Below are positions 1 through 45,181 of a DNA stretch of 45,181 nucleotides, in pieces. The DNA comes from Alphaproteobacteria bacterium (GTDB lineage Bacteria; Pseudomonadota; Alphaproteobacteria; Parvibaculales; Parvibaculaceae): contig JAJFGY010000198.1 in NCBI GenBank assembly GCA_021775935.1, positions 1-45,181 of the forward strand. Direction: 5' to 3'. A program made the translations under genes and the position numbers. Numbering within the stretch: position 1 is the stretch's first letter; the number at the start of each line of letters is the position of its first letter. The notes under the pieces were generated by a model, which made no database searches, was not told the DNA's origin, and saw only the letters and a list, made by a program, of their open reading frames with translations.

Positions 1-1089
1 GATCGCCAGCTGATCAATACCCTCACCCTCAAAGCGGATAGGGCCTTCGCTGGAGATGAGACGAAGCATCGCCAGGCCGAGGGTCGTTTTGCCCGAACCA
101 GATTCGCCCACAATGCCGACGGTCTGTCCTTCCTGAACGGCCACAGAAATTCCGTCCACCGCTTTCACATGGTCAACAGTTTTGCGCAACAGGCCCTTCT
201 TGATCGGAAACCAGACTTTGAGATTGTCCGTCTCCATCACAACTGGCGCGTCAGTGCGGGGGGCTTCGGGCCTGCCTTTTGGTTCTGCCGCCAGAAGGTG
301 TTTTGTATATTCATGCTGAGGCGTTGAGAAAATCGTTTCGGTAGCGCCTTCCTCAACCACCTGGCCATCGGTCATGACATAGGTGCGATCGGCCATCTTG
401 CGCACAATCCCCAGATCATGGGTAATGAGCAGCATTGCCATGCCCATTTCCCGTTGCAGGTCTTTCAGGAGTGCCAGAATTTGCGCCTGTACTGTGACGT
501 CCAGCGCTGTGGTCGGCTCGTCTGCAATCAAGAGATCAGGCTCATTGGCAAGTGCCATCGCGATCATAACCCGTTGCCGCTGACCACCAGATAGTTGGTG
601 GGGGTAGGCGTCGAGGCGGCTTTCGGCATCGCGGATACCCACTTTGTCGAGCAGGGCCAGAACTTCTTTGCGCGCAGCCTGCGCACTCAACCCCTTATGG
701 CGGATCAAAACCTCGCCCACCTGCCGTTCAATAGAGTGCAGCGGGTTGAGCGACGTCATCGGTTCTTGAAACACCATTGAAATCTGATTGCCCCGCACCG
801 ACCGCAATGCTGTTTCATCGGCGCTCATCAGGCTTTTGCCTTTGTAGCTAATCGCGCCACTTGGGTGCGTTGCCTGCGGATAGGGAAGAAGCTTCAGGAT
901 GGAGAGAGCGGTCACTGACTTGCCAGAACCAGACTCGCCAACAAGGGCCACTGTCTCTCCAGCATCAATGCTGAGCGAAACGCCTCTCACGGCGTGTGTG
1001 ATCTCTTCACCTTGTTGGAAGTCGACGCTGAGATTGTCGATCTCAATAAGCGGCGCTGCTGCTCGTTCGATTGCTACCCCTTCACTCAT
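1..1089 (-). CDS. yejF: YejF-type peptide ABC transporter ATPase (partial, 3' end outside window)
   Basis: This is a tandem ATPase of a YejABEF-type oligopeptide (microcin C-like) importer. It powers uptake through the YejB/YejE channel at the inner membrane. The visible 363 codons hold one full ABC domain: Walker A GESGSGKS at about residues 51-58, signature LSGGQRQRV near residue 165, Walker B LLIADEP. After a linker the second domain begins, with its own Walker [10 protein letters not shown] near residue 328. The E. coli protein is about 529 residues, so roughly 165 are missing past the left edge. The ATG at 1089 overlaps the TGA of yejE as ATGA, which indicates translational coupling. The gene has no stop codon inside the window. 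The family assignment is secure; the peptide transported is unknown. Confidence 0.93.
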
Positions 1090-2153
1090 GTCAGTGTCTT
1101 TCTGGGGTCGAACGCGTCACGAACGGCCTCTCCGATAAAGATCAACAGGCTCAACATCAAAGCGATGGTGAAAAACCCCGAGAAGCCAAGCCACGGCGCT
1201 TGCAGATTGGCCTTGCCCTGCGCCAGCAACTCACCAAGGGAAGGGGAGCCAGGTGGCAGGCCGAAACCCAGAAAATCAAGGGAAGTCAGCGTTGTGATCG
1301 AGGCGTTCAGGATGAACGGCATGAAGGTAAGCGTGGCCACCATGGCGTTGGGCAACAAGTGCTTATAGATGATCGTCCCGTTTGAAACGCCAAGCGCACG
1401 AGCTGCGTTCACATATTCAAAATTTCGGCCACGCAGAAATTCCGCACGCACCACACCCACAAGGGCCACCCAGCTAAACAGCAGCAGGATACAGAGCAGT
1501 ATCCAGAAGTTCGGCTCAATGATCGCCGCGATAATGATCAACAGATAGAGCTGCGGAACACTTGTCCAGATTTCAATAAAACGCTGAAAGATGAGGTCCA
1601 GCCAGCCGCCAAAATATCCCTGTATCGCGCCAGCGGTTACGCCGATGATTGAAGAAAAGAACGTGAGTGTGAGGCCAAAGAGAACGGAAATACGAAAGCC
1701 GTAAATCAAACGCGCAACAACATCGCGACCCTGATCATCCGTACCAAGCCAGTTCTCAGCGCTCGGCGGTGCAGGTGCTGGCACCGGCAGATTGCGATTG
1801 ATCGTATCGTAACTGTATCGGATCAGCGGCCAGATCATTGTGCCGCCAGCCTCAGAGATAAGTTCCTGGACAAAGGGATCGCGATAGTCCGCTTCGGTTG
1901 CAAAGTCTCCGCCAAAGGTTGTTTCAGCGTAAGTGTTGAAGGCGGGAAAATAGACCGAGCCTTCAAAGGTGAGCAGCAGCGGTTTGTCATTGGCAATCAG
2001 CGGCGCAAACAGTGTCACAAAAAAGAGCACCAGAAATATCTTCAGGGACAGAAAGCCCCGTCGATTGGCTTTGAAGTTCCGCCATCTGCGTTCATTAAGC
2101 GGTGTTGTTTTGGGCAGAGTGATACCGAAGCGCGCAAGCAAGGATCTAAGCAT
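1086..2153 (-). CDS. yejE: YejE-type peptide ABC transporter permease
   Basis: This is an inner-membrane permease of the DppC/OppC superfamily, the YejE branch. With YejB it forms the translocation channel for di/oligopeptides. At 355 residues it is close to E. coli YejE. The N-terminus is typical of YejE: a basic cytoplasmic stretch with NERRWRNFKANRRGFLSLKI, a first membrane helix at about residues 38-54, then a long periplasmic loop with APLIANDKPLL. The remaining helices follow from about residue 150, with the ATPase-contacting EAA loop NAARALGVSNGTIIYKHLLP near residues 248-267. Its ATG shares one base with the yejB stop (TGATG) and its stop overlaps the yejF start. The three genes are therefore one tightly coupled operon. 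Confidence 0.95.
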   Translation of the reverse strand: MLRSLLARFGITLPKTTPLNERRWRNFKANRRGFLSLKIFLVLFFVTLFAPLIANDKPLLLTFEGSVYFPAFNTYAETTFGGDFATEADYRDPFVQELISEAGGTMIWPLIRYSYDTINRNLPVPAPAPPSAENWLGTDDQGRDVVARLIYGFRISVLFGLTLTFFSSIIGVTAGAIQGYFGGWLDLIFQRFIEIWTSVPQLYLLIIIAAIIEPNFWILLCILLLFSWVALVGVVRAEFLRGRNFEYVNAARALGVSNGTIIYKHLLPNAMVATLTFMPFILNASITTLTSLDFLGFGLPPGSPSLGELLAQGKANLQAPWLGFSGFFTIALMLSLLIFIGEAVRDAFDPRKTLT

Positions 2154-3253
2154 CAGACCTCCCGCGTTTCGAAATCAATACGCGGATCAATCCACGTATA
2201 GGTGAGATCACTAATCAGCGTGATAACGAGACCCAGAAGCCCAAAGATATAGAGTGTGCCAAAGACGACCGGGTAGTCCCGGTTGATAATGCTTTCAAAT
2301 GACAGGAGCCCGAGCCCATCGAGCGAGAAGATGGTCTCGATCAAGAGTGATCCTGTGAAGAACACACCAACAAAAGCGCCTGGGAAACCCGCAATCACGA
2401 TCAGCATGGCGTTGCGGAACACATGGCCATACAACACTTCTTTCTCCGAGAGGCCCTTGGCGCGGGCCGTCACCACATATTGCTTTTTGATCTCATCGAG
2501 AAACGAGTTCTTTGTGAGCAATGTTGTGGTTGCAAACCCGCTGATCACCATCGCAGTAATGGGAAGTGCCAGGTGCCAGGCGTAATCTCTCAACTGGCCA
2601 AACCAGGAAAGTTCTTCCCAATTGTCTGACGTTAGACCGCGCAACGGGAAGACATCGAAGTAAGACCCTCCTGCAAACAGAACAATCAGGACAACAGCAA
2701 ACAGGAACCCGGGGATTGCGTAGCCGACGATAATGACAGCGCTGGTCCAGACATCGAAATTGGTGCCGTCGCGCACGGCTTTCATGACACCGAGGGGAAT
2801 GGAAATCATATAAGTGATCAGTGTCGTCCAAAGCCCCAGAGAGATAGAGACCGGCATTTTTTCAATGATCAGGTCAATGACCTGAACATCACGAAAATAG
2901 CTCTCTCCAAAATCAAACCGCGCATAATTCCAGACCATCAGGGCAAAGCGCTCGTACACAGGTTTGTCGAACCCGAACTGTTTTTCGAGGCTCGCGATGA
3001 ATTCCGGATCAAGTCCCTGAGCGCCGCGATATTTCGCTGTGACATCGCTCACCGCAGCGCCACCACCGGAAAAATCGCTTCCTGCTGTGCCCCCTACGCG
3101 GGCGGTGGCAGAAACCTCCGTGCCCTGTATCTGCGCGATAATCCGCTCAATCGGGCCACCTGGTGCAAACTGCACAATTGTGAAGCTCACCAGCATGATG
3201 CCCAGAATGGTGGGGATCATCAGAAGAAGCCGTCGAATGATATAGGCGGCCAT
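2153..3253 (-). CDS. yejB: YejB-type peptide ABC transporter permease
   Basis: This is the second inner-membrane permease of the importer, in the DppB/OppB superfamily. It has 366 residues; E. coli YejB has about 364. The first helix is at the N-terminus ([20 protein letters not shown]). It is followed by the periplasmic region that distinguishes YejB from OppB, here rich in Gly, Ser and Ala (residues about 45-80, including [12 protein letters not shown]). Further helices span residues 130-355. The EAA loop reads [20 protein letters not shown]. The gene lies about 200 bases downstream of the second solute-binding protein. It starts at ATG 3253 with only a weak Shine-Dalgarno sequence, so it may rely on an upstream transcript. 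Product identity is secure. Confidence 0.95.
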
Positions 3254-3275
3254 GTTGCTCGGTCCGGTCTTTTAA

Positions 3276-3330
3276 GCGCATCCAGAAAAAGTGCCAGGTT
3301 AGACTTTTGTGGTTTTTCGTCCGGATGCGC
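3276..3330. repeat. Small palindromic intergenic repeat (REP-like)
   Basis: In the 197-base gap between the solute-binding protein gene and yejB, GCGCATCC (3276-3283) is perfectly complementary to GGATGCGC (3323-3330). Inside it are a run AGAAAAAGTG and its partial mirror TTTTTCGTCC. The arrangement resembles the abundant GCGCATCC-GAAAAAGTG type palindromes of Hyphomicrobiales genomes, from memory. A related element lies near 39605. In the transcript it could form a long hairpin that separates expression of the binding proteins from that of the membrane subunits. No other feature was seen in this gap. Confidence 0.55.
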
Positions 3331-3450
3331 GTGGGATGAAGGCGGGCGGAAGAGCCCATTGACGTTTGCAGGAGTCTAGCTGAATCGCCGCCATGCCCCA
3401 AGCAACGATCATCACGACTCGATCATATCGGCATGACGAAAATCTTACCT

Positions 3451-5316
3451 TTACTCAGCCCCGGGTGCGTTCTGTGCTTTTGCGGGGTCGACCCACCATG
3501 TATCGATGACACCCCGGCTGTCGGGCATAGCGCCGCCACGGCCATAACGGGGGGCTTTTTCCGGCCGGGCAAACACATCCCAGAACGCAAGATTGTGCGC
3601 AGCCTTGTACCAATGGGGCACCCAATAGAAGCCAGCACGCAGCACCCGGTCGATGGCGCGGGCTGCCAGAACCTGTTCCTCTCGGGTTTTTGCCTCAATG
3701 ATCCTTTCCATCAACGCATCAACCACCGGGTCCTTGATGCCCGGCAGATTGAAACTGCCGGAGATATTCGCCGCCTCGGAACTCCAATAATTGTGGATCT
3801 CAACACCGGGTGTGGCCGACATGGAGAAACGCCGCGTCATGACATCGAAATCAAACGTCTTCACCCGTTCTTGGTACTCGGCGGAGTTCACCGGTTTGAT
3901 ATTGGTCTCTATGCCCAGTTGCTTGATGTTGGCTTGAAACGCCGCAATCACCCGCTCAAAGGTTGGGGAGTCATTGAGGAATTCTACACTGAGAGTCTCA
4001 CCTTCTGCATTGCGCCGCTTGCCGTCCTGAATGGTCCAGCCTGCTTCGTCCAGAAGCTTGCCGGCTCGAAGCAGCAGACGCCGATCTTTGCCCGAACCAT
4101 CAGACACGGGTGGTTCAATGGCTTCTTCAAAGACGCGAGGAGGAAGTTGATTGCGAAAGGGTTCAAGCAGCACCAGCTCTTCAGGCGAGGGCAGACCATT
4201 GGCGCGCATCTCCGAATTCTCAAAATAACTGCCGCTGCGCTGATAGAGATTGTGGAAATGATTGCGGTTCGTCCATTCAAAGTCGAAGGCCAGACCGAGC
4301 GCTTCGCGAACACGAACATCAGAAAACTGAGGACGGCGTGTATTCAAAAACCAACCCTGGGCGCCGGACGGTGTATCATCGCGCGTCGTGAGTTGCACGA
4401 CGCGTCCGTCTTCAATCGCGGGGAAATTATACTCTGTCGCCCAGACCTTTGAGGTGAACTCCTCGCGCAGCAGATATTCCCCGGCCTTGAAGGCTTCAAA
4501 CTGCGCTGTGCGGTCCCGATAGAACTCAAAGCGGATCGTGTCGAAGTTCCAGCGTCCCACATTCACATTAAGGTCCCGCGCCCAATAATCCTCGACCCGC
4601 TCATAGGAAACGAAACGCCCTTGCGCCAGTTCCTTGACGCGGTAGGGGCCACTCCCAAGCGGAGTCTCCAGTGTCGTTTCGTCAAACGCATGTTCCGTGT
4701 AGTAGGCCTTGGAGAAAATCGGCAGGCCTGTGATGAGGAGGGCGAGGTCCCGCGTCTGATTACCGGTGAATGTCACTTTCAGCGTTTGAGAGTTGAGTGC
4801 TTCTGCACTTGCCATTTCGCGAATGGTTTGTGAAATGAGGGGGTGGCCTTTCTCTTTCAGGAGCATCAGAGAGAAAGCGACATCTTCTGCAGTCAGCGGA
4901 CTGCCATCATGGAAGCGGGCTTCGGGGCGCAGCTCAAAAATAATGCTGTTGCCGTCTTCAGCAAGATCAGCGGTTTTCGCGACAAGGCCGTAGACCGCAT
5001 CCGGCTCATCACCGGACCGGGTCATCAGCGTGTCGAAGGTGAGCTCCGCGCCCATTGCACCATTTCCTTTGAGGATATAGCTGTTGAGGCTGTCAAAGGT
5101 GAGGGGGGATTGGTTGAGGATCCAGGTGGGCCCGATCTGACTGAACGTGCCACCTTTCGGTGCGTCCGGGTTCACATACGAGAAGTGAGGAAAGTCTTCT
5201 TCATAAAGGAGGTCGCCAAAGATCGACATGCCATGACGAGGCTCTGCGAGCGCGCTCCCGCAGGCCATTGCGAGAGAAAGACTTCCAGCAAGGGCGGCCG
5301 ACCAGATGCGCCGCAT
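3451..5316 (-). CDS. Extracellular solute-binding protein family 5, YejA-like (second copy)
   Basis: This is a periplasmic peptide-binding protein (SBP_bac_5) that delivers substrate to YejBE. It has 621 residues; E. coli YejA has about 604. A signal peptide is visible at residues 1-24 (LAGSLSLAMACGSALA before EPRHG). The mature part opens with the YejA hallmark HGMSIFGDLLY and YVNPDAPKGG. Later come LGSGPYRV, an RFEFYRDRTAQFEAFKAGEY region and LAFDFEWTN. The start ATG shares one base with the TGA of the upstream paralogue (TGATG), so the two binding proteins are translated as a coupled pair. It differs substantially from its neighbour, which argues for an old duplication with separate substrate ranges rather than a recent copy. 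Confidence 0.93.
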   Translation of the reverse strand: MRRIWSAALAGSLSLAMACGSALAEPRHGMSIFGDLLYEEDFPHFSYVNPDAPKGGTFSQIGPTWILNQSPLTFDSLNSYILKGNGAMGAELTFDTLMTRSGDEPDAVYGLVAKTADLAEDGNSIIFELRPEARFHDGSPLTAEDVAFSLMLLKEKGHPLISQTIREMASAEALNSQTLKVTFTGNQTRDLALLITGLPIFSKAYYTEHAFDETTLETPLGSGPYRVKELAQGRFVSYERVEDYWARDLNVNVGRWNFDTIRFEFYRDRTAQFEAFKAGEYLLREEFTSKVWATEYNFPAIEDGRVVQLTTRDDTPSGAQGWFLNTRRPQFSDVRVREALGLAFDFEWTNRNHFHNLYQRSGSYFENSEMRANGLPSPEELVLLEPFRNQLPPRVFEEAIEPPVSDGSGKDRRLLLRAGKLLDEAGWTIQDGKRRNAEGETLSVEFLNDSPTFERVIAAFQANIKQLGIETNIKPVNSAEYQERVKTFDFDVMTRRFSMSATPGVEIHNYWSSEAANISGSFNLPGIKDPVVDALMERIIEAKTREEQVLAARAIDRVLRAGFYWVPHWYKAAHNLAFWDVFARPEKAPRYGRGGAMPDSRGVIDTWWVDPAKAQNAPGAE

Positions 5317-7142
5317 CAGTTTGCGGCCTCATCGCCTGCATGCCACCACACAGAGGGAAAACCAGGATTGAAGGCAGGGGTTGGATCTGGATGTCCGATA
5401 TGCGACCAGACCGCAGCTCGTGTGAACGGGATATGCCATTGCGGCACAAGATAGTGCCGTGACAACAGAACCCGGTCGAGGGAGCGGCTCGCCGTAACGA
5501 GTGTCTCCCGGTCTTTGGCAAGAATGATCTCATCAATCAGTGCTTCAACGACAGGATCGCAAATGCCAATCACATTACGGCTGCCGTTTCGCTCCGCCGC
5601 TTCACAGCCCCAGAACTCCCGCTGCTCATTGCCCGGCGATAGTGACTGTGCGGCGGAATGAACAATCATGTCGAAATCGAAACCGTCTAGCCGGTTTTGA
5701 TATTGCGACGTGTCGACGACGCGAATGGTGCCAATGATGCCCAATTTCTTCAAGGATTGCAGATAGGGTTGTACAACGCGCTCGAATGTTGGTGAGACAA
5801 GCAGGAACTCGATTTCGAAAGCGTCGCCGCTTTCATTGTTGACCAATGCGCCGTCTGCATTGACCGACCATCCAGCCTCTTTCAGAAGTCTGGTTGCCGT
5901 GCGCAGGTTACGTCGGTTTTCACCGCTGCCATCGGTGACCGAGGTTTCAAAGACTTCCGTAAAGAGCGTCGTCGGCAGCTGATCACGAAAGGGTTCTAAG
6001 AGCGCGAGTTCTGCCCCTTCAGGCAAGCCGTTTGATGCAAGCTCCGAATTCTCAAAATAACTATCGGTCCGCGTATATTGCCCATAGAAGAGGGTCTTGT
6101 TCGCCCATTCAAAATCAAATGCGAGAGCGATGGCTTCACGGACGCGCGCGTCGGAGAACTTGCTGCGCCGCAAATTCATTGCAAATCCCTGCATCGGTTC
6201 CGGGTTGGCGGTGCGGAGTTCTTCCAACCGGACCCGTCCGTCCTTGACGGCAGGAAAATTGTAGCCCGTCGCCCAATCTTTGGCGGAGTTTTCAAACCGA
6301 ACGTCGATCTGTCCTCCCTTGAAGGCCTCAAGCGCAATCGTGCTGTCGCCGAAATAGTCAAAACGAACTTCATCGAAATTATGCGCCCCAATATTCACAT
6401 TGAGATTGGCGCCCCAATAGTCGCTAACGCGCTCATAGGTGATGGACGTCGGGGCATCGACATCCTTAACCCGATAGGGACCGCTGCCAAGCGGCGCATC
6501 AAGAGTGGTCGCATTGAAGTCACGGCTCTCCCAGTAATGTTTGGGCAGCACCGGCAGTTGACCGACTATTTGTGGGAGCTCGCGATTGCCCGAAACAGCG
6601 AAAGTAAATCTGACTTCCAGTGGCGAGAGCTTTTCGGCGAACTCAACGTCGGCATAATAGAATGCAATCGCAGGCGAGGTGACTTTGAGTGTCTCAAAGG
6701 TCCAGATCACGTCTTCAGGAGTTACACGGGTTCCATCATGCCATTTGGCTCCCGGGCGCAGCTTGAACGTCACGGATGAATAGTCATCAGGATGCGAAAC
6801 ACTTTCCGCCAGCAATCCATATTCGCTGGCAGGCTCGTCTTGGGCATCTGTCATCAGCGTCTCATATAGAAGCGTTGATATGCCCGTCGCCGCGCGCCCT
6901 TTCACAATGAAGGGGTTGAGGCTGTCAAAGCTGCCAATGCTGGCATAGCGCAGGGTGCCGCCTTTGGGTGCATCTGGGTTCACATAGTCGAAGCGTTCGA
7001 AATCCGCTGGGTATTTGAGCGACCCAAAGAGCGAGAGGCCATGCCTTTGCTCATCTTCGGCCATTGCGGGCGCTGTCCCAATCAACCCCCCGCCAACTAT
7101 CAGGGCCAATCCAGCAACTGCGAAACGTTCAATCCACGCCAA
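5316..7142 (-). CDS. yejA: Extracellular solute-binding protein family 5, YejA-like (first copy)
   Basis: This is the first gene of the peptide importer operon, encoding a 608-residue periplasmic binding protein. The signal peptide is at residues 1-28 (GGGLIGTAPAMA before EDEQRHG). The YejA signatures HGLSLFGSLKYPADF, YVNPDAPKGG, LGSGPYRV and LAFDFEWAN are all present. The start is a TTG codon at 7142. It is supported by GGGAG seven bases upstream and by the signal peptide that follows directly; no ATG or GTG lies nearby. It is co-directional with the cytochrome gene upstream but separated from it by a rho-independent terminator, so the operon should have its own promoter in 7143-7233. The substrate cannot be read from the sequence. 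Confidence 0.93.
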   Translation of the reverse strand: MAWIERFAVAGLALIVGGGLIGTAPAMAEDEQRHGLSLFGSLKYPADFERFDYVNPDAPKGGTLRYASIGSFDSLNPFIVKGRAATGISTLLYETLMTDAQDEPASEYGLLAESVSHPDDYSSVTFKLRPGAKWHDGTRVTPEDVIWTFETLKVTSPAIAFYYADVEFAEKLSPLEVRFTFAVSGNRELPQIVGQLPVLPKHYWESRDFNATTLDAPLGSGPYRVKDVDAPTSITYERVSDYWGANLNVNIGAHNFDEVRFDYFGDSTIALEAFKGGQIDVRFENSAKDWATGYNFPAVKDGRVRLEELRTANPEPMQGFAMNLRRSKFSDARVREAIALAFDFEWANKTLFYGQYTRTDSYFENSELASNGLPEGAELALLEPFRDQLPTTLFTEVFETSVTDGSGENRRNLRTATRLLKEAGWSVNADGALVNNESGDAFEIEFLLVSPTFERVVQPYLQSLKKLGIIGTIRVVDTSQYQNRLDGFDFDMIVHSAAQSLSPGNEQREFWGCEAAERNGSRNVIGICDPVVEALIDEIILAKDRETLVTASRSLDRVLLSRHYLVPQWHIPFTRAAVWSHIGHPDPTPAFNPGFPSVWWHAGDEAAN

Positions 7143-7156
7143 ACTTAATCTCCCTT

Positions 7157-7194
7157 ATTCTCTGACCATCGCCCACCTATTCCACTCAGAGAAT
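7157..7194 (-). promoter_or_regulatory. Inverted repeat in the leader of the peptide importer operon
   Basis: ATTCTCTGA (7157-7165) and TCAGAGAAT (7186-7194) form a perfect 9-bp inverted repeat with a 20-base spacer. It ends just upstream of the Shine-Dalgarno sequence of the first solute-binding gene. It could be a transcription-factor site or an RNA hairpin in the leader. Only the symmetry is observed; no regulator is known. Confidence 0.4.
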
Positions 7195-7233
7195 GTGGCA
7201 AGACTGCGATATCGATAGCGACAGATTAGCATG

Positions 7234-7265
7234 AAAAAAGGCGCTAATCCCTTAGGGACAGCGCC
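7234..7265 (-). terminator. Rho-independent terminator of the cytochrome c gene
   Basis: Read on the minus strand, GGCGCT and AGCGCC form a stem (7265-7260 with 7245-7240). It is extended inside by TCCC/GGGA and followed directly by six T residues (7239-7234). It lies 35 bases after the cytochrome stop codon and separates that gene from the peptide importer operon downstream. Confidence 0.85.
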
Positions 7266-7300
7266 TCTTAAAAATCTTTAATGTGGCTACCTGAGCCGAC

Positions 7301-7849
7301 TTACTCAGCAGCAGGCAGGGCCAAGTTTGACCCCTGATTGTTCAAGTAAGCCAGAATGTTCGCCCGGTCATTGGGCTTGCGCAGACCAGCAAACGACATA
7401 GCCGTTCCCGGTGCATAGGCCTTGGGGTTCTCTAGATAGTCGCTCATTCTTTGGAAGGTCCACTCACCGCCAAGGTCAGTCAGCGCACCGGAATAGTTGA
7501 ACCCGGCGACCTGAGCGACAGGGCTGCCAAGAATACCGTTGAGGTTTGGCCCGACCTTGTTGGCACCGCCATCATCAAACGTGTGGCAGGCCGCACATTT
7601 CTTTGCGACTTTTGCGCCTTTGTCAGCGTCAGCACTGGCAAGCAGGGTGGCGAGGCTTGGACCTTCGTCGACAACAACATCAGCATCACCGCCGGAATTG
7701 TCACCGCTGTCAGCAACTTCTACCGGGTAGGATGCTGGATCTGCAGGGTCGATCGAGAAAAGCACGGAGGACAGGTTCTGCACGCCGAGAATGAGCAGAA
7801 GCGAAAAGAGCAATGCCCCTGCGATTTTGTTGAATTCAAAACTATCCAT
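7301..7849 (-). CDS. Membrane-anchored c-type cytochrome (CycM / cytochrome c552 type)
   Basis: This is a class I c-type cytochrome, probably carrying electrons between the bc1 complex and a terminal oxidase in the periplasm. Residues 8-32 form an uncleaved membrane anchor (IAGALLFSLLLILGVQNLSSVL). An acidic, Gly/Asp/Val-rich tether follows to about residue 65. The haem domain then has CAACH at 85-89 and a likely distal Met ligand in YAPGTAMSF (Met151). The 182-residue length and anchor-plus-linker plan match alphaproteobacterial CycM/cytochrome cy. The gene is monocistronic, with its own terminator. It is divergent from kdsB across a 247-base gap in which I see no further gene. A mitochondrial-like soluble cytochrome c is less likely because of the anchor. 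Confidence 0.9.
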   Translation of the reverse strand: MDSFEFNKIAGALLFSLLLILGVQNLSSVLFSIDPADPASYPVEVADSGDNSGGDADVVVDEGPSLATLLASADADKGAKVAKKCAACHTFDDGGANKVGPNLNGILGSPVAQVAGFNYSGALTDLGGEWTFQRMSDYLENPKAYAPGTAMSFAGLRKPNDRANILAYLNNQGSNLALPAAE

Positions 7850-8096
7850 GGAAAAGCGGCTCCGGCCTTTAGGGTCTCTGGGAAGGGTCTCGAGCGATCA
7901 TAAAATGACCCGCGAAGCCCCCACCCGCTGGTTGGCGCGGAGATTACCCGCTTCCGCCAGCCCGCTGCAACCCGTATAAAAGCCCAAAGCATGCGGCGCT
8001 CTGCCGCCCTTTTGAGAGCGTTTCTGGCCGGTGCGGCGTGAAAACGGGACTGAAAAGGGCGAATCGCTCCCTTTCACCCTGTTTTGAGCAGATTTC

Positions 8097-8834
8097 ATGG
8101 CCTCTTCTCCCATTATTCTTATCCCCGCCCGTCTTGCCTCAACACGGCTGCCAAACAAGCCCCTGGCAGACATAGCCGGGGCCCCGATGATTGTTCAGGT
8201 CATGAGGCGGTCGCAGCAGGCTGGCATTGGTCGGGTCGTGATCGCGGCAGCAGAAGCAGAAATCGTGGAGGCGGTGACGGCAGCTGGCGGTGAAGCGGTG
8301 CTAACCGATCCAGCCCTGCCGTCGGGCTCGGACCGTGTGTTCCAGGCGCTTCAGGCCGTTGATCCTGATGGCACCCATGACGTCATTTTGAATGTTCAGG
8401 GCGATTTACCCACTCTCGATCCCACAATCATCAGAGCAGCGCTAGATGTGCTGGAACAGACACCTGCAGACATATCCACCCTCGTCACCGAGATCACAGA
8501 TGAGAGCGAACGCACCAATCCGGACGTGCCCCGCGCCATCCTGGCGCTGGCGCCCGGCGCGCGTGTGGGCCGCGCCCTCTATTTCACGAGGGGGTCTGCA
8601 CCCCATGGCGACGGGCCTGATTACCACCACATCGGCCTGTATGGATATCGTCGCGAGGCCTTGGCCCGGTTTGTATCCCTGCCGCCCTCGCCGTTGGAAC
8701 TCCGCGAGAAACTGGAACAATTGCGCGCCCTTGAAGCAGGCATGCGCATTGACGCGGCGCTCGTTGACACTGTTCCGCTCGGTGTCGATACTCCCGCCGA
8801 CTTGGAAAAGGCCCGCGCGGAATTAGCGGGCTAA
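8097..8834 (+). CDS. kdsB: 3-deoxy-manno-octulosonate cytidylyltransferase
   Basis: KdsB activates Kdo with CTP to give CMP-Kdo, the donor for the LPS inner core; it is a cytosolic enzyme. The 245 residues match the family length. The N-terminal nucleotide-binding loop reads [20 protein letters not shown] (residues 8-27). Downstream are [10 protein letters not shown] and the metal-binding region [10 protein letters not shown]. The C-terminus carries [13 protein letters not shown], normal for the family. The start ATG at 8097 fits the family N-terminus. A short 50-base gap to pheA suggests cotranscription. The link between LPS and phenylalanine synthesis is only positional; kdsB-pheA adjacency is, from memory, common in alphaproteobacteria. 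Confidence 0.96.
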
Positions 8835-8884
8835 CCGCATCACGAAAGGGCGGCCGGACCGCTAATGGTAGGGCCGCTAAGCAC

Positions 8885-9754
8885 ATGGGACAGCCATCGA
8901 CACCCGACAATACAATCGCCTTTCAGGGCGAATTGGGCGCGAATTCACATATCGCTTGTCTGGAAGCCTATCCCGACATGGCGCCGCTCCCGTGCGACAC
9001 GTTTGAAGATGCTTTCGCCGCGCTGACCGAAGGGCGTGCGCGCCTTGCCATGATCGCGATTGAGAACTCGCTCGCAGGCCGCGTCGCCGATGTCCACCAT
9101 CTGCTGCCACAGTCTGATGCCTATGTGATCGGCGAGCATTTCCTGCCCATTCGTCACCAATTGGTAGGTGTGAAGGGCGCGAAGCTCGCAGACCTGAAAT
9201 CTGTTCAGTCTCACGTGATGGCGCTCGGTCAATGCCGAAATCTCATTCGGGAGATGAAGCTGAAAGCCGTCGTGGGGGCTGACACGGCAGGGTCTGCGCG
9301 CCAAATTTCTGAGGCGGGAGACCCGACGCAAGGAGCGATTGCTGCAAGGCTTGCCGCGGAGGTCTATGGCCTCGATATCCTGAAAGAAGATATTGAAGAC
9401 GCGGCTCACAACACGACGCGCTTCCTGGTGATGGCGACCGAGCCTGATGATGCCGAACCGGAAGAAGAACCCGTGGTAACCAGTTTCATCTTCCGGGTGC
9501 GCAATGTGCCAGCCGCTCTCTTCAAGGCGATGGGCGGGTTTGCAACCAATGGTGTCAACATGACCAAGCTGGAAAGCTATCAGCTCGGGGGGTCTTTTAA
9601 TGCGACGCAATTCTATGCGGATGTGGAAGGGCACCCGGCTTCGCGCAATGTGAGGCTGGCGCTGGAAGAGCTTGAGTTCTTCTGTTCCGAGCTCAAGATC
9701 CTGGGTGTCTATAAGGCAAGCCCCTTCAGGGCTGAGATGCCGGCAGCTGAGTGA
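8885..9754 (+). CDS. pheA: Prephenate dehydratase (with ACT domain)
   Basis: PheA converts prephenate to phenylpyruvate, the last dedicated step towards phenylalanine. The 289 residues contain only the dehydratase and a C-terminal ACT domain. There is no chorismate mutase fusion, unlike E. coli PheA. The catalytic region opens with IAFQGELGANSHIACLEAYP (residues 9-28). The active-site TRF motif is in HNTTRFLVMA near residue 180. The ACT domain, from about residue 198 (SFIFRVRNVPAALFKAMGGF), should bind phenylalanine for feedback inhibition. It has KLESYQLGGSF where E. coli has ESRP, a variant I associate with alphaproteobacterial enzymes. The gene converges on the TetR gene with only three bases between stops. 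Confidence 0.95.
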   Translation: MGQPSTPDNTIAFQGELGANSHIACLEAYPDMAPLPCDTFEDAFAALTEGRARLAMIAIENSLAGRVADVHHLLPQSDAYVIGEHFLPIRHQLVGVKGAKLADLKSVQSHVMALGQCRNLIREMKLKAVVGADTAGSARQISEAGDPTQGAIAARLAAEVYGLDILKEDIEDAAHNTTRFLVMATEPDDAEPEEEPVVTSFIFRVRNVPAALFKAMGGFATNGVNMTKLESYQLGGSFNATQFYADVEGHPASRNVRLALEELEFFCSELKILGVYKASPFRAEMPAAE

Positions 9755-9757
9755 CGC

Positions 9758-10330
9758 CTAATTTAGGCTCTTCAGGAAAATGTCGATCTCGTTTTGTGCG
9801 CGTTGGCGAGCCTCTTTCGTGGGCGAGAGTGTCACGCCCACGCCAAGCCCGTCTATCAATGTGACCAGGCGATCGGCGAGGACGCTGACCTGTTTGCCAG
9901 AGACGATTGGTCGAAGTGCGTCCGCCAGCGCCGCACGCCATTCTTGATATCGCAGCTGGTTTTCCGCAGACAGGTCTTTGTGTCCAATTGACACCGCCCA
10001 AAAGCTGAGCCAGACCTGCCATTCTTTCAGCCGTCTTGCATCCAGAGGCAGACTTTCCAGCAGGATGGCCCTTAGCCGTTTCAACGGGTCGGTTTCGCTT
10101 TCGGCAATCACCCGCATCCGAGCACCCGCCTGAGTGTGGGCCATGCGCAGTGAGGCAATCAGCAACTCATCGCGGCCTTTGAAATAGTGCGCAATGCGAC
10201 CGGTCGTGCAGTTGGCTGCTTGCGCGACCCGTCGCAGTGAAACGCCTTCCAATCCGTCCACGCACAGCACGTCCCAGCTTGCTTGCACAAGCTCGCGTCG
10301 GCGTTCGTCATGATCAACTTTTTTTGGCAT
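9758..10330 (-). CDS. TetR-family transcriptional regulator (BetI-like C-terminus)
   Basis: This is a 190-residue TetR-type DNA-binding repressor. The N-terminal helix-turn-helix lies at about residues 24-50 (GVSLRRVAQAANCTTGRIAH followed by YFKGRDELL). The ligand and dimerisation domain fills residues 60-190, including VWLSFWAVSIGHKDL, a pattern seen in the BetI/TetR_C_6 group. The gene is divergent from a small membrane protein gene. A near-perfect 32-bp palindrome sits between them, the usual layout for an autoregulating repressor that also controls its neighbour. The inducer is unknown; there are no bet genes nearby, so a choline role is not supported. An ATG at 10330 gives the expected N-terminus (MPKKVDHDERRREL). 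Confidence 0.9.
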   Translation of the reverse strand: MPKKVDHDERRRELVQASWDVLCVDGLEGVSLRRVAQAANCTTGRIAHYFKGRDELLIASLRMAHTQAGARMRVIAESETDPLKRLRAILLESLPLDARRLKEWQVWLSFWAVSIGHKDLSAENQLRYQEWRAALADALRPIVSGKQVSVLADRLVTLIDGLGVGVTLSPTKEARQRAQNEIDIFLKSLN

Positions 10331-10371
10331 GAGGTCTCATTGGTTGTCTGTGGGCTTGCGCAAGAACAATA

Positions 10372-10403
10372 ACATTACTATCGTTACGTAACAATCGTAA
10401 TGT
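10372..10403. promoter_or_regulatory. Putative TetR operator (32-bp palindrome)
   Basis: The two halves around the centre 10387/10388 are mirror images in 28 of 32 positions. The core GTTACGTAAC is perfect and the outer ACATTAC/GTAATGT arms match. It lies between the divergent TetR gene and the small membrane protein gene and is the obvious binding site for the repressor. It covers the ATG at 10400, so that codon is unlikely to be the real start of the downstream gene. Confidence 0.8.
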
Positions 10404-10414
10404 ATGGAGTGATG

Positions 10415-10834
10415 ATGTCAGCGGATCAGATTTTTACAAAAATGCGGCCGTGGATGTTGGGAACAGATTGGCTATTGCTCGTCTACTGGTTCTTCACAGC
10501 ATGCGTGGGGCTGGGCCTATTCTCAATCCCGGAAGGATATCTATTCAAAGATTATTATGATCCCAGGGTGATCGCCTGGAACTGGTCATTCTTTCCTCTT
10601 GATGTGATCTTTGCGGTGCTTGGTATCTATTCAGCCCGTCTCTTTGCGAAAGGAGATGCCCGTTGGTTTGGATACGCCTTGGTCTCTGCCGCTCTGACTT
10701 TTTGCGCAGGCTTCATGGCCATCAGCTATTGGGCAATCTTAGGCGACTTTGATCTCAGTTGGTGGGCCCCCAATCTCATCTTTGCTGCGTGGCCGGTCTG
10801 GTTCATTCCAAAACTTATTGCTGCGACGAACTGA
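10415..10834 (+). CDS. Small four-helix membrane protein, DUF5360/YvaD-like
   Basis: This is an inner-membrane protein of about 139 residues with four predicted helices: WLLLVYWFFTACVGLGLFS, NWSFFPLDVIFAVLGIYSAR, GYALVSAALTFCAGFMAISY and WWAPNLIFAAWPVWFIPKL. The pattern with DPRVIAWNWSFFPLD resembles DUF5360 (B. subtilis YvaD), whose neighbour there is also a TetR gene; this is from memory and was not searched. I place the start at ATG 10415, with GGAG at 10406-10409 five bases upstream. ATG 10412 is possible. The in-frame ATG at 10400 lies inside the operator palindrome and has no ribosome site. It is likely repressed by the divergent TetR protein. Function unknown. Confidence 0.75.
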   Translation: MSADQIFTKMRPWMLGTDWLLLVYWFFTACVGLGLFSIPEGYLFKDYYDPRVIAWNWSFFPLDVIFAVLGIYSARLFAKGDARWFGYALVSAALTFCAGFMAISYWAILGDFDLSWWAPNLIFAAWPVWFIPKLIAATN

Positions 10835-10936
10835 CCCGCTCACCGCACATAACGTTTTGGTGCTTTTTGTTGAATTTCAAAAGCGCGCCGCCGTGCACAT
10901 CTCCAACACCTGCGCCAGAACGCTGACGTAGATGTT

Positions 10937-10973
10937 GGTGGAGCCCTCATTCTCCACTTGTTGCTTGTGGAGG
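10937..10973 (+). promoter_or_regulatory. Mutually exclusive hairpins over a ribosome-binding site
   Basis: GTGGAG (10938-10943), CTCCAC (10952-10957) and GTGGAG (10967-10972) follow each other. The middle segment can pair with either flank. Pairing with the right copy hides the GGAGG Shine-Dalgarno sequence (10969-10973) of the next gene; pairing with the left copy frees it. The stems are only 6-7 bp, so this is a candidate, not an established switch. The rest of 10835-10977 shows nothing else. Confidence 0.35.
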
Positions 10974-10977
10974 TGTT

Positions 10978-11658
10978 TTGGCCGGTCGTCCGTCACAACC
11001 GCCCTCTGTGGCCGCGCTATATTTGCGGCGCGTAGGTGATGGTCTCATGGGGTTCCTATTCGTGGGGGCCTGTTTCGCGATCTATTTCTGCTTCGGCACG
11101 GAGCACTTCTATGAAGAGAATGCGCTCTTTGAGCTTGGTCAAAACCTGTTTCTATTCGCCGGTGTGGCCGTGTTCTATGCCGCAACAAGCATCTCTGAAG
11201 ACAGAACATGTCAAACAATCATGTGGGGCTTAACGCTCTTTTGCGCCAGCATGCTCTTGCGTGAGGTGGATGTGCGCGGGACCGATCTGGAGCCTTATTT
11301 TAGCAGCATGTTTCAAAACCGGCTTCATTACATTGTGCTGGCGGTGTTTTGGGTGGGCTTGTTTCTAATGGTCATCACGAACATGGCCGCAACAATGCGC
11401 AATACCATGCAATGGCTGGTCAGCGGCTCAGGCGCGTGGCTGGTTGCCGGCGTCATCTTCTACATTATCGGCGATATGGCTGAGAAAAACCTGTTCACCA
11501 CAAATGATGACCTTGCCAAGATGGTGGAGGAATCTGCAGAGCTCCTCGGCACCCTCTTCATTTTTTACGCAGGTTATGTCTCATTGCGCAGGCAGGTAGG
11601 CAGGCAGGCAGGCCTCACCACTTCTCAACGAATGCTTTCACCAGATAGTGGGCAATAG
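10978..11658 (+). CDS. Unknown six-helix membrane protein
   Basis: I do not recognise this family. The product (226 residues from the first start) has six likely membrane helices: MGFLFVGACFAIYFCF, NLFLFAGVAVFYAATSI, TIMWGLTLFCASMLL, YIVLAVFWVGLFLMVIT, WLVAGVIFYIIGDMAE and LGTLFIFYAGYVSL. A conserved-looking acidic MVEESAELLGTLF precedes the last helix. Two starts compete. TTG 10978 has a strong GGAGG four bases upstream but adds 23 polar residues. ATG 11047, preceded by AGGTG, puts the first helix at the N-terminus. The last 44 bases overlap the end of nudC on the other strand. The C-terminal tail is encoded partly by a four-base tandem repeat and may vary between strains. Confidence 0.7.
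   Translation: MAGRPSQPPSVAALYLRRVGDGLMGFLFVGACFAIYFCFGTEHFYEENALFELGQNLFLFAGVAVFYAATSISEDRTCQTIMWGLTLFCASMLLREVDVRGTDLEPYFSSMFQNRLHYIVLAVFWVGLFLMVITNMAATMRNTMQWLVSGSGAWLVAGVIFYIIGDMAEKNLFTTNDDLAKMVEESAELLGTLFIFYAGYVSLRRQVGRQAGLTTSQRMLSPDSGQ
11589..11613 (+). repeat. Tetranucleotide tandem repeat (CAGG units)
   Basis: Six CAGG/TAGG-type units run in a row, ending one base before the nudC stop codon on the opposite strand. They lie within the last 25 codons of the six-helix membrane protein. A gain or loss of one unit by replication slippage would change the C-terminus of that protein without touching nudC coding sequence. Confidence 0.7.
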
Positions 11659-12556
11659 CAAAGGCAGGGGGTACGAAAAATCCGTCGCCCTTGCCATCCA
11701 AGGCGGCTGCAAGTTCGTCTCTGGTGAACCACCGGCCTTCTGACAGCTCAATTCCGTCAATTTCAAAGTCTTCGCTGGCCGCTTCGGCAATACAGCCAAT
11801 CATCAGGCTGGATGGGAATGGCCAGGGCTGTGTCGAGTGATACCGCACGGAGTTAATCGCAATCTTGGCTTCTTCATCCAGCTCACGCGCGACCGCCTCT
11901 TCGATGCTTTCGCCGGGTTCAACAAAACCCGCAGCCGCTGAATACATGCCTTTGGGAAAGATCTTCTGACGGCCCAGGAAGGCTTTGTCGCCATAGGTGG
12001 CAAGCATAATCACGACGGGGTCCGTGCGGGGGAAGTGTTCTGCTTTGCACGAGGGGCAGGCGCGCTTATAGCCCGCTTCGCCAATGTCTGTTGGCGTGCC
12101 GCAGACGGCGCAAAACCCGTGGCGAGCGTGCCAGTCGAGCATGGCTTTGGCCTGCGCCAGGATCGCAAGCTCTGTATTGGGTAGCTCACCCATCATGCCA
12201 ACAGCACGCAGGTCTTCAAATCCGCCCATGCCCTTAAACGGCCCGTCCGCTTCTGGATCTTTGAGACTGGAGACATCATGAGCAAATAGCGGTTTTCCCC
12301 GCCGGTTAATCCCGAGGAAGATGGTTGTGCCGCCAGGCGCGGCCGACTGGACCATGCTGACTGGCAGCCAACCCACATCTTTTCCCGCCCCTGGTTGTCC
12401 TTCAGGCAGGACCAGCGGCTTCAGGTTCCACACAGGGACCGCGAGGCTGGAGCTGTCGCCAAGCTTCTCAGCGATCCAGGCAGGGTCGGTCCGGAAATGG
12501 CCCGCACGGTCCAGGGGATTGTTGGCAAAAATGTTCGGATTGGCCTCGAGTGCCAT
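11615..12556 (-). CDS. nudC: NAD(+) diphosphatase / NADH pyrophosphatase (Nudix hydrolase)
   Basis: NudC hydrolyses NADH/NAD to NMN(H) and AMP, and in E. coli removes NAD caps from RNA. The 313-residue product has the expected three parts. The N-terminal domain is followed by a zinc ribbon with CAVCGTPT and CPSCKAEHFPRTDP. The Nudix domain has GFVEPGESIEEAVARELDEE, matching the GX5EX7REUXEEXGU box. A downstream SQPWPFP-type element (TQPWPFPSSLMIG) is typical of NudC. The reading frame stays open another 109 codons upstream. The true start is ATG 12556, because GGAGG lies seven bases before it and the upstream codons run into the SRP RNA region. It is convergent with the membrane protein gene. 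Confidence 0.94.
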   Translation of the reverse strand: MALEANPNIFANNPLDRAGHFRTDPAWIAEKLGDSSSLAVPVWNLKPLVLPEGQPGAGKDVGWLPVSMVQSAAPGGTTIFLGINRRGKPLFAHDVSSLKDPEADGPFKGMGGFEDLRAVGMMGELPNTELAILAQAKAMLDWHARHGFCAVCGTPTDIGEAGYKRACPSCKAEHFPRTDPVVIMLATYGDKAFLGRQKIFPKGMYSAAAGFVEPGESIEEAVARELDEEAKIAINSVRYHSTQPWPFPSSLMIGCIAEAASEDFEIDGIELSEGRWFTRDELAAALDGKGDGFFVPPAFAIAHYLVKAFVEKW

Positions 12557-12666
12557 GGGCCTGCCTCCAGATTTTGGGGATTGGTTGAATTTTGATGGCG
12601 GCAAGGTGGCATGGGCTCCCGTGAAATGCAAAACCTCCCGAATCCTGCTCAACCCCCAAGCAATTC

Positions 12667-12697
12667 TTGCCATTTCCCGCTCGAACCCTGATATAGT
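12667..12697 (+). promoter_or_regulatory. Probable promoter of the SRP RNA gene
   Basis: TTGCCA (12667-12672) and GATATA (12690-12695) are spaced by 17 bases. The -10 element ends nine bases before the start of the mature RNA stem. TATAGT (12692-12697) is an alternative -10. The position just upstream of the RNA supports the call; the match to consensus is moderate. Confidence 0.5.
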
Positions 12698-12703
12698 GTC
12701 CCC

Positions 12704-12799
12704 GGGAGGTTGGCGGTGGACGAGTTTCTCGCCAACCCGGTCAGATCCGGAAGGAAGCAGCCGTAACGAGCCCAACTCGGGTCTCTGTTCCAGCCTCCC
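12704..12799 (+). ncRNA. ffs: Signal recognition particle RNA (4.5S, bacterial small type)
   Basis: This is the RNA of the signal recognition particle; it binds Ffh and directs nascent membrane proteins to FtsY. The diagnostic apical region is present: GGTCAGATCCGGAAGG followed by AAGCAGCC, with the GGAA tetraloop and the asymmetric internal loop bound by the Ffh M domain. The ends GGGAGG (12704-12709) and CCTCCC (12794-12799) pair to close the hairpin. A length of about 96-100 bases is normal. It lies immediately upstream of dnaX, as in many alphaproteobacteria. The exact ends are inferred from the closing stem. Confidence 0.95.
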
Positions 12800-12850
12800 A
12801 CTATTTAAGTTCGATTCGTGTGTCGGAGATGAAGGCGAAAAGCCCACCCG

Positions 12851-14710
12851 GTGGACGACTGCCAACCGGGAGCGGCAAACCATCAGATGGACGACGTCGC
12901 CGACAACGCCCCTGACCTAGAAGCCGCACCTGATCCGGCAACCGAACCAGGATTCGACTTAGGCGCGGGAAGTGCGGCGCCCAAGGCGGACGCTGGCTAC
13001 CGGGTTCTTGCTCGGAAATACCGCCCCACGACCTTTGATGATCTTGTTGGCCAGGAAGCCATGGTGCGCACCCTCTCAAACGCGTTTGAGAGTGGCCGTA
13101 TTGCCCATGCTTTTATGCTGACCGGCGTGCGCGGTGTGGGGAAAACCACGACGGCGCGTATTCTTGCCCGGGCACTGAACTACTCCAAAGCCCTCAATTC
13201 TGAGGAAGGAAGGGGCGACGAGCCCACCATTGAGCTGCATGATTTTGGAGAACATTGCGAAGCCATCATGGAATCCCGGCATCAGGACGTGCTGGAGATG
13301 GATGCAGCGTCCAGGACCGGCATTGACGACATTCGCGAGATCATCGAGAGCGTCCGCTACAATCCGGTAAGTGCGCGCTACAAAGTCTATATCATTGACG
13401 AAGTCCACATGCTCTCCAAGGCAGCCTTTAACGGTCTGTTGAAGACGCTCGAAGAGCCCCCGGAGCATGTGAAGTTTATTTTCGCAACGACTGAAATCCG
13501 GAAGGTGCCGGTAACGGTCCTATCCCGCTGTCAGCGCTTTGATCTGCGACGTCTGAGCTCTGAGGAGCTGATGGGCCTGCTGAAGAAGGTCGCGGGAAAA
13601 GAAGATGTCGCCATTGAAGATGCAGCTCTTGGATTGCTTGCTCGAGCGGCAGAAGGGTCCGCCCGCGATGGTCTCTCGCTCCTGGATCAGGGCATTGCTC
13701 ATGGTGCGGGCTCGATCAAAGAAGAAGATGCACGCGACATGTTGGGCCTGGCTGACCGCGCCCGCGTGTTTGATCTTTTTGATCTGGTGATGAAGGGGGA
13801 GATTGCCCCAGCGCTCGCAGAGTTGCGCGATCAATATGATGCAGGCGCTGATCCAGCTGTTGTGTTGTCTGATCTCGCTGAACTCACCCATTGGCTGACA
13901 CGGCTAAAACTTGCTGAGAGTGCGGCAGACGACATGACCGTCACAGAGACGGAGCGGGTGCGTGGCCAGGAGATGGCCAAGGCGCTGCCAGTTCGCGTGT
14001 TGTCGCGCACGTGGCAGATGTTGCTCAAGGGCATTGGCGAAGTGCAGGGCGCGGCAAAGCCAATCGCTGCTGCAGAAATGATCCTCGTACGCCTGGCCTA
14101 TGTGGCAGACCAGCCCTCGCCCGAAGACCTTGTCGCAAAGCTGAAAGATCAGCCTGCCAGTGCTGGCAGCGGCGCGCCGACGATGAGCGGAACGCCGAAC
14201 GGCGGGGCACGCGCAAGCGTAAGTGGCGGCGGAACGGCTCAGGCCATCGGGCAGCCTCAAGCTACGCCGCAGGGGCAGCCTGAGCCCGCTCGAACCCCGG
14301 AGTTCCGTTCCTACGCGGACGTCATCGCCTACGCCCAGTCCCAAAGGGACATACGGCTCGCCCACCTGATGGAATCAGGGCTACGTCTTGTGCATTTCGA
14401 AAAAGGTCGGATCGAGGTCAATATTGTGCACGGTGACAATTCGGTCGCCGCCACTTTGGCCGAACGCCTGCGTCAATGGACCGGTGAGCGCTGGCTTGTC
14501 TCGATTTCCAAGGCAGAGGGCGCACCAACTCTTCGCCAGCAAAAAGAAACCCGCCGCGATGAACTGCACCAGGAAGTGCAGGACGATCCATTGGTGAAAG
14601 CGACCCTTGAAGCTTTCCCGGGCGCTAGAATAAAAAATGTGGTTGAGCCAGAGCTTCTGGGGCCCGCGCCTGCTGAGGGCGAGAGTACAATTGACGAGGA
14701 TGCCGAGTGA
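12851..14710 (+). CDS. dnaX: DNA polymerase III subunit gamma/tau
   Basis: DnaX is the clamp-loader ATPase of the replicative polymerase. The AAA+ core begins near residue 51 (RVLARKYRPTTFDDLVGQEA). Walker A GVRGVGKT is at 92-99, Walker B YIIDEVHML, and sensor motifs are in FATTEIRKVPVTVLSRCQRF. Where E. coli has a four-cysteine zinc module, this protein has NYSKALNSEEG and GEHCEAIMESRH with a single Cys, so zinc binding is unlikely. Residues about 410-480 are a Gly/Ala/Pro/Gln linker, and the C-terminal domain ends in an acidic tail. The start is GTG 12851 or ATG 12887; neither has a good ribosome site. No clear slippery sequence for a short gamma form was found. Its stop overlaps the ybaB start. 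Confidence 0.95.
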   Translation: MDDCQPGAANHQMDDVADNAPDLEAAPDPATEPGFDLGAGSAAPKADAGYRVLARKYRPTTFDDLVGQEAMVRTLSNAFESGRIAHAFMLTGVRGVGKTTTARILARALNYSKALNSEEGRGDEPTIELHDFGEHCEAIMESRHQDVLEMDAASRTGIDDIREIIESVRYNPVSARYKVYIIDEVHMLSKAAFNGLLKTLEEPPEHVKFIFATTEIRKVPVTVLSRCQRFDLRRLSSEELMGLLKKVAGKEDVAIEDAALGLLARAAEGSARDGLSLLDQGIAHGAGSIKEEDARDMLGLADRARVFDLFDLVMKGEIAPALAELRDQYDAGADPAVVLSDLAELTHWLTRLKLAESAADDMTVTETERVRGQEMAKALPVRVLSRTWQMLLKGIGEVQGAAKPIAAAEMILVRLAYVADQPSPEDLVAKLKDQPASAGSGAPTMSGTPNGGARASVSGGGTAQAIGQPQATPQGQPEPARTPEFRSYADVIAYAQSQRDIRLAHLMESGLRLVHFEKGRIEVNIVHGDNSVAATLAERLRQWTGERWLVSISKAEGAPTLRQQKETRRDELHQEVQDDPLVKATLEAFPGARIKNVVEPELLGPAPAEGESTIDEDAE

Positions 14711-15030
14711 AAAACCTGACCGACATGATGAAGCAGGCGCAGCAACTGCAATCAAAGCTTGCCGATACGCAGGCTGAGCTTGAAAATGCGGAGGTCGAGG
14801 GATCATCTGGCGCGGGGCTTGTCAAAGTCACCTTGTCAGGCAAGGGCAATATGAAAAGCCTTCATGTGGATCCGAGCCTGATGAAGCCCGATGAAGCCGA
14901 GATTTTGGAAGACCTGATCGTCGCTGCTTTCAATGATGGCAAGGTCAAGGTTGAGGCCATGGTGGCAGAGCGTATGAAAGAACTGACCGGTGGCCTGCCT
15001 CTGCCTCCGGGCATGAATTTCGGACTCTAA
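14707..15030 (+). CDS. ebfC: YbaB/EbfC nucleoid-associated protein
   Basis: This is a small dimeric DNA-binding protein of the nucleoid. Its 107 residues are the usual family length. The N-terminal helix is [20 protein letters not shown], then [16 protein letters not shown] and the C-terminal [11 protein letters not shown]; all are hallmark segments. The start is GTG 14707, overlapping the dnaX stop by four bases (GTGA). Its own stop shares a base with the recR start (TAATG). The dnaX-ybaB-recR order with coupled starts is the classical replication/repair operon. Confidence 0.95.
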
Positions 15031-15635
15031 TGATGAGTGCTTTGTCGGGCCCGGAAATTGAGCGGCTGATCCAGCTGCTCGGCAAACTGCCGGGCCTCGG
15101 TCCCCGCTCAGCCCGCCGGGCCGTCCTCCACCTCGTTAAGAAAAAGCAGACCCTCTTGGAACCGCTCGCCATTGCGATGGCTGACGCGGCAGAGAAAGCC
15201 GTCATTTGCGCAACCTGCGGCAATGTCGATACGCAGGATCCGTGCATGATTTGCGAAGACCCACGCCGCGAACCCAAAAGCCTCTGCGTTGTCGAAGATG
15301 TAGGCGATCTCTGGGCGCTGGAGCGCGCAGGTGCTCATAAAGGTCGCTATCACGTGCTTGGCGGCACACTGTCCGCGCTTGACGGGATCGGTCCGGAGGA
15401 CCTCACCATTGGCTCCTTGCTCGAACGCGCATCAGGCGATGAGATCGTCGAAGTGATCCTGGCGACCAACGCAACCGTTGATGGTCAGACCACCGCTCAC
15501 TACATCACGGATCGTCTGGCAACGACGGGCGTCTCCGTCACGCGTCTGGCCCACGGTGTGCCCGTCGGCGGTGAGCTGGATTATCTCGACGATGGCACTT
15601 TGGCCGCAGCCATGAAATCCCGCCGCCCGGTCTAA
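15030..15635 (+). CDS. recR: Recombination mediator protein RecR
   Basis: RecR, with RecF and RecO, loads RecA on single-stranded gaps. The 201-residue product has the helix-hairpin-helix [20 protein letters not shown] (residues 16-35). The zinc finger has Cys60, Cys63, Cys72 and Cys75 ([16 protein letters not shown]). The Toprim domain starts at [12 protein letters not shown] and continues with [19 protein letters not shown]. The C-terminal Walker-B-like [16 protein letters not shown] region is intact. It is coupled to ybaB by a TAATG overlap. The ATG is doubled (15030 and 15033), so the protein may begin one residue later. Confidence 0.96.
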
Positions 15636-15642
15636 TCGTAGG

Positions 15643-15987
15643 TCACACCACCTTGTCGACAGCGATGCCCTTCATGCTCTCCAGCCGTGCTTCCCGCAAA
15701 TAGAGAAACATGGGCAGCCCACAGGACACGCCAACAAGGCATGTGCCTGCGATGGGCATCCAGAGCCTCTGCATCCCAAGCCGCTTTCCTTCAAGCAGAA
15801 TGAAGGGAACAAGCACGATGGCCGAAATGATGACATCCCAGCCAAAAAAACCGCCAATCCGATTGGCGAAAAGCTCCGCAAAAAAGAGCGGAATGTCGAG
15901 GCCGTGCTCAGAGAGCCAGGGTAGGAATTGCGACAGTGGCAGGAGTGTTCCCGCCACCATCGCCGCGAAATAGAACCAGCGCCGCAT
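15643..15987 (-). CDS. DUF2834 family membrane protein
   Basis: This is a 114-residue inner-membrane protein with three predicted helices: RRWFYFAAMVAGTLLPLSQF, WDVIISAIVLVPFILLEG and LWMPIAGTCLVGVSCGLPMFLYLREAR. The layout, with WLSEHGLDIPLFFAELFANR between helices 1 and 2, fits the DUF2834 family of unknown function. It starts five bases after the stop of the upstream sodium symporter gene, so the two are probably cotranscribed. It converges with recR across a seven-base gap. A functional tie to the symporter is only suggested by position. Confidence 0.8.
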   Translation of the reverse strand: MRRWFYFAAMVAGTLLPLSQFLPWLSEHGLDIPLFFAELFANRIGGFFGWDVIISAIVLVPFILLEGKRLGMQRLWMPIAGTCLVGVSCGLPMFLYLREARLESMKGIAVDKVV

Positions 15988-15992
15988 GGGTA

Positions 15993-17360
15993 CTATCCGA
16001 TTTTTTGCGGCTTAATCGCCCGTTTTTCCCAATAGGCTTTGGTGGCTTTAAAGACCATGGGCCCAAGAATGATCAGGCCAATAAGGTTGGGGATTGCCAT
16101 CATCGCGTTCAGTGTGTCCGCAAGCAGCCAGATGAAACCGAGGTTGAGCGTGGCGCCAACGGGAATGGCGATGATCCACAGCACGCGGTAAGGCAGGATC
16201 GCGAAGTCACCAAAGAGATATTGCACAGACCGCTCACCATAGTAGGACCAGCCAAGAATGGTGGTGAAAGCAAAGACGGCGAGCGCGACTGAGACAATCT
16301 CCGCGCCGCCAGGCAGAGCCGAGGCAAAGCTTGAACTGGTGAGCGCGGCGCCCGTTGCACCTGATGTCCACAGGCCAGATGTGATGATGACGAGGCCGGT
16401 CATTGTACAGACAATGATCGTGTCAATGAATGTGCCGAGCATAGCAATGTGACCCTGGCGTACGGGGTCGTTGGTCTTTGCGGCGGCATGCGCGATGGCC
16501 GCAGAACCAAGCCCCGCTTCGTTGGAGAAAACGCCGCGCGCAATGCCAAAGCGGATCGCCGCGGCTACTGTCGCTCCGGCAAATCCACCCGCAGCAGAGG
16601 CTGGCTCAAACGCATGATGGAAGATGAGAGCAAACGCATCGGGGATTGCCGCCGCGTTGATGACCAGAATGGTGCAGGCTGCCCCCACATAGAGCACGAT
16701 CATCAAAGGCACGAGGGCGCCTGCAACGTCGCCAATCCGACGGATGCCGCCAAGAAGAACCGCCGCAACAACCGTCATCAACACCAAGCCGGTTACAAGA
16801 TGCGAGACGCCAAAGCTTGAGCTCAGGGCATCTGCGACGGAATTCGCCTGTACGCCATTGCCGATACCAAATGCAGCAACAGCTGCGAAAAGGGCGAACA
16901 AGGGGGCTAGAATTTTCCCAAGCGTTGGGAATTTAGCGCCTACCCCGTTCTTCAAATAATACATTGGGCCGCCGACATGGTTGCCCTTAGCGTCAGTCTC
17001 ACGGAAGGTCACGGCGCACACCGCTTCGGCATATTTTGTCGCCATGCCGATAAGCGCGATGAGCCACATGTAGAAGAGCGCACCAGGGCCCCCGAGAAAT
17101 ATCGCGGTGGCAACACCTGCGATGTTCCCTGTGCCAACGGTGGCAGACAGTGCGGTCATCAAGGCTTTGAAAGGAGGAATGTCTCCCTCGCCTGGCCCAC
17201 CGGGAGAGAGAAGAAGTTTGAAGCCATAGAAAAGTTTTCGAAGGGGCATGAGCAGCAGCCCACCCATCAGAAACACACCCGTCGCCCCGATAAGGATGAG
17301 CATCGGTACGCCCCAGACGATGCTGTTGACCTCACCTACAAACGCTTCAATCATTTCCAT
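15993..17360 (-). CDS. AGCS-family sodium:alanine/glycine symporter
   Basis: This is an inner-membrane amino acid carrier driven by sodium. The 455 residues hold about ten to eleven helices. Family motifs are clear: GEGDIPPFKALMTALSATVG with TGNIAGVATAIFLGGPGALFY, KYAEAVCAVTFR, GGPMYYLKNG, ARGVFSNEAGLGSAAIAHAA and the C-terminal LGWSYYGERSVQYLFG. The substrate is most likely alanine or glycine from family knowledge; the sequence alone cannot choose. The start is ATG 17360, with an alternative two codons later. It lies between rmuC (upstream, 20 bases) and DUF2834 (downstream, 5 bases), all on the minus strand, which suggests one transcript. Confidence 0.94.
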   Translation of the reverse strand: MEMIEAFVGEVNSIVWGVPMLILIGATGVFLMGGLLLMPLRKLFYGFKLLLSPGGPGEGDIPPFKALMTALSATVGTGNIAGVATAIFLGGPGALFYMWLIALIGMATKYAEAVCAVTFRETDAKGNHVGGPMYYLKNGVGAKFPTLGKILAPLFALFAAVAAFGIGNGVQANSVADALSSSFGVSHLVTGLVLMTVVAAVLLGGIRRIGDVAGALVPLMIVLYVGAACTILVINAAAIPDAFALIFHHAFEPASAAGGFAGATVAAAIRFGIARGVFSNEAGLGSAAIAHAAAKTNDPVRQGHIAMLGTFIDTIIVCTMTGLVIITSGLWTSGATGAALTSSSFASALPGGAEIVSVALAVFAFTTILGWSYYGERSVQYLFGDFAILPYRVLWIIAIPVGATLNLGFIWLLADTLNAMMAIPNLIGLIILGPMVFKATKAYWEKRAIKPQKIG

Positions 17361-17380
17361 GTCTCGTCCCCCAGACGTCT

Positions 17381-18622
17381 TTATTCACCGGCAAGCAGGT
17401 CAGGTTGGTTTCCCGACGGCTTTTGGCTTGATTGTAACTTGGTTTCGGAAGGCGGGGATAACTGGGCTGCATCTTCCAGCTCAACTTCTTTGATCCGCTC
17501 GCCTTTCCGCGTTATTTTCGCCGTGGATGTCTCGATGTCGCGGATATCCTTCTCCGCCTGCGCAAAATGACCTTTGAGTTTATTCACCCTGTCATCCAGG
17601 CGACCAACATCTTCAAGCAACTTGCCAACTTCTGCCTGAATAACGTGAGCCTGCTCGCGCATCTGAGCATCTTTCAGCACAGCACGAACCGTATTGAGCG
17701 TGGCCATCAGTGTTGTTGGTGAAACGATCCAGACCCGGGCACGGTAGCCCTGATCCACCACATCAGAGAACCGTGCATGCAATTCTGCATAGACGGCTTC
17801 GGAAGGCAGGAACATGAGCGCTGACTCTGCCGTCTCTCCGGGAATGATGTATTTTTCCGATATGTCTTTGATGTGCTTGGTCACATCCGCTCGGAGCTGC
17901 CTGCCCGCGGCAAGTTTTGCGGCGTCATCTGGTGCATCGACAAGGCGTCGGTAGCTGTCCAGCGGGAACTTCGAGTCGATCACAATGGAGCCTGGGGGAT
18001 TTGGCAGCATGATCAGGCAGTCAGCTCGCTTGCCGTTGGAGAGGGTCGTCTGAAATGAATAGGCGGACGGTGGCAGCGCATTCACCACCAGATCGTTCAG
18101 CTGAATTTCCCCAAACGCGCCACGGGCTTGTTTGTTGCCGAGTACCTCCTGAAGTCCCACCACTTCGGTGGTCAGACTATCAAGTTTCTTTTGTGCTTCG
18201 CCGATAACCGCCAGACGGGTGTTGAGCATGCCCAATTGCTCACCCAGCTGCTCGCGGTTTTTCAAAGATGTCTCGGTTAGGTTCTTGCTCACCTTCTCCA
18301 GCCGCTCGTTCAGCGTCTGATTGGTTTTCTGGGTATTTTCCGTCAGGCTTTGATTGAGCCGCTGGCTCACCGCATCAAGCCGTTCGTTCAGCGCCTGGTT
18401 CAGCGCCTGCTGGCTGGTGGTTTGGCCTTCCTGCAGTGTCGCAAGGCGACCTGCCAGCTGGTTTTGCATGTCCGCAAGTTGGCCGAGTTGTAGTTCAACA
18501 GGATCGTCTGCCGCACTCCCCTCATTGCCGGTGGTTTTCTGCAGCCGCAGCATCAGAAGAACCGTGATCACAACGGCAGCGACCACAGCTGAAACCAAAT
18601 AGGGTAGGAAGGAGGCGTCCAT
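17381..18622 (-). CDS. rmuC: DNA recombination protein RmuC
   Basis: RmuC is a nuclease-fold protein that limits DNA inversions at short inverted repeats in E. coli. The 413-residue product begins with a membrane anchor (LPYLVSAVVAAVVITVLLML). A long coiled coil with repeating NERLDAVSQRLNQSL / NQTLNERLEKVSKNL heptads covers residues about 50-140. The RmuC domain follows (ARGAFGEIQLNDLV, DCLIMLP, IVIDSKFPLDSYRRL, ALMFLPSEAVYAEL, VWIVSPTTLMATL). A charged tail ends the protein. All key acidic and lysine positions of the PD-(D/E)XK-like core (IDSKFPL) are visible. It is divergent from the cysteine-rich lipoprotein gene across 125 bases. Confidence 0.94.
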   Translation of the reverse strand: MDASFLPYLVSAVVAAVVITVLLMLRLQKTTGNEGSAADDPVELQLGQLADMQNQLAGRLATLQEGQTTSQQALNQALNERLDAVSQRLNQSLTENTQKTNQTLNERLEKVSKNLTETSLKNREQLGEQLGMLNTRLAVIGEAQKKLDSLTTEVVGLQEVLGNKQARGAFGEIQLNDLVVNALPPSAYSFQTTLSNGKRADCLIMLPNPPGSIVIDSKFPLDSYRRLVDAPDDAAKLAAGRQLRADVTKHIKDISEKYIIPGETAESALMFLPSEAVYAELHARFSDVVDQGYRARVWIVSPTTLMATLNTVRAVLKDAQMREQAHVIQAEVGKLLEDVGRLDDRVNKLKGHFAQAEKDIRDIETSTAKITRKGERIKEVELEDAAQLSPPSETKLQSSQKPSGNQPDLLAGE

Positions 18623-18683
18623 CGAATCTCACATTTTGCGCTAATCCCCGACTATACCCGAAATCAGAACGGACGCAGCGCAC

Positions 18684-18713
18684 TTGACCCAGACCCAAAG
18701 GCGCAGCCATAAA
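18684..18713 (+). promoter_or_regulatory. Possible promoter of the cysteine-rich lipoprotein gene
   Basis: TTGACC (18684-18689) is followed after 18 bases by CATAAA (18708-18713). It lies 35 bases upstream of the start codon, in the gap shared with the divergent rmuC gene. The -35 match is good and the -10 match is weak. Confidence 0.35.
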
Positions 18714-18747
18714 TGTCCAGGGTATGCAGAGCTGATAAGGGGAAATT

Positions 18748-19209
18748 ATGCCGTTTCTTATAACCTTTCTGGGGAATTTAGGCCGTTGGGCAGCGGGTGC
18801 CGCGTTGGTGATTGGCTTGGCAGCCTGCGGGCCGGTGATTGAAACCCACTATGATTACCAGCCGCCGGGCAGCCAGGCTGGCATGCAGTGCCTGGCGCAA
18901 TGCCAAAAAGGCCAAAATCAGTGCACCCGAGACGCCGCCGAGGCAACGCAGGAATGCCGATATTCCGAAGAACGCCGCGTCGAGGAAGAATATTACGCTG
19001 CCCAGGACCGCTACAACGAGGACCGTTTGCTCTATGCGGCGGCACCTGAGAAATTCAGCAAACCGACCGAGCCCAGCAAGGGCTACCCATCCTATTATCA
19101 TTGCGACAATCTGGGGTCCCAATGTCAGGGCAATTTCAATATGTGCTACCGCGCGTGCGGGGGGCAGGTGCAGGAGCGCCAGGTTTGCGTCGCAAACTGT
19201 GAGGAGTAG
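18748..19209 (+). CDS. Cysteine-rich putative lipoprotein, unknown family
   Basis: I do not recognise this 153-residue protein. It starts at ATG 18748 with AGGGGAAATT just upstream. Residues 13-27 form a lipoprotein signal ending in the lipobox LAAC, so Cys27 should be lipidated. The mature part has ten further cysteines in two clusters. The first (residues about 47-68) has spacing C-x3-C-x6-C-x10-C. The second, near the C-terminus, includes CYRACGG and CVANCEE. Between them lies a very polar Glu/Arg/Tyr-rich stretch (ERRVEEEYYAAQDRYNEDR), probably helical. Even cysteine number and export suggest disulfides or metal binding in the periplasm. The stop codon lies within a short duplicated sequence. 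It stands alone between rmuC and def. Confidence 0.75.
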   Translation: MPFLITFLGNLGRWAAGAALVIGLAACGPVIETHYDYQPPGSQAGMQCLAQCQKGQNQCTRDAAEATQECRYSEERRVEEEYYAAQDRYNEDRLLYAAAPEKFSKPTEPSKGYPSYYHCDNLGSQCQGNFNMCYRACGGQVQERQVCVANCEE

Positions 19210-19226
19210 AGATTTGCGTCGCAAAC
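19184..19226 (+). repeat. Short direct repeat containing a palindrome, spanning a stop codon
   Basis: TTTGCGTCGCAAAC occurs at 19184-19197 and again at 19213-19226. The following bases (G-GAGGA) are also similar, giving a duplicated unit of 29 bases. Each copy contains TTTGCG-T-CGCAAA, a perfect inverted repeat. The first copy encodes the C-terminal Cys-Val-Ala-Asn of the lipoprotein and the second lies after its stop. Confidence 0.75.
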
Positions 19227-19342
19227 CGAGAGGAATGGGGCGTTTTGGCCGCTAAATCGGTCGCCGGTCTGGGGCAAGCCCTGGTCCCTAAGGTTGGCCC
19301 CTAAGGCTTGACGGGTGAAGCCCAGGGGCTTATCTCGTCCTC

Positions 19343-19870
19343 ATGAGCATACGCCCCATAGTAACTGCCCCCGACAGGCGCCTGAAACAGGTCTCAACCC
19401 CTGTTGAAAAGGTGGATGACGCCCTGCGTGCCCTCATGGATGACATGCTGGAAACCATGTATGACGCGCCGGGCATCGGCCTCGCGGCCATCCAAGTGGG
19501 TGTGCCAAAGCGCGTGATTGTTATGGACTTGGCGCGCGAGGACGAAGAGCCAGAGCCGCTCTATTTCGTCAATCCGGAAATCATCTGGATCGATGACAGT
19601 GAAACCCGGGTCTATGAGGAAGGCTGCCTCTCGGTGCCTGAATTTTACGACGAGGTTGAACGCCCCGCGAAATGCCGGGTGCGCTATCTCGACTATCAGG
19701 GCGAAATACAGGAGCAGGATTGCGACGAGATGCTCGCCACCTGCCTTCAGCATGAGATGGATCATTTGGAAGGGGTGCTTTTCATCGACCATCTTTCCAA
19801 ACTGAAGCGCGACCGGGTTTTGAAAAAACTCCTGAAAGAACGCCGCTTGAAAGAAAAAGAGCTGGCCTGA
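19343..19870 (+). CDS. def: Peptide deformylase
   Basis: Def removes the N-formyl group from nascent proteins in the cytosol. The 175 residues carry all three signature motifs: [10 protein letters not shown] (44-53), EGCLSVP (93-99, metal ligand Cys95) and HEMDH (137-141, two metal-binding His and the catalytic Glu138). The length and C-terminal [11 protein letters not shown] tail are typical of the type 1 enzyme in alphaproteobacteria. It leads the def-fmt-truA set with a 28-base gap to fmt. The ATG at 19343 has no evident Shine-Dalgarno sequence. In the 130-base gap upstream I see the second half of a short direct repeat and a repeated CCCTAAGG, but no clear promoter. Confidence 0.97.
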
Positions 19871-19898
19871 CCGGTTCCAAACCCGCAGCTTTCAAGTC

Positions 19899-20843
19899 AT
19901 GACAAACTCACCCCCTCTCCGCATTGCCTTTATGGGCACACCCGACTTTTCTGTTGGCGTCCTGGCCGCTCTTATCGAGGCGGGCCACAACCTGGTTGCG
20001 GTCTATTCCCAGCCACCTCGCAAAGCGGGGCGCGGCATGGAACTGCAAAAATCGCCGGTCCATGCTTTTGCAGAAGATCAGGGCATTGAGGTGCGGACCC
20101 CGAAGAGCCTTAAGGGTGACGAAGAGCAACAGGCCTTCGCGGATCTCAAACTGGATATCGCGATTGTGGTTGCCTATGGGCTCCTTCTGCCGACGCCGAT
20201 CCTTGAGGCGCCGCGTCTGGGCTGTCTCAATCTCCATGCGTCACTGTTGCCCCGGTGGCGCGGCGCCGCCCCCATTCAGCGTGCGATCATGGCGGGCGAC
20301 GCCGAGACCGGTGTCATGGTCATGCAAATGGATGCAGGGCTGGATACCGGACCGGTCCTCGGTGCTGAACGAATTGCGATCACGCCGGAGATGACCGCTT
20401 CAAGTCTGCATGACACGTTGGCAAAGATCGGCGCGCCCTTGATGGTGCAAACCCTCGCAAATCTCGCTGCGGGTGAGGTTACCCCCAGAGAGCAATCAGA
20501 GGACGGTGTGACCTACGCCAAGAAAATCAACAAGGCGGAAGCGCGTATCGACTGGTCCCGGTCTGCTGTCGATCTGGATTGTCATATTCGCGGCCTGTCG
20601 CCCTTTCCAGGCGCTTATTTTGAAATTACCCGAAAGGGCAAGCCTGAACGGGTAAAGGTGCTACGCGCAGAGCCGGTTGCAGAGTCAGGCACACCTGGAA
20701 CGGCGTTGGACGATACACTGACAATTGCCTGTGGAACAGGGGCGCTTCGTTTGTTGGAAGTTCAGCGCGCCGGCAAGGGGCGGGCAACCGCCGATGAATT
20801 CCTGCGCGGCTTTCCCCTAGCGACGGGTGAGACTGTCGGATAA
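19899..20843 (+). CDS. fmt: Methionyl-tRNA formyltransferase
   Basis: Fmt formylates initiator Met-tRNA using 10-formyl-tetrahydrofolate, the reaction undone later on proteins by the neighbouring Def. The 314-residue product has the formyltransferase domain at residues 1-190. Catalytic Asn111, His113 and Asp149 are visible in [20 protein letters not shown] and [10 protein letters not shown]. The C-terminal tRNA-binding domain includes [18 protein letters not shown] and [13 protein letters not shown]. Start ATG 19899 gives the expected N-terminus ([19 protein letters not shown]). Its stop shares a base with the truA start (TAATG), so translation is coupled. Confidence 0.97.
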
Positions 20844-21589
20844 TGACCCGGTACAAACTCACCATTGAATATGACGGCGGGCCATATAATGGCTGGCAGT
20901 CACAGACCAATGGCCGCGCTGTTCAGGACGCAGTGACCAAGGCTGTGCGGGCATATTGCCAGGAAGAGGCTGAAGTGTTTGCCGCGGGGCGCACCGACAC
21001 TGGCGTTCATGCGCTGGGGCAGGTTGTTCATCTGGATCTGGAACGCGGGGACACCGCTGACCGGGTCCGTGACGCCATCAATTTTCATCTAAAGCCTGAA
21101 CCGATTTCCGTCGTTAGCTCAGAGCTCGTGAGCGAAGAGTTTCACGCGCGCTTTTCAGCAACAAAACGGCATTATCTTTACCGGATCATCAATCGTCGGG
21201 CGCCGTTAACATTGGACCTTGGCCAAGCCTGGCAGGTTCCGGTGCCCCTTGATGCAAACGCCATGCACAAGGCTGCGCAAGCGCTGGTGGGAAAACATGA
21301 TTTCACGACCTTCAGGTCCGTCCACTGTCAGGCAAAGTCACCTTTGCGCACAATGGACGAAATCAGCGTCTCGCGGTACGGCGACGAGATTGAAATAATC
21401 TGTCGCGCGCGCTCTTTCCTCCACAATCAGGTGCGCTCAATTGTGGGGTCTCTCAAATATGTCGGTGAGGGAAAATGGCGGGCTCGGGAGATGGAGGCGG
21501 CATTGAAAGCGGCAGACAGATCGCGCTGCGGTCCCGTGGCGCCGCCGGATGGGCTCTACCTCACAGCTGTGGACTATGATGAGTCGTAG
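20843..21589 (+). CDS. truA: tRNA pseudouridine(38-40) synthase
   Basis: TruA isomerises uridines 38-40 in the anticodon stem of many tRNAs. The 248 residues match the family. The N-terminus [19 protein letters not shown] and the catalytic Asp52 in [16 protein letters not shown] are present. So are the RRYLYRI-equivalent [21 protein letters not shown] and [21 protein letters not shown]. It is the last gene of def-fmt-truA and converges on murI with a nine-base gap, too small for a classic terminator; readthrough in both directions may be limited by collision. Confidence 0.97.
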
Positions 21590-21598
21590 CGTGACAAA

Positions 21599-22423
21599 TC
21601 AAAGCTGAAGATCAATCAGTTCGACACTGTTTTCATCAATATCAGTTCCAAAGAAAAGACCTCCAACACGGGCAAAACGTTCCGGGGCGTCTGTCGCAAG
21701 GAAGCGTTCTGATCCCGCTGTTCCATGGTCGGTCATAAGGTCATGGGCTTGAAGGGCATCAGCTACCGCCTGTGCTGTGGTCGCAGCACTGTCCACCAGC
21801 GTCACATCATTCCCCAATACTTTTGCAATGGCAGGTGCCAGAACAGGAAAATGGGTACAGCCAAGCACAAGTGTATCCGGTGCTGTTGCGGGATCTGAAA
21901 ACAGGGGCTTGAGATAACGCGCAGCGGCGTCTTCTGCAATGGCATCCGTCCCCCAACCTTCTTCAGCCAAGGCAACAAACAGAGCGCAGGCCTGTTGGCG
22001 CACATGTGCCTCAGGCGCAAGCGACGAAATTGCGCGCGCATAAGCGCCGCCTTTGACGGTGCTCTCTGTCGCAAGAACGCCAATCCGGTTTGAGCGCGTT
22101 GCAGCAACACCCGCACGGGCGCCAGGTTCCACCACGCCGATGACAGGAAGGGGCGCATGTTGTGTTGCAAGCGGCCCAATTGCCACGGCACTTGCCGTGT
22201 TGCAGGCAATGACAACCATCTTTACATCGTGGCGCAGCAATTGTTTGGTGGCTTGCAGGGCATAGGCCGTCACGGTGTCGGCACTCTTGGTTCCGTAAGG
22301 CAGCCGCGCTGTATCGCCTAAATAGATAAGGTCTTCGTGAGGCAGCTGCGCACGCAATGCCCGCAAAACAGTTAAGCCGCCCATGCCAGAATCGAAAACG
22401 CCAATGGCGCGCGCATCGCTCAT
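21599..22423 (-). CDS. murI: Glutamate racemase
   Basis: MurI makes D-glutamate for peptidoglycan. The 274-residue product has the N-terminal IGVFDSGMGGLTVLRAL (Asp11 and Ser12 of the active site). The catalytic cysteine pair is Cys74 in VIACNTASA and Cys189 in LGCTHFPVL. YLGDTARLPYGTKS is also typical. It begins immediately after the stop of the upstream membrane protein gene (TAA then ATG), within a minus-strand run that also contains dapE. Cell-wall building (D-Glu and meso-diaminopimelate) is thus clustered here. Assignment secure. Confidence 0.96.
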   Translation of the reverse strand: MSDARAIGVFDSGMGGLTVLRALRAQLPHEDLIYLGDTARLPYGTKSADTVTAYALQATKQLLRHDVKMVVIACNTASAVAIGPLATQHAPLPVIGVVEPGARAGVAATRSNRIGVLATESTVKGGAYARAISSLAPEAHVRQQACALFVALAEEGWGTDAIAEDAAARYLKPLFSDPATAPDTLVLGCTHFPVLAPAIAKVLGNDVTLVDSAATTAQAVADALQAHDLMTDHGTAGSERFLATDAPERFARVGGLFFGTDIDENSVELIDLQL

Positions 22424-23020
22424 TTACTGTGGCCCCACGCCAAGAAAGGAACTCGCGATCATGTTGATCACAAACCCCAATGCAAGCTCGAAGGCGACAA
22501 CACCAGCGGCGATGCCAGGGGTCGTCGCAAAGACAGTGACCGCAATCTGCCAGCGGTAGAGCAGGGCGGTGATGAAGACCAGCAGCACAAGAAAGGCAGC
22601 TGTTTCAATCGAGGTAATCCCGAAGCTGTAGAGGACATAGGGCGGTGCGAGCAGGGCAGCGACCAGCACAGATGACCAGTTATAGACGGTGATAAAGGGC
22701 GCGAAGTTTTGCGACAGATTGAGTGTGCGGCAGACGAAAATCATCGCGACCGGAAAGAGCACCCAGAAGGCGACGTAGGAGAGAAGCTCGATCGTTGCAT
22801 AACCCGGCAGCGTGTTCGTGATGGTTACATCGGCCTCGCCGATCATCCGCCACTCAGCTGTGATGAACACAAGATAGAAAGGGACGGCGAAGATGAAGGC
22901 AGCAAAAGACCGCCAGAATGCATCAGCACTAAACTCGAAATGCCCAAGTGCTGTCGGGTCACGCCGGGCGATTTTCCAGGCGCCGATCAGCGCATTGATG
23001 ATTTCTGTACTTGTTGGCAT
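22424..23020 (-). CDS. Unknown five-helix membrane protein between dapE and murI
   Basis: This is a 198-residue inner-membrane protein. Its N-terminus is cytoplasmic and polar (residues 1-35), followed by about five helices: FAAFIFAVPFYLVFITAEW, YATIELLSYVAFWVLFPVAM, WSSVLVAALLAPPYVLYSFG, AAFLVLLVFITALLYRWQ and GVVAFELALGFVINMIASSF. The pattern (DAFWRSF before helix 1) resembles conserved alphaproteobacterial hypothetical proteins found beside dapE, perhaps of Yip1-like topology; I cannot assign a family with confidence. It follows dapE by six bases and abuts murI, so it is very likely cotranscribed with these wall-precursor genes. No function is assigned. Confidence 0.78.
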   Translation of the reverse strand: MPTSTEIINALIGAWKIARRDPTALGHFEFSADAFWRSFAAFIFAVPFYLVFITAEWRMIGEADVTITNTLPGYATIELLSYVAFWVLFPVAMIFVCRTLNLSQNFAPFITVYNWSSVLVAALLAPPYVLYSFGITSIETAAFLVLLVFITALLYRWQIAVTVFATTPGIAAGVVAFELALGFVINMIASSFLGVGPQ

Positions 23021-23026
23021 AGGCGT

Positions 23027-24205
23027 TTAGCTGAAATAGCCTCCAAGAACGGTCTCATAGATATCTGCAAGCGCGTTGATGTCGTCAACCCGGGCATGTT
23101 CATCGACTTTGTGCATGGATTGGCTCACCAGGCCAAACTCCACCACCCGCGCATAATTTTTGATGAACCGCGCATCCGACGTGCCGCCGCTGGTGGAAAG
23201 CTCCGGTGTGCGGCCAGTTGCCTTTGTCGTGGCGTCTGCGATAAGCGTGCTCAACCGTCCAGGGGCGGTGAGGAAAGCATCGCCGCTCGCGATCATATTA
23301 AGCTCGTAAGTCCCACCCATTTCAGATGTCACGGCATCCAGATGCGTCCGCACCCGGGCTTCCAGGACTTCGGGTGTGTGCAGATCGTTAAACCGAATAT
23401 TGAACCGCGCCTTGGCTTCCGCCGGGATAACGTTGGTGGCTTCATTATCAACACTGACCTGCGTGATCTCCAGATTGGACGGTTGGAAATGCTCCGTGCC
23501 GTCGTCCAGGTGGTCGCTCGTCAGTCGCTGTAGCATCGCGACCAGGCGGGGCGTCGGATTGTCTGCAAGATGAGGGTAGGCCACATGGCCCTGCGCACCC
23601 CTTGCCGTGATCCAGCCATTCGTGCTGCCGCGACGCCCGATTTTGATCATGTCGCCAAGCGCCTGCGGGTTGGTGGGCTCCCCCACCAGGCAATCGTCAA
23701 TGACATCACCCTGGGCGTCCAGCCATTCCAGCACCTTGCGGGTACCATTAATGGCAGGGCCTTCTTCGTCGCCCGTGATCAGAAAGCTGATCGACCCCTT
23801 CACACCGCCTTTTGCAATCAGGCGTGACACAGCTGCGGCAAAGGCGGCAATTGAACCTTTCATGTCGGTGGCACCGCGCCCTAGCAAGAGCCCGTCTTTG
23901 ATCGCCGCTTCAAAGGGATCCACGCTCCAGGCTTTGGCATCGCCAACCGGCACGACATCTGTATGGCCCGCAAAACAGAAATGAGGGGCCTGCGTACCAA
24001 GTCGCGCATAGAGATTGTCTACGTCTGGCGTGTCGGTGTCGCTGAACGGCAATCGTGTGCAGGTGAACCCAAGTTCAGAAAGCCGCTCTTCCAGCAGGTC
24101 CAGCGCGCCGCCTTCGGCAGGTGTGACACTGGGACAACGGATCAGGTCCTGGGCAAAGGCCACAGGGTCGAGAAGGCTCACAGAGATGGGTGCGTCATTT
24201 TCCAT
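23027..24205 (-). CDS. dapE: Succinyl-diaminopimelate desuccinylase
   Basis: DapE hydrolyses N-succinyl-LL-diaminopimelate in lysine and peptidoglycan synthesis. The 392-residue M20 metalloenzyme shows zinc ligands His81 and Asp83 in [12 protein letters not shown] and Asp114 in [12 protein letters not shown]. The catalytic base is Glu147 next to Glu148 in [11 protein letters not shown]. The dimerisation lid with [20 protein letters not shown] and the C-terminal His ligand region ([17 protein letters not shown]) are present. It is about 15 residues longer than E. coli DapE at the N-terminus, and no better start is visible. It lies 51 bases downstream of dapD, which acts two steps earlier in the same pathway. 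Confidence 0.96.
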
Positions 24206-24256
24206 GCACCCGGTTTAGCCGGTTGAGTGCGCATGGGTCAAACGAAGCCGGGTGTA

Positions 24257-25102
24257 TCAATCGCGGAGGAGCTCATTGACGGAGGTTTTGGACCGGGTCC
24301 GCTCATCCACTGTTTTGACAATAACCGCACAGGAAAGACTTGGGCCCTGGCTTCCGTCTGGCAGGGGTTTGCCAGGCAGCGCACCTGGAACGACAACCGA
24401 ATAAGGCGGCACGTAGCCCACATGGATCTCGCCGGTGTCTCGATTGACAACCTTGGTCGTGGAGGTGATGAAGACGCCCATGGAGAGCACGGAGCCAGTA
24501 GCCACAATGACGCCTTCTGCGACTTCGGAGCGCGCACCGATGAAGCAATTATCTTCGATGATAACCGGGCCAGCCTGAAGGGGCTCAAGGACCCCACCAA
24601 TACCAGCGCCCCCTGAGATGTGAACGTCTTTCCCTATCTGTGCGCAAGAGCCAACCGTGGCCCAGGTATCAACCATCGTGCCGCTGTCAACGCGGGCCCC
24701 AAGATTGACAAAGGAAGGCATCAACACAGCACCGGGCGCGATATAGGCAGAACGGCGCACGATCGCGCCTGGAACTGCCCTAAAGCCCGCCGCAGAAAAT
24801 TCTTGTGCGCCCCAGCCCTCAAACTTGGAAGGGACTTTGTCCCACCAGTTCGTCCCGTTGCCGGGACCCCCAGCGATGGTCTCCATGTCATTCAGTCGGA
24901 AGGAGAGCAGCACGGCTTTCTTGAGCCATTGGTTGACCATCCACTCATCGCCTGCTTTTTCAGCGACACGCGCTTCCCCATTGTCTAACAGGGTCAGCGC
25001 TTCGTCGACAGCGGTGCGAACTTCGCCGACTGTTTTTGTGTCAATTGACCCGACATTATCGAAAGCGGTCTCGATGATGGTTTGAAGCTCTGCAGGGGTC
25101 AT
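24257..25102 (-). CDS. dapD: Tetrahydrodipicolinate N-succinyltransferase
   Basis: DapD transfers succinyl from succinyl-CoA to tetrahydrodipicolinate. The 281 residues match the family length. An N-terminal helical domain precedes a left-handed beta-helix with hexapeptide repeats, seen in [40 protein letters not shown] and [20 protein letters not shown]. The C-terminal strand region has [18 protein letters not shown]. The ATG at 25102 has AAGGA about eight bases upstream. It is upstream of dapE in the same direction. The 115-base gap to the HAD gene upstream shows nothing distinct. Confidence 0.97.
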
Positions 25103-25217
25103 GTCACGAAATCCTTATATCTCGGCAGTTTAATGAGCGACTTGGGCGATTTTCAGCGTGCTGAAGCGCCGCGGCACCATAGCTGGGGCGCGCGCCATGT
25201 CAACTGAGCAGAGCCTG

Positions 25218-25943
25218 TCAAAGCGCTTGCAAAAATTCGGTCAGATCATCGGTCACGTGATGGACATGGTCACCATCAGAGCCTTCGTGAGACATTTGCT
25301 GATGTCTCTCGGGTCCAGGCTCCCCTGGCCGAACCCAGACGGTGGTCATGCCAAGTGCATGGGGGGCGAGCAGGTTGCGCGCGATATCCTCAAACATGGC
25401 CGATCGTCGAGGGTCAATCCCTGTGCCGGTAAGAAACCGGTCATAGGCTTGAGGCTCGGGCTTGGGGCTATAGTCGACAGCAACGATGTCGTAAACCTCA
25501 TCAAAATGATGGGTAATGCCCAATTGCCGGGTGACATTTTCAGCGTGCGCAACAGTTCCGTTTGTGAAGATCACTTTGCGGCCCGGAAGTCGGGCGATCG
25601 CCTGATCAAGATCAACAGCTGGCGCGATATGGCTTACGTCGATCTGATGGACATAATCAAGAAACGCCTTGGGCGCGAGATCATGGACCTGCATCAACCC
25701 GTTCAGGGTGGTGCCGTGCTCAACATAATAGAGCTTCTGCAGCCGTCGGGCCTCCTCCAGATCAACGCTCAGATAGTCTGATATGAAGTCCCGCATGCGC
25801 ACATCAACTTGAGAAAAGAGGTCGCATTCGGGCGGGTAGAGCGTGTTATCGAGGTCAAAGACCCATGTCTCGATATGGAGAAAATCGGGATTTTTGAGGC
25901 TTTGGTGCGCATTTTCTGGCTTGTCTGAGGCGGTCGTAGTCAT
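25218..25943 (-). CDS. HAD-family pyrimidine 5'-nucleotidase
   Basis: This is a haloacid-dehalogenase hydrolase of the SDT1/YjjG-like pyrimidine 5'-nucleotidase type. Motif I reads WVFDLDNTLYPP, with the nucleophile Asp and acid/base Asp. Motif II is VIFTNGT, the motif III Lys lies in YSPKPEPQAY, and motif IV is AMFEDIARNL. With start ATG 25943 it has 241 residues, a normal length. The frame continues upstream to a TTG at 26018 and an ATG at 25973, but those would add a non-conserved basic stretch and none has a good ribosome site, so the start is not settled. The order argB...HAD-dapD-dapE is typical of the group, apart from genes inserted here at 26068-30173. Confidence 0.88.
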   Translation of the reverse strand: MTTTASDKPENAHQSLKNPDFLHIETWVFDLDNTLYPPECDLFSQVDVRMRDFISDYLSVDLEEARRLQKLYYVEHGTTLNGLMQVHDLAPKAFLDYVHQIDVSHIAPAVDLDQAIARLPGRKVIFTNGTVAHAENVTRQLGITHHFDEVYDIVAVDYSPKPEPQAYDRFLTGTGIDPRRSAMFEDIARNLLAPHALGMTTVWVRPGEPGPERHQQMSHEGSDGDHVHHVTDDLTEFLQAL

Positions 25944-26067
25944 ACGCCGCACTCTGCCGATCTGTCCGGCCATTAGCAACAAAGTTAAAACACACCTTAA
26001 AGGCCCATTAACAGCCAATTGTTAGGCTCAAGGGACGTTTTACGATCGCTTAAAGGCCTCTGTTCAG

Positions 26068-27846
26068 ATGCATATGTCGCATGTCCATACATCGCTCAGT
26101 GAGGAGCGAGAGCTCATTGATGACGATGCATCGATTGAGCCTCACGCGCTGTTGAAGCGCTATCGGGGACCGGGCGCGTTGCTGGCGGCAGATGGCGAGG
26201 TCCTGGCGCTCAGTCAGCACGGTGATGAGCTGTTGGCGTTGTTGGGCCCCGGTAGTGAACAGCAGAACGAGCTGAGAGCATCGTTCATAAAGGTCGCGAC
26301 CGAGGGGACCGCACTGTCCAAACGCTGTGCGATGTCACCCTCTGCCCATGTTGAGGGAAAGTCACAGGATGCGCTTACCTTGGATGTGACCGCCCTGCCG
26401 GTAAGACATGGTGTTGAGGGCGCGCCGGGTGTGCTTCTGCTGGCGCGCAACGTGTCCCTTGAAGGAAATTTGGTGGAGGCGCTGGTGAGTTCCCGCGCGC
26501 TCTATCGGGATCTGGCAGATTGCTCTGGCGATTTCGTCTGGGAGGTGGACGCCACAGCGAAATTTTCCTTTGTCAGCCCACAAGGGGTCGTGGGCTATTT
26601 GCCTCAAGCGCTCAATGGCGCGTCTCCTGCAGGGATTGCACTGGACCCCCATGAAGCAAGCCACCTGGTAGCCTTTTTTGCTGCGCGGGAACCCATTACA
26701 GAGGCAGAGGTCTGGATAAGGGGCGAGGACGGCAATGCGGCCTGTCTTGTCGCCTCCGTCCGTCCAATTTTTAATGAACGCGGCGAATGGTCCGGGGCGC
26801 GCGGTGTTGCGCGCGACGTGACCGCTGATCGCCGGCGGGCCCGCGAGTTGCAGGAACAGCGGGACGATGACGCGTTGATCTCCGCAATTGCCCGCGCGAT
26901 CCAGCAGGAAATGCAGCCCCAGGACATGCTCTGCGCGGCCTCAAAGGTTCTCGTGACCTCATTCCAGGCGGCGGCAGCGTGGATTGTGCCCTTGCGGGCT
27001 GATGGAACGCCTGTGACGGAGGCAGCGCGTCACATCGATCCAACCATGGCGACGGCCTTACCTGATCCTGATTTTCAACATCTCATGGAAACCGCGATAC
27101 TGTCGGACCAGCAGGCCCAGGCCTATCAGATATGGCGTGAGGGTCCGTTCCTGTGTTTGTTGACCCGCCACTGGGATGTCATGAACGGTTTTGTCGTCCT
27201 TTTGGATAGTGCGGGGCGCGCCGAAGCGATGCTTTCCCATGCTGCCGACCACCTGTCGAATGCGATTGAGCACGCAAGGCAGCTGCGCGAGTTGGATCGT
27301 TTGTCTCGAACGGACGAGTTGACCGGACTTTTCAACCGCAGAGCTTTTATCTCAGGGGTGAGCCGAAACCTGAACGCCCATGAGGCCCAAACCTCGCCTG
27401 GGTCACTCATGTTCATCGACATGGATAATTTCAAAGCGGTCAATGACACCTATGGGCACCCAGCAGGCGATGCGCTGTTGGTGGCTCTTGCCTCTCTTAT
27501 GACGGATGCAGCGATTGATATGACGGGCAATGATCCTCTTGTGGCCCGCCTGGGAGGCGATGAGTTTGCGTTTTGGATTGCGGGCGGGAGTGACGCAGAA
27601 GGCACCCTTGCCTGTTTGACCGCTGAACGGTTGGTGCGTGGGTTTGATTTGGTTGCAGCAGACTATGGGAAAGAGGCAGTGCCTGGACTTTCAATCGGTG
27701 TCGCGATTGCGCATCCAGATGACACACTGCCAGAGCTCATGACGCGGGCAGATCAGACCCTCTATGAAGTCAAGCGACAGGGCAAAGGGACTTGGAAGAT
27801 CGCGACCAATGAAATGAATGGGGCAACGGCTGAGGTGGCTTCATGA
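26068..27846 (+). CDS. PAS/GGDEF diguanylate cyclase
   Basis: This is a 592-residue signalling enzyme that should make cyclic di-GMP. No membrane helix is evident, so it is likely cytosolic. Residues 20-150 look like a degenerate PAS-type segment. A clear PAS domain spans about 145-270 (YRDLADCSGDFVWEVDATAK and VRPIFNERGEWSGARGVARD). A GAF-like segment spans about 275-410. The catalytic domain starts at LSRTDELTGLFNRRAFISGV (from about residue 411) and has an intact GGDEF at 496-500. An RxxD inhibitory site five residues before it is absent. No EAL domain follows. The stop overlaps the start of the DUF2336 gene (ATGA), so the two proteins are made together. It is divergent from the HAD gene. 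Confidence 0.92.
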   Translation: MHMSHVHTSLSEERELIDDDASIEPHALLKRYRGPGALLAADGEVLALSQHGDELLALLGPGSEQQNELRASFIKVATEGTALSKRCAMSPSAHVEGKSQDALTLDVTALPVRHGVEGAPGVLLLARNVSLEGNLVEALVSSRALYRDLADCSGDFVWEVDATAKFSFVSPQGVVGYLPQALNGASPAGIALDPHEASHLVAFFAAREPITEAEVWIRGEDGNAACLVASVRPIFNERGEWSGARGVARDVTADRRRARELQEQRDDDALISAIARAIQQEMQPQDMLCAASKVLVTSFQAAAAWIVPLRADGTPVTEAARHIDPTMATALPDPDFQHLMETAILSDQQAQAYQIWREGPFLCLLTRHWDVMNGFVVLLDSAGRAEAMLSHAADHLSNAIEHARQLRELDRLSRTDELTGLFNRRAFISGVSRNLNAHEAQTSPGSLMFIDMDNFKAVNDTYGHPAGDALLVALASLMTDAAIDMTGNDPLVARLGGDEFAFWIAGGSDAEGTLACLTAERLVRGFDLVAADYGKEAVPGLSIGVAIAHPDDTLPELMTRADQTLYEVKRQGKGTWKIATNEMNGATAEVAS

Positions 27847-29105
27847 AAAACCTGCTGAAAAAGTTCTTCTCCTGGCGCAGCTTGCCCCGCGAGCTGAGTT
27901 ATGAAGACTCCCGGGCCGTCCTCGAAAAGCATAATCAGAAGGCGCGTCGTGAACTCGCATCGCGCAAGGATGCGCCGCCCGAAGTTCTCTACCACCTGTC
28001 AGAAGATGAAATGCTGGACGTGCGCATTGCGGTTGCAGCCAACCCGTCAACGCCAATTCAGGCCAGCGAAATTTTGGCTGATGACCCCGAAGAACAGGTT
28101 CGCATGGAACTTGCCCGTCGCATCTCCCGCCTGGTGCCTGGGGCTGACGAGACGCTGCAGGATGACCTGCTGGAGCGCGTGGTCGCGCTGGTTGAAAAAC
28201 TGGCGGCAGACAAGTTGCCGCGTGTTCGTGCGATTGTCGCTGAAGAGATTAAAGCAACGTCCAGCGTACCGGCACGGATTGTAAAAAAACTCGCCTATGA
28301 CGCAGAAATTACCGTTGCTGCCCCAGTCCTGGAATACTCGCCGCTGCTTTCAGACGCTGATCTGATGGAACTCATAGCCGAGAGCGCGGTTGACGGAGCA
28401 GCTGAAGCAATTGCCCGCAGGGCGGAAGTTGGCGAAGACCTGGTGGAGACCATTGCGCGCTCCATGGATGTTCCTGCCGTCACAGCCTTACTCGTCAATT
28501 CAAATGTGCAAATTCGGGAAGACACGCTTGACCTGTTGATTTCCAAAGCCATCGACATTGAAGCACTACATGAGCCACTGGCGGCGCGGCCAAACCTTTC
28601 CATGCGTGCCATACGTCGCATTGCAAGCTTTGTTGCGCGGTCGCTGTTGGAGGATTTACTCAGCCGTGAAGGCCTTGATCCGGAGACCCAGAAACAGTTA
28701 CGTGATCGGGTTATGGAGCGTGTTGAAGGAGAAGACGGGGGTGAAAAACTCGATGCCACTCTCGCCTCGGTCCGCAAAGCGTTTGAGGCAGGCAAGCTCG
28801 ACAATCCCAGTGTGACCAAGCTCGCTGACGCGGGCGAAAAAGAATGCCTTGGCATGGCGCTCTCCCTTCTTGTTGGGGAGCCAGTCAAAAAAATCAGCGA
28901 AATTATGGATGCCCGGTCGCCAGAGGCCATTACGGCAGTGTGCTGGAAGGCCGGCCTCAGCATGCGAACAGCATTGGCGACGCAGAAGGCGCTCCATATC
29001 AAACACACCGATCTTTTGTTACCAAAAGACGGGTTTGAGTACCCGCTGGACGCTCCAAAGATGAACCTGCAGCTCGATTTCTTTGGCATACGCCCGAAAA
29101 AATAG
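27843..29105 (+). CDS. DUF2336 domain protein
   Basis: This is a 420-residue, mainly helical, probably cytosolic protein of the DUF2336 family, common in alphaproteobacteria and of unknown function. Short HEAT-like helical repeats are visible: DAPPEVLYHLSEDEMLDVRI with AVAANPSTPIQASEILADDP, then DKLPRVRAIVAEEIKATSSV, and LAYDAEITVAAPVLEYSPLL. A later part includes RRIASFVARSLLEDLLSREG. The start ATG lies inside the stop of the cyclase gene (ATGA), which strongly suggests stoichiometric production. From the coupling I infer that it is a partner or target of the cyclase; that is not shown by sequence. It ends 33 bases before the convergent DUF1036 gene. Confidence 0.85.
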   Translation: MKNLLKKFFSWRSLPRELSYEDSRAVLEKHNQKARRELASRKDAPPEVLYHLSEDEMLDVRIAVAANPSTPIQASEILADDPEEQVRMELARRISRLVPGADETLQDDLLERVVALVEKLAADKLPRVRAIVAEEIKATSSVPARIVKKLAYDAEITVAAPVLEYSPLLSDADLMELIAESAVDGAAEAIARRAEVGEDLVETIARSMDVPAVTALLVNSNVQIREDTLDLLISKAIDIEALHEPLAARPNLSMRAIRRIASFVARSLLEDLLSREGLDPETQKQLRDRVMERVEGEDGGEKLDATLASVRKAFEAGKLDNPSVTKLADAGEKECLGMALSLLVGEPVKKISEIMDARSPEAITAVCWKAGLSMRTALATQKALHIKHTDLLLPKDGFEYPLDAPKMNLQLDFFGIRPKK

Positions 29106-29138
29106 TGCTACCACGGCGGGCCCCACGGATTGCCAGTC

Positions 29139-30173
29139 TTATTTGAGAGTCTCCGTCCACACAAGAGCTTCACCCGTGTCGATGCGCTTGAAGCCAGTTT
29201 CATCAAAGCCTCGTTCGCCACAGCCCTCACGCCCTTCAATCTCAAAGCGCGTGCCTTTGGTGCAGAACGTATGGTTTCCGGCCCACACAAGGTCCTGACC
29301 GTTGCGTCTGGCAACCAGACCGCCGCCATCAACTGCCTCGGCATAGGTGTAGTAATATTGTTCTTTGAGTTCGCCCTTGATGGTCTTCTCGCATCGGTCC
29401 GGTTCAATGCGGATCCAGCCGCTTGAGGAGAAGTCTTCACCGCTTTGATACCCGACGGCTGCCCAGACAAGCAGGTCCGTGGTGTTGCAAATCGAAAGGC
29501 CCGTTGCTGCCTGTTTCTGGTCAGCGCTCTCAATAAGCGCATTGAAAAGGGCAGGGGTGATTTTGCCATCTACGCGCAAATTGATCGATTGTTGAAAATT
29601 GGAGATTGCACCAGTTGTGCGTCTGCCACTCACGCCATCGATCTGGGAAATTGTTGCGCCTGTATCCCGAAGCAACCGCTGCACACCGGCAATCTCTGCC
29701 CGCTTTAGCGTGTAGTTCGAAGGCTCAGAAAATGTCGTCGTCCACCGGTCCCCAGCGCGCGTTTCCACTCGAGTGAAATCAAACCCGTCAAATCCGCGCG
29801 TCGCGCAATTGGTTCGATCATTGACAAGGAAATCACCCGGCGTCGTACAGAACCGGTCAGAACCGCTGAAATATTTGGTCCCGCCCTCGTGCGCTTCTAT
29901 TGAGCGGGCAAACACGTAATAGGCATCGCGATCAATCTTGCCTGGCAAAACGGTGTTGCAGGCACCGGGCAGGACACGAAACCAACCTTGGCTTTGCCAG
30001 TTTTCGTCCGTCTCATACCCAATAGCCGCATCAAGAACATAAGTTGTCGCGTTGCAGAAGCGGTACTCTGCCTGTGCGGGAGGTATGAAGAGAAAGAGAG
30101 CAAGCCCTACAAGAACTGCTGACACGCTCTGGCGTTGGAGACACATCGATAGGCTGCCACTGATACCGCTCAT
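29139..30173 (-). CDS. Secreted protein with two DUF1036 domains and a peptidoglycan-binding-like middle
   Basis: This is an exported protein of 344 residues. The signal peptide is at 1-35 (VLVGLALFLFIPPAQA before EYRFC). Two DUF1036 domains repeat the same plan: YRFCNATTYVLDAAIGYETD with SQGWFRVLPGACNTVLPG (from residue 37), and LSICNTTDLLVWAAVGYQSG with SSGWIRIEPDRCEKTIKG (from about 215). Each has a later FCT cysteine and a C-x-x-RGFD/E motif. Between them residues 150-215 resemble a peptidoglycan-binding fold (GVQRLLRDTGATISQIDGVS, FQQSINLRVDGKITPALFNAL). The cysteines probably form disulfides in the periplasm. DUF1036 function is unknown; wall association is inferred. It lies downstream of argB in the same direction. 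Confidence 0.85.
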   Translation of the reverse strand: MSGISGSLSMCLQRQSVSAVLVGLALFLFIPPAQAEYRFCNATTYVLDAAIGYETDENWQSQGWFRVLPGACNTVLPGKIDRDAYYVFARSIEAHEGGTKYFSGSDRFCTTPGDFLVNDRTNCATRGFDGFDFTRVETRAGDRWTTTFSEPSNYTLKRAEIAGVQRLLRDTGATISQIDGVSGRRTTGAISNFQQSINLRVDGKITPALFNALIESADQKQAATGLSICNTTDLLVWAAVGYQSGEDFSSSGWIRIEPDRCEKTIKGELKEQYYYTYAEAVDGGGLVARRNGQDLVWAGNHTFCTKGTRFEIEGREGCGERGFDETGFKRIDTGEALVWTETLK

Positions 30174-30288
30174 AGAATTTCACCCAAGAACATCGCGCCC
30201 CCTACTAAGTCCCCTAAAGGACCATAGCATTCTGGCCGGAACTGCCAAGGGCCGCTAAGCATTTGCGGGAGCACGAGCAGACGGGACC

Positions 30289-31194
30289 TCAGGAAGCGTC
30301 TTTGATAAGGGTGCCAACACCATGTTCGGTGAACAGCTCCAGCAGCACTGCATGGGGGACACGACCGTCCAGAATGACGACAGCCTCAACACCGTCATTC
30401 ACGGCATCAATGCAGGTTTCGAGCTTGGGGATCATGCCACCTGAAATCGTACCGTCTGCCATCAAGGCCTTTGCTTCAGCGATGGTCAGGCCCGTCACAA
30501 GGGTGCCTTCTTTGTCCATTACGCCGCTCACGTCGGTCAGAAGAAGAAGACGTTTGGCGTTTGTCGCAGCGGCAATGGCGCCTGCAGCGGTGTCCGCATT
30601 GATATTATAAGTGTCGCCGGTTTCTGAGACCCCAAGTGGCGCAATGACCGGAATAATGTCGGACGCGATCATGGTTTCGAGAATTTCCGGGTTCACCTTT
30701 TTCGGCTCTCCCACAAATCCGAGATCGACCGCCTTCTCCACGTTGGAGTCCGGATCATGTCTATGCTCAACCTTCTGCGCGATCAGCAGATTGCCGTCTT
30801 TGCCTGATAGGCCGACGGCGCGCCCACCTGCCTGATTGAGGGCGCCGACAATTTGTTTGTTGATGGAGCCAGCAAGAACCATTTCCACAACCTCGACAGT
30901 GTCCTTGTCGGTCACCCGAAGTCCGCCCGAAAATGTGCTCTCAATATTGAGCTTCTTCAGCATGGCGCCGATTTGTGGGCCGCCACCGTGCACCACAATT
31001 GGATTGATGCCCGACTGCTTCAGTAGGACAATGTCGCGCGCAAACTGGGCCGATAGCTCCGCATCGCCCATGGCATGGCCGCCATATTTTACGACAACGG
31101 TCCGCTTATCGTAGCGCTGCATAAATGGGAGCGCTTCGGAGAGAATTTTTGCCCGGTCAATACCGGTTTCTGTGTCGTTCTCTTGGTCGATCAT
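30289..31194 (-). CDS. argB: Acetylglutamate kinase
   Basis: ArgB phosphorylates N-acetylglutamate, the second step to arginine. The 301-residue product has the Gly-rich phosphate loop [10 protein letters not shown] (from about residue 34), the substrate loop [16 protein letters not shown], and [14 protein letters not shown] and [20 protein letters not shown] near the nucleotide site. The N-terminal helix ([19 protein letters not shown]) is characteristic of the hexameric, arginine-inhibited form, so feedback inhibition is likely. It follows engB after 96 bases. That gap has only a weak TGGGA/TCCCA hairpin and no clear terminator. Confidence 0.96.
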
Positions 31195-31290
31195 GGCCCT
31201 CGTCGACGGGCAGTGCTTTATACCTGCGCGCCGCTTCCCCGCTTCTTGAACTCAATTTTGGTCCAGGTTAACGCAAGCCAACCTTGGGAT

Positions 31291-31995
31291 TTATGTCCCA
31301 GCCTTATATCCCATGGGCTCAAGCTCTGCCAGTTCGGCGATGTGGGCACGCAATTCTGGAATGCCCGTGCCTTTTTCTGACGAGGTGACCGCGATTTCCG
31401 GGAAAGCTGCGACATGCTTGCGCAATTGTGCTTTTGTGGTTTCGAGCCGCTTCTCGATTTCGCCCTTTTTGAGCTTATCAGCTTTGGTCAGCACGATGAG
31501 GTAGGAGACGGCGGCTTTGTCCAGCATCGCCATGACTTCTTCATCGTTCTTTTTGATGCCGTGTCGGGCATCAATGAGTAGCAGTACCCGACGAAGGGTC
31601 GCCCGACCTTGAAGGTAGTTCATGACCAGGTCTGTCCAGGTCGCAATCCTGTCTTTGGATTCCCGCGCATAGCCGTAGCCTGGCAGGTCGACGAGAAAGA
31701 GACCCTCTCGATCAGGTTGACCGACAGTGAAATAGTTTATTTCCTGGGTGCGCCCGGGTGTGTTGGATGTGCGTGCAAGAGTCTTGCGACCGGTCATCGC
31801 ATTGACGAGGCTGGATTTACCCACATTCGAGCGCCCCGCAAAAGCGATCTCCGGCAGCGCGTCATTGGGCAAGCCTTCAAGCTTCACCACGCCTTTGATG
31901 AAGGTGCAAGGCTGAGCAAAGAGCCAATGCCCCCGATCGAGTGCTGCATCTATCTGCGCATTTTCTTCAGAAGTGCCGGCACCCACGACGGTCAA
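31291..31995 (-). CDS. engB: Ribosome biogenesis GTP-binding protein EngB/YihA
   Basis: This is a small GTPase needed for late 50S ribosomal subunit assembly. The 234-residue product shows G1 [10 protein letters not shown] (from residue 54), G2 Thr in [15 protein letters not shown]3 DLPGYG (103-108), G4 TKAD and G5 [10 protein letters not shown]. The N-terminal segment before [18 protein letters not shown] is slightly longer than in E. coli, which fits alphaproteobacteria. The start overlaps the yidC stop by four bases, and the operon order rpmH-rnpA-yidC-engB is well known. Assignment secure. Confidence 0.96.
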
Positions 31996-33803
31996 GTTTC
32001 GTCTTTGGGGGTGGAACGCTTGAAGAGTTTTTCAAAGCCGATATTGGAGAAGAGCTCAATGGGAACGCCCTGGCGCCGCATAATCACCCCTTGCTGCAGA
32101 ACAGACAGAAGGTTGTTCCATGCCCAATAGATCACGAGGCCTGCAGGGAAGCTTGCCAGAATGAAGACAAAGAAGACCGGCATCCAGGTGAAGATCATTT
32201 GCTGAGTGGGGTCGGCAGGTGCGGGGTTCATGCGTTGCTGCACGAACATGGTGATGCCCATAAGGAGTGGCCAAACACCGACCATCAGGAGTGATGGTGG
32301 GTCCCAGGGAATAAGACCAAACAGGTTGAAGAGCGTTGTGGGGTCAGGCGCCGAGAGGTCCTGGATCCATCCATAGAAGGGCGCATGACGCATTTCGATG
32401 GTGACAAACAGGACCTTGTATAGCGCAAAGAAGACGGGGATCTGGATCACCACCGGCAGACAGCCAGCCAGCGGGTTCACCTTCTCCTTCTTGTAGAGCT
32501 CCATAATCTGTTTTTGCTGCTCCATCTTGTCGTCAGCATATTGCTCTCGCAGCTTTTCCATATTCGGCTGCAGTTTCTTCATCTTACTCATCGCTTCATA
32601 CGAACGGTTGGCAAGCGGGAAGAAGAAGAGTTTGATAAATACGGTGACAATCAGAATGGCGATGCCGAAATTACCAACAATTCCATAGACATAATCAAGG
32701 CCGATAAAGAGGGGTTTGGTGAGGAAGTAGAACCAGCCCCAGTCAATAAGGAGTTCGAAACGGAACACGCCTTCAGCTTCATAGCCATCGATCATGTCGA
32801 CCACTTTTGCGCCAGCATAGAGCTGTGCGGTGTGGCTCAACGTAGCCCCGGGTGCAGCGGTTATCCCGTCTGTGCCCAGATAGTCCGTCTGATAGACATT
32901 CTTGCGGGGATTGGGTCCTTCGGAGAAGCGCGCATCAAAAGCTGCCCCTTGTTCCGGAATGAGGACGGTCGCCCAGTATTTGTCTGTAATGCCAAGCCAG
33001 CCTTCATTGGCGGTGTACTTGACCTCGCGGTCATCGAGAATGTCGTCATAGTCAATCTCGACAAGGCCCTCTTCGCCAAGCATGCCAATCAGGCCTTCAT
33101 GTAGAATGAAGAAACCTTCGATCTCAGGGGTGCCCGTGCGTGAAACCAGGCCGTAAGGGTAGAGCGTTACCGGCGCACCCGTATTGTTCACGACAGCTTG
33201 CTCAACGGTGAACATATAGTTCTCATCAACCGTAACGGTGCGGTTGAAGACAAGACCTTCGCCATTGTCATATGTGAATGTGACAGAGCTGTTGGCTGAC
33301 AGAGCTGCACCTGCAGGGGCCGTCCAAACTGTGTCCCGGGACGGAAGCTTGAGGCCCGCGGCAGCCGGGGCCGTCCATCCGAATTCGGCAAAATAGGGTG
33401 AGAGCGAGTTCGCAGGAGAAAAGAGAATAATCTCCGGCGACGTTGGATCTACTGTCTCGTGATAGGTGTGCAGCTGCAGATCATCGATCCGCGCGCCAGT
33501 GAGCGAGATGGACCCTGCAAGCAGCGCCGTGTCGATCTGAACCCGTTCGCTTTGAGAGAGTGCGAGATCCCGTGGCAGGCCGGTGAGGAGTGATCCGTCG
33601 CCTAACAGGTCAGCGGGGCTGTTGGGACGGCTTTCAAGAACCTGGGGAATAGAAGACTCCGCCAATGCCTCTTGTGTTGCCGCGCGCTCGGCCTGCACGG
33701 CACGTTCCGCTTCCACTTGGGGTTCAATGAAGAAATATTGCCAGCCCAGAAGGACAGCCATCGACAGGACGGCGGCGAGAAGGAAATTCCTATTCTCAGA
33801 CAT
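31992..33803 (-). CDS. yidC: Membrane protein insertase YidC
   Basis: YidC inserts and folds inner-membrane proteins, alone or with SecYEG. The 603-residue product has the Gram-negative plan. The first helix is [20 protein letters not shown] (residues 8-27). A large periplasmic domain spans about 30-340. The five-helix insertase core begins at [20 protein letters not shown]. Core signatures include [40 protein letters not shown] and the C-terminal [18 protein letters not shown] hydrophilic tail ends in KRSTPKDET. It starts nine bases after rnpA. SRP RNA is encoded elsewhere in this window, at 12704. Confidence 0.97.
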
Positions 33804-33812
33804 GAACTAAGA

Positions 33813-34208
33813 TCACCCTTGTTTCTGAGCAGCACGTGGCCGTTTATGTGTGTTGGCGCGCGATTTTTGCGCATGGACTTTGGCGAGAGCCGTTTCGAGA
33901 TCGTGTGTCAGATCGGTATAGGACCGGGAAATGGTGCCAGCCCGTCCAATCAGGACGTAGTCGTAGCCCGGACGGGCACCAAGTGCCAACACCTCGGTCG
34001 CAATCGAGCGCAACCGACGCTTAGCCCGGTTTCTGATATGGGCTTTCCCGACCTTTTTTGTAACGGTAAATCCGATCCGAGCCGGGGTATCAGGGGTGGC
34101 GTCAGGGTCAGATTGTATCTGGGCCTGCAGGACGAGGCCGGGGGCCGCCCATTTGCGGCCTTTGGCAGCGTTCAGAAAATCGCGGCGTACCTTGAGGCGT
34201 TCCATCAT
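33813..34208 (-). CDS. rnpA: Ribonuclease P protein component
   Basis: RnpA is the protein subunit of RNase P, which matures tRNA 5' ends. The 131-residue product begins MMERLKVRRDFLNAAKGRKW. It has the conserved RIGFTVTKKVGKAHIRNRAK, the RNR-type RNA-binding motif with RRLR, and the YDYVLIGRAGT strand. A basic tail ends in HKRPRAAQ. The start is ATG 34208 (or the next codon), with a G-rich stretch (GGGGGG) a few bases upstream. The frame is open to 34310, but the extra 34 codons come from a repeat-containing spacer and do not match the family. It is cotranscribed with rpmH and yidC. Confidence 0.94.
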   Translation of the reverse strand: MMERLKVRRDFLNAAKGRKWAAPGLVLQAQIQSDPDATPDTPARIGFTVTKKVGKAHIRNRAKRRLRSIATEVLALGARPGYDYVLIGRAGTISRSYTDLTHDLETALAKVHAQKSRANTHKRPRAAQKQG

Positions 34209-34240
34209 TGGGTCCCCCCCGGGTCTTCGAAAAGAGTGGG

Positions 34241-34303
34241 TTCTCGACAAGCCCCTTGGGATCCACAACAAGTCCCTGAGGATACTCAACAAGAAAAGGG
34301 CTC
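34241..34303 (-). repeat. Degenerate 21-base tandem repeat in the rpmH-rnpA spacer
   Basis: Three units of 21 bases run head to tail (34241-34261, 34262-34282, 34283-34303). Units 1 and 2 match at 15 of 21 positions, units 2 and 3 at 11. All contain ACAAG at the same place on the plus strand. Read on the minus strand in one frame they encode three heptapeptides of the form LVxxPxG (LVEYPQG, LVVDPKG, LVENPLF). This frame could start at ATG 34335 and would overlap rnpA out of frame. Confidence 0.55.
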
Positions 34304-34357
34304 TCCGCAACCTGGGACCCCGCGTGCGGGATCATCTCGCCCTAAACAGGAGAGAGA

Positions 34358-34492
34358 TTAGGCAGAAAGTTTCTTGCGGCCTTTTGACCGGCGTGCTGAC
34401 AGGATCGCACGGCCAGCTTTTGTCGCCTTGCGGGCGCGGAAGCCATGGCGGCGTTTGCGCACGAGCTCACTTGGTTGGTATGTCCGTTTCAC
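34358..34492 (-). CDS. rpmH: 50S ribosomal protein L34
   Basis: This is a 44-residue ribosomal protein of the large subunit. The translation begins [18 protein letters not shown] and ends [11 protein letters not shown], matching L34 end to end. The start is GTG 34492, with GGAGAA about six bases upstream on the minus strand. It is the first gene of the rpmH-rnpA-yidC-engB set, driven by the promoter at 34613-34641 through a leader of about 110 bases. The 149-base gap to rnpA is unusually long for this pair and holds the 21-base repeats. Confidence 0.97.
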
Positions 34493-34524
34493 GGGTCTTC
34501 TCCGGCTAGGGCGTGTCTAGAAAC

Positions 34525-34609
34525 TTGGCAGATATCTGCCAAAAACCTAGAGGCGGTGCCCCCATAACAATAGAAGCCGCGGGCAAAATGCCCAACGGCC
34601 AGACTGGCC
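34525..34609 (-). promoter_or_regulatory. Structured leader of the rpmH operon: three palindromes
   Basis: Between promoter and start codon there are three symmetric elements. TTGGCAGATATCTGCCAA (34525-34542) is a perfect 18-bp palindrome flanked by TCTAG/CTAGA. GGGCATTTTGCCC (34581-34593) is a hairpin with a three-base loop. GGCCAG-T-CTGGCC (34597-34609) has a one-base centre. They could fold into successive RNA hairpins or bind a protein. No known ribosomal leader motif was recognised. Confidence 0.55.
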
Positions 34610-34612
34610 GCG

Positions 34613-34641
34613 TGTATAAGCAATGGGAGGGGCCAAGTCAA
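34613..34641 (-). promoter_or_regulatory. Promoter of the rpmH-rnpA-yidC-engB operon
   Basis: On the minus strand TTGACT (34641-34636) is followed after exactly 17 bases by TATACA (34618-34613). The -35 continues as TTGACTTGG, a form frequent in strong alphaproteobacterial stable-RNA and ribosomal promoters. Transcription should start near 34605. The remaining gap up to 34904 (about 260 bases) shows a G/T-rich TTTTTTGGGG-like stretch but no confident promoter for the plus-strand genes. Confidence 0.75.
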
Positions 34642-34904
34642 CGACCCTTACACCCCATTCATAGCGCCTAGCCCGCAGTAATCTGCCGATTTTCAGGAAT
34701 CTGGCCAATCAGCGGCTGAAAAGTCGCAGATTCAGCCAAAGTTTCGGGCTGATTGCGGAGATCACGGCGCTGTCACCCTCGCTGACACTCTCTCACAAGC
34801 CGGTGATTTTTGGGGCTTTTTTCTCCTTTTCTTCCCACCTTCCCCTACACAAGACAGAATGATCCGTGCCGCACAACAAGCAGCGGCGGGTAAAGGAGGT
34901 CACA

Positions 34905-35825
34905 ATGGTTCTGACGGTGACGGAAAAACACGATCGACGGTTTGGTGGAACAAGATCCTCCCGGCGATCCGGTACGTTTGGGTTGCTCATTCTAGGGGCT
35001 ATCGCCTTAGTCTGGCTTTTGCCAATTCAAGGCGTGTTTGGCGTAACCCAGGTCCTCGCAGCAGACGCATGGACCAAATGGAGCGCGTATGAGGAGAGCT
35101 CGACTGTGACCATTGATCATTCTGATTGGCAGGCATTGTTGAAGGCGTATGTCGTACCTGGCGCCATTGGCGAGGCAAACAAGGTCGATTACGCTGCCCT
35201 GGCCGCAAGCGAGACCGATCGCGACAGATTGGAGCTCTACATAACCAGCCTTGAAGCTGTGGAAGTTGAGGCGCTCAACAAGAATGAACAGTTTGCCTTT
35301 TGGGCAAATCTCTATAACGCGGCGACTGTGCGGGTCGTGCTCGATCATTACCCCGTGAGCTCCATTCGCAAGATCAGCATTTCCCCGGGCTTTTTCTCAA
35401 CCGGGCCATGGGGGGCAAAGCTTGTGACGGTCGACGCGGAGCGTCTGACCCTCGACGATATTGAACATCGGATATTGCGCCCGATCTGGAAAGACCCTCG
35501 GGTCCATTACGCGGTGAACTGTGCCTCGATCGGCTGCCCTAATCTGCCCACCAAACCCTTTACCGGCAAAACGCTGGAAGCAGACCTGGAAGCAGCTGCA
35601 CGCGCCTACATTAACAGTCCGCGCGGCGCGACCTTCGAGGGAAGCGCTCTGCGTGTTTCCAAGATCTATGATTGGTACTCGGAAGATTTCGGAAAGGGCA
35701 CCGCTAATCTGATTGCGCATCTGCGATCTTATGCAGAGGGCGATCTGGCTGTTGCGCTGGAAAACACGACACGGGTGCAGGGATACGACTATGATTGGTC
35801 CCTCAACGATACCTCCGGCTCCTAA
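34905..35825 (+). CDS. DUF547 domain protein, membrane-anchored or exported
   Basis: This is a 306-residue protein of the DUF547 family (function unknown). Start ATG 34905 has a perfect AAAGGAGGT five bases upstream; the 13 upstream in-frame codons are rejected. A basic N-terminus leads to one hydrophobic segment (FGLLILGAIALVWLLPIQGV, about residues 26-45) that is either an anchor or a signal with a possible cut after VLAADA. The conserved domain includes FWANLYNAATVRVVLDHYP, SIRKI, DIEHRILRP and HYAVNCASIGCPNLPTKPF, with conserved Cys206 and Cys211. The placement suggests a periplasmic enzyme with a catalytic or redox cysteine, an inference. It is followed after 23 bases by a TVP38 gene and then an FAD oxidoreductase. 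Confidence 0.88.
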   Translation: MVLTVTEKHDRRFGGTRSSRRSGTFGLLILGAIALVWLLPIQGVFGVTQVLAADAWTKWSAYEESSTVTIDHSDWQALLKAYVVPGAIGEANKVDYAALAASETDRDRLELYITSLEAVEVEALNKNEQFAFWANLYNAATVRVVLDHYPVSSIRKISISPGFFSTGPWGAKLVTVDAERLTLDDIEHRILRPIWKDPRVHYAVNCASIGCPNLPTKPFTGKTLEADLEAAARAYINSPRGATFEGSALRVSKIYDWYSEDFGKGTANLIAHLRSYAEGDLAVALENTTRVQGYDYDWSLNDTSGS

Positions 35826-35848
35826 AGGGCCGATTAGAAGGAAATGAT

Positions 35849-36580
35849 ATGAGCGACGACAGTTCTGATGCAAAGCCATCCGGGTTCAGCCTCGGCAAAC
35901 TTGCGCCGTTGGCAATTCTGGCTGCGGGGCTCGCGGCCTTTTTTGCGCTCGATCTTGGGCAATATGTGACCCTTGATACGCTGAAAGAAAACCGGGAGGT
36001 CTTGCAGACCTTTGTCGCAGAAAATGCGGCCATTGCTGTCACCATCTATATGGGCGTCTACGCGCTCATGGTCGCGTTCTCATTGCCAGGGGCCCTAATT
36101 GCGACATTGACTGGCGGCTTTCTTTTCGGAACGATCTTTGGTGGATTGGCAACCGTGGTCGCAGCGACAATTGGCGCAACCATCGTTTTCCTGATCGCTA
36201 AGACCGCACTAGGTGATGCGCTTCGCGCGAAAGCAGGACCCGGCATCCTGAAAATGGAAGCTGGATTTCAGAAAAACGCCTTCTCCTATTTACTGGTACT
36301 GCGCCTGGTGCCGCTCTTCCCCTTCTTCCTGGTGAACTTAGCGCCCGCCTTTTTGGGTGTGAAACTACGCACCTTCATTGTCGCGACATTCTTTGGCATC
36401 ATTCCCGGCACGTTCGTCTTTGCCAGTGTTGGCAACGGATTGGGTGCGATCTTCGACAAGGGGGGTGAGCCCGATCTCGGTATCATCTTTCAGCCAGAAG
36501 TGCTGGGACCCATCCTGGCTCTCGCTGCTCTGTCGCTGGTGCCGGTCATCTACAAACGATTTTCAAAACAAGACGCATAA
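35849..36580 (+). CDS. TVP38/TMEM64 (SNARE-associated, DedA-like) membrane protein
   Basis: This is a 243-residue inner-membrane protein of the TVP38/TMEM64 family, related to DedA. Start ATG 35849 has GAAGG upstream; an earlier in-frame codon overlaps the DUF547 gene and is rejected. About six hydrophobic segments are visible, beginning LAPLAILAAGLAAFFALDLG. The family signature is clear: VAFSLPGALIATLTGGFLFG in the first half, then the re-entrant region LRLVPLFPFFLVNLAPAFLG with its Arg and Pro, and FFGIIPGTFVFASVG. Members have been linked to lipid or lipid-carrier transport across membranes. It lies between a DUF547 gene and an FAD-dependent disulfide oxidoreductase, a combination that suggests a shared membrane redox task. 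Confidence 0.93.
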   Translation: MSDDSSDAKPSGFSLGKLAPLAILAAGLAAFFALDLGQYVTLDTLKENREVLQTFVAENAAIAVTIYMGVYALMVAFSLPGALIATLTGGFLFGTIFGGLATVVAATIGATIVFLIAKTALGDALRAKAGPGILKMEAGFQKNAFSYLLVLRLVPLFPFFLVNLAPAFLGVKLRTFIVATFFGIIPGTFVFASVGNGLGAIFDKGGEPDLGIIFQPEVLGPILALAALSLVPVIYKRFSKQDA

Positions 36581-36612
36581 AGCACCTCTATCTGGGAGTG
36601 TGAGGAAACAAT

Positions 36613-38037
36613 ATGAGCGATATTATCGAAGCAGATATTTGTGTCATCGGTGGTGGTTCCGGCGGCCTGTCAGTTGCAGCAGGCGCTGTGCAAATGGGTG
36701 CGAAAGTTGTGCTCATCGAAAAAGGCAAAATGGGTGGTGATTGTCTGAACTATGGTTGTGTCCCATCAAAAGCATTGATCGCGGCGGGCAAGCATGCCCA
36801 TGCCATGGGCGACGGCGAAATCTTTGGCGTGAAGCCTCAGCCGTTGGAAGTTGATTTTGGTCGTGTCCACGATCATGTGCATGAAGTCATTGCAGGCATT
36901 GCGCCCGTCGACAGTGTTGAGCGGTTTGAAGGTCTGGGCGTCCAGGTCATTCAGGCAGCAGCAAGATTTGCAAGTCCGCAAACGGTTGAGGCAGGTGGAC
37001 AGATTATCAAGGCGCGTCGGTTTGTTGTGGCGACAGGCTCATCACCTGCAGTGCCTCCTATCCCTGGGCTCGACACGGTTCCCTTTCTTACCAATGAAAC
37101 CATGTTCGACCTGAAAGAGCGCCCCGAGCATTTGATCATTGTCGGTGGCGGCCCCATCGGCATGGAGCTCGCGCAGGCGCATCGTCGTCTTGGCGCCAAG
37201 GTGACGGTGCTTGAAGGCCTGAAGGCGCTGGGCAAAGATGATCCGGAGCTCACAGCGCTCGTGCTCGACGCGATCCGTGAAGACGGAGTTGAGATTCGCG
37301 AAGGTGCAAAAGTAACCTCCGTCGCAAAAGACGGCGCGGGTGTGACGGTCTCCATCGAAACAGAAGGTGGCAATGAAACTGTCTCCGGGTCGCACCTGCT
37401 GCTGGCAGTTGGTCGGCGTCCCAATGTCGAAGGGCTCGACCTTGAGAATGCGGGCATCAAATATGAACGCACCGGCATCAAGGTCGATGCGCGCCTTAGA
37501 ACAACCAACAAGAAAATCTTTGCGATCGGCGATGTGTCCGGCGGTCTCCAGTTCACCCATGTCGCGGGCTACCATGCTGGCATTGTGATCAGGAATATCC
37601 TTTTCCGGATTCCCGCTAAGGCAGATCATTCAGCCATTCCGTGGGCGACGTACACGGACCCGGAACTTGCCCATGTGGGGGAGACGGAAGAGGAAGCCCG
37701 CAAGAGGCACGGAAAGATCGAAGTGCTTCGGTGGCCGCTGGCTGAAAATGATCGGGCGCAGGCTGAGCGGCGCACCCGCGGATTGGTCAAAGTGGTGACA
37801 GATAGTCATGGCCGTATTCTGGGGGCGAGCATCGTTGGGCCTCATGCCGGCGATCTGCTGCAACCCTGGGTTCTGGCAAAGTCACAAGGCATGAAAATTG
37901 GGGCAATGGCAGGCATGGTCTCGCCTTATCCAACCCTGGGCGAAATCAGCAAGCGCGCCGCCGGTTCTTACTACACACCAACGCTCTTTAGCTGGAAAAC
38001 CAGAGCAATTGTGAAGTTCCTTGGCCTATTCGGGTAG
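36613..38037 (+). CDS. FAD-dependent pyridine nucleotide-disulfide oxidoreductase (MerA/Lpd-like)
   Basis: This is a 474-residue flavoprotein of the class I disulfide reductase fold. The FAD-binding motif is GGGSGGLSVAAGAVQMGA (from residue 13). The redox-active pair is Cys44/Cys49 in GGDCLNYGCVPSK. The NAD(P)H site is IIVGGGPIGMELAQAHRRLG, and the second FAD motif is IFAIGDVSGG. The dimerisation domain is complete, but the catalytic His of dihydrolipoamide dehydrogenase and glutathione reductase is a Tyr: Tyr439 in SPYPTLGE, with Glu444 kept. It is therefore not a normal Lpd, and there are no 2-oxoacid dehydrogenase genes nearby. It also lacks an N-terminal heavy-metal domain, so mercuric reductase is unproven. 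GAGGA precedes ATG 36613. It probably works with the TVP38 and DUF547 products. Confidence 0.9.
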   Translation: MSDIIEADICVIGGGSGGLSVAAGAVQMGAKVVLIEKGKMGGDCLNYGCVPSKALIAAGKHAHAMGDGEIFGVKPQPLEVDFGRVHDHVHEVIAGIAPVDSVERFEGLGVQVIQAAARFASPQTVEAGGQIIKARRFVVATGSSPAVPPIPGLDTVPFLTNETMFDLKERPEHLIIVGGGPIGMELAQAHRRLGAKVTVLEGLKALGKDDPELTALVLDAIREDGVEIREGAKVTSVAKDGAGVTVSIETEGGNETVSGSHLLLAVGRRPNVEGLDLENAGIKYERTGIKVDARLRTTNKKIFAIGDVSGGLQFTHVAGYHAGIVIRNILFRIPAKADHSAIPWATYTDPELAHVGETEEEARKRHGKIEVLRWPLAENDRAQAERRTRGLVKVVTDSHGRILGASIVGPHAGDLLQPWVLAKSQGMKIGAMAGMVSPYPTLGEISKRAAGSYYTPTLFSWKTRAIVKFLGLFG

Positions 38038-38100
38038 GGGGTCTTTCCGCTATAGTTCGGGCCTGCGCGCCAAGGGTGCGTTTTGGAGAACAGGCGGAAA

Positions 38101-39594
38101 ATGGATCGCGAGATCGATGAAGTAACAGCTGTTGATACCGTGGGTGAGCCGCGCGCTGCAGCTGCGCCTGCAGCCCGATCAATGGATCGTCTCGTGGGGC
38201 CTCTGCGCCGCAGCTTGTCGGCCCAGCTTCTTGTTCTGACCGTTCTCTTTGTGATGCTGGCAGAAGTTCTGATCTATGTGCCGTCGTTGTCCAATTTTCG
38301 CGATAGCTGGATCAAACAGAGGCTGGCACGGGCCCAGATCGCGACCCTTGCTCTGGAAGCAACACCCGACAATATGGTTGCGAGCGCCCTGCGCGATGAG
38401 CTTCTGGAAAATGCTGAAGCCTACGCTGTCGTGCTTCATAGAGACGCCGCGCGCCGCCTGATTTTGCGCGACGACATGCCGCCCGCCATTGATGCAACCT
38501 ATGATCTGCGGGGGGCCACCTTCCTCGATATCGTCATGGATATGTTCGATTGCCTGATGGCGGATGATGGCCGCATCATTCGGGTGATCGGTGAGCCGCG
38601 CTTTGAGGGGGGCGACTTCATTGAAATCGTGTTCGATGAGACACCGCTGCGACAGGCCATGTTGGATTTTTCGACCAATATTCTGAACCTCTCAATCCTG
38701 ATTTCTGTCATTACGGCGTCGCTGGTTTTCTTCGCGCTGAACTTCTTTCTGGTGCGTCCCATGCGCCGCATCACCGAAAATATGGTGGCCTTCAGCCAAA
38801 ACCCCGATGACGCGTCTCGCGTGATTGACCCCTCAACACGGCTAGATGAAATTGGTGTTGCCGAACGGGAACTCGCTGACCTGCAGACCCAGGTCCGCTC
38901 TACACTGAACCAGCAGGCACGCCTCGCCTCGCTCGGAACCGCCATCAGCAAGATCAACCATGACCTCAGAAATATTCTGGCCAGTACTCAGCTGATTTCA
39001 GACCGGCTCGTCGGTGTAGACGATCCAACAGTTCAAAGCCTCGCCCCACGTCTTTTTGCCTCGATCGACCGAGCCATTCAACTTTGTACGAACACGTTGA
39101 AGTTCGGTAGCAGTGAAGAAGAACCGCCGATGAGGCGCGCTGTCGACTTGGCATCGCTCGCAGCAGAAGCCATGGAGGCAATTGGCCTGGAAGAGGACAG
39201 TCCCGTTTCTGTGCTGCTGGAAATTGAAGCGGGAACAGAAGTGGATGCCGATCCCGATCACCTTTTTCGCGTGTTGCTCAATCTTGGCAGAAACGCTGCC
39301 CAGGCAATGGAAGCTGGTGGCGAGATCATTGTGCGTGCAAATGCGACCCATGAGAGCGTCATAATTGAGGTGGCAGATACAGGGCCTGGTATTCCCGATG
39401 TCGCTCGCGAGCGTCTCTTCCAACCTTTTGGAGGGACGACGCGTCAGGGAGGGACAGGGTTGGGCCTTGCCATTTCAGCGGACCTCGTTCGAGCTCATGG
39501 CGGCACACTGGAACTTGTTGAGACAGGTCCCACTGGTACTGTCTTCAGAATATGCATACCTCATCGCAAGGAAGTTGTCCGAGCGGCGCAGTGA
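38101..39594 (+). CDS. Membrane sensor histidine kinase (HAMP), orphan
   Basis: This is a 497-residue sensor kinase. The first helix is SAQLLVLTVLFVMLAEVLIY (about residues 41-60). The periplasmic sensor domain spans roughly residues 65-195. A second helix (LSILISVITASLVFFALNFF) leads into a HAMP domain from VRPMRRITENMVAFSQNPDD. The phosphoacceptor is His287 in SKINHDLRN. The ATPase domain has an N-box LLNLGRNAAQAME, then DTGPGIP and GGTGLGLAIS. The start is ATG 38101, with AGGCGG just upstream; a TTG at 38083 is less likely. No response regulator gene is adjacent, so its partner is elsewhere. It follows the oxidoreductase gene by about 60 bases and may sense the state of that membrane system; this is inference. 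Confidence 0.92.
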   Translation: MDREIDEVTAVDTVGEPRAAAAPAARSMDRLVGPLRRSLSAQLLVLTVLFVMLAEVLIYVPSLSNFRDSWIKQRLARAQIATLALEATPDNMVASALRDELLENAEAYAVVLHRDAARRLILRDDMPPAIDATYDLRGATFLDIVMDMFDCLMADDGRIIRVIGEPRFEGGDFIEIVFDETPLRQAMLDFSTNILNLSILISVITASLVFFALNFFLVRPMRRITENMVAFSQNPDDASRVIDPSTRLDEIGVAERELADLQTQVRSTLNQQARLASLGTAISKINHDLRNILASTQLISDRLVGVDDPTVQSLAPRLFASIDRAIQLCTNTLKFGSSEEEPPMRRAVDLASLAAEAMEAIGLEEDSPVSVLLEIEAGTEVDADPDHLFRVLLNLGRNAAQAMEAGGEIIVRANATHESVIIEVADTGPGIPDVARERLFQPFGGTTRQGGTGLGLAISADLVRAHGGTLELVETGPTGTVFRICIPHRKEVVRAAQ

Positions 39595-39604
39595 AGAGCG
39601 GCCA

Positions 39605-39637
39605 GGAAAACCGGAAGCTGGTTTTCCATCCGGACGC
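39605..39637 (+). repeat. Small palindromic intergenic repeat after the kinase gene
   Basis: GGAAAACC (39605-39612) and GGTTTTCC (39620-39627) form a perfect 8-bp stem with a seven-base loop, followed by ATCCGGACGCGC. The tail resembles GTCCGGATGCGC of the element at 3276-3330, so both may belong to one dispersed repeat family. No T-run follows, so it is not a standard terminator. It lies 10 bases after the kinase stop codon. Confidence 0.5.
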
Positions 39638-39730
39638 GCGGTGAAACAAGTCGTACGCATTAGTGTGAGCCGATACCGCAGAGGTGCAGAACGCGCGTTG
39701 GTGTGCTGCATCGAACCTGGGAGGTGTATG

Positions 39731-40729
39731 ATGGAACATATCAAAGATGGATCGCGTGTGCTGGTGGCAGACATTGGCGGGACATATGCGCGCTTTTCTT
39801 ATGCCGATGCCTCGGTTGGCGTGAGCACTCTTACGCCTCCATTTGTCCTGGAGACCGAAAGCTTCGGAACATTCGGTGATGTTTTGCAGGAAGTGTTGGA
39901 CGAAACGGGGCGACCAGAAGTAAACGCGGCAGCAATTTGTGGTGCAGGACCGGTCGTGCTGGGTGATGGGGGCGCATCGATCGACATGACCAACTGTCAC
40001 TGGCAGCTGACCGAGGCAGATCTGACGGCACGTCTGGGCACGGACAGTGTCAAATTGGTGAACGATTTTGCAGCGATCGCCCATGCGCTGCCTTTGTTTG
40101 ATGAGGATGAACTTTTGCAGATCGGCGGTGGTGGGCGCGATGCAGCTGGGCCGATGGCAGTCCTTGGGGCAGGTACCGGTCTGGGCGTTGCCGGTCTCGT
40201 ACCAGATGGTCAGGGCGACTATGCTCTGATTGATGGGGAAGGGGGACACGCAGATCTTGCCCCCACAAACACGCGCGAACTCGCTATTTATGAACGGCTG
40301 CTTCGCCGATTTGGCAATGTGAATGCGGAAACGATTTTGTCAGGTGGGGGACTTGAGGCGTTGCATGATGCGCTTTGCGAGATGGAAGGGCTGGACTGTG
40401 AGCCGGTGAGTGCTGCGGAAATAGCGGCCCGGGCCGCGACCGGTGGGGAGCCCATCAGTGCGGAGGCGGTCCACTGTTTCACAAGTTGGCTTGGTGCCGC
40501 TGCTGCCAATGTTGCGCTCACCATGGGCACAACGGGGGGCGTTTATATCGCAGGGGGCATTGTCCCGCGCTGGGGCGGTCTTTTTGAAGGGCAGCGTTTC
40601 CGAACCCGGTTTGAAGACCGCGGCAAGATAAGCGAATACATCAAGCCGATCCCTACCTATCTGGTGATAGCGCCAGATCCGGCACTTAAGGGTCTCGTCA
40701 AAATCGCCTCGGGCTTATTGAGTAACTAG
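39731..40729 (+). CDS. glk: Glucokinase
   Basis: Glk phosphorylates glucose with ATP to feed Entner-Doudoroff or glycolysis. The 332-residue product belongs to the bacterial glucokinase family (PF02685 type), not the ROK family. The ATP-binding ADIGGTYARF is at about residues 13-22, VNDFAAIAHALP holds the catalytic Asp, then AVLGAGTGLGVAGLV, and IDGEGGHADLAP contacts sugar. The C-terminal GGVYIAGGIVPR is typical. The frame is open far upstream through the kinase gene end, but GGAGG six bases before ATG 39731 fixes the start (ATG 39728 is three bases away from it). Its stop overlaps that of the convergent ggt gene by four bases. Confidence 0.94.
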   Translation: MEHIKDGSRVLVADIGGTYARFSYADASVGVSTLTPPFVLETESFGTFGDVLQEVLDETGRPEVNAAAICGAGPVVLGDGGASIDMTNCHWQLTEADLTARLGTDSVKLVNDFAAIAHALPLFDEDELLQIGGGGRDAAGPMAVLGAGTGLGVAGLVPDGQGDYALIDGEGGHADLAPTNTRELAIYERLLRRFGNVNAETILSGGGLEALHDALCEMEGLDCEPVSAAEIAARAATGGEPISAEAVHCFTSWLGAAAANVALTMGTTGGVYIAGGIVPRWGGLFEGQRFRTRFEDRGKISEYIKPIPTYLVIAPDPALKGLVKIASGLLSN

Positions 40730-42477
40730 AGCTGCCCGCCAAGGACCACTCCTTCGCGGCGGGGGTCCGCGCCACCTTCAAGACCACCTTCCAGACGACG
40801 AATGCCGTGAAGGCCGCTGGTGATCTCTGTCACCACCACCTGGTGCCCCAGCGCTTCAAGCTCGTCTTTTAGGTCCGCAATAGCGGTGCCGGCTTCAATT
40901 TCCAGCGGGCCGTTCCGGTTGACGTGACGCGGTTGGCTGACAGCGTCCTGCATAGGCAGATGGTGATCTAGAAGTGCGACAAGCGTTTGTGTCACATAGG
41001 CAATGATGCGGCTGCCGCCTGGTGATCCGACAGCCAGATAAAAGTCACCCTCATCGTCAAAAACCATGCTCGGCGTCATAGACGAGCGAGGACGCTTGCC
41101 TGGTGCAACGGCGTTTGCGACAGGCTTGCCGTCAATCTCCGGACGGAAGGAAAAATCAGTCAGCTGGTTGTTGAGGAAGAAGCCGCCGACCATCAGATGG
41201 CTGCCAAAGGGCGCTTCGATCGAAGTGGTCATCGAGACAGCATTGCCACGCGCATCTACAATACTGAAATGACTGGTGGAGGGACGGGATCGCGATGCAT
41301 TGGGCGCATAAAGAGACCCAAGATCACCGGATGCTGCCGGGACGCCAGCATCTGCTGTGCCAATGCTGCCCGACATGTCAATCAGACGCGCCCGGCTTGC
41401 GAGATAGTCTTCATCCAGCATCGCAGCGATGGGCACATCGACAAAATCTGTGTCGCCGATATAGAGGTCACGGTCGGCATACGCGAGACGGCTGGCTTCG
41501 GTGATGAGATGTACCGCTTCAAGCGAGCCCGGCGCAATCGAGCCCATATCAAACGATTCCAGGATGCCAAGGGTCTGCAAGCTGGTGAGCCCGCCCGATG
41601 TTGAAGGCGGCATTCCGCAGACATTATAGCTGCGGTAAGTGAGGCAAATTGGATCGCGTTTGATGGGCGCATAGGCTGCCATGTCAGCCATGCTAAGCGT
41701 ACCTGGCCGAATAGGCGCGTTCTGCGACGTGGCGACAATCGCCTCAGCAATTTCGCCTTTGTAAAAGACGTCAGGACCCTGATCTGCAATGAGACGCAGC
41801 GTCTTTGCATAGGCGGGGTTCTTCAAGAGTGTGCCAACGGCGAGCGGCGTCGCCGTGCCCGTTTCATCTTCAGTAAAAAAATAGGCGCGCGACCAGGGCA
41901 GACGTGGCAATGCAGGCGACCAGGCAATCAGTTTGTTAAGCCGTGGCGTAACCGTGAAGCCCTCTGACGCCAATCTGATTGCTGGCTGGAACAGGTCCGC
42001 CCAGGGCAACACCCCATGTTCCTGATGTGCGAGATAGAGCATGGCGACGGCACCAGGTACACCGTTGGACTGCCCTGTGACCACGGCGTCGAAGAAGGAA
42101 ATCGGTTTACCAGCTTCATCAAGAAAGAGCTGGGGGGTGGCACCAGAGGGGGCAGTTTCCCGCCCGTCATAGGCTTCCAAGAGCCGCGCGCGCTCATCCC
42201 AATGCAGCATGTAGGCGCCCCCGCCAATGCCCGATGATTGAGGTTCAACAAGTGTGAGCACCAATTGCACGGCGATTGCCGCATCAACAGCAGAGCCCCC
42301 TGCGGCGAGCATGTCTTGTCCGGCTTTGCTGGCCTCCGGATGGGCCGATGACACCATATATTCGCCCGTTCCGTTCGAGCGCGCGCCAGGCATCTCAGAA
42401 TGGCTCCACCAGATGCTAAGGGGGGCGGAGACCACAACAAGTCCGACAAGCACAATCAAAGCACGGGAAAAGCGCAT
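40726..42477 (-). CDS. ggt: Gamma-glutamyltransferase (gamma-glutamyl hydrolase type)
   Basis: This is an exported Ntn hydrolase that cleaves gamma-glutamyl bonds, for instance of glutathione. Start ATG 42477 has GGAGG in the right place; an ATG four codons earlier is less likely. Residues 1-25 form a signal or anchor (RALIVLVGLVVVSAPLSIWW). The large-subunit motifs HPEASKAGQDMLAAGGSAVD and SSGIGGGAYML are present, as is MPPSTSGGLTSLQTLGILES. The self-processing and catalytic Thr is Thr401 in RPSTSHFSIVD, where the usual TTH is TSH. The C-terminal part has DEGDFYLAVGSPGGSRIIAY. At 583 residues it is a full-length pro-enzyme. It is divergent from a P1/NylC-like peptidase, another self-cleaving Ntn enzyme. 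Confidence 0.94.
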   Translation of the reverse strand: MRFSRALIVLVGLVVVSAPLSIWWSHSEMPGARSNGTGEYMVSSAHPEASKAGQDMLAAGGSAVDAAIAVQLVLTLVEPQSSGIGGGAYMLHWDERARLLEAYDGRETAPSGATPQLFLDEAGKPISFFDAVVTGQSNGVPGAVAMLYLAHQEHGVLPWADLFQPAIRLASEGFTVTPRLNKLIAWSPALPRLPWSRAYFFTEDETGTATPLAVGTLLKNPAYAKTLRLIADQGPDVFYKGEIAEAIVATSQNAPIRPGTLSMADMAAYAPIKRDPICLTYRSYNVCGMPPSTSGGLTSLQTLGILESFDMGSIAPGSLEAVHLITEASRLAYADRDLYIGDTDFVDVPIAAMLDEDYLASRARLIDMSGSIGTADAGVPAASGDLGSLYAPNASRSRPSTSHFSIVDARGNAVSMTTSIEAPFGSHLMVGGFFLNNQLTDFSFRPEIDGKPVANAVAPGKRPRSSMTPSMVFDDEGDFYLAVGSPGGSRIIAYVTQTLVALLDHHLPMQDAVSQPRHVNRNGPLEIEAGTAIADLKDELEALGHQVVVTEITSGLHGIRRLEGGLEGGADPRREGVVLGGQL

Positions 42478-42490
42478 ACATTCCTCCATC

Positions 42491-42629
42491 TGAGGGGTGA
42501 CCCCTCACTCGTTGTCCCTAAGCATGGACCCCATCATAGCCCCCATCATAGCCCAACGGCGGGCGATTGACCCAGACGTGCCGGGCCGATAGCGTCCGCG
42601 ACCAGAGAGCACCCTCACCAGGAGGGTGC
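42491..42629 (+). promoter_or_regulatory. Divergent ggt / P1 peptidase control region
   Basis: The gap contains a perfect TGAGGGG-TGA-CCCCTCA hairpin just upstream of ggt (42491-42507). It also has a short direct repeat CCCCATCATAGC (two copies near 42528-42550). A candidate plus-strand promoter is TTGACC (42567-42572) with a weak TAGCGT (42590-42595) at 17-base spacing. In the leader that would follow, GCACCCTC and GAGGGTGC form a perfect 8-bp stem with a five-base loop (42609-42629). Symmetries are observed; the promoter is a moderate match. Confidence 0.45.
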
Positions 42630-42656
42630 GCAGACCAGAACAAGAAAGTCACGGAC

Positions 42657-43691
42657 ATGTCCATCCTTCCTTCTGTCTTGAAGCCCGGCCCCCGTAATTT
42701 GATCACGGACGTTGCTGGGATCAAGGTCGGTCAGGCAGAAGATTTGGGCGCGCGTACAGGCGCCACGGTGATCGTGCCAGATGCGCCGGTGACCGCAGCC
42801 GTCAGCGTTATGGGGGGAGCGCCTGGAACCCGCGAGACAGATGCGCTTGATCCAACCCGCCTCCTGGGCGGTGTGATCGATGCCGTCACGCTGTCTGGTG
42901 GATCAGTCTACGGGCTTGATGCTGCGTCAGGTGTGACGGCATGGCTCGGTGCCCGCGGGCGAGGGTATGAAATTGCGGGAAGTGGTGTGCGTGCCCCCAT
43001 CGTTCCTGCCGCGATCCTGTTTGATCTGTCGAATGGCGGCGATAAGGGCTGGGGAGAAGAACCTCCCTACCGGGCACTGGGGGCCACCGCAGCCGCGAAT
43101 GCGTCTGACACATTTTCCCTTGGTAATTCAGGCGCAGGTTTTGGCGCCCGCGCGGGCAGCATAAAGGGTGGCACGGGCTCCGCATCGCTCGTACGCGACG
43201 ATGGGTTGCAAATTGGTGCGCTGATGGCCGTGAATTCCTACGGCTCAGCCATTGTGCCGGGCTCCAGGTCTTTTTGGGCGGCACCCTTTGAAATGAATGG
43301 TGAGTTTGGTGGCGCGGCATCTGCTGTTCTGCCTGCTAGGGCAGAGTGGCACGAAGGCACCAAGGCGGGCGATGCAGGCCTGCGTCAAAACACAACCATT
43401 GGCATTGTGGCGACGAATGCAGATTTGAGTGCTGCAGAATGTACCCGCATTGCGGTGATGGCGCACGATGGGTTGGCCCGCGCGCTGCGCCCCGCCCATG
43501 CGCCGGTGGATGGCGACGCGATCTTTGTGATTGCGACAGGCGCTTACAGTTTGGACGAAGAGATGCGCGTTCGTCATCTCTCAGAACTGGGTACCTATGC
43601 TGGTGACTGCGTCGCCCGGGCGATTGCCCGTGGTGTCTATGAAGCAGAAACACTCGGCGATGTGATCGCCTATCGCGATGCGGTCAAATGA
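42657..43691 (+). CDS. P1/S58-family peptidase, NylC-like self-processing hydrolase
   Basis: This is a 344-residue member of the DmpA/NylC (P1, S58) group of Ntn amidases or aminopeptidases. The N-terminus has NLITDVAGIKVGQAED, then GATVIVPD and the strongly conserved VMGGAPGTRETDALDP. Next come LSGGSVYGLDAASGV and AVNSYGSAIVPGS. The likely autoproteolysis site is Asn245/Thr246 in RQNTTIGIVATNA, leaving Thr246 as nucleophile as in NylC; this is inferred from family knowledge. No signal peptide is evident, so it may act in the cytosol. ATG 42657 gives the family N-terminus; the upstream 30 codons belong to the leader. It is divergent from ggt. Substrate unknown; D-amino or beta-peptides are possible. 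Confidence 0.88.
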   Translation: MSILPSVLKPGPRNLITDVAGIKVGQAEDLGARTGATVIVPDAPVTAAVSVMGGAPGTRETDALDPTRLLGGVIDAVTLSGGSVYGLDAASGVTAWLGARGRGYEIAGSGVRAPIVPAAILFDLSNGGDKGWGEEPPYRALGATAAANASDTFSLGNSGAGFGARAGSIKGGTGSASLVRDDGLQIGALMAVNSYGSAIVPGSRSFWAAPFEMNGEFGGAASAVLPARAEWHEGTKAGDAGLRQNTTIGIVATNADLSAAECTRIAVMAHDGLARALRPAHAPVDGDAIFVIATGAYSLDEEMRVRHLSELGTYAGDCVARAIARGVYEAETLGDVIAYRDAVK

Positions 43692-43698
43692 TACGCAC

Positions 43699-43727
43699 AA
43701 AAAAGCCCCGCTCCAGGGAGCAGGGCT
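43699..43727 (-). terminator. Rho-independent terminator between convergent genes
   Basis: On the minus strand AGCCCTGCTCC and GGAGCGGGGCT pair almost perfectly over 11 positions around a tiny loop and are followed by six T residues. It ends the lipoprotein transcript. Read on the plus strand the stem is followed by TCTTC, so it may also weakly end the peptidase transcript. Confidence 0.85.
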
Positions 43728-43749
43728 TCTTCAAAATCTGTGGCCGACT

Positions 43750-44859
43750 TTAGCGAACGTAGATGCGGACTTCGTTGGAAGACACGCCAGCGCTCGTGGT
43801 GGCTGAAAGCTGGACCCGGTCAGGTGGCAGGCCCATATCGCTCATAGAGCGGAAAACCCGTTCTGCATTGTCCCGAGACTGGGACTGCGCAAGCTGGACG
43901 TTTGCAGCGGTACCGCCTGCGGGGGAAACCGCAAGAACGGTGAACTCTGCGCCAGGGCGCAGCTCAAGAGCCTGCGACAGCGCAGTGTAGAGTGAGCGCT
44001 CATATTCAACGCCCGGACGGTCGAAGCGAATGGTGACAAGCGGCGGAGTGCCAGGCACTTCACCCGATGCGCGGGTCGATGCAGCAAGGCTGGGAGCTGC
44101 GGAGGGTGTCTGGGAGATGGAGAGCCCACCGCCATAGACCTGACCGCGCTTAATCGCATTAGAGAGCGTGTTGAGCGCCGCGCGTTCGTTCGCCAGATAG
44201 GTGGTCTGGCGCGCAGTGTCTTCGCGCAGCTCGCTGAGCAGGCTGTTGATCACAACAATCGTCTGCTTGGTATTGTCCTGCAGCGTTTCCAGTTGCACAT
44301 GGTCTGCATCAACCGCCCCTGACAGGCCAAAAGTGGCCTGGATTGTGTCAAGCAGGTAGGTCGCCGTGGACGCATCCCCTGCAATCGCAGTTGAGAGTGC
44401 GGTCATATTATTGATGTCGCGGGCCATCTGGTCGAGTTCAGCCTGGGTTTGGTTCCAAGCTGACACGAGATTTGGATTGCCCGGTGTGGTGCCCACCTGC
44501 AGCTTGGCTTCAATCCCCGCTTTGCTCGCGTGATAGGCGCCAGCATGGGTGCTTGTCTGAGAGCGAATGCCCTCAAGTTCTGCTGAGCGGGTGTTCATGG
44601 CTGTCTGAAGCCGCCCCAAATCTCCGCGAAGTTGCCCAACGCGGGTGCCAACGGGCGTTCCCGTCGCTGCTCCCGGCGTGACGGTGAGCCCGGCGGCAGT
44701 GCTTGTGCCAAGTGCGGGGGCGGCGTTTGCGCCTGTTTTGGCCTCATCGCCTGCGACGGTTGGCCAGATGACCTCGTCGGCAAAGGCGCAGCCGCCAAGT
44801 GCGAGAGCCGCACTCAGGGCCAGAAGGCGAAGGCTTTTAGGTCCGATCTGACTCGACAT
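43750..44859 (-). CDS. Putative lipoprotein with OmpA-like C-terminal region
   Basis: I do not recognise the family with certainty. The 369-residue product has a lipoprotein signal ending LGGC (Cys24). A low-complexity Gly/Ala/Thr region (about residues 38-70) follows, then a long helical part with coiled-coil character (LRGDLGRLQTAMNTRSAELE, ELDQMARDINNM, LLSELREDTARQTTYLANER). A linker leads to a C-terminal domain of about 95 residues (VTIRFDRPGVEYERSLYTAL, FTVLAVSPAG, AQSQSRDNAERVFRSMSDMG, VRIYVR). That spacing of strand, repeat unit and ARSQNRA-like helix resembles a degenerate OmpA peptidoglycan-binding fold. It is probably outer-membrane anchored and touches the wall. No Shine-Dalgarno sequence is obvious before ATG 44859. 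Confidence 0.72.
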   Translation of the reverse strand: MSSQIGPKSLRLLALSAALALGGCAFADEVIWPTVAGDEAKTGANAAPALGTSTAAGLTVTPGAATGTPVGTRVGQLRGDLGRLQTAMNTRSAELEGIRSQTSTHAGAYHASKAGIEAKLQVGTTPGNPNLVSAWNQTQAELDQMARDINNMTALSTAIAGDASTATYLLDTIQATFGLSGAVDADHVQLETLQDNTKQTIVVINSLLSELREDTARQTTYLANERAALNTLSNAIKRGQVYGGGLSISQTPSAAPSLAASTRASGEVPGTPPLVTIRFDRPGVEYERSLYTALSQALELRPGAEFTVLAVSPAGGTAANVQLAQSQSRDNAERVFRSMSDMGLPPDRVQLSATTSAGVSSNEVRIYVR

Positions 44860-45181
44860 GATTTTTTAAATCCACACCCGTTATATGGCCGGTTTCTGGG
44901 GGAAATCCTCAGGAAATCGGCAGTTCGGCGGCTTGCTCACCGCATCCATTGATAGAGGAACACCCATATTTTGATGGAACTTCTGAGATTTAGCCGCACT
45001 CACATGTGTGCCAGCCGCCTCCAAATGCCCCATCACCAATCTGGCCTCGATGCCCCTCTTAAAGCCGCCGCGCGATCAACAAGCCGTCATGCGGCACTTC
45101 GCGGATGCGAAAGCAATTTAACCAAAGGGATTCTAGGCCACAAGTCCTTATGGCGAAAGCAAGAAATTAGAAAATCAGGGT
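44860..45181. other. Right-edge stretch with no recognisable gene
   Basis: The last 322 bases carry no open frame longer than about 30 codons that looks coding on either strand, no tRNA and no clear hairpin-terminator. An AT-rich patch next to 44860 may be part of the lipoprotein promoter on the minus strand. A gene may begin beyond the edge. Confidence 0.5.

Follow-up and report, generated by a model that had tools for sequence, protein, structure and literature searches.

The window, the whole stretch of 45,181 nucleotides that was analysed, carries four adjacent genes on one strand. They are referred to below as D, V, F and K.

34905..35825, + strand: D, predicted exported DUF547 protein, 306 aa (PF04784)
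35849..36580, + strand: V, VTT/TVP38 membrane protein of the DedA superfamily, 243 aa (PF09335)
36613..38037, + strand: F, class I flavoprotein disulfide oxidoreductase, 474 aa (PF07992 + PF02852)
38101..39594, + strand: K, membrane histidine kinase, approximately 497 aa counted from ATG (PF02518)

The intergenic gaps are 23 bases (D-V), 32 bases (V-F) and 63 bases (F-K). D runs from an ATG at 34905 to a stop at 35825, and the ATG codons of V and F lie at 35849 and 36613. A re-read of the open reading frames returned the coordinates and strand of the initial annotation, together with its gaps of 23 and 32 bases. The ribosome sites that it placed before D, V and F were also recovered as purine-rich stretches 5' of every start (aaaggagg, agaagga and tgagga, respectively). 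The start of K is most likely the ATG at 38101; a TTG at 38083 is also in frame, and the K reference used in most family comparisons starts one codon after the ATG. The cluster is flanked upstream by rnpA and yidC, which are divergent, and downstream by glucokinase. Promoter and terminator scans of the cluster gave matches at chance level.

TVP38-type protein and flavoenzyme

The three families originally named for D, V and F (DUF547, TVP38/DedA-type and disulfide oxidoreductase) were upheld by Pfam scores. V scored 74.6 bits against the PF09335 VTT domain (cut-off 33.9) and contains the conserved motif R-x2-P-x2-PF-x3-N. With helices placed by eye, and without a profile-based COG assignment, the stretch YMGVYALMVAFSLPGALIATLTGGFLFG holds no D or E. 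A first re-entrant region lacking an acidic residue is also described in the COG0398 passages of Todor et al. 2023 (PMC10127716). Those passages propose COG0398 DedA proteins as possible phospholipid scramblases, name Caulobacter crescentus and Dinoroseobacter shibae as species in which they are essential, and regard undecaprenyl-phosphate as a less likely substrate for proteins of this kind. Human relatives of the bacterial TVP38-type proteins include the lipid scramblases TMEM41B and VMP1.

According to the same passages, the commonest fusion of COG0398 DedA proteins is to PF07992 and PF02852 domains. The V-F partnership is therefore already known from that source, in keeping with the earlier statement that TVP38 proteins and such oxidoreductases are often neighbours. 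In these fusions a VTT protein with the same motif is joined to the same flavoenzyme domains, whereas in the window V and F are separate genes accompanied by a class-specific K and an optional DUF547 gene. Neither K nor DUF547 appears in the COG0398 passages of PMC10127716. Literature searches confined to papers outside subscription and judged by title or abstract brought up neither of the two in a V-F setting; K may stand under a locus name.

F scored 212.4 bits against PF07992 and 94.3 bits against PF02852. Its FAD/NAD and dimerisation domains and its Cys-x4-Cys pair place it in class I of the flavoprotein disulfide oxidoreductases. The catalytic residues of the redox site are intact: the pair C44-x4-C49 is canonical, and each cysteine is present in 98-99% of 83 F sequences. 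The "altered active site" of the initial annotation was thus only partly borne out. The redox cysteines are unchanged, but the His contributed by the partner subunit is now a tyrosine (Tyr439), which is found in 82 of the 83 aligned F sequences, the window's included. Tyr439 and Glu444 occupy the place of the usual His-Glu pair, and Tyr439 aligns with the His of lipoamide (dihydrolipoamide) dehydrogenase and with a Tyr of mercuric reductase.

Glu201 in the NAD domain is present in 75 of 83 sequences and, judged from sequence, suggests that NADH is preferred over NADPH. Glutamate in the NAD site is the rule for NADH preference and also a feature of lipoamide dehydrogenase. F thus resembles dihydrolipoyl dehydrogenase in class, in Cys-x4-Cys and in this Glu, but lacks its catalytic His and scored 369.5 bits against TIGR01350, below the cut-off of 408.8. 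F also fell below the cut-off of NF004991 (FAD-containing oxidoreductase; 474.8 against 620 bits). The C-terminal tail of F is basic and hydrophobic and is conserved; it might touch the membrane.

DUF547 protein

D belongs to the DUF547 family (87.4 bits against PF04784, cut-off 27). The initial description of an exported or anchored protein with paired cysteines agrees with a signal-peptide-like N-terminal stretch (judged by eye) and with the pair C206/C211, which all 24 aligned sequences share. H201, C206 and C211 are conserved within the motif NCASxxCP.

Residues 56-306 of D were modelled with AlphaFold2 with very high confidence (mean pLDDT 97.0, pTM 0.93). Foldseek found nothing similar to this model at E <= 0.001, either in the PDB or in the viral library, and a profile search for related solved chains found none. 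A fold assignment was attempted in a second look and rejected; the best hit (Z 5.4 over 92 residues, rmsd 4.2) was to an unrelated chain. Judged by title and start of abstract, none of the papers that mention DUF547 in the library searched appears to report functional work on a bacterial member of the family. The window's genome contains a second DUF547 copy, which adjoins a TIGR04283 glycosyltransferase.

Sensor kinase

K scored 84.8 bits against PF02518 (cut-off 26.4) and is a histidine kinase by its conserved phospho-acceptor His and its N and G boxes. The phospho-acceptor is H287 counted from the ATG (H293 counted from the TTG). In 71 K sequences this residue and the box residues (two Asn and the Asp) are present at a frequency of 1.0 and the glycines are also conserved, so the catalytic residues are intact. 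The structural model was of moderate confidence (pLDDT 79.7, pTM 0.45) and contains an alpha/beta extracytoplasmic domain of approximately 120 residues between two membrane helices (helices placed by eye). Fold-search matches to K covered residues 275-490, within the kinase core, with ZraS as best match (Z 21.7, 199 residues aligned, rmsd 14.6), followed by HK853 (Z 21.3, 210 residues, rmsd 4.8). K shares HATPase_c, the H, N and G boxes and the kinase core fold with ZraS/AtoS-type sensor kinases, but differs from them in having no HisKA Pfam match, no neighbouring response regulator and an extracytoplasmic domain of its own.

The initial annotation described a membrane kinase without a response regulator, and indeed no PF00072 match was found on the window's contig, whereas 37 receiver matches occur in the genome as a whole. 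Of 60 listed genes that lie downstream of K on its strand, 34 were aligned and scanned, and no receiver gene was listed among these 34. A response regulator concealed downstream was rejected within this set, and K does not form a two-component pair with an adjacent regulator. Methyltransferases made up 15 of the 34 scanned genes; four of these were checked and proved trans-aconitate methyltransferase-like, with scores below that family's cut-off.

Homologues of K (E <= 1e-40) were found in 49 of 249 genomes taken phylum-wide, and all 49 were Alphaproteobacteria. K is restricted to this class.

Recurrence and linkage in Alphaproteobacteria

The window's D, K and F served as queries against 240 genomes of the class, and genes within 5 kb were scored as linked. 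E cut-offs of 1e-40 for K and 1e-110 for F were chosen for this analysis. D was present in 68 genomes, K in at least 112 and F in at least 121; absences of K, F and TIGR04283 are upper bounds, as no more than six to eleven candidates were scored in most genomes. The presence of F and that of K are associated (kinship ignored): the two occurred together in 97 genomes, F only in 24, K only in 15 and neither in 104. Random expectations are given as ranges, computed with genomes of 3.5 and 1.5 Mb.

Of the 97 genomes that carry both F and K, 71 have them linked (expectation 0.35-0.83), always on the same strand; in the remaining 26 they lie apart. This survey provides the unbiased count of F-K linkage. 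D and F were linked in 18 of 64 genomes (expectation 0.32-0.75), and K and D in 20 of 60 (expectation 0.28-0.66), 19 of these on one strand. The TIGR04283 glycosyltransferase served as a control. It was present in at least 94 of the 240 genomes; of the 77 that also carry F, one has the two within 4 kb, and of the 75 that also carry K, none does. The neighbourhood counts are far above expectation, so the association of the cluster is more than chance. The initial annotation had staked its reading on D, V and F being neighbours more often than random genes; with D-F linkage in 18 of 64 genomes against 0.3-0.8 expected, and 1 of 77 for the control, the three lie together far above chance and random neighbourhood fails as an account.

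Gene order and chromosomal position

Stretches were fetched around 80 D and 80 F places. Including the window, 99 F loci were obtained, 72 with K downstream and 27 without K; this K share is biased upward because only 25 of the 51 F places without a nearby K or D were fetched, leaving 26. Among the 72 K-bearing loci, 65 have V directly upstream of F; in 3 its place falls on a contig edge, and in 4 no V was found. Of the 27 K-less loci, 9 have V upstream of F and 8 have it downstream, and 10 yielded no V. Median gaps were 7 bases for V-F (57 loci) and 39.5 bases for F-K (70 loci). Overlapping frames were counted in 24 V-F and 9 F-K pairs, with frames that can run too long at the 5' end. Locus L040 is a duplicate of L125 and was excluded from the gap, D-tree, V-position and rnpA/yidC counts; L113 and L125 were excluded from alignment A1.

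DUF547 genes were found at 90 places, among which the window and the fetched stretches miss G224:C317, G125, G044 and the second copy of the window's genome (seen as L002). D lies mostly 5' of V in linked loci and after K in others (L053, L104). V, F and K were present in that order in 17 of 80 named D loci, including those of Parvibaculum, Hyphomicrobium, Stappia and Henriciella, and D was paired with K without V-F in 4 of the 80 (L210, L215, L216, L252). L208 and L254 represent the locus type of Parvibaculum and Stappia stellulata. Most V-F-K loci are without D. Linkage is scattered over a tree of 84 D proteins and requires at least 13 changes, only two of them forced by well-supported branches. 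Since D joins fewer genomes and changes position, V-F-K is the constant core and DUF547 a lineage-specific, facultative partner. K, which seemed accidental, is among the most constant parts of the cluster.

V-F-K loci with at least 4.5 kb of upstream sequence numbered 56, of which 51 lie beside rnpA/yidC/argB and 5 elsewhere; in this count clustering missed 11 loci, six of which were recovered by direct search.

Alternative explanations

V, F and K probably constitute one functional unit. Much of the adjacency could also arise if a stable rnpA/yidC region simply kept functionally unrelated genes together. The position of 51 of the 56 testable loci in the rnpA/yidC/argB region points that way, as does the recurrence of yidC, engB, argB and rnpA as neighbours, and a stable chromosomal place does explain part of the conservation. 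It is probably not the whole explanation, given that the five loci outside the region are still intact, that frames overlap in many loci and that V and F are fused in other bacteria according to the COG0398 passages of PMC10127716. Operon-like gaps, the constant single strand and the pairing of D with K away from V-F in 4 of 80 named loci also speak against inherited position as the sole cause, which is judged unlikely. The initial annotation had instead united D, V and F in a possible membrane system for thiol redox or a lipid carrier, with F as electron supplier and K as an incidental neighbour. In the window these three genes are contiguous with small gaps, D lies near F above expectation, and D-V-F without a following K occurs in two named loci, L260 and L261, the latter cut off by the end of its contig. 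K near F is nevertheless commoner (71 of 97 genomes) than D near F (18 of 64), and D is facultative; the grouping was therefore not sustained and is now considered very unlikely.

Two metal- or metalloid-related settings were also weighed. F might be an enzyme of the mercuric reductase type, with K sensing metal, since mercuric reductase 5x1y is the best match to F by sequence among solved structures (286 bits), and F shares with MerA its class I membership, Cys-x4-Cys and a dimer-interface Tyr at the same aligned place. F reaches only 388.8 bits against TIGR02053 (MerA), below the cut-off of 454.45, and has no Cys in its last 30 residues; a C-terminal Cys pair was absent from the window F and from 30 F tails inspected. 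In MerA this vicinal pair loads Hg. F was on these grounds rejected as a mercuric reductase, and metal detoxification carries an equally low probability as the D-V-F grouping. The cluster could also hold accessory genes of an arsenosugar-type pathway. In L224, a locus outside the class, DUF547, ArsM-like, ArsS, V and F genes follow one another, and among 20 ArsS loci, fetched from 115 places found, homologues of F were present in 9, of V in 2 and of D in 2. The window genome's second DUF547 gene, beside TIGR04283, fits the same idea. Against it, ArsS (TIGR04167) is absent from the window's genome (88% complete) and from 238 of the 240 class genomes; with ArsS in only 2 of 240, the window is not an arsenosugar pathway. 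K is moreover unlinked to loci with ArsS, TIGR04282 and TIGR04283 (near TIGR04283 in 0 of 75 genomes, and F in 1 of 77). An accessory role of this kind, supported outside the class, was ruled out for the window's genome at its 88% completeness, and for the cluster as a whole it is extremely improbable.

Proposed role of the cluster

For V-F-K as a unit, the following mechanism is proposed. V-F-K would be an ancestral operon of Alphaproteobacteria, to which the lineage of the window would have added the exported DUF547 protein at the 5' end. K would sense an envelope condition through its extracytoplasmic domain and phosphorylate a response regulator encoded elsewhere. V, of the DedA subfamily viewed as phospholipid scramblases, may scramble lipid. 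F would act as a cytoplasmic NADH-dependent disulfide reductase, held at the membrane via its conserved basic tail, and may reduce a thiol, metal or lipid-linked substrate handled jointly with V. D would work on the periplasmic side. Taken as a whole, an ancestral V-F-K operon serving a kinase-sensed membrane lipid and thiol-redox system has at best an even chance of being correct.

A more specific version, in which V-F-K is devoted to signalling and repair in this class, is unlikely. Here K would monitor a lipid or the thiol-redox state on the outer side of the inner membrane and V would move the lipid; on the inner side, F would use NADH to reduce that lipid or its carrier, and the exported DUF547 protein would handle the same molecule outside.

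The loci on the ArsS side indicate that the V, F and D families meet in more than one setting. No bacterial TVP38-type protein is known to have a sensor. A conserved flavoenzyme and sensor kinase beside such proteins make the signal of K, its output and the substrate of F testable, and the DUF547 family gains a concrete genomic setting.

Loci carrying genes of the DUF547, VTT or flavoenzyme families

The features described here were located as follows.
L224:992-6755, single run, Deltaproteobacteria-labelled MAG: DUF547, ArsM-like, ArsS, VTT and FAD oxidoreductase genes
L002:1183-2809 (contig C76, about 4330-5960), convergent: second DUF547 gene of the window's genome and TIGR04283 glycosyltransferase gene
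L243:1073-9156, Spirochaetales-labelled MAG: flavoenzyme, ABC transporter, CDP-alcohol phosphatidyltransferase-like and DUF547 genes on one strand; VTT gene on the other

The run in L224 is an arsenosugar-type cluster, its ArsS scoring 444 bits. Three families (DUF547, VTT and FAD oxidoreductase) are common to this cluster and the window. Outside the class, a flavoenzyme gene like that of the window was present in 9 of the 20 ArsS loci examined (L279-L298).

The glycosyltransferase gene adjoining and converging with the second DUF547 gene scored 196 bits against TIGR04283 (cut-off 182). This pair is adjoined by DUF3047-like and Coq4-like genes, assigned by eye. Tandem DUF547 copies were seen elsewhere, two in locus L080 and three in L105, and a single long frame in L064 carried two DUF547 matches.

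Directly 3' of the kinase gene, a methyltransferase gene was found in 15 of 34 loci scanned (including L037, L070, L115 and L148), with a 4-base overlap in some; all four of those checked were trans-aconitate 2-methyltransferase-like. Glucokinase, not a methyltransferase, is encoded downstream of the kinase in the window.

The ABC transporter of L243 includes a PRK11622-type binding protein. The gene set of this locus (flavoenzyme, ABC transporter, phosphatidyltransferase-like, DUF547 and VTT) resembles the E. coli ydjXYZ-ynjABCDEF genes.
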